A stretch of DNA of 64,000 bases from contig NC_007775.1 of assembly GCF_000013205.1 (NCBI RefSeq), forward strand, positions 992,001-1,056,000. The letters run 5' to 3'. A model generated the notes under the pieces. The model was not told the DNA's origin. It was given only the letters and a program-made list of their open reading frames with translations, and did not search any database. The position numbers and the translations under genes were made by a program. Origin of the DNA: Synechococcus sp. JA-3-3Ab. GTDB lineage: Bacteria > Cyanobacteriota > Cyanobacteriia > Thermostichales > Thermostichaceae. Below, piece by piece: positions 1 to 64,000 of this stretch (position 1 is the stretch's first letter; each line of letters begins with the position of its first letter).

Positions 1-151
1 GCACCACCGACGACAGGCCGGCCAGCAATTGCTTCTCGTCCAGATCCTCCAGCCGGATTTCTCCCCTGGGAGCTTGGCGGGGTGCCGCGGCTGAAGCCGC
101 CTGCGAATCCCGAACGGACGGAGGAGATAACGGTAGAGGAGACGCGCTCAT
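1..151 (-). CDS. N-terminal fragment of an unrecognised protein
   Basis: An open frame begins with ATG at 151 on the minus strand and runs off the left edge, giving about 50 residues. The first 30 residues are rich in Ser, Pro and Ala and look disordered; they are followed by an acidic and basic stretch (EIRLEDLDEKQLLAG) that looks like the start of a folded domain. No family can be named from this much sequence. It is divergent from the response regulator at 523, so a shared upstream region is likely. Confidence 0.5.
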   Translation of the reverse strand, partial: MSASPLPLSPPSVRDSQAASAAAPRQAPRGEIRLEDLDEKQLLAGLSSVV

Positions 152-522
152 GCAGCCAAGGCCGTTTAACCTCAAAGTTCACTCTAGACCGGCAAAGGAT
201 GGATAAGATGTGATCCGTATCTCTTTGTCCAATGGAAGTCTCTAAAGCAGAATCTGCCCAAAAACCCCCCCGCTGTTATCTATTCCCACCAGTATCTTGA
301 AACGGTCAGCTTTTGGGTAGCGTGCAACCACGGTTTTAGGGATCCACTAAGGGATACGCAACTTTAGCTCTGGGGGATGAGGTTGCTGAGGCTTTTCCGC
401 TAACCGCCCTCCAAGCCGGTTTTTCTGCCGCAACTCCTGGGCTAGGATAAACGGTCTGCCTACCAGTACGGGCTAGAGTTGCGTTTTAATTCGGGTTGAT
501 TCGGGATTGAGGTGCAGTGGTC
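152..522. other. Divergent intergenic region
   Basis: This stretch separates two divergently read genes. I see no convincing open frame, RNA gene or terminator. A sequence GAGGTG at 509-514 lies about eight bases before the ATG at 523 and would serve as its ribosome binding site. No promoter boxes are clear enough to name. Confidence 0.4.
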
Positions 523-1647
523 ATGACGGCCATTTTGATTGTGGACGACGATCCCACGATTCGGCTGGTGTTGAAGCGATCCCTGGAGCGGCAGGGCTAC
601 ACCGTCGAGATGGCCAGCGGTGGCTTGGAAGGGCTGGAGAAAGCTCATCTCCTAACCCCGGGGCTGATTATCTGTGACTGGATGATGCCGGATATGGATG
701 GGCTGGAGGTCTGCCGGCGCATCAAGGCGGATCCCAAGTTTTCCACCACCTTCTTTATTTTGCTTACCGCTCGCACCGAAGTCGAAGACCGCATCCAGGG
801 CCTGGATGCCGGGGCAGATGAGTTCCTCAGCAAGCCCATCGATCCCAATGAATTGCGGGCGCGGGTGCGGGCTGGGCTGCGCTTGCACCAGCTCAGCTAT
901 GACCTGCAGCAGCAAACGGCCCGACTGCGGGCGGAGTTGGCCGAAGCAGCCAGCTATGTGCGTTCGCTTTTGCCCAAGCCGGCCGACTTCCCACCTCACC
1001 AAATAGCGATTGAGTGGTGCTTTTTGCCCTCCCAGGAGCTGGGGGGGGATTCGTTTAACTACCACTGGCTAGACGAGGATCACCTGGCCATCTACCTGCT
1101 AGATGTGTCAGGGCACGGGGTGGGATCCGCGTTGTTGTCGGTGTCGGTGATGAACCAGTTGCGTTCCCAGAGCCTGCCCGATACAGACCTGCGGCAGCCG
1201 GATGCGGTGTTGCGCGCCCTCAACCAATCCTTCCCAATGGGATCCCACCATGAAATGTACTTCACCCTTTGGTATGGGGTCTATCAGCCGGGATCTCGCT
1301 TGCTTTCTTTTGCCAGCGCTGGCCACCCCCCCGCTCTGTTGGTTGCGCAATCAGACCCCATCCCCCTAGAGCTGAAGACCCCCAATTTGCCGATTGGCAT
1401 TTTGCCCGATCAGGACTTTGCTAGGGACGAAGTCCGGATCCCGGCCAACAGTTGTCTCTACGTGTTCAGCGACGGGGTTTACGAAGTGTCCAGCTCGGAA
1501 GGGATCTGGGGGATAGAGAACTGGAAGTCCTTCCTAAGCAAGCATGCCTGCGTTGGCCTCGATCACGTTCTGCAGCACATTCAGTCTTTCCGCGGCAAGG
1601 CCGATCTTGAGGATGATTTTTCTCTGCTCCGTATTAGCTTTGGCTAG
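523..1647 (+). CDS. Response regulator with PP2C-type (RsbU/SpoIIE) phosphatase output
   Basis: An N-terminal receiver domain (about residues 1-120) has the acidic pair in LIVDDDP, the phosphoacceptor Asp in ICDWMMPD (residue 52), LLTA and the Lys of LSKPI. A short coiled linker follows, then a PP2C-family serine phosphatase domain (about 160-374) with the metal-ligand motifs GGDSF, DVSGHG, SAGHPP and FSDGVYE. Proteins of this type dephosphorylate anti-sigma-factor antagonists or similar partners in response to a sensor kinase, in the cytoplasm. No kinase or anti-sigma gene lies beside it here, so its partner is unknown. A GTG at 517 is possible, but the ATG at 523 is better spaced from GAGGTG. 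Confidence 0.9.
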   Translation: MTAILIVDDDPTIRLVLKRSLERQGYTVEMASGGLEGLEKAHLLTPGLIICDWMMPDMDGLEVCRRIKADPKFSTTFFILLTARTEVEDRIQGLDAGADEFLSKPIDPNELRARVRAGLRLHQLSYDLQQQTARLRAELAEAASYVRSLLPKPADFPPHQIAIEWCFLPSQELGGDSFNYHWLDEDHLAIYLLDVSGHGVGSALLSVSVMNQLRSQSLPDTDLRQPDAVLRALNQSFPMGSHHEMYFTLWYGVYQPGSRLLSFASAGHPPALLVAQSDPIPLELKTPNLPIGILPDQDFARDEVRIPANSCLYVFSDGVYEVSSSEGIWGIENWKSFLSKHACVGLDHVLQHIQSFRGKADLEDDFSLLRISFG

Positions 1648-1658
1648 TGCAAGCCCGC

Positions 1659-1928
1659 TCAAGCTGAGCCGGGGGCTGCTCTCCGAAGCTCCTCCCACTG
1701 GCTAGGGGTAAAGGTACGGAGGGCTAGGGCGTGGAGACGGCCATCCTGAAGGTAGGGCTTCAAGGCCTCGTTCACCAGCCGGTGCTGTTTGATGAGGGGG
1801 AGGCCTTGGAATTGCTCAGCTACGACGACAGCCTGAAAATGGTTGCCATCGCCAACTGTATCTTCTACCTGCACCTTGGCTCCGGGCAGGGCAGCCTGTA
1901 TCAACGCCTCGATTTCCCGCGGATCCAT
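1659..1928 (-). CDS. BolA family protein
   Basis: This 89-residue protein has the BolA fold pattern: an N-terminal helix (IEALIQAALPGAKV), the DGNHFQAVVVAEQF strand region, and the conserved LIKQHRLVNEAL helix. BolA proteins bind monothiol glutaredoxins carrying a [2Fe-2S] cluster and take part in iron-sulfur trafficking or signalling in the cytoplasm. In many cyanobacteria a monothiol glutaredoxin gene lies beside bolA; none is seen here, and the neighbours are the convergent phosphatase gene and initiator tRNA. Length is normal for the family. Confidence 0.9.
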   Translation of the reverse strand: MDPREIEALIQAALPGAKVQVEDTVGDGNHFQAVVVAEQFQGLPLIKQHRLVNEALKPYLQDGRLHALALRTFTPSQWEELRRAAPGSA

Positions 1929-2001
1929 GCACCGTCTTCCTAGCTTCGGCTCAAGACAACTTAGAGAAGCTCTCCCAATGCCTGCAGATGTTGAGTTCCT
2001 A

Positions 2002-2075
<74 letters not shown>

Positions 2076-2251
2076 GCGCTTTTCTAGCCTAGCTTGTCCT
2101 CCGGCTAACCGGCAAGCCTACACCTTGAGTTTCGCCGGGCATTCTCTTCGGGGATCCCCGTCGCACCTGGATGAGCTGGGCGGTGATGCTGATGGCAATC
2201 TCGGCGGGGGTTTCGGCGTGGATCTCCAGACCGATGGGGGCAAAGAGCCGA

Positions 2252-3544
2252 GTAAACTACCCGACTCCGACCGCTAAAGCGGTACGGAGCGGGCTTTCAG
2301 TAGCCCTGAGCCTGCTCTGCTCTACCAGAGAACAAAACAGGCCCGAACCTCTAGGCTGGTTTACGACAGCCCCCAAAAGCGCAATCACATTCGCACCATT
2401 CAAATCCGCATCCCCTTCCCATCCACAGTGTCCACACTTAAACTTCTTTCCACTGCGGTAGGATTGCGCAGGGTCGGGATGAATGTGCAAACACCGGTGG
2501 CAGGTCTGCGACGTGTAGGCAGGCGGAACAAGAATCAGAGCAACCCCCGCACGCAGAGCCTTGTACTCCAAAAATTGACGGAGTTGATAAAACGCCCAAC
2601 TATTTGCCCGCCTACGCTCTGTCTTGCTGCGTGGCTGTTGATTGACTCTTTTCCGGATCCCTGTCAGGTCTTCCAGAGCAATAGCGCTGTTTGTCGCCTT
2701 TGCCCTAGAGACAATAGCTTTGGAGATGCGATGATTGACCCACGCCTGAAAGCGCCTCTCCTTGCCAGACAGCCGTTGCAACAGTTCTCTGCATCTGCGC
2801 CGCGAACTGCGGGTGCCCTTACTGGCTTTGCGTTGAAGTACCGCCCTCAACCGCGAGTGATGGTCTCGGACTTTGTTCAACTGCTGTCCATTCCAGTTAT
2901 CTCCTTCCGATGTATGAGCAATATCCGTCCTGCCCAAATCCACCCCCAGCACTCTATCCGTGCGTTGCGGTGGGGATGGCTCCGCTTCCACACAGATTTG
3001 AATGGAGTAGGAACCGTCTTTGCGCTTGACCAGAGTGGCAGATTTGGGATTGGAGCCTGCCAACTGTTCTCTCTGGTAGCGGCCAATCGCCAGCTCAAAG
3101 CGCTCCCGACCCTCCACCGTGGTCAGCGACACCGTCCAGTCTTTCTCGCGCAACGAAAAGATACGGGCATCGTAGGTCGCAAAGCCTCTCTTGAACGCTT
3201 TGACGGGGCGGTTTTTCTGTTGGGCAACTTTACGGGCACCGGCCAGCCGTCTGCAGACTTGCTGAGCCAAGTTACTGGACAAGCCAAACCGAGCGCGAAT
3301 CTGGTAATAGCAAAGGGACTGGAGTTTGACTGCGTTGACTACTTTTTCTGGTGTGTTTTGGTTGACCCAGTTCAACGCCTGCACAAAGGCATCCATTGTC
3401 GCATCCAACTTTGCGGCTTGCGACTGGGACACCTTGAGCTTGCAGGAGACGGTCAGGACTTGGGTCATGGTTCTATCATAACTTCCGCATTCCTCCCGAC
3501 ACTGACCCTACGGGTACAGTGCGGGGCTCCTGCGATTTCTAGCT
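2252..3544 (-). mobile_element. IS200/IS605-type element carrying only tnpB (IS1341-like)
   Basis: The ends are defined by comparison with the decayed copy at 61787-63043. Both copies start with AGCTAGAAA, then CGCAGGAGCCCCGC, and both end with CGGGTAGTTTAC. No tnpA is present. There are no terminal inverted repeats and no target duplication, as expected for single-strand transposons. The left end holds an imperfect hairpin upstream of tnpB, and the 3' end of tnpB runs into the right end, where an omega (guide) RNA would be expected. The element sits inside xdhC. Confidence 0.85.
2257..3468 (-). CDS. tnpB: TnpB RNA-guided nuclease of an IS200/IS605-type element
   Basis: The 403-residue protein has the full TnpB layout: an N-terminal helical and beta-barrel region, a split RuvC nuclease with Asp177 in GVDLGRTDIAH, Glu266 in ALEDLTG and Asp355 in GDADLNGANVI, and a zinc ribbon (CHRC and CGHC pairs) between the second and third RuvC motifs. 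TnpB proteins cut DNA under the guidance of a right-end RNA and help keep the element in its locus. The gene looks intact, with all catalytic residues present, unlike its paralogue at 61868. The last 20-30 residues overlap the right-end sequence. Confidence 0.95.
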   Translation of the reverse strand: MTQVLTVSCKLKVSQSQAAKLDATMDAFVQALNWVNQNTPEKVVNAVKLQSLCYYQIRARFGLSSNLAQQVCRRLAGARKVAQQKNRPVKAFKRGFATYDARIFSLREKDWTVSLTTVEGRERFELAIGRYQREQLAGSNPKSATLVKRKDGSYSIQICVEAEPSPPQRTDRVLGVDLGRTDIAHTSEGDNWNGQQLNKVRDHHSRLRAVLQRKASKGTRSSRRRCRELLQRLSGKERRFQAWVNHRISKAIVSRAKATNSAIALEDLTGIRKRVNQQPRSKTERRRANSWAFYQLRQFLEYKALRAGVALILVPPAYTSQTCHRCLHIHPDPAQSYRSGKKFKCGHCGWEGDADLNGANVIALLGAVVNQPRGSGLFCSLVEQSRLRATESPLRTALAVGVG

Positions 3545-3685
3545 GAAGGCGGTCTCCGGGATCCCTTCCTGGGCCAGGGACAGGCCGCAGTGGCCCGCTC
3601 CGACGATCAGCAGGGTGGGGGAAGGGAGGAGGGGCTCGACCCAGGATCCCGCGAGGAGCTGTGGGCGGGATGGCAGGGGGGCAAA

Positions 3686-3711
3686 GTGCTCCGCACCGCT
3701 GTCGCTAAGGC
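3686..3711. repeat. Possible member of the small (about 24-nt) dispersed repeat family
   Basis: The sequence GTGCTCCGCACCGCT followed by GTCGCTAAGG resembles the repeats at 10884 and 55321 and shares the GCTCCG..CGCTA layout of the better-defined copies. It lies in frame inside the xdhC remnant, coding for LSDSGAEHF. Without an empty-site comparison this assignment is only by similarity. Confidence 0.4.
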
Positions 3712-4108
3712 TGAGGTAGGGGAACCCCTGAGGATGGAGGGGAGTGATCAGCCAAGCCCTTTGCCCTTGGGTCAGAGCCTGGAGGATCTGGGCCACCAAC
3801 GTTTGGGCAAGGGATCCCTGCCATCGCTGTAGCCAAATGTGCATCCGTCCCCCGCAAACGCCCAAGGGAGGGCTGTTGAGATCGAGGGAAACCGGCATCC
3901 CAGCCGGCGAGGACTCCCCATCGCCATCGCCAACGGGAACAGCGGTCTGCAAAAGGGTTTGCGCTCGGGCAATGACTTCCGCTTCGGCAGCCCCACCGCC
4001 AACAGTGCCCAACAGGGTGCCATCGGATCCCACAGCCAGTTTCGCCCCCGCCTGGCGAGGCACAGATCCCTGGGTGCGGATCACGGTGGCTACCACCAGC
4101 GGCCCGCG

Positions 4109-4417
4109 GGAGAGCATGACTCTAGTCAATAATAAGCTCAACTATACTGAAAATAATGTATAATATGTTCAGTACGGATTACTACCAGTTGATCTTTCTG
4201 TTTACTTTCGAGTCTGCCAACATGGTAGCCAAAGCAAAGCAGAAAATTGGTAGTAAGACGACACGGAAACTGCGCTTTGGGTATTCTACTCAAAGCTTTG
4301 CGGGATACCGCCATTCTGTTTGGACTCCGTCCCGCTAACGCGAATGGAAACAAACAGAATGCTATCGCTGCATAGTTGAACAGTGATGTTCAGCAGTGTT
4401 CAGCGTAAATGTATCAG
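4109..4417 (+). repeat. Left copy of a long inverted repeat (309 bp)
   Basis: This block reappears as its reverse complement at 7894-8178. The two are virtually identical except for a 24-bp excess in this copy near 4322. The repeat runs from GGAGAGCATGACTCTAGTCA to GCGTAAATGTATCAG. Near its left end is an AT-rich dyad, TACTGAA ... TTCAGTA, around 4147-4176. A short frame of 60-70 codons exists on each strand, but neither matches a family I know. The GC content is far lower than the surroundings. It could be a non-autonomous mobile element or the remnant of a larger one. Confidence 0.85.
4322..4345 (+). repeat. 24-bp dispersed repeat inserted in the left inverted-repeat copy
   Basis: Where the right copy reads CCATTCTGGTTGGAAAC, the left copy holds an extra 24 bp containing GGACTCCGTCCCGCTAACG. 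The extra sequence is flanked by TGGA on both sides, which would fit a four-base duplication. The same core, inverted, occurs at 61899 and, less exactly, at 58327. This is the clearest filled/empty site pair in the window. Confidence 0.8.
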
Positions 4418-4468
4418 CATGTCTGCCAACTGTCGGTAAAAGGTCTCGTCCACCTCAGCCTCGGTTAT

Positions 4469-4492
4469 GCCTACGGCACCCTAGCGGGAACG
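4469..4492 (+). repeat. Possible 24-nt dispersed repeat
   Basis: GCCTACGGCACCCTAGCGGG followed by AACG has the look of the small repeats of filamentous cyanobacteria (GCCTACGGCAnGCTnCGCGAACG type). It lies just beyond the inverted repeat, after the 3' end of the beta-lactamase-fold gene. Confidence 0.5.
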
Positions 4493-4508
4493 GTCAGGGA
4501 CTCAATGA

Positions 4509-5660
4509 TCAAGAAAGCCCCTCTAGGATGGCCTGATGGAAGGCAACCCGGAAAGCCTGGAATCCGTTCTCCTGCCGACCGTGGTAGACGGCGTTGGTGA
4601 GCAGCGTCACCACCAGCTCCCGCTCTGGATCGATCCACAGGGAGGGTCCGGTGAAGCCGGTGTGGCCGAAGGCGCTGGGGCTGAACGGGTAGCTGCTGGC
4701 CAAGGGATCCGGGGAGCGCAAGGCAAACCCCAAACCCCGGCGCTCGTGACAGCGGTGGGCATCCCCTTGCTGAGGCAACTGCTCGCGGGTCATTTCCCTC
4801 ACCGTCTGCGGCTGCAACAGGGATCCCGTCAAAAAACTCTCTCCGAAAGCGGCTACTTCCTCTGCCGTGGCGAATAGTCCGGCATGGCCGGCGATCCCGC
4901 CCAGGCGGGCGGCATTTTCGTCGTGAACCTGCCCCTGTAGGCGGCGCTTTCGCCAAGGACACAGCTCGGTGGGGGCACAAGAGACAGAGACAGGGGGTGG
5001 GTCGAAAGGATCCCCTGGATAAAACTGAGTTTGGCTCAGGCCCAGAGGCTGCAAGATCCGGGCATGCAAGATCTGATCCAGAGGGGTTCCGCTCAGACGT
5101 TCCAAAGCCAGCCCCAGCAGGATCAATCCAAGATCGCTGTAGACTCTGCGGGATCCCGGCCTGTAGGCCAAAAAGGTGTGCAGGGCCATGTGCCGGGCCG
5201 ATTCGGCATCGGGCTGTCGAAACAGGGGCCGCCAGGCGGGCAAACCGGCGGTGTGGGCCAGCAACTGTCGCACCGTCACCTGTTCTGCTGCCATAAGCTG
5301 GCCCAAGGACTCCGGCTCCGCAGCTATCCATTCCCCTGGTTGCAGAGGATCTTCATAGGGGGCAATGGGGCGGGATCCCTGAAACTCCGGCAACAGGAGA
5401 CTCACCGGTTGATCCAACAGCAACGCTCCGGCTTCCACCAGGGCCATGCAGGCGGTGGCGGTGTACAGCTTGGTCAGCGAGGCCAGGTCAAAACGGGTGG
5501 CCGAGGTTGTCGGTTGGCGCCGGGTCTCAGGGTCGAGATAACCTGCCGCCCTTGAGTAGATACACCTTCCCTTGTGGCGGATGACCACCTGGGCAGCAGG
5601 GAAAAGGTGGGGAATGGTGGAGTTGAGCAGCCCCTCCAGCAAGGTCGGATCCCAGCCCAT
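4509..5660 (-). CDS. Serine hydrolase of the beta-lactamase (class C / PBP4-like) fold
   Basis: The 383-residue protein carries the nucleophile motif Ser61-Leu-Thr-Lys64, a YSDLG motif in the place of Tyr-x-Asn, and a GHTGFTG motif near the C terminus, so the SxxK/Yxx/HTG set is complete. Such proteins act as D-amino acid peptidases, esterases or carboxypeptidases on peptidoglycan-like substrates; true beta-lactamase activity is uncommon in this branch. No signal peptide is evident, so it may be cytoplasmic. The ATG at 5660 follows GGAGG closely, which decides the start over upstream TTG codons. It is divergent from the LysR gene, a common arrangement of a regulator and its target. Confidence 0.85.
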   Translation of the reverse strand: MGWDPTLLEGLLNSTIPHLFPAAQVVIRHKGRCIYSRAAGYLDPETRRQPTTSATRFDLASLTKLYTATACMALVEAGALLLDQPVSLLLPEFQGSRPIAPYEDPLQPGEWIAAEPESLGQLMAAEQVTVRQLLAHTAGLPAWRPLFRQPDAESARHMALHTFLAYRPGSRRVYSDLGLILLGLALERLSGTPLDQILHARILQPLGLSQTQFYPGDPFDPPPVSVSCAPTELCPWRKRRLQGQVHDENAARLGGIAGHAGLFATAEEVAAFGESFLTGSLLQPQTVREMTREQLPQQGDAHRCHERRGLGFALRSPDPLASSYPFSPSAFGHTGFTGPSLWIDPERELVVTLLTNAVYHGRQENGFQAFRVAFHQAILEGLS

Positions 5661-5749
5661 CTGCCTCCTCTCCTCCCGGCTTGAGGATCCCCAGTCCAAC
5701 AAACAACTTGTAACGGTGTTTACAAAAGCCTACCGCTTCCCCAGCTAGG

Positions 5750-6757
5750 ATGCCACCACGGCAGGCTACATCATCACATCAAATCAAGGGATCCCGAGTG
5801 CGGCTGGAGTTGTTGCAAGCCTTTTTGAACGTGGTGGAAACGGGCAGCTTTTTGGCCGCTGCTCGCCTCAGCGGTCTGACCCAATCGGCCATTAGCCGCC
5901 AGATCCAGGCCCTGGAAGAAGCGGTGGGGGCTCCGCTGTTGCATCGCAAAAGCCCGGTGGCCCTAACTGTGGCCGGGGAACGGCTTTTGCCCCATGCCCG
6001 TCGCATCTGTCAAGAATGGCAGCGGGCTCAGGAAAGCATTCGAGAATGGCTGCAGGGCCAGCAAACCGAGCTCTGCATTGCTGGGATCCATTCCCTGATC
6101 GCCCATCAACTGCCGCCGGTGCTGCAACAGTTTTGCCGGGAGTACCCAGAGGTGCAGTTGCGGGTTACCGCTCTGGGCAGCGACCGCGCCTTGAAGGTGC
6201 TCAGGGATGGGCTGGTGGACGTGGCCCTGGTAATGGAGAACCCCCTGATGACGCGGGGGGCAGAGCTGGTGGTGGAGCCACTGTACTCCGAGCCGATTCA
6301 AGTGTTGATGCCCGCCAACCATCCCCTCAGCCGCTACGAGCGGATCCCCTGGAAGGTGCTGGCGGAGTATCCCCAGGCTGTGTTCAAAGATGGCTATGCC
6401 ATGCGCTCCTTGGTGGGATCCCATCTGGCCCGGCAGGGGCTTCCCCTGAAAGCAGCCCTGGAACTGAACACCTTGGATGCCTTTCGGGGGGTGGTGCGAC
6501 AGGGGCAGTTGATTGCCCTCCTGCCGGAGTCGGCCCTGGTGGACTGCTGCGCCGATCCGGATTTGCAGGTGCGACCCACCGAGCCCCCCCTATTGAGGCG
6601 ACAGGTGGTTATGGTTACCACCAGCGATCGCTATCGGATCCCTCCCATTCGCCGGTTTTTGCAGTTGGCCGCCCAGCTTATCAGGCAGTCTGAGGTTGAG
6701 CCTGCTTCCGGCGCAGATCCCCATTGGCCCTCTGCTGGGCTGTTGTCGGTTTTGTAG
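5750..6757 (+). CDS. LysR-family transcriptional regulator
   Basis: The N-terminal winged helix-turn-helix (FLNVVETGSFLAAARLSGLTQSAISRQIQALEEAVG) is followed by a periplasmic-binding-like effector domain of normal length (about residues 100-310). Regulators of this type bind DNA as tetramers and respond to a small metabolite. The gene is divergent from the serine hydrolase and just upstream of the TrpD-like gene, so both are candidate targets. The effector is unknown. A GTG at 5798, closer to the helix-turn-helix, is an equally reasonable start. Confidence 0.93.
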   Translation: MPPRQATSSHQIKGSRVRLELLQAFLNVVETGSFLAAARLSGLTQSAISRQIQALEEAVGAPLLHRKSPVALTVAGERLLPHARRICQEWQRAQESIREWLQGQQTELCIAGIHSLIAHQLPPVLQQFCREYPEVQLRVTALGSDRALKVLRDGLVDVALVMENPLMTRGAELVVEPLYSEPIQVLMPANHPLSRYERIPWKVLAEYPQAVFKDGYAMRSLVGSHLARQGLPLKAALELNTLDAFRGVVRQGQLIALLPESALVDCCADPDLQVRPTEPPLLRRQVVMVTTSDRYRIPPIRRFLQLAAQLIRQSEVEPASGADPHWPSAGLLSVL

Positions 6758-6870
6758 AGACCTTTTGTAGAAATTTCTGGTCAAATAAAATACCCATATC
6801 GGTAGTTTCAAGTGTTCCGCCCTTATCTCCCCCTATCCTGAGTAGCCCAGCGCTCCCGACCGCCGATGCT

Positions 6871-7911
6871 ATGAGCCAAGAGTTTCGCGAGCTGTTGAAA
6901 AAAATCGGCAGCGGCACCCACACCCACCAGGATCTCAGCCGGGCAGAGGCCGCCAGCGCTGCTCGAATGCTCCTGCGGGGGGAAGCCACTCCCGCCCAGA
7001 TCGGGGCTTTTTTAATTGCCCACCGCATCAAGCGCCCCACTGCCGAGGAGCTGGCCGGTATGTTGGATGCCTACGCAGAAGACGGCCCTCTTCTGCCCCA
7101 ACGGGATTTGCCCCATCCCTTGATCATCTTTGGCCATCCCTACGATGGCCGCTCGCGGACTGCACCGCTGGGGGTGCTGGTGGCTTTGCTGCTGGCGGCG
7201 GCAGGGTCAGCCGTTTTGCTGCATGGCTCTGGCTTCTGTCCCACCAAGTATGGGCTGCCCTTGGAAGCGGTGTGGCGGAGCTTGGGGGTGGATTGGCGGG
7301 GGCTATCCCTGGAGCGGGTGGGGCAACTGCTGGAACAAACCGGGCTGGGATTTTTGTATTTGCCCACCTGTTTTCCCCAGGCTCAGGCCCTGATGGACTA
7401 CCGGGATCAAATCGGCAAGCGCCCCCCCTTGGCCACCTTGGAGCTGGTCTGGACACCCTACCAAGGCCCCTTTCACCTGGTGGCCGGCTATGTGCATCCT
7501 CCCACCGAGGCCACGATGCTGGAGCTGTTTGCCCTGCGGGAGATTCGGCAATTCACCACCGTCAAAGGTTTGGAAGGCAGTTGCGACCTGCCGCGGGAAC
7601 GGGCGGCCATTCTCAACCAGGGCGGGAAACGGCTGCTCTTGAAGGCTCGCGATTGTCACTTGGCAGGCCCGGAGATTCCCCTCTCCGGTGAGAAAGAGCT
7701 GCTCCAACAGATGCAGCAGGTGCTCAGCGGGGATCCCTGTGAACTCACCCCAGCCGCTCTCTGGAATGGGGGTAGCTATCTGTGGCTCCTCGGCCACGCC
7801 CCATCCTTGCCAGAAGGGATCCAACAGGCGGAAGACCTGCTTCGCTCTGGACGGGTGATGGAGAAGCTGAAACAACTGATCCAGGTGATTGACCTGATAC
7901 ATTTACGCTGA
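6871..7911 (+). CDS. TrpD2/YbiB-like member of the anthranilate phosphoribosyltransferase family
   Basis: The 346-residue protein has the N-terminal helical domain of glycosyltransferase family 3 (LRGEATPAQIGAFLIAHRIK) and the following alpha/beta domain. The PRPP-binding motif of true TrpD (GTGGD) is replaced by HPYDGRSRTAP, and the GSGFCPTKYG region is kept. This is the pattern of the TrpD2/YbiB group, which lacks enzyme activity in characterised members and binds nucleic acid. A role in tryptophan synthesis is therefore unlikely. The last five codons lie inside the right inverted repeat, so the native C terminus has probably been replaced by a few residues. Confidence 0.75.
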   Translation: MSQEFRELLKKIGSGTHTHQDLSRAEAASAARMLLRGEATPAQIGAFLIAHRIKRPTAEELAGMLDAYAEDGPLLPQRDLPHPLIIFGHPYDGRSRTAPLGVLVALLLAAAGSAVLLHGSGFCPTKYGLPLEAVWRSLGVDWRGLSLERVGQLLEQTGLGFLYLPTCFPQAQALMDYRDQIGKRPPLATLELVWTPYQGPFHLVAGYVHPPTEATMLELFALREIRQFTTVKGLEGSCDLPRERAAILNQGGKRLLLKARDCHLAGPEIPLSGEKELLQQMQQVLSGDPCELTPAALWNGGSYLWLLGHAPSLPEGIQQAEDLLRSGRVMEKLKQLIQVIDLIHLR

Positions 7912-8178
7912 ACACTGCTGAACATCACTGTTCAACTATGCAGCGATAGCATTCTGTTTGTTTCCAACCAGAATGGCGGTATCCCGCAAAGCTTTGAGTA
8001 GAATACCCAAAGCGCAGTTTCCGTGTCGTCTTACTACCAATTTTCTGCTTTGCTTTGGCTACCATGTTGGCAGACTCGAAAGTAAACAGAAAGATCAACT
8101 GGTAGTAATCCGTACTGAACATATTATACATTATTTTCAGTATAGTTGAGCTTATTATTGACTAGAGTCATGCTCTCC
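7894..8178 (-). repeat. Right copy of the long inverted repeat (285 bp)
   Basis: This is the reverse complement of 4109-4417 without the 24-bp insertion. It starts within the last codons of the TrpD-like gene (CTGATAC at 7894) and ends with GCTCTCC at 8178. A 68-codon frame read on the minus strand (8131 to 7925) spans most of it but has no recognisable domain. The two copies could recombine and invert the 3.5-kb segment between them. Confidence 0.85.
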
Positions 8179-8202
8179 TAGGGCTGGGATCCCCTGTTTC
8201 GA

Positions 8203-8222
8203 TGACTAGAGTCAAGCTCTCC
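8203..8222 (-). repeat. Third copy of the inverted-repeat end
   Basis: The reverse complement reads GGAGAGCTTGACTCTAGTCA, which differs at one base from the outer end of both long repeats. It stands alone, about 25 bp outside the right copy, and suggests that this end was inserted, or duplicated, more than once. Confidence 0.55.
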
Positions 8223-8229
8223 AGCCCAG

Positions 8230-8261
8230 GAAAGAAAGCCCCCCGGCCAGCTCCAGGGGGC
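8230..8261 (-). terminator. Probable intrinsic terminator of the DUF4912 gene
   Basis: On the minus strand GCCCCC, a 12-base loop, then GGGGGC is followed by TTTCTTTCC. It lies about 25 bp after the stop codon at 8284. Confidence 0.6.
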
Positions 8262-8283
8262 AAGAAGGGAAAGGTTGGATCCT

Positions 8284-9570
8284 TCAGGGCAACAGTTCTT
8301 CGATAGCCTCTTCCTTGGTGTTGGTGCGGCGGGAGAGGGTGCGGCGGTCGAAGGTCATGTGGATCTCCCGGTTTTGCTCGCCGTCGGCAGCCACAGCAAA
8401 GATGGGGAAGTCGATGTTGCCATCCGGGAAAGCCATGTGGAAGCGGAAGGTGCCATCGGGGTTGAGCTGGATCTTGCGCCCGCCGATGGTGACGGTGGCA
8501 TCGGGCTCCGTGGCCCCATAGACAATCAGCTCGGCATCGGCCACCAGCCAGAACTTGCGGGAGCGCCGCGGCAGGACTTCGGAAGCGCCGGAGAACAGCC
8601 CTAGTCCCGACCCGGAAGCCATCCAGGGAGCAGCAGGCACTTCGGCCATGGCCATAGCCATTCCCATCATGCCCACGCCCGACGGGATAATAAACGAGCT
8701 GATGGCCTGCTCGGGCACCAGTTGACGGCTGCCCATCTGGTGGCTGCCAAACAGGGATCCCGCCACCCGCATCGCCTCGAAGCCGCCCACCATCTCCAGG
8801 AAGGGATCCGCCGTCCTCTGCCGCTGCGGCTCGTCGCCTTTGTAGGCCACCACGCCCATGCCGGTGGCGCTGCGCTTGTAGGGCTCGGTGAGCTGGTAGA
8901 GGGTGCGGCCCTGGAGGGGCATGTCAAAGGGCACCGTCAGGAAGTGCTCTTCAAACCAGTCGGAGGGAAAGACTGGCGGCACCATCACCGCCGCCGAGCG
9001 GGCCAACATCAGCCAGCGGCCATCTGCCGTCCGGTAGCCAATTTCCACAATGTAGGAACGATCGCTCACCGGGATCGGCAAATACCACTCCCGCGCCAAC
9101 TCATCACAGGGGTACTCCTGCATGCTGTGGGCCGGCTGGTAGCTGAAATCGATATCCGTCACATCGTAGAGGCGCAGCGCCAACTGTTGGCCGCCCTCGC
9201 GGCGCTTGCTTTCTTTAGCCTCGTTGGGCACATCCCAATAGGCGTAGGCCCACTGGGGATCCCGCGGCAGCAAAACGATGCGGCTTTCCCCATAGCCCTC
9301 CGGCAGATCCCCCAGCCCTTTGTCCACATCGGCCAGATCCGTCTTGCCGGCAACCTCTTGACCCCTAAACTTCGTTTGGGTGACCGATTCTTGCCCCTTG
9401 GGCTCCGGCATGGCATCGACAGGGCAGCCAGCTTTGACTTGGGCCTCTCGAATGGCCTCAATCAGCTGGTCTTTGGTCATGCGGCTGTACTTGGGGATCT
9501 GATAGCGGGCAGCTTCTTCCCGCAACTGCCGGATGGTCATCTCTTCCAACGGGATCCGCTCTTGTGGCAT
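8284..9570 (-). CDS. DUF4912 protein with a Rho-N/SAP-like N terminus
   Basis: The 428-residue protein opens with a helix-extended-loop-helix (about residues 6-45, MTIRQLREEAARYQIPKYSRMTKDQLIEAI split by a loop), similar to the nucleic-acid-binding SAP/Rho-N module. The DUF4912 domain follows (about 70-215; SRIVLLPRDPQWAYAYWDV, WYLPIPVSDRSYIVEIGY), and a C-terminal region near 350-410 looks like a repeated beta-rich copy (LIVYGATEPDATVTIGG). DUF4912 proteins are common in cyanobacteria and have no established function. GGAG lies just before the ATG. No membrane segment is present. Confidence 0.85.
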   Translation of the reverse strand: MPQERIPLEEMTIRQLREEAARYQIPKYSRMTKDQLIEAIREAQVKAGCPVDAMPEPKGQESVTQTKFRGQEVAGKTDLADVDKGLGDLPEGYGESRIVLLPRDPQWAYAYWDVPNEAKESKRREGGQQLALRLYDVTDIDFSYQPAHSMQEYPCDELAREWYLPIPVSDRSYIVEIGYRTADGRWLMLARSAAVMVPPVFPSDWFEEHFLTVPFDMPLQGRTLYQLTEPYKRSATGMGVVAYKGDEPQRQRTADPFLEMVGGFEAMRVAGSLFGSHQMGSRQLVPEQAISSFIIPSGVGMMGMAMAMAEVPAAPWMASGSGLGLFSGASEVLPRRSRKFWLVADAELIVYGATEPDATVTIGGRKIQLNPDGTFRFHMAFPDGNIDFPIFAVAADGEQNREIHMTFDRRTLSRRTNTKEEAIEELLP

Positions 9571-10011
9571 GGTCGGGGTCTCCTGTCCTCAACAGATCGG
9601 GCTTGTGCGCACACTCCACTGGCTAACCCAAAGGCCGATCCCAGCTTGTGGCTAAGGGCAACCCCTGGCCCACTGGGGTAACAGCCTGCTTGGCGTTTTC
9701 CAACCGCTGATGACCATAGGTCGGGATCAACGGGGATCAAAGGAATGATGAACTTATGTTCACGTATTTTTGCCTATTGGTCAAGAGCTTGGGGATCGCT
9801 GGGGATCAAAGCCTCGTTTTCCCCGCCATCTCGAGTCAGGGATCCCCAAAATGGGCTTGCGGCCCGCCCTTGCCGGCGGATGGGCGGCCAAGCATCAGCC
9901 GCTGCTCTCCAGTCCAAAAGAGGACTGCGCGGGATCCCCTGCCGCACCGGCCTTGCCTGGGTAGCATGGGGGAAGGGTGAGCCGCAGGTTATCAGGCCAA
10001 GAGGTGTGGGC
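9571..10011. other. Divergent intergenic region with no clear gene
   Basis: An open frame can be read upstream of 10012 in phase with the next gene, but its codons do not resemble the gene's and it lacks a ribosome binding site. Several GGGATC(C) sites are present. I see no RNA gene or terminator. Confidence 0.4.
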
Positions 10012-10821
10012 ATGAGGTGGTGGAAAGATAGGACTCACGGTGCAGGGATGCGAGCGATCTGGGCAGCGCTGGGGATCCTGGTCTGGCCGGGGGAAGCTGT
10101 TGAAGCGCAAACCCTGTTTCCTCCCCTCTACCGCCTCCAGGGGGGATCCCCTGCCCCAGCGGTTGAGAAACAACCCCTCCCGGAAGAAACGCCTTGGCGT
10201 CCGGTCACTCCCGACCAGGTAGAAAACGTAGAGTCGGCGTTTCCTGTCGAGGACGCAGGGTCGGAAGGGCCGATTTTCGATCTGGACTTGTTGCGGCAGT
10301 TGGGCACCAGCCCCGGCGGCGGCTCTGGCTCTGGACAGGGAGACGTGATCGGGCCCGGCAGCGGCCAGAGCGGGGTGCGCGGCTCCAGCCCTGGCTCAGG
10401 GATGGGCCCAGGGGGTGGAACTGGCCTAGAGGCGGGATCCCGGCGGCGAGAGCCCCAGGTAACTGGGTTAATTGTCGATGCGCGGGGCCTGGACTTTTTG
10501 CCCAGCCAGTCGATGCGCCTTTTGGATCCCGACGGCAACCCAGTTTACCCGCCTATCAACCTTGGCCAAGACCTCAACGCCGCCTTTGTGGGCAGCGAGG
10601 GCACCGCCGCCTACACCACCTCGGAAGAGCAGGCCCGCTCGCTGGTCAACCGGATTGGAGAACGGCCCCACCGCCTTCGCGCCATGCGCACGCTGGGTTA
10701 CGACCTGGTGATCTCCGCCGAAGACGCCTTCAACCTGCGCCAGATGAACGCCAGCAGCGGCTTTCTGGATCGCTTTGCCGTGGTGGTCATCTGGGATGGC
10801 AGCCAAGCCAGCCGGCCTTAA
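10012..10821 (+). CDS. Secreted protein with a Gly/Ser/Pro linker and a conserved C-terminal domain
   Basis: From the ATG at 10012 the protein has 269 residues. A hydrophobic segment (MRAIWAALGILVWPGEAVEAQ, starting at a second ATG, 10048) looks like a signal peptide ending at AxA. A Gly/Ser-rich linker (GGGSGSGQGDVIGPGSGQSG) leads to a C-terminal domain (VTGLIVDARGLDFLPSQSMRLLDPDG, then ARSLVNRIGERPHRLRAMRTLGYDLVIS). The last domain recalls the LPP20/FlgP-related secreted proteins of other bacteria; this is a resemblance only. It is probably periplasmic or outer-membrane associated. The next gene encodes a GT9 glycosyltransferase. Confidence 0.65.
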   Translation: MRWWKDRTHGAGMRAIWAALGILVWPGEAVEAQTLFPPLYRLQGGSPAPAVEKQPLPEETPWRPVTPDQVENVESAFPVEDAGSEGPIFDLDLLRQLGTSPGGGSGSGQGDVIGPGSGQSGVRGSSPGSGMGPGGGTGLEAGSRRREPQVTGLIVDARGLDFLPSQSMRLLDPDGNPVYPPINLGQDLNAAFVGSEGTAAYTTSEEQARSLVNRIGERPHRLRAMRTLGYDLVISAEDAFNLRQMNASSGFLDRFAVVVIWDGSQASRP

Positions 10822-10883
10822 AGTCTGGCCCAGGGATCCCGGCGCTGGCCGCGAAGGGGATCTGGGGATGCTAGCCTAGCAAA

Positions 10884-10909
10884 CGTGCTCCGCACCGCCG
10901 ACGCAAACG
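10884..10909 (+). repeat. Possible member of the small dispersed repeat family
   Basis: CGTGCTCCGCACCGCCGACG and the bases after it resemble the repeats at 3686 and 55321. It lies in the short gap before the GT9 gene, about 25 bp from the start codon, so it could affect translation or mRNA structure. Confidence 0.4.
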
Positions 10910-10933
10910 GCTTTTTTTGGGGATCCCAACCCT

Positions 10934-12052
10934 ATGCAACGGTTTGCCAACCAGCCTCTGCGGGAACGGCCCCACCTAGCGGTATTTTCTTCCAGCAAGG
11001 TGGGCAACTTCGTGGTCACCGTCCCCCTCTTGCGCGGCCTCAAGGAGAAATACCCCGGCTGTGTCCTGGATTTTTTCGGCAGCGAGACCACCCGCGACTT
11101 TGAGCTCCACTGTCCCTATATCGACTTCAGCTTCCCCCTCTACAGCCGCCGCCCCGATTACCTCGAGGCCCTGACGGCGGCAGTGCGGGATCGGGTGGCC
11201 CAGGCCGGGCCCTACGATCTGGCCATCAACTGCGACGAGTTCAGCGAGCTCAACCTGGTGGCGGTGACGGCCCTGCGACCCCGGTACATTGCCGGGGCCG
11301 GCTTGACCCTGGATTTTCGCCGCAAGTTGGATCCCGGCTCCGACCCGGTGCAGCGCATGCTCCAGGACGACGACTGGAACAGCCTGGCGTTTTTGCAGCG
11401 CTACAAAGATATCCTCACTAGCAACTACATCGCCGAGATCTTCTGCCGCCTGGCTTACGTAGAGACCGACTTTTTCCGCCTGGAGCTGCCCAGCCGGGAT
11501 CCCGACTTTGCAGTACCGGAAGTCTTGGTGCACATCACCACCACCCGCCGTGCCAAGATGTGGCCCTTGCAGTACTGGCGCCAGGTGATCGAATGGTGCC
11601 AGGGGCAGGGCTTGCAGGTGGGGCTCATTGGCAGCGCCCCCGAGCTACAGCGATCCCTCTACCACGGCGACGGCGAAGACCAACTCCTGATCCAGACGGG
11701 GATGATCGACCTGCGGGGCAAGACCGGCCTCCTCGAGTTGGCCGGGGCCCTGAAGCGGGCGCGGGTTTGTATTTCCGTGGACGCGGGGCCGATGCACATT
11801 GCGGCGGCCGTGGGCTGCCCCACCATTGCCCTGTTTGGCAACGACGCCGATGGCGATGGAGCTAGCCCCGTGCGGCTGTGGGCTCCACGCCTGCCCCATG
11901 TTTACGTTACCCAGACTTCCTATAAATGCCGGATCTGCGCAGAAAACAAGTTCAAAAACGAAGCCTGCCTGGTGGAAGGCCACCCCTGCATGGCCCACCT
12001 CAAGCCAGAGACAGTGATTGCCTACCTCCGACAGATCCTGAAGAAGACCTAG
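10934..12052 (+). CDS. Glycosyltransferase family 9 (heptosyltransferase-like)
   Basis: The 372-residue protein begins with FSSSKVGNFVVTVPLLRGLKEKYP, the GT9 N-terminal motif for locating acceptor chains. In the C-terminal half it has the family signature VDAGPMHIAAAVGCPTIALFGN, where the donor nucleotide is bound. GT9 enzymes add heptose or related sugars to lipopolysaccharide core or other glycans at the inner membrane. Cyanobacterial LPS often lacks heptose, so the actual sugar cannot be stated. A cluster of Cys near the C terminus (KCRICAENKFKNEACLVEGHPCM) is typical of these GT9 proteins. Confidence 0.88.
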   Translation: MQRFANQPLRERPHLAVFSSSKVGNFVVTVPLLRGLKEKYPGCVLDFFGSETTRDFELHCPYIDFSFPLYSRRPDYLEALTAAVRDRVAQAGPYDLAINCDEFSELNLVAVTALRPRYIAGAGLTLDFRRKLDPGSDPVQRMLQDDDWNSLAFLQRYKDILTSNYIAEIFCRLAYVETDFFRLELPSRDPDFAVPEVLVHITTTRRAKMWPLQYWRQVIEWCQGQGLQVGLIGSAPELQRSLYHGDGEDQLLIQTGMIDLRGKTGLLELAGALKRARVCISVDAGPMHIAAAVGCPTIALFGNDADGDGASPVRLWAPRLPHVYVTQTSYKCRICAENKFKNEACLVEGHPCMAHLKPETVIAYLRQILKKT

Positions 12053-12084
12053 ACCTTCCAGCCCGTCTCTCCCCTCACCCCCAG

Positions 12085-12107
12085 CCCCTCTCCCTCTGGG
12101 AGAGGGG
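12085..12107 (+). terminator. Perfect 10-bp hairpin after the GT9 gene
   Basis: CCCCTCTCCC and GGGAGAGGGG pair perfectly around a TCT loop about 30 bp after the stop. No T-run follows, so it may be a dispersed intergenic palindrome (CCCCAGCCCCTCTCCC type) and not a classical terminator. Confidence 0.5.
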
Positions 12108-12301
12108 AGCTGTGGAGCGAGGGAACAACTTGTTCATGGCTATTTGAGATGGCCATAGCTCCCAGGGATCCCCGCCCCGCCGATCAGATGGGCCAGTGGA
12201 CGGCAGGGAGTGCCCAGAAGCGCAGCCGGATCCCTAGGAGCCTGGTTAAGCTGAGAGCCCGAGGCTGAAAACTCTGTGCCTAAACCATTTGGGTGTGAGC
12301 T

Positions 12302-13240
12302 GTGACTTTGGGGACGGGGTATCGCCACCAGGTGGATCACCTTGCCGAGCGGAGAAACAAGAGGGCTTGGCAAGGGGTTGCCCTGAAGCTGCTGGCCACC
12401 TTCTGCTTTGCCTGCCTGGGGGCGATCATCCGCCTCAACACGCCTGCCCTGCACCCTTTTGAGATTGTGTTTTTGCGCAACCTATTCGGGTTTCTTGCCC
12501 TGGTACCGCTGCTTTTGCGAGCAGGGATCCACTCGCTGCGCACCGCCAAGATGAGCTTCTACCTCCTGCGCTCGGCAATCAGCACGGTGGGGATGCTGCT
12601 TTCCTTCTGGGCGGCCAGCCTGTTGCCTTTGGCAGAGGCCACGGCCCTGAGCTTTGTCCAGCTTTTGTTTGCTGGCATGATGGCGGTTTGGGTGCTGGGA
12701 GAACAGATGCGCCCCTCGCGCTGGCTGGGTTTGGGCTTAGGAGTTGTCGGGACTTGGGTGATGCTGAGGCCGGGCTTTCGCGAATTCTCTTTGGGCACAG
12801 GGCTAGCCTTAGCGGCGGCGCTTCTTTTTGGCTGGGTGATCATCGTGCTTAAGATCCTCGCCCGCACCGAGTCCAGCCTCACGATCACGGCCTACATGGG
12901 CCTGTTGCAGACTCCCCTTTCCTTCTTGGCTGCCGTTTGGGTTTGGACCTGGCCTTCGCCGGAGCAGTGGCTGTGGATGGCAGCGATGGGGCTGTTGGGC
13001 AGCCTGGGCCAGGTGGCCCTCACCCAAGCCTACAAGCTGGCTGAGGTGACGATGCTGCTGCCTCTGGATTTTTCCCGCTTGCTCTGGGCCAGTCTAATCG
13101 GTTTCTGGGCATTTGCCGAGCTCCCAGATGGGTGGACCTGGCTGGGCGGAGCCCTGATCTTGGCAGGCGCCACCTCCGGGGCCTACGGCGAGGCGCGGCG
13201 GCGGGTGAGGAAAACTCAGGCCCGTACCGGCAAAGTTTAA
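12302..13240 (+). CDS. EamA/DMT-family transporter
   Basis: The 312-residue protein has about ten hydrophobic segments in two repeated EamA halves (first FCFACLGAIIRLNTPALHPFE, second LLFGWVIIVLKILARTESS), with the conserved late motif of the second half (LLPLDFSRLLWASLIGFWAFAELPDGWTWLGGALILAG split over two helices). Members export amino acids, purines or other metabolites across the inner membrane; the substrate cannot be read from sequence. It starts at a GTG with a weak ribosome binding site, so an internal start is possible. Confidence 0.88.
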   Translation: MTLGTGYRHQVDHLAERRNKRAWQGVALKLLATFCFACLGAIIRLNTPALHPFEIVFLRNLFGFLALVPLLLRAGIHSLRTAKMSFYLLRSAISTVGMLLSFWAASLLPLAEATALSFVQLLFAGMMAVWVLGEQMRPSRWLGLGLGVVGTWVMLRPGFREFSLGTGLALAAALLFGWVIIVLKILARTESSLTITAYMGLLQTPLSFLAAVWVWTWPSPEQWLWMAAMGLLGSLGQVALTQAYKLAEVTMLLPLDFSRLLWASLIGFWAFAELPDGWTWLGGALILAGATSGAYGEARRRVRKTQARTGKV

Positions 13241-13260
13241 GGTGGCAGAGGCTGGCGGGC

Positions 13261-14418
13261 CTAAAGCCGCAGCAAGGCGGGGCTGGAGCTGGTCAGGTCG
13301 GTGGTGGTAAGAGCCACCAGCAGGGCTTCCGGGCTGACGGGGAAGGGCAGGTGGTGGATATCGGAGCCTGGCTGGCAGGCCACCTGGGCTGCTTGCAGCA
13401 GCTCGGCGGATCCCAGGTGGTCGAGGTGGAGATCCCGCAAGTTGAGGGGCAGCCCCACCTGGCGGTAGAACGCCAGCAACTGGGTGCGGGCGGCCAGCGC
13501 CAACTGGCTTCCCTGCAGGATCTCCTCTAGGCGGAGCTGGGCCAAAATGCCAAAGGCCACTTTCTCCCCGTGCAGGGTGGCCCGGTGTCCCGGCAAATGG
13601 GTTAGGCCGTTGTGAACGGCGTGGGCGGCCACGGTGCGACACTTAGCCCCTCCCATGCCGCCGACGATCCCCGCCAGGCAAATGCAGGCATCCACCACCT
13701 GCTTCCAAGCCGTGCCACCCGGCTCCCGCAGGGCCGCCACCGATTGTTGCAAGAGCAAATCCCGCAAAACGCGGGCCTGCTGCACAGCTCCGATCACCAG
13801 GGCATCTTCCGAGGCGCCGCTGCTGACAGAAGACTCGTACCACTTGGCCAAGGCATCTCCAATCCCGGCCACCAGGGTGCGCGCCGGGGCCTGCAGGATG
13901 AGCTCATAGTCCAGAATCAAAGCGGCAGGTGCCCGATCCAAAGCCACATCCCGCTGAAAGGCACCTGTGTCAGAGTAGATGTTGGACAGGGCGCTCCAGG
14001 CGGCACAGGTGGCGGCGGAGGTGGGCACCGTCGCCACCGGGATCCCCAAGCGATGGGCCACCAACTTGGCCGTGTCTAGGGCCTTGCCGCCCCCCACCCC
14101 TACAATGCCGGTTACGGACTCTGCCGTGGCCAGGGCCTGTAGGCGAGCCAGCTCCGACTCGCTGCAGTCGACACCATAGGTGCTCCAGTAAACCTGAACG
14201 GCGGGATCCCGCCCCAGATTGCGCTTCAGGGGCAGCTCGGCCACGGCCAGGGAGCGCTCCCCCCCGATCACCAACACGCGGGATCCCAGAGCTGTCAGGG
14301 GGACAGCCTCGAGGATGCTGCTGCCGCGGTATAGCCGGCCTGGGGCCGGAATGGCCAGGTCGAATTCACAAGTTCTCAGCATTTCAAAGAGGGGCGATAG
14401 GGTCAGCCCAGTGTCCAT
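13261..14418 (-). CDS. Iron-containing (glycerol dehydrogenase-type) alcohol dehydrogenase
   Basis: The 385-residue protein has the family's NAD-binding GVGGGKALDTAKLVA motif and the metal-binding residues: Asp in AGIGDALAKWYE, and His in TVAAHAVHNGL and ATLHGEKVAFG. This fits the glycerol-1-phosphate/glycerol dehydrogenase branch, which oxidises a polyol using NAD and a divalent metal. The true substrate is unknown. A second ATG at 14382 is possible. A TATATATA stretch precedes the first ATG. It is convergent with the DMT transporter with a 20-bp gap. Confidence 0.9.
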   Translation of the reverse strand: MDTGLTLSPLFEMLRTCEFDLAIPAPGRLYRGSSILEAVPLTALGSRVLVIGGERSLAVAELPLKRNLGRDPAVQVYWSTYGVDCSESELARLQALATAESVTGIVGVGGGKALDTAKLVAHRLGIPVATVPTSAATCAAWSALSNIYSDTGAFQRDVALDRAPAALILDYELILQAPARTLVAGIGDALAKWYESSVSSGASEDALVIGAVQQARVLRDLLLQQSVAALREPGGTAWKQVVDACICLAGIVGGMGGAKCRTVAAHAVHNGLTHLPGHRATLHGEKVAFGILAQLRLEEILQGSQLALAARTQLLAFYRQVGLPLNLRDLHLDHLGSAELLQAAQVACQPGSDIHHLPFPVSPEALLVALTTTDLTSSSPALLRL

Positions 14419-14631
14419 ATATATAGATACAGACTACGATTCTAGCCGCAAGTTCTGCCTTTCCCATCTAGGGTGTAGCTACAGGCAAGCCTCGCTTGCT
14501 TAGAACGGGTTGGGATCCCTGGCAGGGGAGGGTCAGCCAGCACAAATCTTTGCCAGCAGTCAACTGCAAATGGTGGTAACCCCCAGACAAATTGGGTAGT
14601 ATGCGTCTAGCAGTGGCGCAGAGGGCAGGGC

Positions 14632-15750
14632 GTGTTCGGCTTTCTTGGTGGCTCCAAAACTCAAACCATGCTTGGGGTAGATATCAATCCCGAGTGCCTT
14701 GCTGTTGCCCAAGTCAAGAAGCAGGGCAATGGTCGCTATCGTCTGGTTCACTACCACAGCGTGGAAATGCCAGAGGGGGCAGTGATCGAGGGGCGCATTC
14801 TTGATCCGAGCACAGTTGGCTTGACATTGGCCAACTTACTAAACGAATACAAGGTGCCCACCAGCTTGCCAGTGGCGACCGCGGTGCCGGTGCGAGAGGC
14901 GATCGTCCGTCTCATTCGCCTGCCTGCTGACCTGCCTGCCGATGAGTTGCGGCGGGTGGTTCTAGAACAGGAGGCGGAGCTCTACATCCCCTACCCCCGG
15001 GATCAGGCGGATGTGGACTACCAGCCCCTGGGCCTAGACCTTTCCCAGGATGGCATTGAGCGCATCGAGGTGCTGCTAGCAGCCATCCCCAAAGAGGTGG
15101 TGGACAATTACCTGGCCGTGCTGCAGGCGGCCAACTTGAAGGCGCGCTGTGTGGAGCTGGCCAGCTTCTCCCTCATTCGCACCATCCGTGACCAACTCAT
15201 CCAGTACAGCCCCCAAGAGGCGGTGTTGCTCAGCTCCATCGGCTACGACAGCAGCGAGATCAGCATCTTGGTCAACGGCATCCCGCAGTTTACCCGCACC
15301 GTCAACATCGGCACCATTCACATGCGGCAGGTGCTAGCCCAGGCCCTGAATTTGCCGGTTAGCCGCACCGGCGACCTGTTGCGAACTCTAAGGTTACCCT
15401 TGATCAACCCCGCCGATGTTTTGGCCACGGGAGAGCAACCGGTTCCCAGTAACCCGGGCGTGGCAGCCGTGGCGCGGGTCGTTTCCGATTTGGCGGACGA
15501 GCTGAGGCGCTCCATTGATTTCTTTACCAGCGCAGAGAGTAACTCCCCTGTGGTGAAGGTATTGTTGGCTGGGCCGGGGGCGGCTATTGGCCAAATGGAT
15601 GGTTTCTTGTCGCAGTCGCTGAGCCTGGCCGTAGAGTTAGCGGATCCCTTCGGCAGCATCCTGATACCGGATTCAATCGAGGTGCCCTTGGAGGAGCGAC
15701 CGGCGATGGGAGTGGCCCTGGGGCTGGCCATGCGGGAAGCCAGCAAGTAG
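14632..15750 (+). CDS. pilM: Type IV pilus assembly protein PilM
   Basis: This actin-like ATPase of 372 residues has the phosphate-1 motif near the start (GVDINPECLAVAQVKKQ), the VPVREAIVRLIRLPADLPADELRRVV region and the late GPGAAIGQMDGF motif. PilM binds the cytoplasmic tail of PilN and forms the inner ring of the pilus alignment complex. It starts with GTG and heads the pilM-pilN-pilO-pilQ run, which is the standard cyanobacterial order with no pilP. Confidence 0.95.
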   Translation: MFGFLGGSKTQTMLGVDINPECLAVAQVKKQGNGRYRLVHYHSVEMPEGAVIEGRILDPSTVGLTLANLLNEYKVPTSLPVATAVPVREAIVRLIRLPADLPADELRRVVLEQEAELYIPYPRDQADVDYQPLGLDLSQDGIERIEVLLAAIPKEVVDNYLAVLQAANLKARCVELASFSLIRTIRDQLIQYSPQEAVLLSSIGYDSSEISILVNGIPQFTRTVNIGTIHMRQVLAQALNLPVSRTGDLLRTLRLPLINPADVLATGEQPVPSNPGVAAVARVVSDLADELRRSIDFFTSAESNSPVVKVLLAGPGAAIGQMDGFLSQSLSLAVELADPFGSILIPDSIEVPLEERPAMGVALGLAMREASK

Positions 15751-15813
15751 TCTTCGGGATCCGCCCAAGAGGATCCCCTAAGCGCAATACCCAACCATGA
15801 GCGAGGCGGTGAG

Positions 15814-16518
15814 ATGTACACACCAGAGATCAACTTTCTGAAAGAAAGACCGGAGGTTCCCACCACAGTTCAGACAGGGGGAGTGGTGGCTGGCCCGGAA
15901 ACTGCCGCCGGAGCTGAGAGCTGGGCTTTGGCCATTGGTCTGGGGGTTGCCGTGGCTGCTGTGGCCATGGGGGCTTTCTTGTATTTCCAAGACAGCTTTT
16001 CCCGTCAGCGGAATACTCTGAGGGCAGAGCGAACCCGCCTCGACGGTGAACTCAGCACAGCCAATGCCGAGTTGACCCGACTCCAGGGCCTCAGCCAAGA
16101 ACTGCAAACCATTCGCACCCAGACGGAAGGGTTTCGCTCTTTTCTCGGATCCGTCCAGCCCTGGTCGGCCATTCTAGAAGAACTGCGGCGCAGGATCCCT
16201 GGGCAAGGGGTATGGATAACCAACATCAGCGCCTCTGGCGATACTGTGAACATCCAAGGCGGGGCGCTGGATTTTCCCTTGGTGAACGACTTTTTGCTCA
16301 CTCTGCTGGATTCCAACTTCGTAACCAGTGCCGTTCTCAACAGTGCCTCTCGAGTGGAGGGCACCCCTGAAACTGAACCCAGCGTCACCTACGGCCTAAC
16401 GGTTACTATTCGAACCATAGGGGATCCCGACCCGGAGTTGACCCGCGAGCTGGAGCAGCGGGGAGCGATAGGCTTGGTGGAAAAGATCCGCATTTTGCGT
16501 CAAGTGGAGGGGAACTGA
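15814..16518 (+). CDS. pilN: Type IV pilus assembly protein PilN
   Basis: The cytoplasmic N terminus carries INFLKERPE, the counterpart of the INLLP motif that docks into PilM. One membrane helix (about residues 33-55) and a coiled-coil stretch follow (TLRAERTRLDGELSTANAELTRLQ in two parts). A compact periplasmic ferredoxin-like domain completes the protein (GQGVWITNISASGDTVNIQG). Its length of 234 residues is usual. The stop overlaps the first bases of pilO, so the two are translationally coupled. Confidence 0.93.
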   Translation: MYTPEINFLKERPEVPTTVQTGGVVAGPETAAGAESWALAIGLGVAVAAVAMGAFLYFQDSFSRQRNTLRAERTRLDGELSTANAELTRLQGLSQELQTIRTQTEGFRSFLGSVQPWSAILEELRRRIPGQGVWITNISASGDTVNIQGGALDFPLVNDFLLTLLDSNFVTSAVLNSASRVEGTPETEPSVTYGLTVTIRTIGDPDPELTRELEQRGAIGLVEKIRILRQVEGN

Positions 16519-17240
16519 TGACCGGCTCGGTGGAAAGTTTTCACGACGAACAACTGGTGGCACCTCCGGCAGGGCCGCCGGTATTGTTGGGGGTCGAGCT
16601 GACCCCTATTCGCATTGGCCTGTTGATCGGGATCCTGGGCCTGGGCGCGGCGAGCTTTTTGGCCTTCACCCAACTCCGTCCTCTGATTAGAGAGGTGCAA
16701 GCCTTAGAAAGAGAGGTAGCCCAAAAAACCAGCCAGTTGCAGGAGGTACAGGGCCAGATTGCCGGCTTACAGGATCTGCCCAACCAAATCGAGAGGGCTC
16801 GCGTGCAGCAGCAACAGATCAGCGCCTTGCTCGCCACCCCCGAGAATGCCGACACGCAACTGATCGATCTCAACCGACTGGTGCGGGGACAACCCAATGC
16901 TCAGTTGCTCAGTTTCAGCCCTTCCCCTCTGACGCCAGCTTCCTCGAACAACCCAGAAGTGCCTGCCATCATCGCCCCAGCCATCCAACTGCAGACAACC
17001 CGCGTCACCCTGCGGGGTCCCTACACCGACATCATCAACCTCATGAGAGACATCGAGCGTTTTCGCGCTCTGTTCCGGGTGAGCAACATCTCTCTCAACC
17101 CTGGCCAAGGCACAGAGAACCTAGACGCCGCTTTCGATCTGGTTGCTTACTACTACAACAAAGGCGTTCCTCTCGGCACTGCTCCTGCACCTGAAGGGCA
17201 AACACCTCCTGAGGGAGGACAGCCAACACCCAGCCAGTAG
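16518..17240 (+). CDS. pilO: Type IV pilus assembly protein PilO
   Basis: A short cytoplasmic tail and a single membrane segment (about residues 28-50, IRIGLLIGILGLGAASFLAF) lead into a coiled coil (EVQALEREVAQKTSQLQEVQ). A periplasmic PilO domain of about 130 residues has the VTLRGPYTDIINLMRDIERF motif. The C terminus is Pro/Gly-rich. PilO pairs with PilN in the periplasm and links the inner-membrane machine to the PilQ secretin. The ATG overlaps the pilN stop. Confidence 0.93.
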   Translation: MTGSVESFHDEQLVAPPAGPPVLLGVELTPIRIGLLIGILGLGAASFLAFTQLRPLIREVQALEREVAQKTSQLQEVQGQIAGLQDLPNQIERARVQQQQISALLATPENADTQLIDLNRLVRGQPNAQLLSFSPSPLTPASSNNPEVPAIIAPAIQLQTTRVTLRGPYTDIINLMRDIERFRALFRVSNISLNPGQGTENLDAAFDLVAYYYNKGVPLGTAPAPEGQTPPEGGQPTPSQ

Positions 17241-17431
17241 CCCGGCTTGGCAAGGCCAATCTGTAGCCAATCTATACACTGCGTTTGAGTGTCGCTTCCC
17301 CACGGGATCCCACCTGAAGAGACTCGCTACTGGGATTGGAGGGGACGGGCGGGAAATGGGAACCATTGGGGAAAAGCACAGATAGTGTTGCCTATCGAAA
17401 AATTTCCCCTAAAGCGGCTGCAGGTAGTGGC

Positions 17432-17452
17432 AAAGCCGAAAATTTCGGCTTT
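17432..17452 (+). other. Short hairpin between pilO and pilQ
   Basis: AAAGCCGAAA and TTTCGGCTTT form a 10-bp stem with almost no loop, in practice a 7-bp stem with an AT-rich loop. It lies in the roughly 290-bp gap between pilO and pilQ. It may be a weak terminator, an mRNA-processing site or an attenuator for pilQ. No long T-run follows. Confidence 0.4.
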
Positions 17453-17527
17453 GATTAGGGAAGCACTGGGTGAACCCGTGCTGAAGTAAAGCAGAAACAC
17501 GCTTGGCTAACGGAGTGAGGTGTGAGG

Positions 17528-19699
17528 ATGATGAACCGTCGAGTCGCCTGGGGATGTGCATTGAGCTTGATCCTTTCACTGCCCCTGTTGGCTGTGGAAA
17601 GCCAGCTCGATGAAGCCGCCGCCCAGCAGTTGACCTCCGCCAATCCACAAAGCCTCAGCCGCATTACCGATATCCGCCTGGTGCCCCACGGCAACCGCAT
17701 GAAGCTGGAGATCAACACCGCAGGGGGCGCCCGTCCACAGGTGTTCTTTACCCAGCAGGGCCAATCTTGGATTGGGGATATCACCAATGCCCAACTGGAT
17801 GGAGGTCAAGGTCGCTATCGTCAGGAGTCTCCCCTGCCGGGAGTGCGCTTCATCGAGGCCAAGCAAATGGGCAATGACAGCGTGCGGATAGAAATTGCCG
17901 GCGTTGCGGCAGCTCCCCAGGGCTTGCTGGCCCAGCGCAGCCCAACGCAGTTGGTCTTCGAGTTTGAGGGCTTGCCCTCTGCTCCACCGGCTCCTGTAGC
18001 GGCATCGCCTAGCCAAGTAGCGCCCAATCAACCGGCCTCGCCGGCTCGACCCCAGCCCGTGGCCCCGCCGCCAGCTCCTGCCTCCCCTCCGGCTGCTCAA
18101 AACCCTCCTTCTCCCCAGGGGACAGCCCCTAATCCTCAGCCGCTTGCCCAAACCCCTCCCTCTTCCCCGCCAGCTCAGGCAGCTCCTACCCCTCAGCCAG
18201 CTTCTCCTGGGCCGGTTATTTCTCAGGTGCCCTCTGTAGGACAGCTCAACCAACCCCAACTGCCACCGGGATCTGTTGAACTCAGCACTTCTCCGTTCCA
18301 GGGTCGAGCAGTAGCTCCTCCGGCAGGGGATCTTGCAGTCGGCAGCATCATTCCTGCTCCCCCTCCAGTTGACTTGGGCTCAAATGCCAAGATCACCTTA
18401 ACCCTGAGGGATGCTCCCGTAGGTGACGTGTTGAGTCTCTTGGTGCGTCGAGCTGGACTAAATGTAGTCCTTAATGATGTTCCTCCAGACTTAACGATTT
18501 CCTTGGATGTAGCTGACTCACCTTTGCAAGAGACATTTAACTTTATCTTGCGCCTGAAGGAACTGCAAGCAACCCGTGTAGGGCAAACAGTTTTTATTGG
18601 TACTACACTCCCTGGAGTCGGCCAGCAGATTGTCAAAACCTATAGACTCAATCAACTGAGAATCGAAGAAACAGAGCAAACTTTTGTCTTTAACGCTTCG
18701 GGAACTGCAGGGGGAGGAGGAACAGTTGAAATCGATGCTAGGCAACTAAGTATTACTCCGAGTGAAATCAGAAGTAGAATTTTGGCCATTCTGGAAGCAT
18801 CAAATATCCCTTTAGCTCAAGAGTCAGCCATTCAAGCGGATCCAAGAACAAATTCACTGACTATTGTTGCCACACCTACCCAGCATGATGTAATTGCAGC
18901 ATATCTTGCCCAAATTGACTTGAGAAGTCGACAGGTTTTAATTAGTGCTAGGTTTATTGAGATCAACCTAGATAATAATTCTAGTCTAGGAGTTGCACTG
19001 GGTAGTGCATCTGGCAACTTTGCTCTGGGGTCTGGAGATAACACTGTCTTCGGTGGAACTCCTCTTGACCAACCTGCAGGATCCTCAGTTCCTAATGTTG
19101 GTTCTTTTCCTGCTGCAGGGACTGGAGGCTCACTTGTGTTTAACACCTTAAATCGATTACAGCAATCTCTAGCAGCTCGTATAGATGCAGCCATTGCTTC
19201 AGGAACAGCTAAGATATTGGCCGATCCAAAAGTAGTAGTCGCGAATAACACTGGCGCAGCTATTGTGGTTGGCCAAGAAGTTATCACCAATAGGAGATTG
19301 CAAACAGATCCTGCGACTGGCATATCAACTGTCGTTTTTGAGAAAGGAAATGCGGGAGTCAATTTACTCATTCAGAATGTCAGGATCGATGATAACGGCT
19401 ACATTACGCTGAACCTTCTTCCACAGATCTCATCTATTGGCAGTCAAATTACACTTTCTGATGGCACTGTTATTAGTTTGCTCAATCAGCGTTCTGTCGG
19501 AACATTGCAAACCAGACTTAAAGATCGAGAAACACTATTTCTTGGAGGATTGATACAAGAGGAAGATCGAGTATCTGTTGATAAAGTCCCACTTCTTTCT
19601 GAAATTCCTTTACTTGGCTCCCTCTTCCGCAGACAAAACACAACAAATACTAGAAGTGAGGTTGTCGTCTTGATTACTCCAGTTATATTGGAAGATTAA
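17528..19699 (+). CDS. pilQ: Type IV pilus secretin PilQ
   Basis: This protein of about 723 residues begins with a signal-peptide-like hydrophobic stretch (GCALSLILSLPLLAVES). An AMIN domain (about 45-155) binds peptidoglycan. A long Pro/Ala/Gln linker (about 155-240) leads to secretin N-domains (KITLTLRDAPVGDVLSLLVRRAG) and the C-terminal secretin domain with the family signature VPLLSEIPLLGSLFRR and VVVLITPVIL. PilQ forms the outer-membrane pore for the pilus. The ATG at 17528 follows GGAGTGAGG. From about 18.3 kb the DNA becomes clearly richer in A and T than the first third of the gene. Confidence 0.95.
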   Translation: MMNRRVAWGCALSLILSLPLLAVESQLDEAAAQQLTSANPQSLSRITDIRLVPHGNRMKLEINTAGGARPQVFFTQQGQSWIGDITNAQLDGGQGRYRQESPLPGVRFIEAKQMGNDSVRIEIAGVAAAPQGLLAQRSPTQLVFEFEGLPSAPPAPVAASPSQVAPNQPASPARPQPVAPPPAPASPPAAQNPPSPQGTAPNPQPLAQTPPSSPPAQAAPTPQPASPGPVISQVPSVGQLNQPQLPPGSVELSTSPFQGRAVAPPAGDLAVGSIIPAPPPVDLGSNAKITLTLRDAPVGDVLSLLVRRAGLNVVLNDVPPDLTISLDVADSPLQETFNFILRLKELQATRVGQTVFIGTTLPGVGQQIVKTYRLNQLRIEETEQTFVFNASGTAGGGGTVEIDARQLSITPSEIRSRILAILEASNIPLAQESAIQADPRTNSLTIVATPTQHDVIAAYLAQIDLRSRQVLISARFIEINLDNNSSLGVALGSASGNFALGSGDNTVFGGTPLDQPAGSSVPNVGSFPAAGTGGSLVFNTLNRLQQSLAARIDAAIASGTAKILADPKVVVANNTGAAIVVGQEVITNRRLQTDPATGISTVVFEKGNAGVNLLIQNVRIDDNGYITLNLLPQISSIGSQITLSDGTVISLLNQRSVGTLQTRLKDRETLFLGGLIQEEDRVSVDKVPLLSEIPLLGSLFRRQNTTNTRSEVVVLITPVILED

Positions 19700-20499
19700 G
19701 GCGAAATACAGAATTTCATCGTTTTTGGCCATCCACTTTTATGAGATGAATTGTGCATCAATGCTGAGTTCGAACTCTCGCTATCGACCTTGGGTCAGGC
19801 TGGGATCCCTATTGCTCAGCTTGGTTCTGGCTTGGGTGCTGGCTTCGATTGACGCAGGGTGGTCACAAACCTATCGCCTTTCTCTACCGGTACAGGGTCA
19901 GAGCTATTCGCAGCTAGTCGAGCAATCACGTCCTCTGGTTTGGCGAGCTTTGGCGCAACAATTTCAAGCTCAACCGCAGCCGGAGCAGATCACCTTGGAG
20001 GTACTGGGACAAGCCGGGGATCGGCAAGCCCCTCTATTTACCGTGCGAATGCCTCGCAGCGTTTGGCAGCAAAACCCCTCCCCCGCTCAATTGGAGCAGC
20101 ATACCATTTTCTATCCTGATGCGTTGGCTCTTTTACAGCCGCGAGCACCGCTGCAGCAAGCCCAGGTAGAATCTACTGCTCCCTTTGCAAATGGAATTAC
20201 ATTGGTCTCCAGCAATCCTTCCAATGGCCAAAGAGGGATCCCAATTGACCAAAATATCCATCTGCGTTTTGATCGACAGCTTCCAGCCGGAATAACAGGT
20301 CTAGCCTTCGGGATCCAGCCCCCTGTGGAGGTGGCCTTTGACATTCAGGGAAACGAGCTGATCTTTCAGCCTTTACAGCTACTCAGCTACAGCACAGATT
20401 ACAGAATACTCTTGCCTGCAGCCAAAGAGCTGGATTTACAAAAGCCCATAGAATTGACTTTCCGCACCGAGCCTCAGTACAGTTACCAGCGAGATATTA

Positions 20500-21515
20500 C
20501 AGCCTGTTAAGGGCTCAAGGGGTACAATAGCAGCACTTAGCAAACCAACTTCGGAAGGAGGATGGATTGATCAGTAGTAAAGAAGTCTTCACTATCTGCT
20601 CCATGCTATATTTCCCAATTCTGCAAAGCTGCCGAATAAAATGCTTCAACACCGACCACATCATCTCAATGGGATTCAACTCCGGCGCATACACAGGCAG
20701 GTATAGGATTCGTGCTCCTGTCCCCCTAATCAATTCCTCAACTTCCCGACTCTTGTGGATATTTAAATTGTCCATAATCACAACCTTCCTCGCATCTAGC
20801 TTCGGACATAGCTCGCTTCTCAAAAACTCCAAAAAATCTCCTTTCTTCATCCCACCCTTGATGACACGACAGCCAACTACACCTCTCAAGGAAATAGCTC
20901 CAATAACCGTATACTTTTCACCCTTGTATCTCTGACGATAATGATAAGCCCTTTGACCACGTAAACTCCGAGATACTCTCCGCTCCATTCCCTCCCAGAC
21001 TCCCGTCTGGTCGATGGCAATCAAATCCTCCGCTGGAATATTCCTGACTTCTTGACTATAAGCTAGTCGTTCCCTTTGCACCTCCTCTTCTTTGACTTTT
21101 GCACTGCGGTAGGTCTTTTTTTTAGAGTCATTCCTTGCTTTTTCAAGAAATTATGTATCGTGACGATGCTTACATTGATTCCTAAGCGCTCGCGCAACAG
21201 TTCTTGATACTGCCACAGGTAGAAGTCTGGGTGTTCTGTAATAATTGCCATCACTTCCTGCCGATGTTGTTCCAAAATGCCCACTCGCTTGGTGCCTGCT
21301 TTCTTAGGGGCTAAATCTTGAGTTTGTTGGTACTGACGCACCCAGCGGTGTACTGTTCTTTTGGTCACCATGAAGCGTTTAGCTACCTGGCGGATGGAGG
21401 TGTTACCTGCCTGGTAGGCTGCTACAACTCTTTGCCGCAAATCCAAAGAATGAGTCGGCATTCCTTTCTCTCCTTCCTCTTGAATACCTGTACCCTATTT
21501 TAAATTAAAAGGCTG
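20500..21515 (-). mobile_element. IS630-family (Tc1/mariner-like) insertion sequence, about 1.0 kb
   Basis: The ends match as imperfect inverted repeats: CAGCCTGTTAA on the left and, reversed, CAGCCTTTTAA on the right, each followed further in by GGGTACA. The flanking dinucleotide TA is present on both sides, as expected for this family. The transposase is read on the minus strand in two overlapping frames. Host reading frame continuity across the site is exact, which points to a recent, clean insertion. Confidence 0.9.
20515..21461 (-). CDS. IS630-family transposase, two frames joined by a -1 frameshift
   Basis: The first frame (21461-21063) encodes a helix-turn-helix DNA-binding part (MPTHSLDLRQRVVAAYQAG, TKRTVHRWVRQYQQ). 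The second (stop at 20515) encodes the DDE_3 catalytic part with IDQTG, MDNLNIHKS and NPIEMMW, which hold the Asp, Asp and Glu. At about 21112-21119 the coding strand has a run of eight A followed by G. A -1 slip there continues into the second frame as KKTYRSAKVKEEEVQRERLA, giving one transposase of about 310 residues. Programmed slippage of this kind is known for IS630 relatives such as ISY100. The element looks potentially active. Confidence 0.9.
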
Positions 21516-21966
21516 TAAGCCCTTGCTAGAAGCCAGTTGTGTAGGTTGTCATCAGCAGGCCGGTCGGATGCGGCGCAGCCCTTTGGATAGCTATGCCGCG
21601 GTGATGCGTTACGTAACGCCCGGATCAGAAAATAGCGAGTTGCTGAAACCGCGCTGGTTAGCTCGCCATGCTGTTATTCAGCGGGCGGCAGGGATCCCCT
21701 TGAATGGGGAAGGAAAAGAGGCCGACGCCCCCGGTTCCTTGTTGGAGCTTGGGACAGGAGCCATGCCGACGCCGAGACCCCCCGTGAGTGATCCCCAAGG
21801 AGAATTTCCCGGCTCTTTTATTGGACGCAGCGGATCTCCCGAATTGGCCTATATTCGCCGCAACGGCACCGGCACCGATCGCTTGGGCCACTTGAGCCCT
21901 GAGGAAATCCAGATCTTGCGTACCTGGATTATTCAGGATTGGGCTGCTGAGACCCACAAAAGTTAA

Positions 21967-22351
21967 CCCGATGGCTCGGGGAGTCTTTATTGAGTTAAGA
22001 TGAGTTGACCTAGATGTTAAGTTTCTTGACCAACTGCTTATCTTGGAACCAAAACCCTACGAGACCAACTGGTGACAACTGCTGCCAGGGATCCCTTGGA
22101 TTGCATGAGGTGGGTTGTAGAAGCTTTTGGCAAGCGACTGGCAACCAGCTTGAGGACGAGAGCTTAGCGTCATTGCTGGCGCTGTTTTCGTGTCGCTCAG
22201 AGAGGAATCCTGCTAACTTTTTACCATTCAAAAAATAGGGATCCCCAAGTCTCCTTCCTCTAGTGTTTCAGTTCTGAACACACCTGTGTGAGTCGTTCTA
22301 ATCTTAAGAACAAAACTGTGAAATCAAAGGACCTAAGCCCCGCCGTCTTGC
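21967..22351. other. Intergenic region with no recognised feature
   Basis: About 385 bp lie between the end of the interrupted cytochrome-like gene and the DUF2854 gene, which are convergent. Short frames on both strands lack ribosome binding sites and family resemblance. I see no strong hairpin with a T-run. Confidence 0.4.
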
Positions 22352-22918
22352 TCAGGTGGCCTGGGATCCGGGACGGGCGATGAGCGCCAGCTCCACCTGA
22401 TGTTCTCGGGGCTGCTCCAGTTGCACCTCCACGTCGCGGCCAAAGAAGCCCTGCATTTTTTTTTGGTAGCTTTCCTGCCATTGCTGGAAGGAAACGGCTG
22501 GCGAATCAAACAGGAGCACCAGGGTGTAGCGGCCATCCCGCAATTCTTCTCTGTAGCCTTTGATTTTGGGTAGGTCTGCTTCCAGAGGGCCGCGCAGGCC
22601 GAGAAACTCCAGGGCCTCTTCCAGGTGGGCGTTGGCCCCATAGCTATATTTGGTGATGTCGGCGCGGACTTGTTTTTGAATTTCCGTGGCCTGCTGAGCG
22701 CGGGCTTGGAGCACTTCTGGCGAAGGGGACGTCAGGGCAGGCACTGGCTTGAGCTCCACCACCTTCATGGTCACCCCCCCCAGCAGCAGAGGGATCCCGA
22801 CAAACAGGCCGATGAGATTGAGGGTGGGATCGCTGTACTGGGCAAAGCCCCAAGCTGTGGCGGCAACGCCCGCCAGCAACACGAGCGTGCTCAGGGGAAG
22901 AGGCAGTTTTTCAAACAT
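22352..22918 (-). CDS. DUF2854 membrane protein
   Basis: The 188-residue protein has two N-terminal membrane segments (STLVLLAGVAATAWGFAQ and LNLIGLFVGIPLLLGGVTM) followed by a soluble alpha/beta domain (ITKYSYGANAHLEEALEFLGL, YTLVLLFDSPAVSFQQWQES). This layout matches the DUF2854 family of cyanobacteria and plastids, whose function is not established. It is divergent from the decarboxylase gene. Confidence 0.8.
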   Translation of the reverse strand: MFEKLPLPLSTLVLLAGVAATAWGFAQYSDPTLNLIGLFVGIPLLLGGVTMKVVELKPVPALTSPSPEVLQARAQQATEIQKQVRADITKYSYGANAHLEEALEFLGLRGPLEADLPKIKGYREELRDGRYTLVLLFDSPAVSFQQWQESYQKKMQGFFGRDVEVQLEQPREHQVELALIARPGSQAT

Positions 22919-23012
22919 ACAGGAAGAAAAGGCAACCTGAAACCCAGGCTAGCAGGAAAGACACTTCCTGAGGCGACCTTGAGGGTGGACTTGGCTAGGC
23001 TGGGGATGGATA

Positions 23013-24581
23013 ATGGCTGGACGCTGGTGTGTTGGGGAGTGGTCCATGGTTCTGTCGCATCTGTCCAAAGCGTCCCGTCGTCTGCGCCTGCTGGACCGCA
23101 AAGCCCAAGAGCGGGCCCCTCTATTTGAGGCCATCCGCCACTATTGCAGCTTGGATAAGGCTCCTTTTCACACGCCAGGCCACAAACAGGGACGTGGGAT
23201 CCCTGCCGATCTGCGAGCCTTTCTGGGAGAAAACGTCTTCCGAGCGGATCTGACGGAGCTGCCGGAGGTGGACAACCTCCACGATCCCGACGGCGTGATC
23301 CGAGAGGCCCAGGAGCTAGCCGCAGCGGCCTACGGCGCCGATCGCAGTTGGTTTTTGGTGAACGGCTCCACCTGCGGTGTGGAAACCCTGGTGATGGCGG
23401 TGTGCGACCCAGGGGACAAGATTCTGCTGCCGCGCAACTGTCACAAGTCGGCCATCGCCGGCGTAATCCTCTCTGGGGCCGTGCCCGTCTACATTGAGCC
23501 AGATTTTGACTTGGAGCTGGGCATTGCCCACGGCATCACCCCAGCTGGCTTGGAGCGGGCCCTAGCAGAACACCCCGACGCCAAGGGCGTGTTGGTGGTC
23601 AGCCCCACCTACTATGGGGTTTGCTGCGACTTAGAAGCGCTGGCAGCCATCGCCCACGCCCACGGCCTGCCCCTCCTGGTGGACGAGGCCCACGGGCCCC
23701 ACTTGGGCTTTCATCCAGAACTGCCCCTCTCCGCCTTGGAAGCCGGGGCTGACCTGGTGGTGCAGTCCACCCATAAAGTCATCTCCGGCATGACCCAGGC
23801 GTCGATGCTGCACCTCAAGGGATCCCGCATCGATCCCAACCGGGTGCGCAACATCTTGCAACTGCTGCAATCGACCAGCCCCAACTACGTGCTGATGATG
23901 TCGCTGGATGTCGCGCGGCGGCAGATGGCCCTGGAAGGGGAAGTTCTGCTAGGCCAAACCTTGACCCTGGCGGATCAAGCCCGCGCCCGCCTCAACCGCA
24001 TCCCCGGTATCTTCTGTTTTGGCCCAGAGCGCATCGGCTCCACGCCTGGCTTTTTCGATTTGGATCGCACCCGCCTGACGGTGACGGTGTCGGGGCTGGG
24101 CCTTTTTGGCTTCGACGCCCATGACTGGGTCAACGATCACTTCCACGTGCAGCCGGAGATGTCCACCTTGCACAACGTGGTCTTCATTATTAGCCTGGGC
24201 AATACCCAGCGGGATATTGACCGGCTGGTGGAGAGCGTGGCCGCCTTGTCGGAGCAGGCGCAGGGATCCCAGCCCTCGCTGGCGCTGGCCGAGAAACTGC
24301 GGCGCCTGGCCCAGTTAAAACGCCCTCCCCTGCCGCCGCAACGGCTCTCGCCGCGACAGGCCTTCTTCGCCCCCATCGAGCGGATCCCCTTCCAGGAGGC
24401 TGTGGGCCATATCTGTGCCGAGATCATCTCCCCCTACCCCCCTGGGATCCCAATCCTGGTGCCCGGCGAAGAAGTGACCCAGGAAGCGGTGGACTATCTG
24501 CTGTTGGTGCACGAGGCAGGCGGCTTTATCAACGGCCCCGAAGACGTGCGGCTGCAGACCCTCAAGGTCGTCAAAACCTAG
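23013..24581 (+). CDS. Orn/Lys/Arg decarboxylase family protein
   Basis: The 522-residue protein has the fold-type I PLP-dependent decarboxylase pattern: PFHTPGHKQGRG near the N terminus, DNLHDPDG, VNGSTCGVETLVMAV, the Asp/His pair in LLVDEAHGPHLGFH, and the PLP lysine in QSTHKVISGMTQAS. The C-terminal domain ends with PGIPILVPGEEVTQE. The group decarboxylates arginine, lysine or ornithine to make polyamine precursors in the cytoplasm; some cyanobacterial members have diverged. A second ATG at 23046 is possible. Confidence 0.9.
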   Translation: MAGRWCVGEWSMVLSHLSKASRRLRLLDRKAQERAPLFEAIRHYCSLDKAPFHTPGHKQGRGIPADLRAFLGENVFRADLTELPEVDNLHDPDGVIREAQELAAAAYGADRSWFLVNGSTCGVETLVMAVCDPGDKILLPRNCHKSAIAGVILSGAVPVYIEPDFDLELGIAHGITPAGLERALAEHPDAKGVLVVSPTYYGVCCDLEALAAIAHAHGLPLLVDEAHGPHLGFHPELPLSALEAGADLVVQSTHKVISGMTQASMLHLKGSRIDPNRVRNILQLLQSTSPNYVLMMSLDVARRQMALEGEVLLGQTLTLADQARARLNRIPGIFCFGPERIGSTPGFFDLDRTRLTVTVSGLGLFGFDAHDWVNDHFHVQPEMSTLHNVVFIISLGNTQRDIDRLVESVAALSEQAQGSQPSLALAEKLRRLAQLKRPPLPPQRLSPRQAFFAPIERIPFQEAVGHICAEIISPYPPGIPILVPGEEVTQEAVDYLLLVHEAGGFINGPEDVRLQTLKVVKT

Positions 24582-24585
24582 CTCC

Positions 24586-26019
24586 TCAAGTGCCCGGCTG
24601 CGCCGTCTGAGCAGGGGGCAGGGAAGGCAGGGGGTTGGGAGAGCTGCGGCGGTGGCGGACGACCTTCACCCGATCCACCCGCGGCCCTTCCATGCGCACC
24701 ACCTGGAACTCCATGTCTTGGTAGGTAAACTTTTCCCCCACGCGCGGGATCTTCTGCAGGTGGTAGATCAAAAAGCCCCCCAGGGTCTGGTAGTCCTCGT
24801 GGAGGGGCAAGTTGAGGTGGCAGCGCTCGTTGACCTCTTCAATGTCCAACTGGGCCTGGATGAGGAGGGTATTTTCGTCCAGCTCCTGAATATCCGCCTC
24901 CTTCGCCTTGGGATCCGGCCCATCGGAGAGCTTGCCGACGATCTCCTCCACCAAGTCTTGAATGGTAATCAGGCCTGCCGTGCCGCCAAACTCATCCACT
25001 AGCACCACCATCGGCCAGTGGTGCTGCCTCATTTCGGGCAACAGTTCCGCAATTGGCTTGTTCTCCGGCTCAAAGTGGGCCTCGCGGATGAAGTTGGTGA
25101 TGGGGCTGTGCAAATCTATGGATCCCTTGGCCAACTGGCCGATCAACTCCTTAACGTGGATCAGCCCGCGGATGTCATCCAAAGACTCGCCGTAGACCGG
25201 ATAGCGGGAGTGCCCCGATTCCGCCACCTCGGCCAGCACCTCTTGCACCGTGGCCGTCTCCGGCACCGCATCGATGCTGGTGCGCGGGATCATCACCTCG
25301 CTGGCCACCGTCTCGCCGAACTCGAAAATATTGCTCAACAGCTCCCGCTCCTCCGCCTCGATGTTGCCCGACTCCACCGACGAGGCAATCAGCAGTTGCA
25401 GCTCCTCCACCGTCATGGTGCTGTAAAAAGAAGTGGCCTCCGGGATGCGGACGCCAAAAAGCTGCAACAAGCAGCGGGAGGAGAACCGGAGCAGCTCCAC
25501 GAAAGGGTGCAAAAAGCGGCTCACCAAGCGGTTAAGCCAGGCCAGTTGCAGCGCAATCGGCTCCGAGTAGAGAATGGCCAGAGTTTTCGGGATCAGCTCT
25601 CCCACCACAATTTGGAAATAGGTGAGCAGCGAAAACACCACCACCACTGCCACTCCCCGGATAAGGGCGGGATCCACATTCTGAAGCCAAGCCAACTGCC
25701 TCAAGGCCAAAAACAGCGTCGGCGCAACCTGGGTGGCCCCAATCCAGCCCAGCAGCACGCTGGCTAGGGTAATGCCCAACTGGGTGGTGGAGAGGGCATA
25801 CTCCAACTGTTCCTGGGCCTTTTGCACAATCCCCGCCTGGCGGTTCCCTTCGCTGGCCAGCTGCACCATGCGGGAGCGCCGCGCCGACACCAAGGAAAAC
25901 TCCACCGCCACAAAAAAAGCGTTGATGAGGAGAAGGGCGATAACCCAGAGGAGACTGAGAGACGCCTCTCCCCAAGAGAACTCAGGGCTGGGGGCCGAGG
26001 CTAAAGGAGGGTCGTCCAT
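24586..26019 (-). CDS. CNNM/CorC-type (hemolysin-family) membrane transporter
   Basis: The layout of the 477-residue protein is a DUF21 membrane domain (about 1-205, with LLINAFFVAVEFSLVSARRSRM and a TTQLGITLASVLLGWIGA segment), two CBS domains (about 215-340; MIPRTSIDAVP, YGESLDDIRGLIHVKELI, VVLVDEFGGTAGLITIQDL) and a CorC_HlyC domain (about 360-440). Such proteins are proposed to move magnesium or cobalt, often as Na-coupled exporters, in the inner membrane. Despite the old name they are not toxins. The ATG at 26019 is preferred over a TTG at 26034. It is convergent with the decarboxylase, with a 4-bp gap. Confidence 0.9.
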   Translation of the reverse strand: MDDPPLASAPSPEFSWGEASLSLLWVIALLLINAFFVAVEFSLVSARRSRMVQLASEGNRQAGIVQKAQEQLEYALSTTQLGITLASVLLGWIGATQVAPTLFLALRQLAWLQNVDPALIRGVAVVVVFSLLTYFQIVVGELIPKTLAILYSEPIALQLAWLNRLVSRFLHPFVELLRFSSRCLLQLFGVRIPEATSFYSTMTVEELQLLIASSVESGNIEAEERELLSNIFEFGETVASEVMIPRTSIDAVPETATVQEVLAEVAESGHSRYPVYGESLDDIRGLIHVKELIGQLAKGSIDLHSPITNFIREAHFEPENKPIAELLPEMRQHHWPMVVLVDEFGGTAGLITIQDLVEEIVGKLSDGPDPKAKEADIQELDENTLLIQAQLDIEEVNERCHLNLPLHEDYQTLGGFLIYHLQKIPRVGEKFTYQDMEFQVVRMEGPRVDRVKVVRHRRSSPNPLPSLPPAQTAQPGT

Positions 26020-26221
26020 CAGGGGGAGCAGCAAGACGGATAGAGAGCATTTTAGCCCAGACCGACTCGACCACCTGCCCCTGGCCAGCAGTTAAACTGG
26101 CCTCAGCCATCGGGCGGCTATTATGCGAACACCTTCCCCCTGCCCAAATGAACGGGATCCCCAGCTTTTGCAGTTCTCAAGATTGCTACTTTTTCATCAA
26201 GCATTCATCAAGCAGTGGCAA

Positions 26222-26578
26222 CTACCGCTTTTTCCGGCAACGCTTACCCCAGTTCGTGCAGTCATCGATATCGACAACATCGCCGCTAGTGGCGTCGATC
26301 TGGACTTCAACATCGTTGGTGAATTTTACTTCCCAAACTAAGCGCCCATCTTCGCGCTCCAACTCAACTTCTTTGATCACAGCATTGGGAACAGCAGATC
26401 GAGCAATCTGAATCGCTTCTTCAATGCGGACGGCTGGAGCAGGAGATTGAGCAAAAGCTGCCTCTGTGCTTTCGCCTACCCCTAGCATCGGGCTGCTGAG
26501 GGGCAAAACGCCCAGCAAAAGCAAGGAAGCAACAGAAGGTTTTGAAAGCTTCACTTCCAACTGTTTGAGTAACCACAT
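26222..26578 (-). CDS. Small secreted PepSY-domain protein
   Basis: The 118-residue protein has a signal peptide (LSKPSVASLLLLGVLPLSS, cleavage after a later Ala) and one PepSY domain (VRIEEAIQIARSAVPNAVIK, then DGRLVWEVKF and VQIDATSGDVVDID). The C terminus is basic (NWGKRCRKKR). Single PepSY proteins are periplasmic and often act as inhibitors or modulators; the specific role is unknown. The ATG at 26578 was chosen because the upstream extension lacks family features. Confidence 0.8.
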   Translation of the reverse strand: MWLLKQLEVKLSKPSVASLLLLGVLPLSSPMLGVGESTEAAFAQSPAPAVRIEEAIQIARSAVPNAVIKEVELEREDGRLVWEVKFTNDVEVQIDATSGDVVDIDDCTNWGKRCRKKR

Positions 26579-26843
26579 TCTTACCCTACCACCCTCGGGG
26601 TGAAAGAAGCCTTGCCAAAAAGAGCATTGTTGCCTTCGCAAGGGGAGTGGGCTCCTTGCGTCATAGGGTGTAGTTCGTCAGCCCCTCGTAGATTAGAAGC
26701 TATTTGCCGCCGCAGCCCTCGCAGAAATGGACTGGCTAAAAAACCCTGCGGTGCATATATCTTCCCGAGTGCTGCCGGCGCTGCCTCCATCGGTGATAAT
26801 ATTCCTACTCTTACATCTTTTCCCACCGCAGTAGGTGCCGACC

Positions 26844-27764
26844 ATGCCCGATTTTCTGCCCTACGCCTACTTTCAGGGCCAGATCGTCCCCTTTGCCGAG
26901 GCGAAGATCTCCATTGCCACCCATGCTCTGCACTACGGGACGGCAGCCTTCGGCGGCCTACGCGGGATCCCCGATCCGCAAAACCCAGATCAGGTGCTGG
27001 TGTTTCGCCTGGATCGCCACTGCCGACGGCTGAGTCAGAGTGCTCGCCTGCTCTGCTTCGATCTGCCCGCCGAGAAGATCGAGCAGGTCATTGTGGAGCT
27101 GATCCGGAAAAATCGCCCTTCCACCTCTTTCTATATCCGCCCCCTGGTGTACACCTCCGACCTGGGCATTTCGCCGCGGCTGCACAATATCGAGAAAGAC
27201 TTTTTCGTGTACGGCTTGGAATTGGGAGACTACCTCTCGCCGGAGGGAGTCACCTGCCGCATCAGCTCCTGGGCCCGCCAAGAGGATCGCAGCCTGCCGT
27301 TGCGGGGCAAGATCACTGGCGCCTACATTACCTCCTCCCTGGCCAAGACCGAGGCAGTACAGTCTGGCTTCGACGAAGCTATCTTAATCAGCTCCCAGGG
27401 TAAAGTGAGCGAAGCCTCGGGCATGAACATCTTCATCGTGCGCAACGGCGTGCTGATTACCCCCAGCTTCGACCAAGACATCCTGGAAGGGATCACCCGC
27501 GACAGCGTCCTCACCCTGGCCCGCGACCTGGGGATCCCCACCCAAGAGCGGCCCGTCGACAAGTCGGAGCTGTTCATTGCCGAGGAAGCCTTCCTGACCG
27601 GCACCGCGGCCAAGATCACGCCCATCCGCCAGATCGAACAGTACGTCTTGCCCACCTCTCGCCCCATCACTGAGCAACTGCGGCAGAAGCTGACGGCCAT
27701 CACCGAAAATCGGGATCCCGCCTATTCCCACTGGGTGAAGGTGATCCCGCTAAAAGAAAGCTAG
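26844..27764 (+). CDS. ilvE: Branched-chain amino acid aminotransferase
   Basis: This fold-type IV PLP enzyme of 306 residues has the family motifs HALHYGTAAFGGLRG near the N terminus, the catalytic Lys in ITGAYITSSLAKTEAVQSG, EASGMNIFIVRNG, and LEGITRDSVLTLARDLG followed by EEAFLTGTAA. It transfers the amino group between glutamate and the keto acids of leucine, isoleucine and valine. No other ilv or leu gene lies nearby. The ATG at 26844 is preferred over an in-frame GTG nine bases upstream. Confidence 0.93.
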   Translation: MPDFLPYAYFQGQIVPFAEAKISIATHALHYGTAAFGGLRGIPDPQNPDQVLVFRLDRHCRRLSQSARLLCFDLPAEKIEQVIVELIRKNRPSTSFYIRPLVYTSDLGISPRLHNIEKDFFVYGLELGDYLSPEGVTCRISSWARQEDRSLPLRGKITGAYITSSLAKTEAVQSGFDEAILISSQGKVSEASGMNIFIVRNGVLITPSFDQDILEGITRDSVLTLARDLGIPTQERPVDKSELFIAEEAFLTGTAAKITPIRQIEQYVLPTSRPITEQLRQKLTAITENRDPAYSHWVKVIPLKES

Positions 27765-27841
27765 ACCCTCAGCTTGCCATCGGCAGGCTGCCGAAGGGGA
27801 GAATTAGAATTGACCAATCCAGACTGCGGGAGAGGGATCCC

Positions 27842-28354
27842 TTGCACGAGATTTCCATTACCTGGGCCGACTACCACCGCAAAATCGAGGAGCTGGCCGT
27901 CAAAGTTTACGAAAGCGGCTGGGAGTTTAACCAAATTGTCTGCATCGCCAAAGGGGGGCTGCGCATCGGCGATACCCTGGCCCGTCTGTTCGATCTTCCC
28001 CTGGCCATTCTCGCCGCTTCCTCCTACTCCGGCCCTGGCAAGCGGGGGCAACTGATCTTCTCGCGGGATCTGGCTATGACCACTGCCAACCTGGGCAGCC
28101 ATGTGTTGTTGGTGGACGACTTAGTCGACTCCGGCATGACCCTGAAGCGGGCCGTCCACTGGCTCAAACACCACTACGGCTTCTACATCGAGGAAATCCG
28201 CACCGGCGTACTTTGGTACAAAGCGGCCTCTGTCTACCAGCCCGACTACTACGTGGACTACCTGCCGGATAATCCCTGGATCCATCAGCCCTTCGAGCCC
28301 TACGAGCAGATGACGCCCCAGCAGTTGATGCAAGCGCTGCGCTCTTCAGGTTAG
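27842..28354 (+). CDS. Purine-type phosphoribosyltransferase (xanthine/hypoxanthine-like)
   Basis: The 170-residue protein has the PRPP-binding motif VLLVDDLVDSGMTL and the upstream IVCIAKGGLRIGDTLARLFDLP flexible-loop region of the PRTase family. It probably salvages a purine base in the cytoplasm. It starts at TTG 27842, preceded by GGGAGAGGG at a suitable distance. It follows ilvE by about 75 bp on the same strand and may share its transcript. Confidence 0.85.
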   Translation: MHEISITWADYHRKIEELAVKVYESGWEFNQIVCIAKGGLRIGDTLARLFDLPLAILAASSYSGPGKRGQLIFSRDLAMTTANLGSHVLLVDDLVDSGMTLKRAVHWLKHHYGFYIEEIRTGVLWYKAASVYQPDYYVDYLPDNPWIHQPFEPYEQMTPQQLMQALRSSG

Positions 28355-28397
28355 TTAATTTTGCTCAGGGCTTGCTTCATCAAGGAATTTGGTAAGT

Positions 28398-31300
28398 CTA
28401 AGCCGATATCATATCTGCAACTTTTTCCAAGTTTGAGGGGTGGATTGCGATGATATTTAGGGCAGAAACGGGATATTGCTGCGGCTTGACCTTGGTGAGT
28501 TTATTCAGGAAACGGTTGTAGGTGTAAAACCCATATCCCAACGGCTCCAATACCTTCGCGGTAGCGGATCCCGTAACTTTAGAACCGCTTATATTCTCAA
28601 AGATAACAATAGACTGGGTGGCAGCGAGCAATTCTAGCGCGCCGGATATGACCTGCTCTTCGGCACCTTCTGCATCGATCTTGATGAGATCGATTTGCGG
28701 CTTTCCCTTCGAGCGCCAGATAGAATCCAAAGTGGTAAGATTCACTACTTTCTCATCTCTCGATTTCTGTTCTGGCACCGGCCCTGGATCACTGATGGAG
28801 TTAAATACGGTAGCCCTTTCTTCCTGAAACTGCACGGTGCCCTCATGGTCTCCAGCGGCAGACTCGACAGGGGAAACAACATTTTCTAGGGAGCTAGCAC
28901 TGATTGTCTTTTGCAGGTGTTGAATACAGGAAGTTGTCGGCTCAACTGCGATCACACTGCCTGTAGGGCCAACTCGGCGGGCAGCAAGGAAAGTGTACAC
29001 CCCAACGTTAGCTCCCACATCGATAACATTCATGCCTGCCTTGAGGAAGTGACGGCAGAAATCCATTTCTTCCTCAAACCACTCCCCTTGAGTCAGCAAG
29101 ACGCGGGTCACGATACTTGAGAAGGAAGGTTCCAGTGAAAGTCTACAACCTTCGTAGTCGAGATAGAGCTCCGGTTGGCCAGGCAGAGAAGCTGTACGCA
29201 CTTGGGGCACAACTTCCCACATCGCAATTTGTTTGGCCAGACTTGCTAGTTGATGATCTGGGTCAAGAGTAAGTACACGGTTAATAGGTATCAGCCCTTC
29301 TATCTTTCTCTGCGAGAGGAGCTCAACTCCTACTGCCAAGGCAGCTTGGATATCATCTGGGTTTATAGAATAAGTCAGGTTCCAAAATCTCATGGCTTCG
29401 GGGCTATATACAACCCCAATGTGGGTGGCCATCCACTTGGCTAGATAGTATAGGTAAGTGTGTTTTGCAAAACCTTTGCTTTGAACCCAAATGGGAACAT
29501 CTGTCAACCGGGAAGGTTGTAGATCCTGCGCTTCGGTGCACAAAAACTCCAGGAGAGCGTAGGCATCTTCAAAAGCGCGAGAACGATCGCCCAATACCAA
29601 TAGGGCATGGATTCGGTTTAGCCAACAGGGGACATGATAGGGATCCCTTGCCAGGCCCCTTCGCCAGAGAGACACCGCTTCTTCCCAGGTGGATTGGCGC
29701 GTTGCAACGGAAGCATCGGCGCCTAGGCAACGAATGAGCTGGATCCCCGCTTGATTCCATTCGTCTGGGCTGGAGTACAAGTCGTTAGGATGAAAGACGT
29801 AGGTCTCATGAGGTTTGCCTTCCAGAATGTGGAAGAAGGCAGCTTCCATGCTGCGGGCATGCTCACGCGGATCCCAAATTATCGACCAACGGCGAGAATC
29901 TTTAATTTGCTTTTTAATTCGGTTAATTCGCTCTGGGTCATTGCCCAGCTGGATCCCGCGCTGGATAAACTCTTCTACCGACCAGGTGATGCACTCTTCG
30001 AGACCGATATTTTTCAGCAAACTGTAGCTCATGCGGCCGTAGTAATGGCGGCCTACCAGAGTAAGAACCGGCACGCCCATATAAAGGGCTTCCATGGTGT
30101 GGGTTGCACCAGTATAAGGAAAGGTATCTAGAATGAGATCAACGCAACCCAGTTGCCCACGGTGCTCTTCCACACTCCCAGCTTTCGCCAGAAAGCGGAC
30201 ACGGTCTAAGACGCCTAGCTCTTTAGATTTTTCTTGGTAGCGTCTAATCACTGTGGCAATTTCCCCTAAGCCTTTGACAATAAGAATTCCGTTGGGGATG
30301 GCTTTTAGAATCTGCAAATGAGCGCTGATACATTCGTCAGTTCGCTTGTAGGCATTGGCCGCAGTAAGGAAAACAACATCTGTTGGGCCTATTCTCAACT
30401 TGGTTTTGAAATTCACCTCATCGGCTGCAATAACGTCCAGATAGTCAACTGCACAATAGCTGGGCAAGCGGATAATTTCTTCATGGTAATCGGCCTGGGC
30501 ATTTTCGGGAAGAATATAAGGATCGGCAAAGAAGTAATCAAACTCGGGTAAGCCAACAGCATCTCCCCCTAACCAACCAATTTGGACAGGGGCAGCCCGC
30601 AGAGCTGCTACGATATTGGCATCGTGGCTGGTGATAGAGTCCATGAAGACCATGATATCGATGCGATCCTCGCGAGCTTGAGCAGCCACTTGAGGAGCGC
30701 TAACCCCTTCGGAGAAGAAGCGAAAATAAAGGCTCTCCTGGGATCGAAACTTTCGATACATGTTGTCGCAGCTGGCGATTTCCTCAGTTTTCCAGCCCTG
30801 GTAGTAGTAGTAACAAATGTCTAATACACTGCGGGATAAGTTTCTCAAAGTAGCTTCGCTGAGAAATCCCACTGAATGTCGCTGAAAACAGCTACCTAAG
30901 AAACCGACTCGAAGTTTACGGCTTTCTCCATTGACTGTTTGATAATCTTGCTGATTTTTCTTCCAATACTCTGACCATAGGAAATCACGTTGAGAGGCCA
31001 TGAGGCTGAGGCAATCGTTAAAAATCCTGCCAGCAAGTTGCTGGTAACGACGAATTAGAGACCGATCATCTGTCAGATAGCTCCAACAAAAGCAGACTCG
31101 AAAGAGAATAGCTTTAGCAACGGTCAGGCTCTCGAGAAGATTTTCATCGTTTACTTTCAGGGAGCTTAAATCAATTGATCTGGATGAGATTAAGTCAATG
31201 ATTTTTTGGATTGCAAGCTCTACCCTGTCTGGCCGGGCAGCGTGGATCAGCTTTTCCAAAGATTCTGAGAGAAGGGATAGGCGCAGGGAGAAGTTCTCCC

Positions 31301-32171
31301 CTGCCTGGGGGCCTTCGGCTGCCGCAAGAAGGGCTTCTCCCAAGATGGAATAAGCGTCGCTGGTCGAGTCTCCGAAGAGGGCACGAGCTGCCCTCTGAAA
31401 GAAGTCGCCGATGAGATCCTCGATTGTCCACAAACCTTCATAGCGCTCAGCCTGCTCGGGAGCCGCCGCCTGGGCTAGCTGAGCTAGTAGAGCGGCAAAG
31501 CCAGGCTTCTGGCTCTCCAGCAGATGAGCTTGTAAAGCTGTAGCCACCTCGAAAAACAAGTCTAAGTAGCCGTCATCCCATAGCTGAGTGAGAAGTTGAG
31601 TCAGGAGCGGCTCCTGGGTGATATCTAGGGTCTCCTCATCTCCCAGCCCGGCCAATTGTTCCGCCAAGGCCTGGCCGTAGAAGCCGACGGCCAGCTCGTT
31701 TTGAGCTTGCAAGGCCCGGGACAGCAAAACCTGGGTGTTATCCCGCCGGCCTGGATCCAGCTCAAAAGCCATTTCCCGCAGCTTCAGGCACACCTGAAGG
31801 CGCTCCTGCGGATCTTGGTCGGGTGTATTTTCCAGACGGCCTGCCAAAGACACCAATAGCTCTATCACCTTCTCTGGGGGCAGGATCCCAGCCTTGATCA
31901 AGGATGTGTAGACCTGGTAGGCGAAGTTTAGGCGGCCCGAAATCAAGGCTTGCTCCAGCGCTGCGAGGGCGATCGCCACCTGGTCAGCCAGGGGAGTCGT
32001 CTCTTCAGAAGGAGAAGGCGCCTCAAGGTCAAAAAGGCCCCATAAGAATTCTCGCCATACCTCCGGATCTTGCTGTGGGTAGAAGGCCGCCAGCCATTCT
32101 GCGAAGGCCTCTGGCGATTCCTGTAACAGTTGTTTGGCTTCCAGAATCCGAGCTTGCAAGGCGGGGTTCAT
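28398..32171 (-). CDS. OGT-like (GT41) glycosyltransferase fused to FkbM methyltransferase
   Basis: From ATG 32171 the protein has about 1257 residues. The first 400 are helical and TPR-like. The middle carries an O-GlcNAc-transferase-type catalytic region: RVGFLGSCFQRHSVGFLSEA, PVQIGWLGGDAVGLPEFDYF, and VDLILDTFPYTGATHTMEAL followed by MGVPVLTLVG. A further TPR-like stretch leads to a C-terminal FkbM methyltransferase (about 1010-1230; MNVIDVGANVGVYTFLAARR, IDLIKIDAEGAEEQVISGAL). GT41 enzymes add sugars to Ser/Thr of proteins, and FkbM enzymes O-methylate sugars or other hydroxyls, so the fusion could glycosylate and then cap a protein glycan. It is divergent from the pilin gene, an obvious substrate candidate. 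AT content is higher than in the flanking core genes. Confidence 0.88.
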   Translation of the reverse strand: MNPALQARILEAKQLLQESPEAFAEWLAAFYPQQDPEVWREFLWGLFDLEAPSPSEETTPLADQVAIALAALEQALISGRLNFAYQVYTSLIKAGILPPEKVIELLVSLAGRLENTPDQDPQERLQVCLKLREMAFELDPGRRDNTQVLLSRALQAQNELAVGFYGQALAEQLAGLGDEETLDITQEPLLTQLLTQLWDDGYLDLFFEVATALQAHLLESQKPGFAALLAQLAQAAAPEQAERYEGLWTIEDLIGDFFQRAARALFGDSTSDAYSILGEALLAAAEGPQAGENFSLRLSLLSESLEKLIHAARPDRVELAIQKIIDLISSRSIDLSSLKVNDENLLESLTVAKAILFRVCFCWSYLTDDRSLIRRYQQLAGRIFNDCLSLMASQRDFLWSEYWKKNQQDYQTVNGESRKLRVGFLGSCFQRHSVGFLSEATLRNLSRSVLDICYYYYQGWKTEEIASCDNMYRKFRSQESLYFRFFSEGVSAPQVAAQAREDRIDIMVFMDSITSHDANIVAALRAAPVQIGWLGGDAVGLPEFDYFFADPYILPENAQADYHEEIIRLPSYCAVDYLDVIAADEVNFKTKLRIGPTDVVFLTAANAYKRTDECISAHLQILKAIPNGILIVKGLGEIATVIRRYQEKSKELGVLDRVRFLAKAGSVEEHRGQLGCVDLILDTFPYTGATHTMEALYMGVPVLTLVGRHYYGRMSYSLLKNIGLEECITWSVEEFIQRGIQLGNDPERINRIKKQIKDSRRWSIIWDPREHARSMEAAFFHILEGKPHETYVFHPNDLYSSPDEWNQAGIQLIRCLGADASVATRQSTWEEAVSLWRRGLARDPYHVPCWLNRIHALLVLGDRSRAFEDAYALLEFLCTEAQDLQPSRLTDVPIWVQSKGFAKHTYLYYLAKWMATHIGVVYSPEAMRFWNLTYSINPDDIQAALAVGVELLSQRKIEGLIPINRVLTLDPDHQLASLAKQIAMWEVVPQVRTASLPGQPELYLDYEGCRLSLEPSFSSIVTRVLLTQGEWFEEEMDFCRHFLKAGMNVIDVGANVGVYTFLAARRVGPTGSVIAVEPTTSCIQHLQKTISASSLENVVSPVESAAGDHEGTVQFQEERATVFNSISDPGPVPEQKSRDEKVVNLTTLDSIWRSKGKPQIDLIKIDAEGAEEQVISGALELLAATQSIVIFENISGSKVTGSATAKVLEPLGYGFYTYNRFLNKLTKVKPQQYPVSALNIIAIHPSNLEKVADMISA

Positions 32172-32366
32172 GGCCGGAACAAGGAGCACTGGTCTTAATC
32201 TGCCATGCCGAGGCCCGCTCGGCCAAACTACGGAAGACCCACCCGACAAAGATCCGCAAATTTGCGGGGAGGCAGGCTGTTATGAATTGCCCTCAGGCTG
32301 GGTAAGTTAGGACTGGCAGGTAACCTGCGCAGTTAACTTTCTAGTTTGTAATAAGGATCGAGTATC

Positions 32367-32918
32367 ATGAGCGCGAAGTCTCGTCAGTCTCTGTTGCGGG
32401 CCAAGCTGGCTCAGCAACTTCTCTCCCAAGCCAAAGGCTTCACCCTGATCGAACTGCTGGTGGTGATCGTGATTGTCGGCGTGCTGTCGGCGGTGGCGAT
32501 CCCTCAATTCTTGAACCAAGTGCGCCGCTCCCGCACGGCCGAAGCCCAGGCAGCTCTCACGGCAGTGGGTCGTGGTTCTGAAGTCTATCGCCTAGATGTT
32601 GGCGTGTACCCGGACAACTACACCAGAATTCAGTTCGGATGTCCTACCACTAGTGGGGCTGATTCCTGCGGCGCTAGGGGCGATAAGTTTATGAATGATC
32701 CCTGGAGCGCCCCCAATTACCAAACACCAGTGGCCAGCGATATTATTAGTACTGCGCCTCAGGGGATGCGCTGGGACACCACTGCTGTCACGGGTGCAAG
32801 CCGCTACGTTAACGCTTCTGGTCAATCTATTCAGTGCACCATTGGGCTGGGATCAAGGGAGACAGTTGTGGCTACTCTGCCTACCTTTGTTGGTAAGAGC
32901 TGCAACGTCTTTGACTAG
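32367..32918 (+). CDS. pilA: Type IV pilin-like protein (PilA)
   Basis: A 24-residue basic leader ends with Gly before the prepilin peptidase site and the hydrophobic helix FTLIELLVVIVIVGVLSAVA, with Glu at position 5 of the mature protein. The C-terminal globular domain (about 110 residues) holds cysteines in FGCPTTSGADSCG, IQCTIG and KSCNVFD that could form disulfide loops. The mature pilin would be assembled by the PilMNOQ machine encoded at 14.6-19.7 kb. Flanking glycosyltransferase and methyltransferase genes suggest that it is modified. Confidence 0.93.
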   Translation: MSAKSRQSLLRAKLAQQLLSQAKGFTLIELLVVIVIVGVLSAVAIPQFLNQVRRSRTAEAQAALTAVGRGSEVYRLDVGVYPDNYTRIQFGCPTTSGADSCGARGDKFMNDPWSAPNYQTPVASDIISTAPQGMRWDTTAVTGASRYVNASGQSIQCTIGLGSRETVVATLPTFVGKSCNVFD

Positions 32919-32945
32919 TTTCTATCTCTACTTTATGTACTCCGT

Positions 32946-32968
32946 GGCTCCCTGTGGGGAGCTTTTTT
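32946..32968 (+). terminator. Intrinsic terminator of the pilin gene
   Basis: GCTCCC, a TGTG loop and GGGAGC are followed by six T, 28 bp after the pilA stop codon. Confidence 0.9.
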
Positions 32969-33027
32969 ATTTCAGTTGCTCCAGTCTCCCTCAAGAGTAG
33001 GCAAGGGCTCTAGGCTAAACCAGTGAA

Positions 33028-33978
33028 CTAGAGCGAGGACAGTAACTGTGATGGGTAGGAGATGCGAGTAAGAATACCCTTTTCGATGAGGTTCTGGTTG
33101 GTTTCAGGACTGCTGTAAAGTATGAACTCTTGATAAAGAGCTGCCATGGAAGTTCTATCTCCTGAGCAATAAGCGTCCCGTGAGGCCAAGTGAAAGGGAA
33201 CCCGAATAGGATTAGACTTGGAGCGCCACCAGTAGTCGGGAAAGTTTCCCAGTTGGGCGTATTTTTTATAGTAGTTCTGGAATCCGCAGTTCAAGTAGTG
33301 CAAAATAGAGGGAGACGACGTTACTAGAGTATGATCCCCTGGAATATCAAAGCTATGTACGCTGTTAGGCAGAAGAGAGGGATGGATCCGAGCTGCTGAC
33401 TTTCCATTCTGGTAAGCCAAAAAGTATTGACTCTTGCCGGAAACTCTCTGAAACTCAGTACAGAGTCCTGGCTCCAAGGCAGCAGGGTTTTTCTTAAATA
33501 GAGTGACATCGCGAAAATAGTCCTCGACTTCAAATACTTCAGGAGCTGCTTCGTGGTTTAGGAACGTAACCTGGAATATATCGTCGCTTACTTGATCAAA
33601 CCAATCCAAAGCCATCATCTGGCCAGGATAAAAAAGCTCATCTCCATCAATATGAAGAATCCAGTCCATGCCCTGATCCAGGGCAAGTTGTATAGCAGTT
33701 TCTACGTTAAGGATCTGACGAGCCATGACCTCATAGCCAACATGAGGGCCATATTTTGGGTAGAGAACATTCCCCAATGCTTGTTGAACTTGCAAAGCTT
33801 CATCGTTGGGAATAGCCGTTACATCGGAAAACTGAAGTGCCACCTGAATAGCGGGATCCTCTGGATCGTCGAAGAAGATATAAATATGGGCAATTCCAAG
33901 GGCAAGGTGATAGCGAATGAACGACTCCAAGCACACGCCTGGATCCCGAACCGTAGTAGCAATACAGACTCTGGCCAT
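33028..33978 (-). CDS. Glycosyltransferase family 2-like (DUF23/GT92-like) protein
   Basis: The 316-residue protein starts with VCIATTVRDPGVCLESFIRYHLALGIAHIYIF (in two parts), typical of the Glyco_tranf_2_4 group. It has the metal and nucleotide-sugar binding motif LHIDGDELFYPG and later the HSF and SPSILHYLNCGFQNYYKKY segment found in this group. It would transfer a sugar from a nucleotide donor in the cytoplasm. Acceptor and donor are unknown. It lies in the pilin-linked modification cluster and is followed on the same strand, upstream, by the dioxygenase gene with a 15-bp gap, so the two form an operon. Confidence 0.85.
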   Translation of the reverse strand: MARVCIATTVRDPGVCLESFIRYHLALGIAHIYIFFDDPEDPAIQVALQFSDVTAIPNDEALQVQQALGNVLYPKYGPHVGYEVMARQILNVETAIQLALDQGMDWILHIDGDELFYPGQMMALDWFDQVSDDIFQVTFLNHEAAPEVFEVEDYFRDVTLFKKNPAALEPGLCTEFQRVSGKSQYFLAYQNGKSAARIHPSLLPNSVHSFDIPGDHTLVTSSPSILHYLNCGFQNYYKKYAQLGNFPDYWWRSKSNPIRVPFHLASRDAYCSGDRTSMAALYQEFILYSSPETNQNLIEKGILTRISYPSQLLSSL

Positions 33979-33993
33979 GTTGAATTCGAGCCT

Positions 33994-35313
33994 TTAGGCA
34001 AGTCGCTTGGTTCCTAACCAAGTGTTGATGGTAAAGCGGCTGTCGGCAAAGGCTTGGCTGGGGCCGAACACCGGCAGGATCTCGTGTAGACAACTGCTGG
34101 AGAAGAAGACAATGCTGTTGTTGGTCGGGATCACTTCGTCGTAGGTTCCATACAGGATTGGTGGATGCGGCTTTTGCCTCTGCGTGTCATAGATGCGCAG
34201 CTCGCCTCCTCGGTAGAGCTTGGGCTCCTTGTGGAAGTAGTACACACAACTTACCTGGCGAAAGGCAGTTTGGGGATAAGAATTATCAGTGTGGGGAGCG
34301 AAATAGCAGCCATCATAGCTGGCGATCATCTCCATCTCAAAGATCTGGATATCAAAGTTTTCAATTCCAAGTTCAGCAAAGATTGTGGGAGCCACTGCTG
34401 CAATTTTTTCCCTCAACAGGGATCCATACTCTTGAAAGTACGCATAATCTAGACGCAAAGAGCGGCGAAACTTGAGAGACTCAGCTTCAGTGTTGCTTGG
34501 GCTGTAGCTTCTGGAAGGGATAAACTTATCTTGATGGGCGATGGCATGCTGAAGGATAGCTTGGTTGATCTCAGCAGGCAGGAAATTATCCAGCTTAACG
34601 TACTTGCACGGATAAAATCGTGTCGGCTCTCGTGGATCCGGCTGCGAAAAGGTCAGGGATACCGGGTTGGCATTCAGCAACAAGCCTGGGCCTAGTTCTC
34701 GAATATAAGCCAAATCTTGCTCGGTTAGGGCTCTGTTTTGAGGATCCCACCTCAAGAGATGGATCCCTTGGCTGAGATTGGGAAAAGCTTTCTGCAGGTG
34801 AAAAGCGGGATCCACACCCATCAAGTCTAAGGTCGATTGGGCAAGGGATCCGTAGCGGCAGTGATCGACCAAGTACAGAGCCGGCTCAGCCAGATAATCC
34901 CGCAGTAGCAGGGACTGGAGCAAATGGGTACGATAGTCCACAAGCTCAGCCCAGAAGCAAACGCCAATCTGGGTATCGGGAAACCCTTCCCCCAAATCTG
35001 CCAAAAGAGCAGGGATCGATCCTTCTAGCAGTAGAACCTGTCCTTCCAGTCCTAGCCGAACAATTTGCGCTTGGAGATCCTCCGTGCTGGCCAATTTTTT
35101 GGACGGATTCTGGAGCGGATCCCGTAGAATCATCGTCAATTTTCCAGGATGGCGAAGCATTGCTTCTAGCACGGCCCCTGAGTCTTCCCAGCCAATTTGA
35201 CAGAAGATCTGCTGCTCAGGCAGGCACTCCAGAGCCCAATCCAATAGCTGAGCAAGACTCTGGACTTGCTCCAGTTCCGAGGCAAAATCTCCTTGAAGGT
35301 TTTGGCACTGCAT
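33994..35313 (-). CDS. 2-oxoglutarate/Fe(II)-dependent oxygenase (prolyl 4-hydroxylase-like)
   Basis: The C-terminal 200 residues of this 439-residue protein form a double-stranded beta-helix oxygenase with iron ligands His341 and Asp343 (APHTDNS) and His410 (CLHEI), and the 2-oxoglutarate-binding Arg426 (SRFTINTW). Strands such as VSCVYYFHKEPKLYRGGELRIYD fit the P4Hc family. The first 220 residues are not recognised and may be a target-binding or degenerate glycosyltransferase-like domain. The enzyme may hydroxylate a protein side chain to create or alter a glycosylation site; this is inferred from its place in the cluster. Confidence 0.82.
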   Translation of the reverse strand: MQCQNLQGDFASELEQVQSLAQLLDWALECLPEQQIFCQIGWEDSGAVLEAMLRHPGKLTMILRDPLQNPSKKLASTEDLQAQIVRLGLEGQVLLLEGSIPALLADLGEGFPDTQIGVCFWAELVDYRTHLLQSLLLRDYLAEPALYLVDHCRYGSLAQSTLDLMGVDPAFHLQKAFPNLSQGIHLLRWDPQNRALTEQDLAYIRELGPGLLLNANPVSLTFSQPDPREPTRFYPCKYVKLDNFLPAEINQAILQHAIAHQDKFIPSRSYSPSNTEAESLKFRRSLRLDYAYFQEYGSLLREKIAAVAPTIFAELGIENFDIQIFEMEMIASYDGCYFAPHTDNSYPQTAFRQVSCVYYFHKEPKLYRGGELRIYDTQRQKPHPPILYGTYDEVIPTNNSIVFFSSSCLHEILPVFGPSQAFADSRFTINTWLGTKRLA

Positions 35314-35336
35314 GGAAGGGATCCCTGGTGTTCTCT

Positions 35337-35531
35337 CTAGCTTAATGTACCCGGAGCCACCCCTAGTTCCCGCAGCTTTTGGGCCAGGCGCTCCGCTCGC
35401 CGTTGCTCCTGCTCAACCTCGGCAGCTAGGAAGGTAGGCGGGATCCGACTATCAACGGCAGGGCTGCCTACGGCCTGTTCTAGATATAGGGTCAAAGGAT
35501 CCCTTCTCATTTGGCCTGACTTCCAGGGCAA
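35337..35531 (-). pseudogene. Remnant of a Uma2-family gene (3' tail)
   Basis: The last 25 codons (QEQRRAERLAQKLRELGVAPG) match the C-terminal tail of the Uma2 proteins at 40528 and 41276, and the DNA is also similar. The upstream part has no Uma2 catalytic residues. It looks like a fragment left by recombination. Confidence 0.6.
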
Positions 35532-35703
35532 GCTGAGATTGCTGGCTACCGATCAAGGCCTAGAAAGCTGCAGGGGCAGGCTAAACAAGGGTTTTGACGG
35601 ATCCCGGAGGAGTAGAGTTGGTCTTATAACCGTTTCATAACCTAAGACTGCTAAGCTCCTACGGAGGTTGCCAGAGCTGACTGCCCAGGCAGAGGGTTAA
35701 AAA

Positions 35704-37731
35704 ATGAAGGATACCAAGACCACAGCTCCGCGCGTTCTTCTCAACTGGCCAGCTCCGCCAGACTACATCCCGCCCCCTCTGCTTTCAGACCAGCAGGTTA
35801 CTCTTTGTCCAAGAGCTAAAGGTTTTGGCCTTGGCTTTGCCAACCTCCCCGAAGACTTGGTGGAATGCCCCGAAGGAGACTATGACCTGTTTGACTTTGT
35901 CGGCAACTCTGAGAAGATTCCTGATAAGGAGTTTGATCTAGTAATCATTTGGACTTCTAGCTTTGACCAGAGTACTCCCTTAAACAGTAAGAAGTTTGGC
36001 TGCCCAACTGTTTTACTGGCGGGTGATACCCATCATTGGAAGTTTCCCGTCAATCACCTGCTAGCCTACTGGGCTACCGAAGGCTTTGATTATGTGGCCA
36101 CTGCCTACAACCGCCAGCACCTGCACTGGTTTGCCACAGCGGGTGCGGAAAACCTGGCCTGGCTGCCCCTTATATCCATGCGCCCTATTGCCCACGAGTG
36201 GGTAGAAGTGAGAGAAAACCAAATCGTCTTCATTGGCCAGCAAGGTTCTCGACACCCCAGACGCTCTCGCCTTGTTCAGGCTTTGAAGGAAGCTGATTTC
36301 CCTATCCTTATCAAAACTGCCAATCGCATAGAAGCAGCCGACCGCTTTGCCAGCTCGCTGATTTCGTTTAACTGTAGCCAAAATGGAGATCTGAATCTTC
36401 GGAATTTGGAAGTGATTTCGGTAGGCGGCTTTTTGCTGACAGACCGTCTTTCTTTTGCCTCCGGCTTCGACGAGCTGCTGGTACCAGGAGTTTACTGCGA
36501 CACCTACGACTCGGAAGGGGAACTTTTGGAAAAGGTTCGCTACTACCTCGACCATCCGCAAGAGGCCATCGAAATTGCCCGCCGCGCCTACCACGCCTTC
36601 GATGAACAGTGGCACCCCCGCCACCGCATCCAGAATCTGCTGGACTGGGTATTTGGCGGAGAGCTGCCGGAGCCCTTTTGCTACTCGCCCCGTTCCGAGG
36701 TGCGCCATTTTGTCAGCACCTCCAGCGCCGAGCTGCTGGACAGTCGCCTGGGGATTTACGAGCCGATTCAGGAGCTGCATCGGGTGCAAGAGCGGCTGAA
36801 GGTGTTTCTCAGCCGGAACTGCCCTGGGGTGATTGCTGCTGACTTGCTGGACTTGCCGCGGCTGGAGCTGTATGTGGAAGGGGGCTTTGCGGATCCCTGT
36901 GCTTTGCTGCAGCAGCGGGGTGTGGCCGAGCGGGTGCACGAGCTAACAGGGGAGCCAGCAAGCTGGCCTGTGTTTGATGCAGCTGTGTGCATGGTTGAAG
37001 ACCTGCAGAGGCTGGGGCAACCTGTGAAGGCCAACTTTGCCTTCGTCTTGGGAGAAGATCATCAGCTTCTCTTTACCGAGGCAAGTCGGGTGATGGAAAC
37101 GCGGCTGCAGCGTTTTACCATAAATCAGTTTATGTGTGTGATACGCCTCTACGAGGAGACGTTTTTTTATGAGGCGACTTATCTTAACTTTCCTTCATTT
37201 ATTTCCGATATTTCCGAAGTGAAGACTGTCATTGACGTTGGATCTGGCATAGGACTTGCCAGTGTCTGTTTTCGCGGATTTTGCCCGGATGCAGTTATTC
37301 ACTGTTTTGAGGCGGATCCCTTGGCTTTGCACCTGCTGCAGCAGAATGCTCTTAGTTTGGGCAACTGCCATGTGCATCCAGTGGGCCTAGCGGGGCAGAA
37401 TAGCTCCAAGACTCGTCGTCTGTGGCCGGAAGACTCTCAGACAGAGTGGGGAGTGGAGCGGGTGCTGGTTTTCCGGGAAGCCAGGACAGCCCTACGGGAT
37501 CTAGGTCTAGAGCGCATCGATGTGCTCCGGGTGGCAACAGGTGGGCAGGAGGTGGAGGTGTTGGCCAGTTTGGAGCCATGGCTCAAAGACATCAAGGTCA
37601 TCTATGTGGAGTTTTGCTCGGAGCAAGACCGCAAGCAGATTGACCAGATGTTGGATCCCTCTCACATGATCTGGCAGGGGGAGATCATAGCTGGTCAAAA
37701 AGGATCCCTCTGCTATCTGCGCAGAGCTTAG
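35704..37731 (+). CDS. Glycosyltransferase (CgeB-like) fused to FkbM-type methyltransferase
   Basis: The 675-residue protein has an N-terminal GT-B-like region (about 1-320; DLVIIWTSSFDQ, IVFIGQQGSRHPRRSRLVQAL, LRNLEVISVGGFLLTDRLS, GVYCDTYDSEGELLEKVRYY) resembling the CgeB/glycosyltransferase group. After a helical linker, the C-terminal FkbM-like methyltransferase domain (about 480-670) has TVIDVGSGIGLASVCFRGF and VIHCFEADPLALHLLQQNA. The last part has IDVLRVATGGQEVEVLASLE, where the usual acidic KxDxEG motif is altered to RVATGGQ, so methyltransferase activity may be weakened. It stands in tandem with the next multi-domain gene, 36 bp away. Confidence 0.82.
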   Translation: MKDTKTTAPRVLLNWPAPPDYIPPPLLSDQQVTLCPRAKGFGLGFANLPEDLVECPEGDYDLFDFVGNSEKIPDKEFDLVIIWTSSFDQSTPLNSKKFGCPTVLLAGDTHHWKFPVNHLLAYWATEGFDYVATAYNRQHLHWFATAGAENLAWLPLISMRPIAHEWVEVRENQIVFIGQQGSRHPRRSRLVQALKEADFPILIKTANRIEAADRFASSLISFNCSQNGDLNLRNLEVISVGGFLLTDRLSFASGFDELLVPGVYCDTYDSEGELLEKVRYYLDHPQEAIEIARRAYHAFDEQWHPRHRIQNLLDWVFGGELPEPFCYSPRSEVRHFVSTSSAELLDSRLGIYEPIQELHRVQERLKVFLSRNCPGVIAADLLDLPRLELYVEGGFADPCALLQQRGVAERVHELTGEPASWPVFDAAVCMVEDLQRLGQPVKANFAFVLGEDHQLLFTEASRVMETRLQRFTINQFMCVIRLYEETFFYEATYLNFPSFISDISEVKTVIDVGSGIGLASVCFRGFCPDAVIHCFEADPLALHLLQQNALSLGNCHVHPVGLAGQNSSKTRRLWPEDSQTEWGVERVLVFREARTALRDLGLERIDVLRVATGGQEVEVLASLEPWLKDIKVIYVEFCSEQDRKQIDQMLDPSHMIWQGEIIAGQKGSLCYLRRA

Positions 37732-37767
37732 AAGTAGAATCTTGAAAAGAGAGGAGATGCGAAAGTC

Positions 37768-40461
37768 ATGAACTCAACTATCATCGTTACGGGTGCTGAC
37801 AGCAAGTTTTTTGAATTAGTCCAAGGGACTATCCTCTCTATCCGAGAGAAGCCGCAGGGATACTATCTGGACATTGGATTCCTCGATACAGGCTGCACAC
37901 CAGAGCAGTTGCAGTGGATAAGTCAGTACGTTGACCATATCGTTGAGCCAAGTTGGAATTATAACGTTCCAAATAGTAGTAGCCAACCCAGTTATCTTAA
38001 AGCTCTGGTATCTAGACCATTTCTACCTAAGTATTTTCCGGGCTATGAGGTTTATATTTGGATTGATGCAGACGCTTGGCTCCAAGATTGGTTTGCAATT
38101 GAACTGCTCACTCTAGGAGCAAGAAGAAAAGGGTTTTCAATAGTTCCCGAGTTAGTAGCTAAGCATGTTAACAGATTCTGGATGCAAACCTGGATAACTT
38201 GGCACTACCACAAATATTTCCATCACACCGAGTTTAATCGCCTAGAAATAGAGCCTTTGTTGAACGCTGGTGTATTCTCCGGGGCTAGACAGTCTATTCA
38301 CTGGTCAACATGGGCAAGAAGGATAGAGCAAGCTATGTCCAGACACCTTGATTTATGGACAGATCAGTTCGCTTTAAATGTTTCTATCTATAAAGATTTA
38401 GGTCTGGATAGAGTTGAGCTTCTGCCATTGAGTTGCAACTGGTTAGCTCACTACCAGCTACCTTTGTGGGATCCTCAAAGGAAGCTCTGGGTAGATCCTT
38501 TTCCACCTCATGATCCAATAGGAGTTATACATCTTACGGCTGATGTTAAGACAAGGCTAACTCATATTGTACTTACGACTGAAGGTTTCAAGGTTGAAGC
38601 TAGCTTGCGATATCCAGACAAGAACTCTCTCCCGATCAAAAGATACGATTATGTATCGCCTTACCAGAGGAGAATACATCTTGACTATAGCTTCCCTTTA
38701 ATGACTGCAGTGGATCCCAACTGTCACCCCTGGCCCTACTTGCGGAAAGAGGTTCCCCATCTTTGGCACACAGACTTACGTCAGCCAACTATTGGTTTTG
38801 TTAGCCGAGATGAAGCACACATCTTGTACAATACTGCGCTTAAGTTTCAAGGAAAACCTGCTTTAGAGATTGGGTGTTGGCTAGGCTGGTCAACTGCTCA
38901 CCTTGCTGCAGGAGGAGTTGTTCTTGATGTGGTGGATCCTGCTTTAACTAATCCTCAAATTTATGAAAGTGTGGATCAGTCTCTTCGCTCAGCGGGAGTT
39001 CGCTCCAATGTCAACCTATATCCCGGCTACAGTCCAGAGAAAGTAGAAGAGATTGCTCAGGAAAATGACCGCCGCTGGTCTTTGATCTACATCGATGGAA
39101 ATCATGACGCGCCAGCTCCTCTTCGCGATGCTCAGGTGGCAGAGCGTTACGCTGCTGAAGATGCTCTAGTTCTCTTTCACGACCTTGCCTCACCAGATGT
39201 AGCTGAGGGCTTAAACTACCTAAGGGATCGAGGCTGGAACACGATGATCTACCAAACCATGCAGATTATGGGCGTGGCTTGGCGAGGCAACGTCCAGCCT
39301 GTGGAGCATATTCCGGATCCCAATATGGATTGGACTCTGCCAGAGCATTTGAAGGAGTACCCGGTATGCAACCTCGAGCTATCGAGAGTCTTGGAAAAGG
39401 TTAAGGCTTTTACCTTGCTGGGCTTTGAGCGTCTTTGGAATCTCTACCTTTTGGCCAAGCGAGTCTGCCAAGAGGACATCCCTGGAAACTTTGTTGAGTG
39501 TGGTGTTTACAAAGGAGGCAGCTCTACACTGCTGGCTTGGGTGATCAAAAACTACAGCCGCCGACCGCGGAAAGTTTACGCTTTTGACACTTTCGCCGGG
39601 ATGCCTCAGCCAACAGAAGTAGACCGAGATTATCGAGGAGTTTTCGCCAATAATACTCCCTACGGAGCTGGAGCTTTGGGTGCTCCTATCTCGGAGAACT
39701 TGGAGGTAATCAGTAAGGAACTAGGAGTTTGGGATCTCATTGTTCCTGTGCAGGGATTGTTTGCTGACACATTGCCAGCTTACCGCGACCAGGTAGGCGA
39801 AATTGCTTTGCTACATGCAGATGCAGACTGGTATCAGTCCACAGTCGATATCTTTCATCATCTCTACAGTCAGGTTAACTCTCAAGGATTTATCCAAATT
39901 GACGACTATGGACATTGGCAGGGATGCCGAGACGCTGTTCACGACTTTGAGCAAGAAATTCAGGCTTTCTTTCGGTTACACAGCATTGACTACTCAGGGG
40001 TCTGGGTAAGCCTGTCTGAGAACCTGCCAATAGTGAGAGATAGCTCAACAGTGACTTTGCCCCAAGCCGGGATCCGCCTGAGCAAGTTTAACGTCGTTCT
40101 TTTCCCTTACTGGGAGATGGAGACAGAGCAACTTATTCAAGAGTTGGAGCAGCTACTGCAGCAAATCCTGATTAGCCCCAATCCAAAAGATTATGCTCTT
40201 ATTTTGCTAGGGGATCCAAGCCCACAGCTAGCTAATGAGACACTGGAAATTGCGGCGGGGAACGTAACTCTCAAGTTGATGGAAGAGGGGCGCGAGATAT
40301 CTGAGGAGCCATTCTGTTCTCTGGTCTCCGGTTTAAACGCCTGGCAGTGGGAGAGGCTGATTCAGCACATGAACTATCGCTATCCGCTGAAGCGGGAGCG
40401 TTTTCCTCAAGGACTGCGGCCTGCTGTGCAGAAGCTGCCCGTTTTGTTAATTGCCCAGTGA
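37768..40461 (+). CDS. Three-domain protein: GT8-like glycosyltransferase, class I methyltransferase, TylF-type methyltransferase
   Basis: The 897-residue protein has an N-terminal glycosyltransferase-like domain (about 1-270; IIVTGADSKFFELVQGTILS, VYIWIDADAWLQDW with the DxD motif). The second domain is a SAM-dependent methyltransferase (about 345-500; ALEIGCWLGWSTAHLAAGG, LIYIDGNHDAPAPLRDAQV), and the third a TylF/macrocin O-methyltransferase-type domain (about 555-760; GNFVECGVYKGGSSTLLAWV, KVYAFDTFAGMPQPTE, LLHADADWYQSTVDIFHHLY). A fourth region of about 100 residues at the end is unrecognised. It would add and methylate a sugar in one polypeptide. AT content is raised, which suggests transfer or a different history from the core genome. 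Confidence 0.82.
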   Translation: MNSTIIVTGADSKFFELVQGTILSIREKPQGYYLDIGFLDTGCTPEQLQWISQYVDHIVEPSWNYNVPNSSSQPSYLKALVSRPFLPKYFPGYEVYIWIDADAWLQDWFAIELLTLGARRKGFSIVPELVAKHVNRFWMQTWITWHYHKYFHHTEFNRLEIEPLLNAGVFSGARQSIHWSTWARRIEQAMSRHLDLWTDQFALNVSIYKDLGLDRVELLPLSCNWLAHYQLPLWDPQRKLWVDPFPPHDPIGVIHLTADVKTRLTHIVLTTEGFKVEASLRYPDKNSLPIKRYDYVSPYQRRIHLDYSFPLMTAVDPNCHPWPYLRKEVPHLWHTDLRQPTIGFVSRDEAHILYNTALKFQGKPALEIGCWLGWSTAHLAAGGVVLDVVDPALTNPQIYESVDQSLRSAGVRSNVNLYPGYSPEKVEEIAQENDRRWSLIYIDGNHDAPAPLRDAQVAERYAAEDALVLFHDLASPDVAEGLNYLRDRGWNTMIYQTMQIMGVAWRGNVQPVEHIPDPNMDWTLPEHLKEYPVCNLELSRVLEKVKAFTLLGFERLWNLYLLAKRVCQEDIPGNFVECGVYKGGSSTLLAWVIKNYSRRPRKVYAFDTFAGMPQPTEVDRDYRGVFANNTPYGAGALGAPISENLEVISKELGVWDLIVPVQGLFADTLPAYRDQVGEIALLHADADWYQSTVDIFHHLYSQVNSQGFIQIDDYGHWQGCRDAVHDFEQEIQAFFRLHSIDYSGVWVSLSENLPIVRDSSTVTLPQAGIRLSKFNVVLFPYWEMETEQLIQELEQLLQQILISPNPKDYALILLGDPSPQLANETLEIAAGNVTLKLMEEGREISEEPFCSLVSGLNAWQWERLIQHMNYRYPLKRERFPQGLRPAVQKLPVLLIAQ

Positions 40462-40527
40462 GAGCCCCATTCTCTGCCTTTGCCTGCCCTTTATCCCCAA
40501 CCTAATTGGGGGGAAAGGTCTCTACTT

Positions 40528-41253
40528 TTAAAGGGCATCGGGATCCACCCCTAGTTCTCGTAGCTTTTGGGCCAGGCGCTCGGCGCGTTGCCGTTCCTGC
40601 TCAGCCCTTTGCCGCTCCAGCTCAGCCTCGGTGGGCACTAGTTCACCAGAAGAAGTGGCCCACCGAATCCATGTGGTCTCGATGTCCCGAAACCTGCCCT
40701 TCCATTTCACCAGGTACAGTCCCAAAACCTCGCTCGGCAGGCGACCTTCTGCATCGAATTCAATTGGCTCATAGTGGTCGCCCCTCAGCCGAAACCCTGC
40801 CCAGTCTTCTGGCTCAAACGGGCTAAACCAAAAGTACTCCGGCACCCGGATGATTTGCTCGTAAAGCTGCTTTTTGCTTGTCTTGTCATCCTGGGCAGTG
40901 CTGGGAGAAAGAAGCTCAATCACCACGTCTGGCCCTTTGCCCCGCTCCCAAATCACCCAGCTTTTGCGCTCCCCCTTGGGCACTCCCAGCACCACGAAAT
41001 AGTCGGGCCCTGGGAAATTGCGGCTGCGGGCCTGCTCCAAGCTGTAGTAGAGGAACATGTTGCCGCTGACAAAGCCATCGGGGCGCTGCTGCAGCCAGGT
41101 TTGGGTGACGGAGATGAGCAAGTCCATCTGGCATTTATGTCGCCAGCTTTCCATAGGTACGCCGTCGTCGTAGGGGAGCTCGTCTTGGGTAGGGGGCCAT
41201 TCGGTTAGATAAATCGGATCCGGCACCTCAATAATCGGATTGGGGTTGGTCAT
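40528..41253 (-). CDS. Uma2-family putative endonuclease (DUF820)
   Basis: The 241-residue protein has the PD-(D/E)xK-type motifs of the family: MFLYYSLEQARSRNFPGPDYFVVLG (in two parts), PDVVIELLSPSTAQDDKTSKK and YEQIIRVPEYFWFSPFE. The highly charged tail (ELERQRAEQERQRAERLAQK) is probably a coiled coil. Uma2 proteins are very numerous in cyanobacteria, and no function is established beyond predicted nuclease activity. It lies next to a damaged paralogue. Confidence 0.88.
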   Translation of the reverse strand: MTNPNPIIEVPDPIYLTEWPPTQDELPYDDGVPMESWRHKCQMDLLISVTQTWLQQRPDGFVSGNMFLYYSLEQARSRNFPGPDYFVVLGVPKGERKSWVIWERGKGPDVVIELLSPSTAQDDKTSKKQLYEQIIRVPEYFWFSPFEPEDWAGFRLRGDHYEPIEFDAEGRLPSEVLGLYLVKWKGRFRDIETTWIRWATSSGELVPTEAELERQRAEQERQRAERLAQKLRELGVDPDAL

Positions 41254-41275
41254 TGCCTGTTCTCCTCTCTTTTCT

Positions 41276-41983
41276 TCACAAGGTATCGGGATCCACCCCT
41301 AGTTCTCGTAGCTTTTGGGCCAGGCACTCGGCGCGTTGCCGTTCCTGCTCAGCTCGCTGACGCTCGATCTTCTCGGCTTCCTCTGGTGTGGGTACCATCT
41401 CACCATGGGGGAAAAAATACCGGAGCTGCCGGTTGTGAACACCTAGATACAGCCCCAACACTTCGCTCCAGCGCCACCCCTGCTCCGTTGGCCCAATCTC
41501 TTCATACTGTTCCCCCCTCAGTCGCCAACCCATAAACTCCTGCGTTTCGGGAGAAAAGTAGAAGTACTCCGGTGTCCTAAAAATCCTTTCGTAAAGCTCC
41601 CGCTTCTCACCTCGATCCACTTTGGCTGTTGATTCCGAAAGCAGCTCGACGATCAAATCCGGGTACTTGCCCCCTTTTTCCCACACCACCCAAGAGGGGC
41701 GGGGGCGGTTTTCTACCCCTTTGACCAAAAACAGATCTGGGCCGCGGAAGTCTTTGCTTTTGAGTTACTCTCGGCTGTAGTCAACGGTGAGGTTCCAGGC
41801 AAGGAAGTAGTCGTTGCGGTCTTGCCAGAGACAATTGAGGTAGCTCAGCAGGATCAAAAGCTGCAGAGCGCGGAGGGAGTGTTCCATTTCGGCTTCATCG
41901 CTAGCTTCTGGGCCGAGGGCATGAGCTCCGCCAGTTGCCGGCGGGTGAGGGGAGTGTTTTCTTGGGTTAGGCGTTGGGAGCAA
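41276..41983 (-). pseudogene. Uma2-family gene with an in-frame stop codon
   Basis: Reading through one TAA at about 41766-41768 joins the N-terminal part (RNDYFLAWNLTVDYSRE) and the catalytic part (LKSKDFRGPDLFLVKG, YPDLIVELLSESTAKVDRGE). In intact paralogues the stop position is usually Gln, and CAA to TAA is a single base change. The C-terminal tail is almost identical to that of the gene at 40528. A shorter protein starting at GTG 41728 would lack the first catalytic strand, so the gene is probably dead. Confidence 0.75.
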
Positions 41984-42022
41984 GCAAGTGAATTGGCTAT
42001 CGGCAGGTTAACCCCTGATCCC

Positions 42023-43054
42023 TTACCTCCCACCGTTTTGCTCCAACTTGGCTACCCGCGCTTCCAGCTTGCGCAGGGCCCGCTGCAGCTCGGGCAGATG
42101 CCGTTGGACTGCCATGCTCCTACGCCATTCGGCAATGGGTTGGTGGGGGTAGCCGGCCACGGTTTGACCAGCGGGGACGTCGCTGGTTACTCCTGTCTGG
42201 GCAGCCACGCGTACGCCATCGCCAATGTGCAGGTGCCCAGCCAGGCCACATTGCCCAGCCAAGATGACGTGGTGGCCCAATTGGGTGCTGCCGGCAATGC
42301 CCACCTGAGCCACGATCAAGCAGTGGGATCCCGTCTTCACGCCGTGGCCAATCTGCACTAGGTTGTCAATCTTGGTGCCCCGGCCAATGCGGGTCTCGCC
42401 AACAGCGGCCCGGTCGATAGTGGTGTTGCTGCCCACCTCTACGCCGTCTTCCAGCACCACCCGGCCTGCCTGCAGCATGCGCCGCCAGGAGCCGTCGGGA
42501 AGAGGAATGTGGCCAAAGCCGTCGTCGCCAATGACCGCGCCGCTGTGGATGAGGCAGTCGTCGCCAATTTCGGTGCGCTCGTGAATAACGCAGTTGGCGA
42601 AAAGCTGACACCGGGATCCAACCCGCACGTGGGGGTAGATGGTTACGTTGGGGTGGATTTGGGTGTAGTCGCCAATTTTCACCCCTTCCATCACCACCAC
42701 ATGGGGCCCAATGGCTACCCCCTCCCCCAACTCCACGCTGGGATCGATCACAGCGGTGGGATGGATCCCAACAGGCAAGCGATAGGGCTGGTAAAACAGC
42801 TCGATGGCCTGGGCAAAGAGCAGACGGGGATCCTTCCCTCGCAGGCAAGCAATGGGGCGGGGTAGAACCAGCGATTCCTCCACAATGACGGCGCTGGCTT
42901 GGGTCTGCTCCAGCAAGGGTAGGTAGCGGGCTTCACTGAGAAAACTCAGCTCTCCTGGGCGCGCCTCTGCTAGGCTAGCCACGCCGTGAATTTCTAGGGT
43001 GGGATCTCCCTCGTAGGGGCATCCCAATTTTTGGGCGATCTCCTGTAGCTGCAT
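42023..43054 (-). CDS. lpxD: UDP-3-O-acylglucosamine N-acyltransferase
   Basis: The 343-residue protein has the LpxD N-terminal uridine-binding domain ([20 protein letters not shown]) and a left-handed beta-helix of hexapeptide repeats ([40 protein letters not shown]). The catalytic His is in [13 protein letters not shown]. It transfers a 3-hydroxyacyl chain from ACP to the amino group of UDP-3-O-acylglucosamine in lipid A synthesis. The C-terminal helical extension ([20 protein letters not shown]) is usual. Confidence 0.95.
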
Positions 43055-43069
43055 CAGGCTCGAGATCCT

Positions 43070-43636
43070 CTACGATTGCAGCAGCCGCACATCCATCACG
43101 GTTCCACGCAAGTTGTAGCTAAAGGTCTCGAGCTCCAGGGGAACGCCGACTTTGACGCGGTTGTTGCCTAGGACAATGCCATTTTCTGTCTGCTGGCCCC
43201 GTCCCCGCAAGGTAAACACCAGATCAAAGCGGTAGGGCTCGGGGTCAGGCAAGTTTTCGACCCGTCCATCGGGAAAAACCACCGGCACAGTGCGGCTGAC
43301 GTTTTCCACCCGCACCACCTCCACCTGGCCGTAGGGTTGGTTGCGGATGATCAAGTCGGCCTTCTGACCTGCTTGAAAAGGTTCCAGGGATCGGCTGCTG
43401 ACTCCCCGCACAATCATATCCACTTCCACCGGCAGCGTGGGGCCACCCCCCACCTGGACGACGCTGCCCGCCTGCCGCCCTGGCAAAAACAGGACAGCCA
43501 CAATCGCCGCCACCACAATTGCCAGCGCCCCCAGATCCAGGAGACTGACTTTGCCCAGGAGACGCCCCTGTTGGTCGACGAGCCGCATGGCCCTCTTTTC
43601 TCCAACCCACTGTCCCTGATTGTAGGGCACAGCCAT
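43070..43636 (-). CDS. DUF4330 single-pass membrane protein
   Basis: The N terminus MRLVDQQGRLLGKVSLLDLG (reached from ATG 43636 or 43588) leads to one membrane helix (ALAIVVAAIVAVLFLPG) and a soluble domain of about 130 residues (VDMIVRGVSSRSLEPFQAGQ, FDLVFTLRGRG). This matches the DUF4330 family of cyanobacteria, which has no known function. It ends 15 bp upstream of lpxD on the same strand, so the two are probably co-transcribed. Confidence 0.85.
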   Translation of the reverse strand: MAVPYNQGQWVGEKRAMRLVDQQGRLLGKVSLLDLGALAIVVAAIVAVLFLPGRQAGSVVQVGGGPTLPVEVDMIVRGVSSRSLEPFQAGQKADLIIRNQPYGQVEVVRVENVSRTVPVVFPDGRVENLPDPEPYRFDLVFTLRGRGQQTENGIVLGNNRVKVGVPLELETFSYNLRGTVMDVRLLQS

Positions 43637-43753
43637 GGCAGCTTCCCCGCCCGTAAAGCCGCTTGAGGAACTCACCTCTAGAGGGACTCAAAGGCCCCGT
43701 CTCCCTCCTGACCGAGGATGGTCTGGGCCAATAACCTCAGGTTGACCTGGAGA

Positions 43754-44152
43754 TGGAGCTGACGGGAGTCGAACCCGTGTCCGAGATGGGTACTGGGGGT
43801 TCACTCCTTCACAGGCTTAGCCTCTCTGACCCTCGAGGCGGGGATCGCCGTTTAGATCCCGGCGATGGGAATTCTCCGCCTAGCCTTAGGCTCTCCCTCG
43901 ACGGAGCCAAAGAAGAGAGCTGCACCCGTTGGGGTTGTGATCCGCCCACTTAACGGGGTCGTGAGAGGATCCTCGAGCTCAGAGTAAGTTCTTGGTTACT
44001 GAGCCTTAGGCAGCCAGAGCGGCCGCTTTACGAGCAAAAGGTACGACGTTGTTCGCACGTACTGTGTTGAGCCTGGTGGTAACGGGATAAGCTCAATCCC
44101 GACCTGCATCATGAACCCTTGTTCGCCACCCCGTCGAAACCGTTACAGCCCC
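43754..44152 (-). ncRNA. ssrA: tmRNA (transfer-messenger RNA)
   Basis: The 5' end GGGGCTGTAACGGTTTCGAC and the 3' end GGGTTCGACTCCCGTCAGCT followed by CCA form the tRNA-like acceptor and T arm. The resume frame encodes the degradation tag ANNVVPFARKAAALAA and stops at TAA. The tag is a variant of the common cyanobacterial ANNIVPFARK... tag. The molecule rescues stalled ribosomes. It is one-piece and 399 nt long. It is divergent from tRNA-Lys. Confidence 0.97.
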
Positions 44153-44218
44153 AGGGTTTGGCTAAACCTAGAATAGCAAAATCCTTGGGGATCTGGCTAG
44201 AGCTTCCTTCTGCTAATA

Positions 44219-44243
44219 TGACAGAAGTTGTGCTATTCTGTCA
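44219..44243. promoter_or_regulatory. Perfect dyad between tmRNA and tRNA-Lys
   Basis: TGACAGAA, nine bases, then TTCTGTCA lie in the 104-bp gap between two divergent RNA genes. It may be an operator or a structural feature of the two promoters. No regulator can be named. Confidence 0.4.
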
Positions 44244-44256
44244 GAGCTGCAAACTT

Positions 44257-44328
44257 GGGTCGGTAGCTCAGCGGTAGAGCACTCGGCTTTTAACCGATTG
44301 GCCCAGGGTTCGAATCCCTGCCGACCCA
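44257..44328 (+). tRNA. tRNA-Lys (TTT)
   Basis: The cloverleaf has the acceptor GGGTCGG pairing with CCGACCC, the D arm GCTC..GAGC, the anticodon loop CTTTTAA with TTT, and the T arm GGGTTCGAATCCC. The discriminator is A; CCA is not encoded. It lies 70 bp upstream of the nuclease/HerA-like cassette. tRNA and tmRNA genes are frequent integration sites, but no repeated copy of the tRNA 3' end is seen at the far side of the cassette. Confidence 0.95.
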
Positions 44329-44397
44329 GCTTTCAATGCCCTCTCTCCCCTGCCCCAGCCTAAGCTAGGATTCCAGGAGGCAGGTGGGAAAGGCGAG

Positions 44398-45417
44398 GTG
44401 GCCGTTCTTTCGTGGCAAGACCTAGGCAAAGAGGGGGAGGTCAAGCTATTACTGGCGCCGTGCGTGGAGGAGGCGCTAGCGAGCCTGGCGGAGGAGGCTG
44501 AAACTCGAGAGACGGTCTTTGTCTCCAAGCTTTGGCACCGAATTCCTGCCCAGGATGCCATCCTCGATGAGTGTCTGCAAGTGCTGGCGAGGGTAGCCCT
44601 ATCCCTCTGGCCTTATTGGTATGGGGAAAAGTTTGAGCCGGGCACAACGGCAGAGGTTCAAGCTCACAATCGTCTCCGCGCCCAAGAGCTACCAGCAAAA
44701 CAGGATCCCACCATTGCCAACGCCTGGCTCAGGGCGGCCATGCACTTGTGCCAACAGCAACGCCTGCCTCTGCTGCCAGGGATCCAGCGGGCGATCCAGG
44801 TGCAGCAACTGGCCAAGGCCATTGCCCCTCGCGAGCTGACCTTGGCTTTGGCAACCGACGAGACAGAGCCGGCGCCCAGCTACTTACTCGGCTTGGCCAA
44901 GGCAGCTATCTGGTTGGCCGACAACAGTCAGGCACGGCTGGTGCTGGTGGTGCCGAGCGCTTTGACTGATCACCCCGAATTGGCCTCCGTGAGCTACGGT
45001 GCCATTCGACTGCCGCTTCCTGAGAGGCTAAAGGAGTTCGACAGCTCGGTGCAGGTGGTGGTGGGTTACAAGGGATCCCCTCACCCCTTCAGTCCCGCCG
45101 AGAGAAAGCTGGCCGACCGGGTGGCAGCAGATGTGCAGTTAAAGAATTTGCTGGAATTCAACCAAACTGTACAGAGTGTTAACGGACGCGCTTTCCGAGC
45201 GGATCTTCTTTGGCGGGAGGGTAAGGTGGTGGTGGAAGTGGATGGGCCAGAGCACCGCGAGCCAAACCACTACTACCAGGATCGCCTGCGGGACTACGAG
45301 TTGCTCATCTCCGGCTACTTGGTGTTGCGGATTCCCAATGAGCTGGTGATGTCCGACTGCGAGCGGGCGGTGGAGATGATCCGCAAGGTGGTTCAATTGC
45401 AACAGAGCCGGCTTTGA
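44398..45417 (+). CDS. DUF559/Vsr-like putative nuclease, first gene of a three-gene cassette
   Basis: The 339-residue protein has an unrecognised N-terminal part (about 1-220) and a C-terminal PD-(D/E)xK-like domain: FRADLLWREGKVVVEVDGPE with Asp269, Glu280 and Asp282, then HYYQDRLRDYELLISGYLVL. This is the layout of DUF559/Vsr-type endonucleases (vD..w.....vvEvDG..H). The N-terminal part holds a Trp/Tyr-rich segment (VALSLWPYWYGEKF) and an alpha/beta region. It starts at GTG 44398 and is followed after 22 bp by the winged-helix gene. The likely role is the DNA-cutting effector of the cassette (inference). Confidence 0.75.
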   Translation: MAVLSWQDLGKEGEVKLLLAPCVEEALASLAEEAETRETVFVSKLWHRIPAQDAILDECLQVLARVALSLWPYWYGEKFEPGTTAEVQAHNRLRAQELPAKQDPTIANAWLRAAMHLCQQQRLPLLPGIQRAIQVQQLAKAIAPRELTLALATDETEPAPSYLLGLAKAAIWLADNSQARLVLVVPSALTDHPELASVSYGAIRLPLPERLKEFDSSVQVVVGYKGSPHPFSPAERKLADRVAADVQLKNLLEFNQTVQSVNGRAFRADLLWREGKVVVEVDGPEHREPNHYYQDRLRDYELLISGYLVLRIPNELVMSDCERAVEMIRKVVQLQQSRL

Positions 45418-45439
45418 GGCAGGGCTGGAGGTTGGGGAA

Positions 45440-46135
45440 ATGAGCGATTTGTTGCCCAAAAGTGAAATTTTGCTCTGGAAGCTCCTGCTAACAGGGGAAG
45501 AACCGACCAAGTCGCAAGTGAAGCCAAAGCATAGGACCAAAGAGCTCAAGCTGTTGGAGGAAAAGGGCCTCATTGAATGCAAGACTGTAGTCGAAAAGGG
45601 AAGGAGGATAACCCGGCTTGTGCTGACTGACAAGGCCTGGGACTGGGCTTCTACCACACCTCCAACGGCCATCGCCCGCTCCAAGTCGCCAGAGGCAGCA
45701 GTTGTTTTGCAAAAGGCGTTGGCAACCCTAGTGGATTACGCACAGCGGGAGAACGTTCCCTTGGCGCGGATTCTAGGCCTACGGCCGAGGATCGCGAACA
45801 GACCCTCTCTCGGTGGAGCAGCCCCTGTTCCTACTGGGCAAACGCAGCCCTGGGAAGTTAGCGAAGGGGAGGTTGATCCTAACTTCCTCGAGAAGGTCTT
45901 TCGCACCTGCGAGGAGATGGGAGGACGCTACTACCTAGTCTACTTATCCGACTTGCGCAAAAGATTTCCCGATGTTCCCTCCTGGCTATTGGATCAGGCG
46001 CTCCTGACTTTGCACCGCCAAGCCAAGATAGTGCTGATGGACCTGGACGATCCTCTGTCCATTACTCCTGAAATCAAAGCCGCCGCTATTAACCTGTACG
46101 GCTACGACAAGCACGTTCTTCGTGTTAGGAACTAG
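45440..46135 (+). CDS. Protein with two winged-helix-like domains, second gene of the cassette
   Basis: The 231-residue protein begins with a MarR-like winged helix (about 1-75: SEILLWKLLLTGEEPTKSQV, ELKLLEEKGLIECKTVVEKG, then RRITRLVLTDKAW as the wing). A linker of about 70 residues leads to a second winged-helix-like domain (about 145-231: FLEKVFRTCEEMGGRYYLVY, DVPSWLLDQALLTLHRQAKI). It may sense DNA or tether the nuclease to the ATPase; this is inferred from the operon. GGAGG precedes the ATG. The stop is two bases before the next start, so translation is coupled. Confidence 0.7.
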   Translation: MSDLLPKSEILLWKLLLTGEEPTKSQVKPKHRTKELKLLEEKGLIECKTVVEKGRRITRLVLTDKAWDWASTTPPTAIARSKSPEAAVVLQKALATLVDYAQRENVPLARILGLRPRIANRPSLGGAAPVPTGQTQPWEVSEGEVDPNFLEKVFRTCEEMGGRYYLVYLSDLRKRFPDVPSWLLDQALLTLHRQAKIVLMDLDDPLSITPEIKAAAINLYGYDKHVLRVRN

Positions 46136-46137
46136 CC

Positions 46138-49100
46138 ATGACTTCCAAGGAAAGTACCTCTTTCTCAATCAACCAACAAAAAGCTCTAGAAGCCCTCAAG
46201 GAGGTTGATTTTGATTGGACAGTTCATCTTAGAAAAATCTGGCAACCTCCGGATTTTGACGTTCCTGAGCTTAACCAGGATGTCAGGGAGCCGCTATTCA
46301 GCCGGCTGGAGAAGTTAATCCAATCTCCCCAGATGGAGACACCCTTTGGAATCCCTGTGCTTGGCGATGGTGGCTCTGGCAAAACCCACCTTCTCAGGGT
46401 CTTAAGACAGCGCTGCTTTAAAAAAGGGGTGGGATTTGTCCTAGTGGACATGACCGATGTGAAAGACTTTTGGGAAACCGTAATCCAGGGCTACCTCACC
46501 TCTCTGCTTCAGGAAGAGCCTGATGGCACTAGCCAGCTCCAAAAAATTCTCGATCTGGTCTTTCTGAGAGCTCTCTCTACTCCCAAGCAGGCGAAGGAGA
46601 TCGCCAGTTTTTCCCACGAATCTTTGCTCGACGTCATTAGACAAACTCTGCAATGGCTATTCACTCAAGATCGCAAGCACACCATCAAGTACCAAGATTG
46701 TGTACGAGCTGCCATTCTAGCTAATTCGAATGATTTTTCACTGGCGTCAATAGGTACTAGCTGGATACAGGGCCTAGGTGTGGAATCAGAGGTTGCCCGA
46801 CAATTCGGTTTTACCAACGCCAGCTTAAATCCTAGTCAAGTTGTTGCAGGGCTTTCTTGGCTGATGAGCCTAAGGGGACCCACTGTAGTTGCTTTGGATC
46901 AGTTGGATCCCATTGTTGTGCAATCTCAAACAAGTCCTAGTCCTTCGTCATCCTTGCAGGAGCTCTCGCCAGAGACAGAAAGAGAAGCTTCCCAAAACAT
47001 CATTCATAACATCGCAGGTGGCCTCATTGGGCTACGGGACTGCCTCTCCCGATCCCTTGTCATCATCTCGTGCCTAAACCAGTCTTGGGAAATTCTAACG
47101 AAAACAGCTGTTGAAACCTTTACAGGACGCTTTGAGCAGCCTTTAACTTTGACGCCTCTTCTTTCGGCCAGTGTCGCTGAGGGAGTTGTTGTTCCTCGCC
47201 TGCAGGCTGCCTACCACAAGGTGGGCTTTATCCCTCCCTATCCTTCCTACCCGTTTAAGCCGGAGTTCTTCCAGCAGGGTATCTATCCTCGGCAGCTCCT
47301 CCAGAAATGTCATGAGCACAGGGAGCAATGCCTACGGGAAGGGAGAGTTACCGAGTTAGGTGTCCCAAGTTCTGCTCCTATCACTCCAAGTCCCCCTCCA
47401 CTGAAGGAACTAGATCGAATCTTTGAGGAGGCCAAGCAAAAGGTTGATATTTCCCCGTATTTACAGGAAAACGAGAGCGAGATATGGAAAGAGCCCCTAG
47501 CTTCTCTGTGCAACTTTCTCGTCTGGCAGGAAAAGTTGCCGGCTAGTATTGGCAGCCAAGTGGAAACTGACTTCCCTGGATCCAGAGGTTTCTCGCCTCT
47601 GCATTCTCGCTTGCGGCTAATCTTCTACGAGGCAAACGAGCGGGAAAGGCACCTTTGTTTTACAGCTATTCAATCAACTAATCCTAGATCTTTCCAAACT
47701 CGCTTAGTAGCTGCTAGGACGGCAGCCGGGATCGACGCGGCCCTGCGATTTCGCAAGTTGGTAGTGGTGCGCACTACCTCCCTACCAGGAGGCGAACGTA
47801 CTCAGAAACTGTGGCAAAAGTTCCTTGAGGAGGGTGGGATCCACTGGCGGCCCAGTGAAAGGGAAATCAGGGTTCTGCTGGCCCTGGAGCAGCTCCGATC
47901 CAGGCCCGGTTTTACGGACTGGCTGGCCGAGCGGCAGCCCCTTGCCCAACTGGCAGCCGCCGAGCCGGATTCGGGTCTGGCCAAGCTCCTCGCCTGGCTG
48001 AGGGAAGGGATCCCTGCGCAGGAAACTCCAAAAGTTGAGCCTGCCAAAAAAGGGGATTTCTCACTTTCTAGGGTAGAGAACGGCAAGGCCCCTCAAGCCA
48101 AGCAGGATCTGCACCTAACGGGTTTGTTGGTCGGGCGGCGTTGGGTGGCCAATCGAGAAGGGGATCCGGTCTTTCTGCCCGTCCCAGAGCTGGTGCGGCA
48201 CACCGTGATCCTGGCCGGCAGCGGCTCCGGGAAAACGGTGCTTTTGCGACGCATCGTGGAGGAGGCGGCCTTGCAAGGGATCCCTTCCATCGTCATCGAT
48301 GCAGCCAACGACTTGGCCCGGCTGGGGGATCCCTGGCCTGCCGCTCCCGAAGGCTGGACAGAGGAGGATCGAGCCAAGGCAGAGCGCTACTTTGCCCAAA
48401 CCGAGGTGGTGGTTTGGACCCCTGGGCTGGCGGCGGGCAACCCCCTCACCCTCGCCCCCCTGCCGGACTTTGCTGCGCTGGCCGGTGATCCCGAAGAGCT
48501 GGAGCAAGCCGTCGACATGGCCTGGGGCGCCCTCCAGGAGATCGTGGCCCCCGGCAAGACCGTCAGCGACGAGCTGAAGCGGGGGGTTCTTAAGGCAGCT
48601 TTGAAATACTTTGCCACCCACCAGCCGGGATCTCTAGCTGACTTTGCCGAGTTCCTTGCGGACCTGCCTCCGGAAGCAGGAGCCGGTATCAGCAAGGCGC
48701 CGCAACTGGCGCTGCAGATGGCTAATCTCCTCAAGGCTGCCATGGTTAACAACAAGCTGCTCAGTCAAAGCGGCACGGCGTTAGATCCGGCCATCTTGTT
48801 GGGGCTGGGCTCAGACTACGGCAAAACCCGGGTGTCGGTTGTCAACTTGGTGGGCCTTCCCACCCTGGGCGAACAGCAGCAATTTCTCAATCAACTGGCC
48901 ATGGCGCTGTTTACCTGGATCAAGAAAAACCCCGCCCCGCCGGAAGCGCCAGTGCGCGGGCTGCTGGTCATCGACGAGGCCAAAGACTTTGTGCCCTCCC
49001 AGGGGACTACCCCCTGCAAGCAGAGCCTCCTGCGCCTGGCCGCCCAAGCGCGCAAATACGGCTTGGGTCTCATTTTTGCTACCCAAGCACCCAAGAGCAT

Positions 49101-49368
49101 CGACCACAACATCATCGCCAACTGCTCCACCCAGTTTTTTGGCCGAGTCACGTCTCCGGCAGCCATCGAGGTAGTGCGCGAGCAAATTGCCCAGCGGGGA
49201 GGAAGCGGAGAAGATGTGGCTGTCTTAAAGGTGGGACAGTTTTATCTCTCCTCGCAGCAGCTTCACCCGCCCTGCAAAATCCAAACTCCCTGGTGCCTGT
49301 CTTTTCACGCCCCCACCCCTCTAAGCGAAGCTGAGGTGATCCAGCGCTCCCAGGCGGTCAAGCTCTAG
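46138..49368 (+). CDS. Double-ATPase protein with a C-terminal HerA/FtsK-like motor, third gene of the cassette
   Basis: The 1076-residue protein holds two P-loop modules. The first (about 60-420) has Walker A GDGGSGKT (76-83), a Walker B-like VVALDQLDP and a sensor-like LVIISCLNQSWE, as in ORC/STAND-type AAA proteins. The second (about 660-1076) has Walker A GSGSGKT (694-700), IPSIVIDAANDLARLGDPW, Walker B LLVIDEAKDF (Asp946, Glu947) and the HerA-like tail ARKYGLGLIFATQAPKSIDH, NIIANCSTQFFGRV. HerA motors pump DNA as hexamers and commonly partner with nucleases, including in defence systems. The 5' 1.7 kb is AT-richer than the 3' half. No named system with this exact gene order is known to me. 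Confidence 0.85.
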   Translation: MTSKESTSFSINQQKALEALKEVDFDWTVHLRKIWQPPDFDVPELNQDVREPLFSRLEKLIQSPQMETPFGIPVLGDGGSGKTHLLRVLRQRCFKKGVGFVLVDMTDVKDFWETVIQGYLTSLLQEEPDGTSQLQKILDLVFLRALSTPKQAKEIASFSHESLLDVIRQTLQWLFTQDRKHTIKYQDCVRAAILANSNDFSLASIGTSWIQGLGVESEVARQFGFTNASLNPSQVVAGLSWLMSLRGPTVVALDQLDPIVVQSQTSPSPSSSLQELSPETEREASQNIIHNIAGGLIGLRDCLSRSLVIISCLNQSWEILTKTAVETFTGRFEQPLTLTPLLSASVAEGVVVPRLQAAYHKVGFIPPYPSYPFKPEFFQQGIYPRQLLQKCHEHREQCLREGRVTELGVPSSAPITPSPPPLKELDRIFEEAKQKVDISPYLQENESEIWKEPLASLCNFLVWQEKLPASIGSQVETDFPGSRGFSPLHSRLRLIFYEANERERHLCFTAIQSTNPRSFQTRLVAARTAAGIDAALRFRKLVVVRTTSLPGGERTQKLWQKFLEEGGIHWRPSEREIRVLLALEQLRSRPGFTDWLAERQPLAQLAAAEPDSGLAKLLAWLREGIPAQETPKVEPAKKGDFSLSRVENGKAPQAKQDLHLTGLLVGRRWVANREGDPVFLPVPELVRHTVILAGSGSGKTVLLRRIVEEAALQGIPSIVIDAANDLARLGDPWPAAPEGWTEEDRAKAERYFAQTEVVVWTPGLAAGNPLTLAPLPDFAALAGDPEELEQAVDMAWGALQEIVAPGKTVSDELKRGVLKAALKYFATHQPGSLADFAEFLADLPPEAGAGISKAPQLALQMANLLKAAMVNNKLLSQSGTALDPAILLGLGSDYGKTRVSVVNLVGLPTLGEQQQFLNQLAMALFTWIKKNPAPPEAPVRGLLVIDEAKDFVPSQGTTPCKQSLLRLAAQARKYGLGLIFATQAPKSIDHNIIANCSTQFFGRVTSPAAIEVVREQIAQRGGSGEDVAVLKVGQFYLSSQQLHPPCKIQTPWCLSFHAPTPLSEAEVIQRSQAVKL

Positions 49369-49546
49369 GCCCTTATCTCAGCAGTTTTGCCGCTGTTGGC
49401 TGTCGCGGCAATCTTCCCATTGCTCGTCTATTCTCACTTGCTGCTGCCAATTCCTGAGGCTGCCTGGCAGGTGGGAGGCCTCTGGAGCTATGCTCCCTTA
49501 AGGCAACGTCGGGCAAGCTCGAGCAGGGATCCTCGGGAGCAGGGCA

Positions 49547-50437
49547 ATGGGGCAGGGGCTAGGAAAAGCTCAGCAGCGGTGGTGGGTGTTGGGTCTAGTG
49601 GTGATTTGGGCTTGGCTGAGCTGGGGGAGGATGGCCTGGCCTGCTGCCTCCTGCCAGGATCCTCTCTTCCTCCGGCAAATCTTGGCCGCAATGGGCCGGC
49701 CTGAGGTGGTGGTGGAGGAAGTAGCTCTGTTTGATAGAGATCAGTGCCTTGTCCAGTTGGTGTTGGATCGCCGCGGGCTAAGGGGATCCCTGCCACCGGA
49801 GATCGGCCAGTTTCGCCGGCTGCGGGCTCTGTCCCTAAGCTACAACCAACTTTCCGGCCCTATCCCCGCCGAGCTGGGGCAGTTGAGGGAGTTGGAACAG
49901 CTTTTTCTCGACTACAACCAGTTCTCTGGCCCCATTCCACCGGAGCTGGGACAACTGGGCAACCTGCGGGGCCTGTTTTTGGATCACAACCAGCTCTCCG
50001 GCCCCATCCCCCCAGAGCTAGGCCGGCTCAGCCGCCTAGAAAACCTCAGCTTGCAAAACAACCAGCTCAGCGGCGCCATTCCCGCCCAACTGGGCCAGAT
50101 GCGCTCCCTCAAGGGGCTGTTTTTGGATCGCAACCAGCTCTCTGGGCCCATTCCGCCCCAACTGGGGCAACTGCACAACCTGGAAAACCTCTACTTGTCA
50201 GACAACCGCCTCAGCGGATCCCTGCCTCCGGAGCTGGCCCAACTCAAGCAATTGCGGGATCTGCGCTTGGCCCGTAACCGGCTCACGGGCGAGCTGCCCG
50301 GCTTTTTGGCAGAACTGCCGCGGCTAGAACGGCTCCACATCGAGGGCAACCCTGGCCTCTGCCTGCCGGCGGCCCTGTCGAGCTGGTTTGCCGGTCTCAA
50401 TCCAGGGGATCCCACCTCCGCCCGCCCCTGCCCCTAG
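49547..50437 (+). CDS. Secreted leucine-rich repeat protein
   Basis: The 296-residue protein has an N-terminal hydrophobic segment (WWVLGLVVIWAWLSWGRMAW), a Cys-capped N-terminal region (SCQDPLFLRQILAAMGRPEV), then about seven 24-residue leucine-rich repeats. These are of the plant-like type: NQLSGPIPPELGQLxxLxxL recurs with little change. The fold is a curved surface that binds proteins, probably outside the cytoplasm. The repeats are similar at DNA level too, so copy number may change by recombination. It follows the HerA-like gene by 178 bp in the same direction, with no sign that it belongs to that cassette. Confidence 0.9.
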   Translation: MGQGLGKAQQRWWVLGLVVIWAWLSWGRMAWPAASCQDPLFLRQILAAMGRPEVVVEEVALFDRDQCLVQLVLDRRGLRGSLPPEIGQFRRLRALSLSYNQLSGPIPAELGQLRELEQLFLDYNQFSGPIPPELGQLGNLRGLFLDHNQLSGPIPPELGRLSRLENLSLQNNQLSGAIPAQLGQMRSLKGLFLDRNQLSGPIPPQLGQLHNLENLYLSDNRLSGSLPPELAQLKQLRDLRLARNRLTGELPGFLAELPRLERLHIEGNPGLCLPAALSSWFAGLNPGDPTSARPCP

Positions 50438-50529
50438 CGCTGGGATCTGGGTTTGCCGGCCTCCAGGTCTTCCGCCGACCTGCGATACTGGGATCAGGTG
50501 TCCACAGCCCACTACGCGAACGGTCAGCC

Positions 50530-50799
50530 ATGTATATCCTAGAATTGCTTTTGAAAGGGAATCCCGCCCCCATCGTCGTCCACCAAAAAGAGGAGGAAGC
50601 GGCCAACCGCGCCTACCAAAGCGTGGTCAACGCTCTCCAGAGCGGATCCCCCCAAAGCTTGGAGCTGACCTGTGACCGCACCGGCAAAAAGGTGTTCCTG
50701 CTCACCGGCGAGCTGTGTGGCGTGCAAATGACCACCAAGTCGGGTGGCCCTGGTGCCCCAGGAACTCGTCCCGGCTTTTTGGCGCAGTTGCAGGGTTGA
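50530..50799 (+). CDS. UPF0367 family protein
   Basis: The 89-residue protein matches the cyanobacterial/plastid UPF0367 pattern: MYILELLLKGNPAPIVVHQK, a helix EEEAANRAYQSVVNALQSG, LELTCDRTGKKVFLLTGELC and a Gly/Pro tail. Function unknown. It lies between the LRR gene and the ABC ATPase gene in the same direction. Confidence 0.88.
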   Translation: MYILELLLKGNPAPIVVHQKEEEAANRAYQSVVNALQSGSPQSLELTCDRTGKKVFLLTGELCGVQMTTKSGGPGAPGTRPGFLAQLQG

Positions 50800-50832
50800 G
50801 AGCAGCTCTTCGGGTCTTCGCGAGGGATTCTC

Positions 50833-51561
50833 ATGTCGGAGAGGGGGACAGAGTCCTTGCGCGGCGGCAAGAGGGAGTCCCCGCCGGCCATTCGGGTGGA
50901 GGGCCTGACCTTTGCCTGGCCGGAGCGTCCCCCAGTTCTGCGGGAGTGCAGCTTTGTCATTCCCAAAGGCCAGTTGTGGATGCTGCTGGGGCCTAACGGC
51001 AGCGGCAAGTCTACCCTATTGCAACTGTTGTCCGGATCCCTCACCCATCCTCAGCCCCTAGCGGGCCACCTGGAGGTGCGCGGGCGGCTGGGCCACGTGT
51101 TTCAAAACCCGGATCACCAACTGTTCATGCCGACGGTAGGGGCAGACGTCGCCTTTGGTTTGGGGGCAGAACCCCTCACGTTGGAAGAGATTGCCGAGCG
51201 GGTGGAAATGGCCTTGGAGCAGGTGGGCTTGCGGCACTTGATCCGCCGGCCCATCCACGGCCTCAGCGGTGGACAGAAGCAACGGGTGGCAGTCGCCGGG
51301 GCGCTGGCCCGGCGCAGCGAGGTTCTGCTTTTGGACGAGCCAACAGCCCTGCTGGATCCCGAGAGCCAGGCGGAGTTGCTGCGGTGCATCCGCCGCCTGG
51401 TGGATCAAGAGGGGATCACCGCTCTCTGGGTAACCCATCGGCTGGCAGAGCTGGAATGGGCGGATGGAGCAATTTTCCTCTCCGAAGGACAGGTGCGCCA
51501 TCAGGGATCCCCGGAACAGGTGCGGCAGCAGATTAGCCAACTGTTTGGCGGCTTGAGGTGA
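50833..51561 (+). CDS. ABC transporter ATP-binding protein, EcfA/CbiO-like
   Basis: The 242-residue protein has Walker A GPNGSGKST (about 53-61), the Q-loop in VFQNPDHQLF, the signature LSGGQKQRVAVAGALARR, Walker B VLLLDEPTALLD and the switch His in WVTHRLAEL. The QNPDHQLF form is typical of energy-coupling-factor (CbiO/EcfA) ATPases that drive import of cobalt, nickel or vitamins. No EcfT or substrate-binding gene is adjacent, so the partner lies elsewhere. The first 20 residues are not conserved-looking, and a downstream start is possible. Confidence 0.9.
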   Translation: MSERGTESLRGGKRESPPAIRVEGLTFAWPERPPVLRECSFVIPKGQLWMLLGPNGSGKSTLLQLLSGSLTHPQPLAGHLEVRGRLGHVFQNPDHQLFMPTVGADVAFGLGAEPLTLEEIAERVEMALEQVGLRHLIRRPIHGLSGGQKQRVAVAGALARRSEVLLLDEPTALLDPESQAELLRCIRRLVDQEGITALWVTHRLAELEWADGAIFLSEGQVRHQGSPEQVRQQISQLFGGLR

Positions 51562-51738
51562 TCCCAAAGAGATGGCAAAAGGATGGCAACACCCTCCGGC
51601 GGGGGCTACATAGAATAGTAGGTAGTAGATTCACTGCGATTGGTTGGCCAACGGTATCATCTTCAACCTATCCGTGGACGATCTGCGTCAACCAACCCAG
51701 GGGTGAAGAGCCCTGCCGGTCGAAAGGAGCTTGAGAAT

Positions 51739-51951
51739 ATGGGACTGTCTGAAGTCATTGCCAAAGAGCTGGAGAACGCGCGCAAAGTCTGCTCTGAGTA
51801 CGGCGAAGGGGATCCCCACTGCCGTGCAGCCTGGGATGCGGTAGAGGAGGTGCTGGCAGCCCGCAGCCACCAGCCAAAGGCCCCCAGCAGCCTCGAGCAG
51901 CACTGTGCTGAAAACCCCGACGCCGTCGAGTGCCGCGTTTACGACACCTGA
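51739..51951 (+). CDS. cp12: CP12, Calvin-cycle regulator
   Basis: The 70-residue protein has both cysteine pairs: CSEYGEGDPHC with the AWDAVEEV core, and the C-terminal CAENPDAVEC followed by RVYDT. CP12 is a disordered redox protein that in the dark binds GAPDH and phosphoribulokinase and switches them off; thioredoxin reverses this in the light. AAGGAGC precedes ATG 51739. An AT-rich TAGAAT near 51611 could be part of the promoter. Confidence 0.95.
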   Translation: MGLSEVIAKELENARKVCSEYGEGDPHCRAAWDAVEEVLAARSHQPKAPSSLEQHCAENPDAVECRVYDT

Positions 51952-51972
51952 TTTCTGGGTTAAAACGCAGCA

Positions 51973-52006
51973 GCCTGCCAGCTCCCTAGGGGCGGGCTCT
52001 GTTTTT
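51973..52006. terminator. Terminator between convergent cp12 and FTR1 genes
   Basis: GCCTGCC and GGCGGGC form a seven-pair stem (one G-T) around an 11-base loop, followed on the plus strand by TCTGTTTTT. Read in reverse the same stem precedes CGTTTTAA, so it may act in both directions. Confidence 0.65.
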
Positions 52007-52009
52007 CTC

Positions 52010-52813
52010 TCACGGAGAGAGCTTTTGAGCAGAATCAGCCCGCAGCCATTGCCTCATCCACAAGACAAAGGCTATTCCCAGCAGCACCGTTTGCGGGATC
52101 AGCGTCTGCCAAGTGGGATAGATCCCCAACCAGCGCAGCTTCGGGATCCCGGATAAGGGGGTGATCGGAAGCCAGCCCGCCACTTGCAAAGCATGGAGGC
52201 CGCTGCCCAGGAACTTAAAGCCCAAGTAAAAAATCAGCAGGCTTAAACCCCGGAAAAAAGCCCCCAAGGGCAGCTTCAGCCCCACCTGCAGCAGCAAGAC
52301 CGCCATCCCCACCAGCAGCAGGGATCCCAGACCGATCCCCAGCCAGAGATCTTTTGCCGCCAGGGAAGGGGCCAATCCCACGTAAAACAACACCGTTTCT
52401 GCCCCCTCGCGAAACACCGCTGCAAAGGCCAGGAAAGCTAGGGAAAAAACCTGGCCTGTGGCGAGCGCTGCCTGGGCTTGTTCTTGCACAAAGGTCTGCC
52501 AGGAAGCAAGGGCGGCCCGCCGGTGCAGCCAGAGGCTGACCGAAAACAGCAAACCTGCTGCCACCAGCCCAGTCATCCCCTCCAGTACCTCTTGGCGGGT
52601 GTGGGTCAGCAACTGCTGGAAAAACAACTTCACCAGCAAGGCGAGCATCACCGCTGCCAGCAGACCCATGGATCCCCCCAGCCACACCCAGCGCTGCGGG
52701 GCCGACTGCCCACTTTTGCGCAGAAGGGCCAGCAAAGCCACCAGCACCAAAAGCGCCTCCAGACCCTCCCGCAGCAAAATCGAGGCAGCATCCAAAAAGG
52801 TGTAGTCCGACAT
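52010..52813 (-). CDS. FTR1-family iron permease (EfeU-like)
   Basis: The 267-residue integral membrane protein has about seven hydrophobic segments. The two iron-binding motifs of the family are present as REGLEAL near the N terminus and REGAETVLF in the middle. FTR1/EfeU imports iron across the inner membrane, often with an EfeO/EfeB partner; none is next to it. The C-terminal extension after the last helix is short and basic. It is the next gene after msrB on the same strand. Confidence 0.9.
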   Translation of the reverse strand: MSDYTFLDAASILLREGLEALLVLVALLALLRKSGQSAPQRWVWLGGSMGLLAAVMLALLVKLFFQQLLTHTRQEVLEGMTGLVAAGLLFSVSLWLHRRAALASWQTFVQEQAQAALATGQVFSLAFLAFAAVFREGAETVLFYVGLAPSLAAKDLWLGIGLGSLLLVGMAVLLLQVGLKLPLGAFFRGLSLLIFYLGFKFLGSGLHALQVAGWLPITPLSGIPKLRWLGIYPTWQTLIPQTVLLGIAFVLWMRQWLRADSAQKLSP

Positions 52814-52862
52814 AGGTTCACCCAGGCAGGTGGCTCAATTCTAGCGTTGCCTGAGGAGAGGC

Positions 52863-53273
52863 TCAGGTGGTGGCGGGGATGAACTTCAGAGCAGCAGAGT
52901 TGATGCAGTAGCGCAGACCCGTTGGTGGGGGACCGTCCCGAAACACGTGCCCTAAGTGACCACCACAGTTGGAGCAGTGAACCTCGGTGCGAGGCACAAG
53001 CAACTTCCAATCCGTCTTGGTGCCGATCACATGAGGAGCAATCGGCTCCCAAAAACTGGGCCAACCAGTGCCACTGTCGTATTTGGCTGCCGAGGAAAAG
53101 AGCTCCTGCCCACAGCCAGCGCAGACATAGATCCCTGGAGCCTTGTTGTCGTAGTAGGCGTTGCGGAAGGGGGGCTCGGTTCCCTCTTGGCGCAGCACAT
53201 AGTACTGCTCTTCGGTGAGCAGTTGTCGCCACTCAGCGTCGGTTTTGGTAACGGGATAGATTTCTTGAGCCAT
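52863..53273 (-). CDS. msrB: Peptide-methionine (R)-S-oxide reductase
   Basis: The 136-residue protein has the MsrB core: [20 protein letters not shown], the zinc-binding CAGC and CSNC pairs, [31 protein letters not shown] and the catalytic Cys in [12 protein letters not shown]. It reduces the R form of methionine sulfoxide in oxidised proteins. The ATG at 53273 gives the usual length; the upstream open frame has no family features. Confidence 0.95.
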
Positions 53274-53717
53274 CGCCTGTTGCTCTCCTGTCAAGCTGAG
53301 GGGTGCCGTAACGAACCCGGCCACTGTCAAGTCAAAAGCTTGCCTCGTCGCATAAGCGGTTTGTCCGTCCTGACATGGGTGAAGCCATCGCCGCCGGACT
53401 CTCCAGTTGCCCTGTCCGGCTGTTTCTGAGACTTGCAAGCAGATGCTTGTATGTATCTTAACTCTTCTTCACGTCTTCTTCCCCACAAAGGCGAAGGTAC
53501 GGGTATCTTCACCATTGGTCGGCTACCCCTCAGCCAAAGCCGGCAGTTTCCGCGCGGCAAAGAGTCGGCGAGCTTCTCTATGAGTTCTATCTGTAGCTTC
53601 TATCCCTGGCTGGGGACATACTCCCGCTACAATGAGCACAGGCAAGGGATCCGTTCGGCCTAGGCGGGCTGGCCTGGGGATTCTTTTGCTAACCCTGAAA
53701 ACGACGGAGTTATTGCC
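53274..53717. other. Divergent intergenic region
   Basis: About 440 bp separate msrB from ndhN. A TACAAT at 53628-53633 could be a -10 box for ndhN. I see no RNA gene and no reliable coding frame. Confidence 0.4.
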
Positions 53718-54161
53718 ATGTTGCTGGTCGGCTCAGGCGCCAAGTTTGTGCAGCAGCTCGAGCAGTGTGGGGCTCTGGCCATCTTTGTTACCCCAGAAGG
53801 GGGATCGGAAGGGCACTACCTGCGGCGGCTGCGCGGAGCTGGCTACGAGGTAGTCACCCTTTCCAGCAAGGGGATTGGGGATCTGGCCAGTTATCTGACG
53901 TCCAGCCATGGGGTGCGGCCTGCCACGCTGGGCAAATCGCAGCGGCGCACCTATTTCTACCCCTCGTTGATCGAGCAGTACCGCGCCACCTTGCCCCCAA
54001 AGGCCAAGGGATTGGTGTTTTGGTTTTACGAGGGGCATGTGCTCAGCCGGCAAGAGCTCTCCTACCTGGTGAAGCTGAGCCAAGAAGATAAGGGCGTGAA
54101 ATTTGTGGTGGAGCTGGGTCGAGAGCGGTCAATTCGGTGGCAACCTCTGCAGAGTGCCTGA
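53718..54161 (+). CDS. ndhN: NAD(P)H-quinone oxidoreductase subunit N
   Basis: The 147-residue protein matches the NdhN subunit: MLLVGSGAKFVQQLEQCGAL, AIFVTPEGGSEGHYLRRLRG, then LVFWFYEGHVLSRQELSYL. NdhN is an oxygenic-phototroph-specific subunit of the NDH-1 complex in the thylakoid membrane that takes part in cyclic electron flow and respiration. It lies just upstream of ldpA, in the same direction. Confidence 0.93.
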   Translation: MLLVGSGAKFVQQLEQCGALAIFVTPEGGSEGHYLRRLRGAGYEVVTLSSKGIGDLASYLTSSHGVRPATLGKSQRRTYFYPSLIEQYRATLPPKAKGLVFWFYEGHVLSRQELSYLVKLSQEDKGVKFVVELGRERSIRWQPLQSA

Positions 54162-54249
54162 GGATCTGTTCAGATTCCTCGAAAATTCTTTGCTACCATC
54201 TCAAGTAGGCGGCCTGCAGCCCAGACTCTCATCTTGCCGGTGGCCTTCC

Positions 54250-55260
54250 GTGCCTGTGACCTTGCCGAACGTCTCGCTGCAACAGGGTACTTGGTTTAAG
54301 CTGATCTGCGGCGCAAGTTTCCACCACTTGCCGTCGATTCGAGAGTTAGCTTTCCTCTACACGCTTGCCGGTGCCGATTGCATTGACGTCGCCGCTGACC
54401 CAGCCATTGTGCAAGCTGCCCAAGAAGGGATCCGGCGGGCCCAGGCAGAAGATCCCCAGGTGGGGTCCCCCTGGTTGATGGTCAGCGTCAACGACGGCGA
54501 AGATGTGCATTTTCGCAAGGCGGTGCTGACGGATCCCGTCTGTCCTGCCGACTGTCCGCAGCCCTGCCTAGCCGTTTGTCCGCCCCACGCCCTGATCCGG
54601 GCAGGCACTTCCACCCAGGTTCACATCCGGGCAGAGCTCTGTTACGGCTGTGGCCGCTGTGAGCCGGTGTGTCCCCACCAACGCATCGCCACCCAAGGCT
54701 ATCAGGTTGCGGCGGCGGAGATCCTGCCGTCCTTGCTAGAGCTGGGGGTTGAGGCGGTGGAAATCCACACCCGTATCGGTCGACAGAGCCAATTCGCGCA
54801 ATTGTGGGGATCCCTAAAGCCCTGGCTGCGGTGGCTGCGGGCCGTCTCGATCAGCTTTAACGATGGTCCCGGCCTCGAGGTCTATTTGCGGGATTTGCTG
54901 GCCTTGATGGATCCCTTGCCGGAGGTGTTGATCTGGCAGGTGGACGGTCGGCCTATGAGCGGGGATCTTGGAGCTGGCGCCGGCAAGGCCACTCTGAAGT
55001 TGGCCCGAAAGGTGTTGAGCATGGGGTTGCCCGGCTATGTGCAGTTGGCAGGAGGAACCAATGGGCAAACGGTGTCGCTGCTGGATCCCCGTTGGCCGGT
55101 GGCGGGGGTGGCCTTCGGCAGCTATGCGCGACAGTTGGTGGCCACCTACTTGGAGGGGGGGCCTGGATTGGCAGGTGGGATCCCAGTGGCCAAGCAGTTG
55201 GTGCAGCAAGTGAAGCAACGAGCGGTGGCCCCCAGACAAACCTGTTTTTCCAGTGTTTAA
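54250..55260 (+). CDS. ldpA: LdpA-like iron-sulfur protein
   Basis: The protein of about 336 residues has FKLICGASFHHLPSIRELAF, the TLAGADCIDVAADPAIV stretch, and two iron-sulfur cysteine clusters: CPADCPQPCLAVCPP and the ferredoxin-like CYGCGRCEPVCPH. The C-terminal part (LIWQVDGRPMSGDLGAGAGK) is also conserved. LdpA carries redox information to the circadian clock and the light-dependent period response in Synechococcus elongatus. The start is not certain: GTG 54250 or 54256 are the best candidates after the ndhN stop. Confidence 0.88.
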   Translation: MPVTLPNVSLQQGTWFKLICGASFHHLPSIRELAFLYTLAGADCIDVAADPAIVQAAQEGIRRAQAEDPQVGSPWLMVSVNDGEDVHFRKAVLTDPVCPADCPQPCLAVCPPHALIRAGTSTQVHIRAELCYGCGRCEPVCPHQRIATQGYQVAAAEILPSLLELGVEAVEIHTRIGRQSQFAQLWGSLKPWLRWLRAVSISFNDGPGLEVYLRDLLALMDPLPEVLIWQVDGRPMSGDLGAGAGKATLKLARKVLSMGLPGYVQLAGGTNGQTVSLLDPRWPVAGVAFGSYARQLVATYLEGGPGLAGGIPVAKQLVQQVKQRAVAPRQTCFSSV

Positions 55261-55275
55261 CAACGTTGCCCGACC

Positions 55276-57177
55276 ATGAGTTTCTTAGTACAGCCCTTCA
55301 ACCCGTCGGCGGATCGGGAAGGTGCTCCGCACCGCTCCAGCGAACGCACCTCTTTTCCCGGGCAAGTCCTCTACAACGACGATTTGGGCAAGCTGCTGGA
55401 CGTTCTGCCCGCCTCCATCCGCCAGCGCCTGGAGCAGCATCCCCAGTTGGATCGGCTGGTAGAGGTGGTGCTGGATTTGGGCCGCCGCCCGGAAGCCCGC
55501 TTCCCCGGCTTTGCCGATTACCTCTCGGAGGAGGTGGTCACCCGCGCCGACCTGGATCTGGTCATCAGCCAAGTGGGAGAGTTTAGCGGCGACAACCGCG
55601 CCGGCATTGCCTCAACTCTGCACCGGATCAGCGCCATTCGCAACCGCCAGGGCACGATCATCGGCCTCACCTGTCGGGTAGGGCGTTGCGTTATCGGCGT
55701 CATCAGCATGATCCGCGATTTGGTGGAGCAGGGCCGCTCGATGCTGTTGCTGGGCCGCCCAGGGGTGGGCAAAACCACCGCCCTACGGGAAATTGCCCGC
55801 GTGCTGGCGGACGAGCTGCACAAACGGGTCATCATCATCGATACCTCCAACGAAATTGCCGGCGATGGCGACGTGCCCCACCCAGGGATTGGCCGGGCCA
55901 GGCGCATGCAGGTGGCCAGCCCGGAGCTGCAGCACAAGGTGATGATCGAGGCGGTGGAAAATCACATGCCGGAAGTGGTGGTGATCGACGAGATCGGCAC
56001 CGAGTTGGAGGCTCTGGCCTCCCGCACCATCGCCGAACGGGGGGTGCAACTGGTGGCCACTGCCCACGGCAACCGCATCGACAACCTGATCAAAAACCCC
56101 ACCCTCTCCGACCTAATTGGCGGGATCCAGTCGGTCACGCTCGGAGACGAAGAGGCGCGGCGGCGGGGCTGCCAGAAGAGCGTCTTGGAGCGGAAGGCCC
56201 CCCCCACGTTTGAGATTGCGGTGGAGATGCTGGAGCGGGATCGCTGGGTCATCCACGAAGATGTGGCGGCCACTGTGGATCGCCTCCTGCGCAACCGCGA
56301 GCCGCTGGTGCAACTGCGCAGCCTGGACGAACGCGGCCAAGTGGTGATCGAGCGCCCCACCCTGTCTGGGCCCCAGTGGCCCCCCCCTGCCGGCAGCACC
56401 CTGTCCCCAACACGGGAGCGGGGGGGATGGCGCCGTTCTGGGCGGATGGAAGCTCTGCCCCTAGAACCAAGTGAAACTCGTCTGCGCCAGCCCGGCGAAT
56501 CTGGCTCGCCTTCGGCCAAGGGGGAGGAATCTGTCCCGCCAGCAGCAGCGGGATCCCGTGCTGAGCCTCAAGTTATGGCCAGCCCCAAGGCAGAGTCCAG
56601 GGCTGAGGCGGAAGAGGATGCCGACTGGGAGGAACCTGCTGCGGCTGCCCTGGCAGAACGGCAACGGGATCTGGATGGGCCGCTGAGGATCTATCCCTAC
56701 GGGGTTAGCCGCTTCCATCTGGAGCAGGTGATCCAGACTTTGAAGCTGTCGGCGGATGTCACCAAAGATCTGGATGAGGCAGATATTGTTTTGGCTTTGC
56801 GATCCCAGGTGCGCAGCCGCTCCAAGATCCAGCAACTGGCCCACGCCCGCCAAATCCCGATTCACACCGTCAAGGCCAATACCCTGATCGCCCTTGCCCG
56901 CGCCCTGCGTCACATCCTCAACATCGAAAGCGAGGACGGCTCCGATTCCGACCTAGAGCTGTTCATTCGGGCCAGCTCGGGCGACGAAACGGAAGCCTTG
57001 GAGGAGGCCCGGCTGGCGGTAGAGCAGATCGTCATTCCCAAGTCCCAGCCGGTGGAATTGCTGCCCCGCTCCCCTCTGATCCGCAAGCTGCAGCACCAGC
57101 TAGTGGAGCACTATCACCTGCGGGCCCAGAGCTTCGGCGAAGAGCCCAACCGCCGCCTGCGCATCTATCCCAACTAG
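55276..57177 (+). CDS. ycf45: Ycf45-type AAA ATPase with a C-terminal R3H-like nucleic-acid-binding region
   Basis: The protein has 633 residues. The SpoIIIAA/Ycf45 ATPase (about 35-330) has Walker [41 protein letters not shown], Walker [17 protein letters not shown] and [21 protein letters not shown] variable Pro/Glu-rich linker (about 370-460) leads to a C-terminal module (about 465-633; [40 protein letters not shown], an R3H-like end [20 protein letters not shown]). The role is unknown; a DNA/RNA-directed ATPase is likely. Residues 15-24 ([10 protein letters not shown]) are encoded by a small dispersed repeat. It starts 15 bp after ldpA. Confidence 0.88.
55321..55350 (+). repeat. Member of the small dispersed repeat family inside a coding region
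   Basis: GGTGCTCCGCACCGCTCCAG and the following CGAACGCACC form an imperfect inverted repeat (GGTGC..GCACC). It contributes ten codons in frame to the variable N terminus of the Ycf45-type protein, where an insertion would be tolerated. Confidence 0.5.
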
Positions 57178-57193
57178 CTCCAGCCAGGGTTCC

Positions 57194-58144
57194 TCAGGCC
57201 AGCAGGGATCCGGCGATCATCCCTGCCAAGAGAATGAAGCCCTGGAGGACGTTTTGGCCGAAGATGGCCATGTAGAGAGTGGGAGGGGGATTGACCTGGT
57301 GAAGCTGCCAGGTTTGCCGGCCCCAGAGAGCGGCGGCAACTGCCAGGCTAAGGAAATAGACCGCGTGCAACTGCAGGCTGATCCCCACCCCCAAGAGGGC
57401 AAGGGCGGCGCCCAAGAAAAACAGCCCCACCGCCGTTGGGGTTTGTCTCCCAAAAAAGCGGGCGCTGGAGTGGATCCCGGCCCGTTCGTCGTCCTCTCGA
57501 TCCGATAGAGCATAGACCGTATCGAACCCCAACGTCCACAACACCGTGGCCAGCCACAGCCAGCCCAGCCCCTCCTCCCACAGGGGTGTGTGGGGATCTT
57601 GGCCGCTCACCGCTGTCCAACTGATGAGCACGGCAAATCCCCAGGCCAGGGCTAGCACCAGTTGGGGCACGGGAAACACCCGCTTAGCCCCCGGATAGAG
57701 CAGGATCACCGGCACTGCCGCCACGCAGAGGGCAAAGCTGACCGGGTTGAGAAAAAGCGCCAGCCCCGCCGCACAGGCCAAGGTCAGCAGCGCCATCACG
57801 ATGCCGACGGCAACGGTCAGTTCGCGGCTGGCCAAGGGGCGGTTGCGGGTGCGCTCCACCAAGGGATCCAAATCCCGATCCCAGAGGTCGTTGATCACAC
57901 AGCCCGCCCCGCTGGTGGCCAAGCTGCCCAAAATCAGGATCCCCACCAGCGGCCAAGGCGGCGTTCCCCGTCCGGCCAGAAAAGCCCCCCACAAAGCCGG
58001 GATCATCAGGATCAGCCGCCCTGCCGGCTTATGCCAGCGCAACAGCCGTAAAATCGCTCCGCCAGTGGCCCAGAGTGCAGAAGGAGAGGCAGACATAGCC
58101 AGGTCGAAAGAGGGCCAGTTGCCGAGAGGAATGGAGCTCCGCAC
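57194..58144 (-). CDS. ubiA: 4-hydroxybenzoate polyprenyltransferase, UbiA family
   Basis: The 316-residue membrane protein has about eight or nine helices and the two Asp-rich Mg-prenyl diphosphate motifs: NDLWDRDLDPLVERTRNRPL and SDREDDERAGIHS. In cyanobacteria this enzyme attaches the solanesyl-type chain in plastoquinone synthesis. An ATG at 58096 (MSASPSALWATGG) could be the real start; the first 16 residues are not family-like. Confidence 0.92.
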   Translation of the reverse strand: MRSSIPLGNWPSFDLAMSASPSALWATGGAILRLLRWHKPAGRLILMIPALWGAFLAGRGTPPWPLVGILILGSLATSGAGCVINDLWDRDLDPLVERTRNRPLASRELTVAVGIVMALLTLACAAGLALFLNPVSFALCVAAVPVILLYPGAKRVFPVPQLVLALAWGFAVLISWTAVSGQDPHTPLWEEGLGWLWLATVLWTLGFDTVYALSDREDDERAGIHSSARFFGRQTPTAVGLFFLGAALALLGVGISLQLHAVYFLSLAVAAALWGRQTWQLHQVNPPPTLYMAIFGQNVLQGFILLAGMIAGSLLA

Positions 58145-58326
58145 CGATCTTAAATCATCCTAAACTGGCCCGCCCTGGAACCCTTGTCGTCCCCCTCGCC
58201 GTCTCTACTTTTTGGCCAGCATTTGGCTCCTCTTTTCCCACTATTGGCCAGCCTGAGAAGTTTGATATCCTAGCGGGGGGCTGCTGTTGAGGGTGATGAA
58301 CTTTGCTGCTTTTCCCCTGTGAGGCC

Positions 58327-58350
58327 GTTCGCGCAAGCGAGACGGAGTCT
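58327..58350 (+). repeat. 24-nt dispersed repeat just before a start codon
   Basis: GTTCGCGCAAGCGAGACGGA plus GTCT differs at a few bases from the repeat at 61899 and, reversed, from that at 4322. It ends three bases before ATG 58354, where a Shine-Dalgarno sequence would be expected, so it may lower or change translation of the response regulator. Confidence 0.65.
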
Positions 58351-58353
58351 GCC

Positions 58354-59103
58354 ATGCAAGCAACCCTTTCCATGACCAGTCAACTTCCCGAAGTTCAAGT
58401 CAAGGAAGCTCCTCCCCTTCTGGAGACTCTGCTGGTGGTGGACGATGAGGATGCAATCCGAGAAACCGTTGCCGTTGCTCTCGAAGAACAGGGATACCAA
58501 GTTTTGCAGGCCGCCGATGGTCGACAAGCGCTGGAGCTGGTTCACACGGCCGAACGGCTGGATTTGATGATCTTGGATTTGATGCTGCCCGGCTTGAACG
58601 GCTTGGATCTGTGCCGGCTGTTGCGCCGGGAGGGCAACACCATCCCCATCCTGATGCTGACGGCCAAAAGCAGCGAGACCGACCGGGTGGTGGGCCTGGA
58701 GCTGGGAGCCGACGACTACCTGACCAAGCCCTTCGGCATGCGGGAGCTGATCGCCCGCTGTCGCTCCGTGTTGCGCCGTCGGCAGCAGTCCCACGCCAGC
58801 GAGGCCACGGTGCTCCGCTACGGGGATATTTGCATGTTTACCCAAGAGTGTCGCGTCTTGGTGCGGGGAGTGGAGGTGAGTTTCTCGCCTAAGGAGTTCC
58901 GCCTGCTGGAGCTGTTTATGTCCAACCCTCGCCGCGTCTGGACGCGGGAACAGCTCTTGGAGCGCATCTGGGGATCCGACTTCATGGGCGACAGCAAAAC
59001 GGTGGACGTCCACATCCGCTGGCTGCGGGAAAAGTTGGAGCTGGATCCCAGCAACCCAGAGTATTTGGTGACGGTGCGCGGCTTCGGCTATCGCTTTGGC
59101 TAG
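58354..59103 (+). CDS. OmpR/PhoB-family response regulator
   Basis: The 249-residue protein has an unstructured N terminus of about 25 residues, then a receiver domain with LLVVDDEDAI, phosphoacceptor Asp75 (MILDLMLPG), ILMLTAKS and the Lys of YLTKPFG. A C-terminal winged helix follows (FSPKEFRLLELFMSNPRRVW, TREQLLERIWGSDFMGDSKT, VDVHIRWLREKLE). It should bind direct repeats of DNA on phosphorylation. No sensor kinase is adjacent. ATG 58354 is chosen because the upstream codons fall in the small repeat. Its last base is shared with the convergent gene. Confidence 0.92.
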   Translation: MQATLSMTSQLPEVQVKEAPPLLETLLVVDDEDAIRETVAVALEEQGYQVLQAADGRQALELVHTAERLDLMILDLMLPGLNGLDLCRLLRREGNTIPILMLTAKSSETDRVVGLELGADDYLTKPFGMRELIARCRSVLRRRQQSHASEATVLRYGDICMFTQECRVLVRGVEVSFSPKEFRLLELFMSNPRRVWTREQLLERIWGSDFMGDSKTVDVHIRWLREKLELDPSNPEYLVTVRGFGYRFG

Positions 59104-60437
59104 GGTTGGGAACTCCTCTCACGCCAGCGGCGGGCAAAAGAGAGGGCTTCGGCGCGGGTTTGGATCTGCCCCGCGGCCTGCGCCTCCTGTAGAGCCTGCA
59201 GCAACTGGCCCACCCAGGGTCCGGGTTTAGCACCCAAGCTGTGCAGCAGGTCGTTCCCATCCAGCAGGGGCACCAAATGGGCCAGGGGATCCTGGGGATC
59301 TTCGTAGCGCCGGAGCCAGGATTCTATCTCTCGGGGGCTGCTGCCGGTGGCTGCTGCCAGCAGGGCCAGGCCGCCGAAGAGGGATCCCGCCTGGTGATAG
59401 AGCCGCCACTGTTGTCCGGGAGTGGGGGAATGGGTCAGAAGCGTTTGCAACAGGGGTAGAAGCTGGTGCAGCTTCTGGATGGCCCGCATCTCGGCGCGGC
59501 TAAAGCGCAGCCGTTCCAGCTCGGCTTCCACCGTCTCGGCAGGGGTGCCCGCCGGATCCCACAGCAGGGCTGCCAACACCGTTGCCAACAGGCCGCCGCG
59601 CCGATCCGCCAAAGGCTGGGCCAGCTCCGCCAGAGTGCGGGGATACTGAAGCTGCCAGATCTCGGCCCATTGCCACACCGCTTGGGCCTGGGCAAAGCCG
59701 GGGCTCTGGGGCGCTAGGCGGGGCAGCCAAGCCGCTAGCAGACCTGCCGCCACCGCTGCCTGCAGGTGGGCCAAGCCGGGGATCCCCGTCTCCAACAAGG
59801 TCACCACCTCGGCCCGCACCCGCTCTGCCGCCACCCTGGCCAAAAGGGGGGCCCGCTGACGAATCGCCTCTGCCGTGGCCGGATCCAGCGCAAACCCCAG
59901 TTGAGCTGCCTGGCGATAGGCCCGCAACAGCCGCACCGGATCGGCACTGAGGTTGTCGGGGTGAACCATGCGCAGACACCTCTGCTCAATGTCTGCCCGC
60001 CCCCCCGTGGGATCCAACAGGTGCCCCTCCTGCAGTTCCAGAGCCAGGGCATTGCAGGTGAAGTCCCGCTGCCGCAGATCTGCCTCCGGGGTGGGGCCCA
60101 CCTGCAGGGCCGCGTCCACCGTCGCCGCTGTGGGGGTGGAAGCCCCTCCTTGGCCCAGCACGATGCGGGCAATCTGTCGCTCCGCATCCAGCACCACAAA
60201 GCCGGCCTTCAGCCGCCGCGCCACCCCCGCCGCCCACCCCACGGGATCCGCCGGACACATTAAATCCAGATCCACCGGCCCCTTGGAGTCTCCAGCCTGG
60301 CCCCGCAGCCAAGCCAGATAGGCATCCCGCAGGGATCCCCCCACCCAGTAGCTCCCCTGGGGCAGCCACTCTTTGGGAAAGGGCAGCCGTTGGCGGAAAT
60401 AGGTCAGCAGCCACTTGCTCAGCAGGGCTTCGCTCAT
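59100..60437 (-). CDS. CCA tRNA nucleotidyltransferase / poly(A) polymerase family protein
   Basis: The 445-residue class II nucleotidyltransferase has the head-domain motifs WVGGSLRDAYLAWL, VDLDLMCPADP with the catalytic DxD, and LRQRDFTCNALALEL. The nucleotide-recognition neck follows (DPVRLLRAYRQAAQLGF), then helical body and tail domains. It adds or repairs the CCA end of tRNA, which fits the two tRNAs here that lack an encoded CCA; some bacteria split A- and CC-adding activity between paralogues. Its stop codon shares CTAG with the convergent response regulator. Confidence 0.9.
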   Translation of the reverse strand: MSEALLSKWLLTYFRQRLPFPKEWLPQGSYWVGGSLRDAYLAWLRGQAGDSKGPVDLDLMCPADPVGWAAGVARRLKAGFVVLDAERQIARIVLGQGGASTPTAATVDAALQVGPTPEADLRQRDFTCNALALELQEGHLLDPTGGRADIEQRCLRMVHPDNLSADPVRLLRAYRQAAQLGFALDPATAEAIRQRAPLLARVAAERVRAEVVTLLETGIPGLAHLQAAVAAGLLAAWLPRLAPQSPGFAQAQAVWQWAEIWQLQYPRTLAELAQPLADRRGGLLATVLAALLWDPAGTPAETVEAELERLRFSRAEMRAIQKLHQLLPLLQTLLTHSPTPGQQWRLYHQAGSLFGGLALLAAATGSSPREIESWLRRYEDPQDPLAHLVPLLDGNDLLHSLGAKPGPWVGQLLQALQEAQAAGQIQTRAEALSFARRWRERSSQP

Positions 60438-60606
60438 CGATGTGCACAGGGGGGAGACTTCGATGATCTAAAAGGCTAGGATCCCCAGAGCGCAAGCAAC
60501 CAGACAGGCCGTACCCTCACCTGACCGCTGCGCAAAAACAAGCGATTGCTTTTGGGGATTTGACCCTCGCTTGCCCAGGCCCGCTCGCGGCCTGGATCCC
60601 TTTTAG

Positions 60607-61632
60607 CTATCGCTCCAGCAGCGAGCCGCCCACCGCCGCCGGTACAAAAGCAGGTGCTGAAGTGAGCAGATGGGGCCGCACCAACGCCACCAGCCCGGCA
60701 ATAAACAGCGGGTCGGCATTCAACGCGGGCACGCGGCGAAACTCGCGGATCCCAGCCTGGTGGGCCAGCTCCCGATACTCGATGTCGATCTCCTGCAGGG
60801 TTTCGATGTGCTCCGACACAAAGCTAATCGGCACCACCAGCAGTTGCCTGACCCCGCACGCTCCCAGCTCTGGGATCACCGTCTCGGTATAGGGCTGCAG
60901 CCAGCGCACCGAGCCCACCCGGCTCTGATAGGAGAGGGTGTGGCGATTGGGGCGCCCAACTTCCCGCCAGATGAGCTGGACGCAGGCCTCCATCTCCTGC
61001 TGGTAGGGATCCCCGGCCTGGGTGACATAGCTTTCGGGAATGCCGTGGGCGCTAAAGAGCACATGCACCCCTGCCGGATCCTCGAAGGCATCCAACTGCT
61101 CCCGGATGGCCCTAGCCATGGCCTGGACATACTGGGGCTGGTCGTACCAAGAGCAGATCTGGCGGCGCTCGATGCGGGCCAGCTCCGGGTCTTCGGCCCA
61201 GAGGCGATCCAGGAGTTTGAAGCTGGAGCCGGTGGTGCTGATGGAGTACTGCGGGTAGAGCGGCAGCACCACCAGGCGGGTGATCCCATCCGACTTGATC
61301 TGCTGCACCACCGACTCGATCAGCGGGTGCCAATAGCGCATGGCCACATACACCGGCACGTCGTAGCCCGCCGCCACCAGTTGAGCCTGCAACGCTTGTG
61401 CCTGGGCGGCGGTGATGCGCCGCAAAGGGGATCCCCCCCCGATGGCCGCGTAGTTGCGCCGGGATTTGGGCGCCCGCAGCGTGGAGATGGCCCAGGCAAA
61501 AGCCCTCTGCAAAAAGGGAAAGGGCAGGCGGATCAGCTCGGGATCGGCAAAGAGGTTGTAGAGAAAGGGCTGCACATCAGCCTGGGTCTCTGGCCCCCCC
61601 AAGTTCAGCAGGAGCACGCCGCTTTTGGACAT
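60607..61632 (-). CDS. hemH: Ferrochelatase
   Basis: The 341-residue protein has the HemH motifs [32 protein letters not shown], the metal/porphyrin His in [13 protein letters not shown], and the Glu-containing [20 protein letters not shown]. It inserts ferrous iron into protoporphyrin IX, the last step of haem synthesis. Many cyanobacterial enzymes carry a C-terminal chlorophyll-binding-like (CAB) helix. Here the protein ends at SLLER without it. Confidence 0.95.
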
Positions 61633-61898
61633 GACAAACCCAATGACCTTCCTTATCCACTGTAGGAGGTCTTGCCCCCCAGCGGGGAAGGGGCATTAAG
61701 TTTTCTTGCAACCTTTCTCAGCTTTCTCTCGGCCCCCATCCTTAGCCAGGGATCCCCCCTCCTCCCCTACTGCTCCGCCCGGTGTCAGCTAGAAACCGCA
61801 GGAGCCCCGCGCTCTGGCGCAGCCAAGCGTCGGGAGGAATGCGGTCTGTTGATGTATAGTGACAGCATGACCCAAGTCTTGACTATTTCCTGCGAACT

Positions 61899-61922
61899 GT
61901 TCGCGCTAGCGGGACGGAGTCC
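61899..61922 (+). repeat. 24-nt dispersed repeat inside the tnpB remnant
   Basis: GTTCGCGCTAGCGGGACGGA plus GTCC replaces part of the N-terminal codons present in the intact tnpB. It is close to the reverse complement of the 24-bp insert at 4322. It contributes to the first frameshift. Confidence 0.75.
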
Positions 61923-62925
61923 TATCGGAGTCGCAAGCCGCCAAGTTAGATGCGACGCTGGACGCCTTTGTGCAGGCCTTGAACTGGGTCAACCAAAACA
62001 CGCCGGAGAAGATCCTCAACGCCCTTAAGCTCCAATCTCTGGGTTACCGCGACATCCGTGCCCGCTTTGGCCTATCCAGCAACCTGGCACAACAGGTATG
62101 CAGACGGGTGGTATCTGCCCGCAAGACTGCCAGCCAGAAAAAACCGTCCGGTCAAAGCCTTCAAGGCGGGCTTCGTGACCTACGCTGCCCGCATCTTCTC
62201 CTTCCGAGCGAAAGACTGGACAGTATCGCTCACCACCGTTGAGGGGCGGGAACGGTTGGAGCTGTCCATCGGCAACTATCAACGAGGGATGCTGGCCGGC
62301 ACCAATCCCCAATCGGCCACCTTGTCAAACGCAAAGAGGGTTCTTACTACGATTTGTGTGGAAACGCAACCGCCGGAGCTGCAAACCGCAGCTAAGGCGA
62401 TTGGGGTGGACTTGGGGAGGAGAGATATTGCCCATACCTCAGAGGGAGATCCCTGGAATGGACAGCCGTTGATCCTGGTTGCGAGCGGTGCTCCCATGCA
62501 AAGCCAGTCAGGGCACAAGGTCTAGTCGGCGTAGATGCCGCCAACTCTTGCAACAGCTGTCTGGTCAGGAGAGACGCTTGCAAACCTGGGTCAATCCCTG
62601 CATCTGCAAGGCTATTGTTTCCAGGGCAAAGGCGACCAATAGCACGATTGCCTTGGAAGACCTAACTGGAATCGGAGAGCGTGTCAACCAACCGCCACGG
62701 AGCAAAACGGAGCGTCGGCGGTCGAATAGTTGGGCGTTCTACCAGCTGAGGCAGTTTGTGCACTACAAGGCGCTGCGGGCCGGGGTCACGGTTGTGGTGG
62801 TGCCGCCTGCCTATACCTCGCAGATTTGCCACCAGTGCCTGTGGATCGGGCAACGGGAAGGGAAACGCTTCCGTTGTGTCAACCCGGCTTGCAGTTGGGA
62901 AGGGGATGCAGACTACAACGCAGCA

Positions 62926-62949
62926 TTAGCGTCAGCGAAGCGTAGCGCC
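62926..62949 (+). repeat. 24-bp in-frame insertion in the tnpB remnant
   Basis: Against the intact tnpB, eight extra codons (LASAKRSA) stand between DADYNAA and YVIALLG. Their sequence, TTAGCGTCAGCGAAGCGTAG plus CGCC, is of the AGCG-rich small-repeat style. Its length equals the excess in the inverted repeat at 4322. Confidence 0.75.
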
Positions 62950-63000
62950 TATGTCATTGCATTATTGGGGGCTGCTGTAAACCGGCCACCCTACATCCCC

Positions 63001-63024
63001 CTGCCCCCCGTATACGGGGGGCAG
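63001..63024. repeat. Perfect 24-bp palindrome in the right end of the decayed TnpB element
   Basis: CTGCCCCCC, GTATAC, GGGGGGCAG is a perfect palindrome. It lies in the right-end region where the guide RNA would be encoded. The intact copy has a different hairpin sequence (CCGCTTTAGCGG) at this place. Confidence 0.75.
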
Positions 63025-63039
63025 TCGGAGCCGGGTAGT

Positions 63040-63495
63040 TTACAACTCTTGGCCGCGGTAAACCCGCTGTAGGGCCGGCGTGACCGAATAGCTATCGACA
63101 TCGGCCAGGCTCAACTTCAAGCGCAGCGTATTGAGCAGCCGCTGGTAGGGGGGCACAAAAGGGGTTTTGCCAAAGGGTTGGACGGCATCCCGGGCAACTG
63201 TCTCCAGAGGGCAGCCACGGTAGCGGAGCGGGCCAGCCCCAATAAGGTGAGCTGAGGATCCCTCTTGGCCGGGATCCACCGTTAAGCCGCGAAACTGAAT
63301 CGCTCCCGGACGAGAGGCTTTGCGATAGCGCAGATAGCCGGCCCACACCTGAGCCATCCACTCCGGCAGAGCTTCGGGCCGAACGTGGCAGCGCTCCGGC
63401 AACAGGCGGTCGTTGAAAAAGCCGACAAGCACAGACCAAGCTTGCCAGAGAACAGCTCCCAAGAGGCGGGCAGCGAGAGATGGCGAAATCTTCAT
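63040..63495 (-). CDS. Unrecognised protein, 3' end at the TnpB element boundary
   Basis: The frame of 151 residues from ATG 63495 (MKISPSLAARLLGAVLWQAW) has an amphipathic N terminus and a basic, Tyr/Arg-rich middle (WAGYLRYRKASRPGAIQFRG). I do not recognise the family. The stop codon TAA is formed by the right end of the IS (GTAAAC on this strand), so the original C terminus was probably longer. The gene is divergent from the Tic20-like gene. Confidence 0.5.
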   Translation of the reverse strand: MKISPSLAARLLGAVLWQAWSVLVGFFNDRLLPERCHVRPEALPEWMAQVWAGYLRYRKASRPGAIQFRGLTVDPGQEGSSAHLIGAGPLRYRGCPLETVARDAVQPFGKTPFVPPYQRLLNTLRLKLSLADVDSYSVTPALQRVYRGQEL

Positions 63496-63744
63496 GGCGG
63501 AGGCCAAAAATCACTGTGGGTGGGAGTTGCCGTCGATTATATCAACCCCAATCCTGCAAGATGCTCATCTTGAACAGTTTCCCCCTCACTCGAAAGCGGA
63601 GGCCAGCTTGGGGCTAGGCGCGTTGAGCCGGCCAACTTCATCGACTACAATAAGCGCAAAGCTTAGGTGCCGTTTAAAGAAATTCTGAAAGCGCACCAAC
63701 AAGCAGACTCCAGCACTACTGCACTGAACTGAGGGGCTCGAGAC

Positions 63745-64000
63745 ATGACCTGGCGCGGCGACATCACTCCCATCAATCGGCTGTGGGGATCCCTTCCCTA
63801 CCTTCTGCCTTTGGTATCGGCCCTGCCCTTCGGCTTTGTGCCCTCGGGTTTGTTTCAATCTCTGCCAGGTTTGATCCCCATTTTTAGTCCACTGCTGCGC
63901 TTGCTGCCCCTGGCCACAGGCTGGTTGGGGGTGGGGATATTTCTCGCCCTGCTATTTTTAGTCCGCAACAGCCGTGTCGCCCACTTTGTTCGCTTCAACA
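63745..64000 (+). CDS. Tic20-family membrane protein, N-terminal part
   Basis: Eighty-five residues are visible before the window ends. MTWRGDITPINRLWGSLPYL is followed by hydrophobic helices (LLPLVSALPFGFVPSG, ATGWLGVGIFLALLFLV) and NSRVAHFVRFN, which matches the conserved xxHFIRFN of Tic20/Ycf60 proteins. In chloroplasts Tic20 is part of the inner-envelope import channel; the cyanobacterial homologue's role is not known. Confidence 0.8.
   Translation, partial: MTWRGDITPINRLWGSLPYLLPLVSALPFGFVPSGLFQSLPGLIPIFSPLLRLLPLATGWLGVGIFLALLFLVRNSRVAHFVRFN

Follow-up and report, generated by a model that had tools for sequence, protein, structure and literature searches.

The locus downstream of pilQ in Synechococcus sp. 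JA-3-3Ab, where an IS630-type element stands between two open reading frames, raises the question of whether a single gene was split there by transposition or whether two genes have always flanked the element. We addressed it in a window of 64,000 nucleotides, the whole stretch of DNA analysed, which is part of a single 2,932,766-base chromosome (genome G000), and by searching the joined protein against 39 genomes, relatives being compared at the species level with one genome per species. The features discussed are listed in Table 1.

Table 1. Features at the interrupted gene following pilQ (window coordinates).
Feature	Position	Strand	Basis
pilQ, type IV pilus secretin (AMIN and secretin domains), upstream of the broken gene	17522-19699	+	Pfam (Secretin 125 bits, AMIN 48 bits, both above cut-off); gene order in relatives
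Broken gene, 5' part: leader, N-terminal domain, Big_5 Ig-like domain, to ...YQRDI and the target TA	19746-20499	+	Translation; Big_5 score; orthologue alignment
Left TA target duplication	20498-20499	.	
IS630-family (Tc1/mariner) insertion sequence, 1016 bp, transposase antisense to host gene	20500-21515	-	Shared ends and TA; IS630 models
Transposase frame B, DDE catalytic part, 188 aa from first start codon	20515-21081	-	DDE_3 (PF13358), 103 bits, above Pfam cut-off
Transposase frame A, 132 aa, helix-turn-helix DNA-binding part	21063-21461	-	HTH_Tnp_IS630 (PF01710), 38.2 bits (Pfam cut-off 21.3)
Frameshift site (position approximate), CTAAAAAAAAG (A8; A_AAA_AAA heptamer, -1 frame)	21114-21128	-	A-run variants among copies
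Right TA target duplication	21516-21517	.	
Broken gene, 3' part: CVGCH haem-attachment site and C-terminal region, lacking a leader of its own	21518-21966	+	Translation; orthologue alignment

Taking out the element together with one TA joins the two parts of the broken gene into 1203 nt, that is, 400 codons and a stop counted from the ATG at 19746, with an in-frame join reading ...YQRDI|KPLLEASCVGCHQQ.... The sequence-only reading had proposed that removal of an IS630-type element restores a 400-codon gene exactly, and this is borne out: the joined frame is open throughout, no other stop or frameshift occurs in either half, and the TA duplication, the matching ends and the exact join are all present. 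As interrupted, the left frame runs for only about 9 bases into the element before a TAA ends it (...RDITAC*, 20510). Whole, uninterrupted homologues were found in three congeners among the 39 genomes searched (G003, 88% identity; G002, 79%; G001, 79%), as stop-free frames of 385-398 aa lying directly after pilQ, with pilM, pilN and pilO ahead. The DNA across the join contains the stretches GATATTAAGC in G003, GATATTAAAC in G002 and GATATCAAAC in G001, and the alignment over it (cgagatattaagcccttg for the joined sequence, cgggatattaagcccctg for G003, cgggatattaaacccttg for G002 and cgggatatcaaacctctg for G001) is free of gaps, so that only the element and one TA have been added. The TA target is present in the two nearest whole alleles, and no copy of the element sits at the same site in any other species examined. 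The insertion is not due to chance, as all 16 full copies of the element in G000 share the same ends and TA duplications and three congeners carry the gene unbroken. The earlier claim that the element entered a once single gene cleanly is thus supported; that close relatives may keep the working form is confirmed at the species level, and part of the population may keep it as well.

It is hardly credible that the halves have been separate genes from the outset, with the element between them. Such an arrangement might be suggested by G007, a member of the same family in which a stand-alone gene for the N-terminal domain (155 aa) follows pilQ without a haem half, and by a paralogue that has the Ig-like and haem parts but not the N-terminal domain. 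However, the break lies inside the continuous Ig-like/haem stretch, away from the border of the N-terminal domain, and the join is exact at the TA. Two separate genes with no joined form were specifically looked for, and this arrangement is excluded because the three congeners carry the whole gene in one frame. We found no evidence against the insertion itself, and it is almost certain that a copy of a resident, recently active IS630/Tc1-mariner element entered a TA of the 400-codon gene following pilQ, presumably by cut and paste, splitting the Ig-like from the haem part.

The element is bounded by CAGCCT...AGGCTG, and its terminal inverted repeats (CAGCCTGTTAAGGG.. and CAGCCTTTTAATTT..) are perfect over the first 6 bases and imperfect thereafter, with GGGTACA in common at positions 21-27. 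The 16 full copies in G000 are 97.7-100% identical to the window copy, which shows 0 differences in 1016 positions from the copy at C1:1152500-1153515; the multicopy state and the identical copies suggest that the element is active. Recently active IS elements abound in both Yellowstone strains (PMC2246112). In its duplicated TA, inverted ends and transposase with helix-turn-helix and DDE parts, the element resembles ISY100 of Synechocystis, the studied cyanobacterial member of the IS630/Tc1-mariner group, which likewise duplicates TA on insertion (PMC2170065). Unlike this comparison, the window copy has a two-frame transposase, joined by a -1 shift at the A8 run of CTAAAAAAAAG. The transposase had been described beforehand as intact in two frames, with the nuance that intact here means an A8 version which requires a -1 frameshift or slippage; the NF033545 model scores 108.5 bits with frame B (cut-off 100), while frame A alone stays below the cut-off. 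Four sister copies have A9 and one fused frame (310-315 aa), and two copies have A7, which puts the transposase in the wrong frame; this variation of the run (A7, A8, A9) was seen at window 21114-21128 and at loci L003, L006, L007, L008, L045 and L050. The -1 step is also required in more distantly related elements, found in G003 and, as a fragment, in G000, so the two-frame form looks ancestral. Use of frameshifting is known in IS630, and transcriptional realignment has been reported for a Roseiflexus IS630 (PMC5009743).

Two further pairs of copies deserve mention. At L005 and L006 (G000:C1:2653678 and 2739989) the same TA was hit in two copies of one gene, by elements of opposite orientation and different sequence, that is, by two independent insertions at one site; the gene hit looks like an IS200-type transposase gene. 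L003 and L049 (G000:C1:1290348 and 1300200), about 10 kb apart, have the same right flank and different left flanks, a pattern suggesting that copies were duplicated or recombined with one another.

The insertion looks recent, since the element is identical to another copy over its 1016 bp, and the recency proposed earlier also agrees with the freedom of both halves from other lesions; its date is soft, however, because gene conversion can homogenise IS copies. Substitutions between G000 and G003 give a dS of 0.19 in the 5' part of the gene, compared with 0.71 in the 3' part and 0.7-0.9 in pilM, N, O and Q, and a test for relaxed selection since the insertion counts 13 N : 13 S changes on the G000 branch and 17 N : 21 S on the G003 branch, not enough to put a date on it. 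Within window positions 19804-21600 identity to G003 is 91-97% over the 5' part of the broken gene, compared with about 80% in the surrounding genes; the low-dS block begins just past pilQ and looks like a product of inter-lineage exchange. That these Yellowstone species recombine with each other has been documented (PMC12755884).

A further reading is quite unlikely, namely that the element struck an existing pseudogene and that its insertion therefore had no effect. Erosion of the gene is seen elsewhere: G004 (3,046,682 bases) has no trace of it after pilQ, G005 retains only a 3' remnant of about the last 44 codons, and in G006, of the same family, it is open in two frames. In addition, the comparison of G000 with G003 gives the 5' part a dN/dS of 0.29, somewhat above the 0.09-0.17 of the neighbouring genes. 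However, this higher ratio reflects the low dS of the block with 91-97% identity to G003 and is based on few changes, the ratio in the C-terminal half is 0.11, and neither half has another stop or frameshift.

Under the preferred reading, a resident IS630/Tc1-mariner copy would have moved by cut and paste into a TA of the gene, duplicating the TA and parting the Ig-like from the haem region, and the gene would thereby have been inactivated. The left fragment, with its stop so close to the junction, has no haem site; the Ig-like fragment could be exported even now. The right fragment has no export leader, so that the compartment of c-type haem attachment would be out of reach for its CXXCH. From these features we infer loss of function. 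The loss appears to be tolerated, and the gene dispensable, because other species have lost it and the paralogue remains.

As had been read from the sequence, the gene follows pilQ and encodes an Ig-like plus single-haem protein: the upstream product has secretin and AMIN domains above the Pfam cut-offs, pilN and pilO precede it in the window, and the order is the same in relatives. The joined product comprises a membrane or secretion leader helix, the N-terminal domain, a Big_5 Ig-like domain (PF13205, 35.7 bits against a Pfam cut-off of 23.6) and one CXXCH haem site. All eight aligned homologues keep CVGCH and an RH further downstream unchanged, which makes bis-His ligation of the haem possible. 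No known cytochrome family in Pfam scored above its cut-off, PccH reaching 13.5 bits (cut-off 24.4) and Cytochrome_CBB3 11.9 (27). The likeness to the monohaem cytochrome PccH (PF22297; PDB 4rlr) is a short match around CXXCH, below cut-off (E 0.076 and 0.01), and the remainder of the protein has no match; a search of PDB sequences likewise gave matches confined to the surroundings of CXXCH. The predicted structure of the G003 orthologue, made from two sequences, is poor, with a mean pLDDT of 49.5 and the N-terminal domain alone near 80. The product is most likely an exported monohaem protein, and it may be linked to the pilus, judging by gene order. The paralogue, at C1:159310 in G000, is 51% identical and is also found in all five other members of the genus. 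In G006 (L054, G006:C108, 8983-12211) a tandem pair of shorter Ig-haem paralogues comes after the full-length two-frame homologue past pilQ, an arrangement which suggests that the family arose beside pilQ.

A search of the literature found no published account of this insertion, and a comparative-genomics paper on A-type strains mentions neither insertions nor pilQ. The closest precedent is ISSoc1 in Synechococcus OS-B', which interrupts cas2 in the isolate whereas metagenome assemblies carry intact cas2 (PMC2612747). The two cases are alike in that an IS lies in a host gene in a sister organism, and differ in the element and the gene concerned; for cas2 the uninterrupted allele was seen in the mat population, with population data, whereas here each species is represented by one genome. 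By analogy, the present insertion is probably a case of that kind. The cas2 example shows that insertions in an isolate can be unfixed, and, with a multicopy element that looks active, one might consider that the element acts as a reversible switch, the population alternating between split and whole alleles. We regard this as very unlikely: in ISY100 the cut lies two nucleotides in from the 5' ends (PMC2170065), so that a footprint should remain after excision, and exact restoration would come mostly through recombination with a whole allele.

The simple insertion favoured here is an ordinary and well supported IS event that leaves general understanding unchanged. It nevertheless provides a clean, checkable case of recent IS-caused gene loss in a well-studied hot-spring cyanobacterium; the whole or split state at one TA is a ready marker for population surveys, and the case points to a haem protein, as yet uncharacterised, whose gene lies beside pilQ in this family. 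A bolder idea, which we consider unlikely, is that the repeated breakage or removal of the pilQ-linked haem/Ig gene within one small group, by different lesions (IS insertion, deletion, truncation and frameshift), reflects selection against keeping a haem protein at the surface or linked to the pilus, while split and whole alleles still segregate in the mats. If true, the repeated loss could reflect, for example, phage pressure on such a protein.

pilQ itself has a two-part composition, with a GC content of 0.59-0.67 in the 5' part and 0.37-0.48 in the 3' secretin part. The N part of PilQ is 77-88% identical across the genus, while the C part is about 86-88% identical in G003 and G002 and only 49-56% in G001, G004 and G005; the genus has at least two C-terminal PilQ types, switching near the same point.
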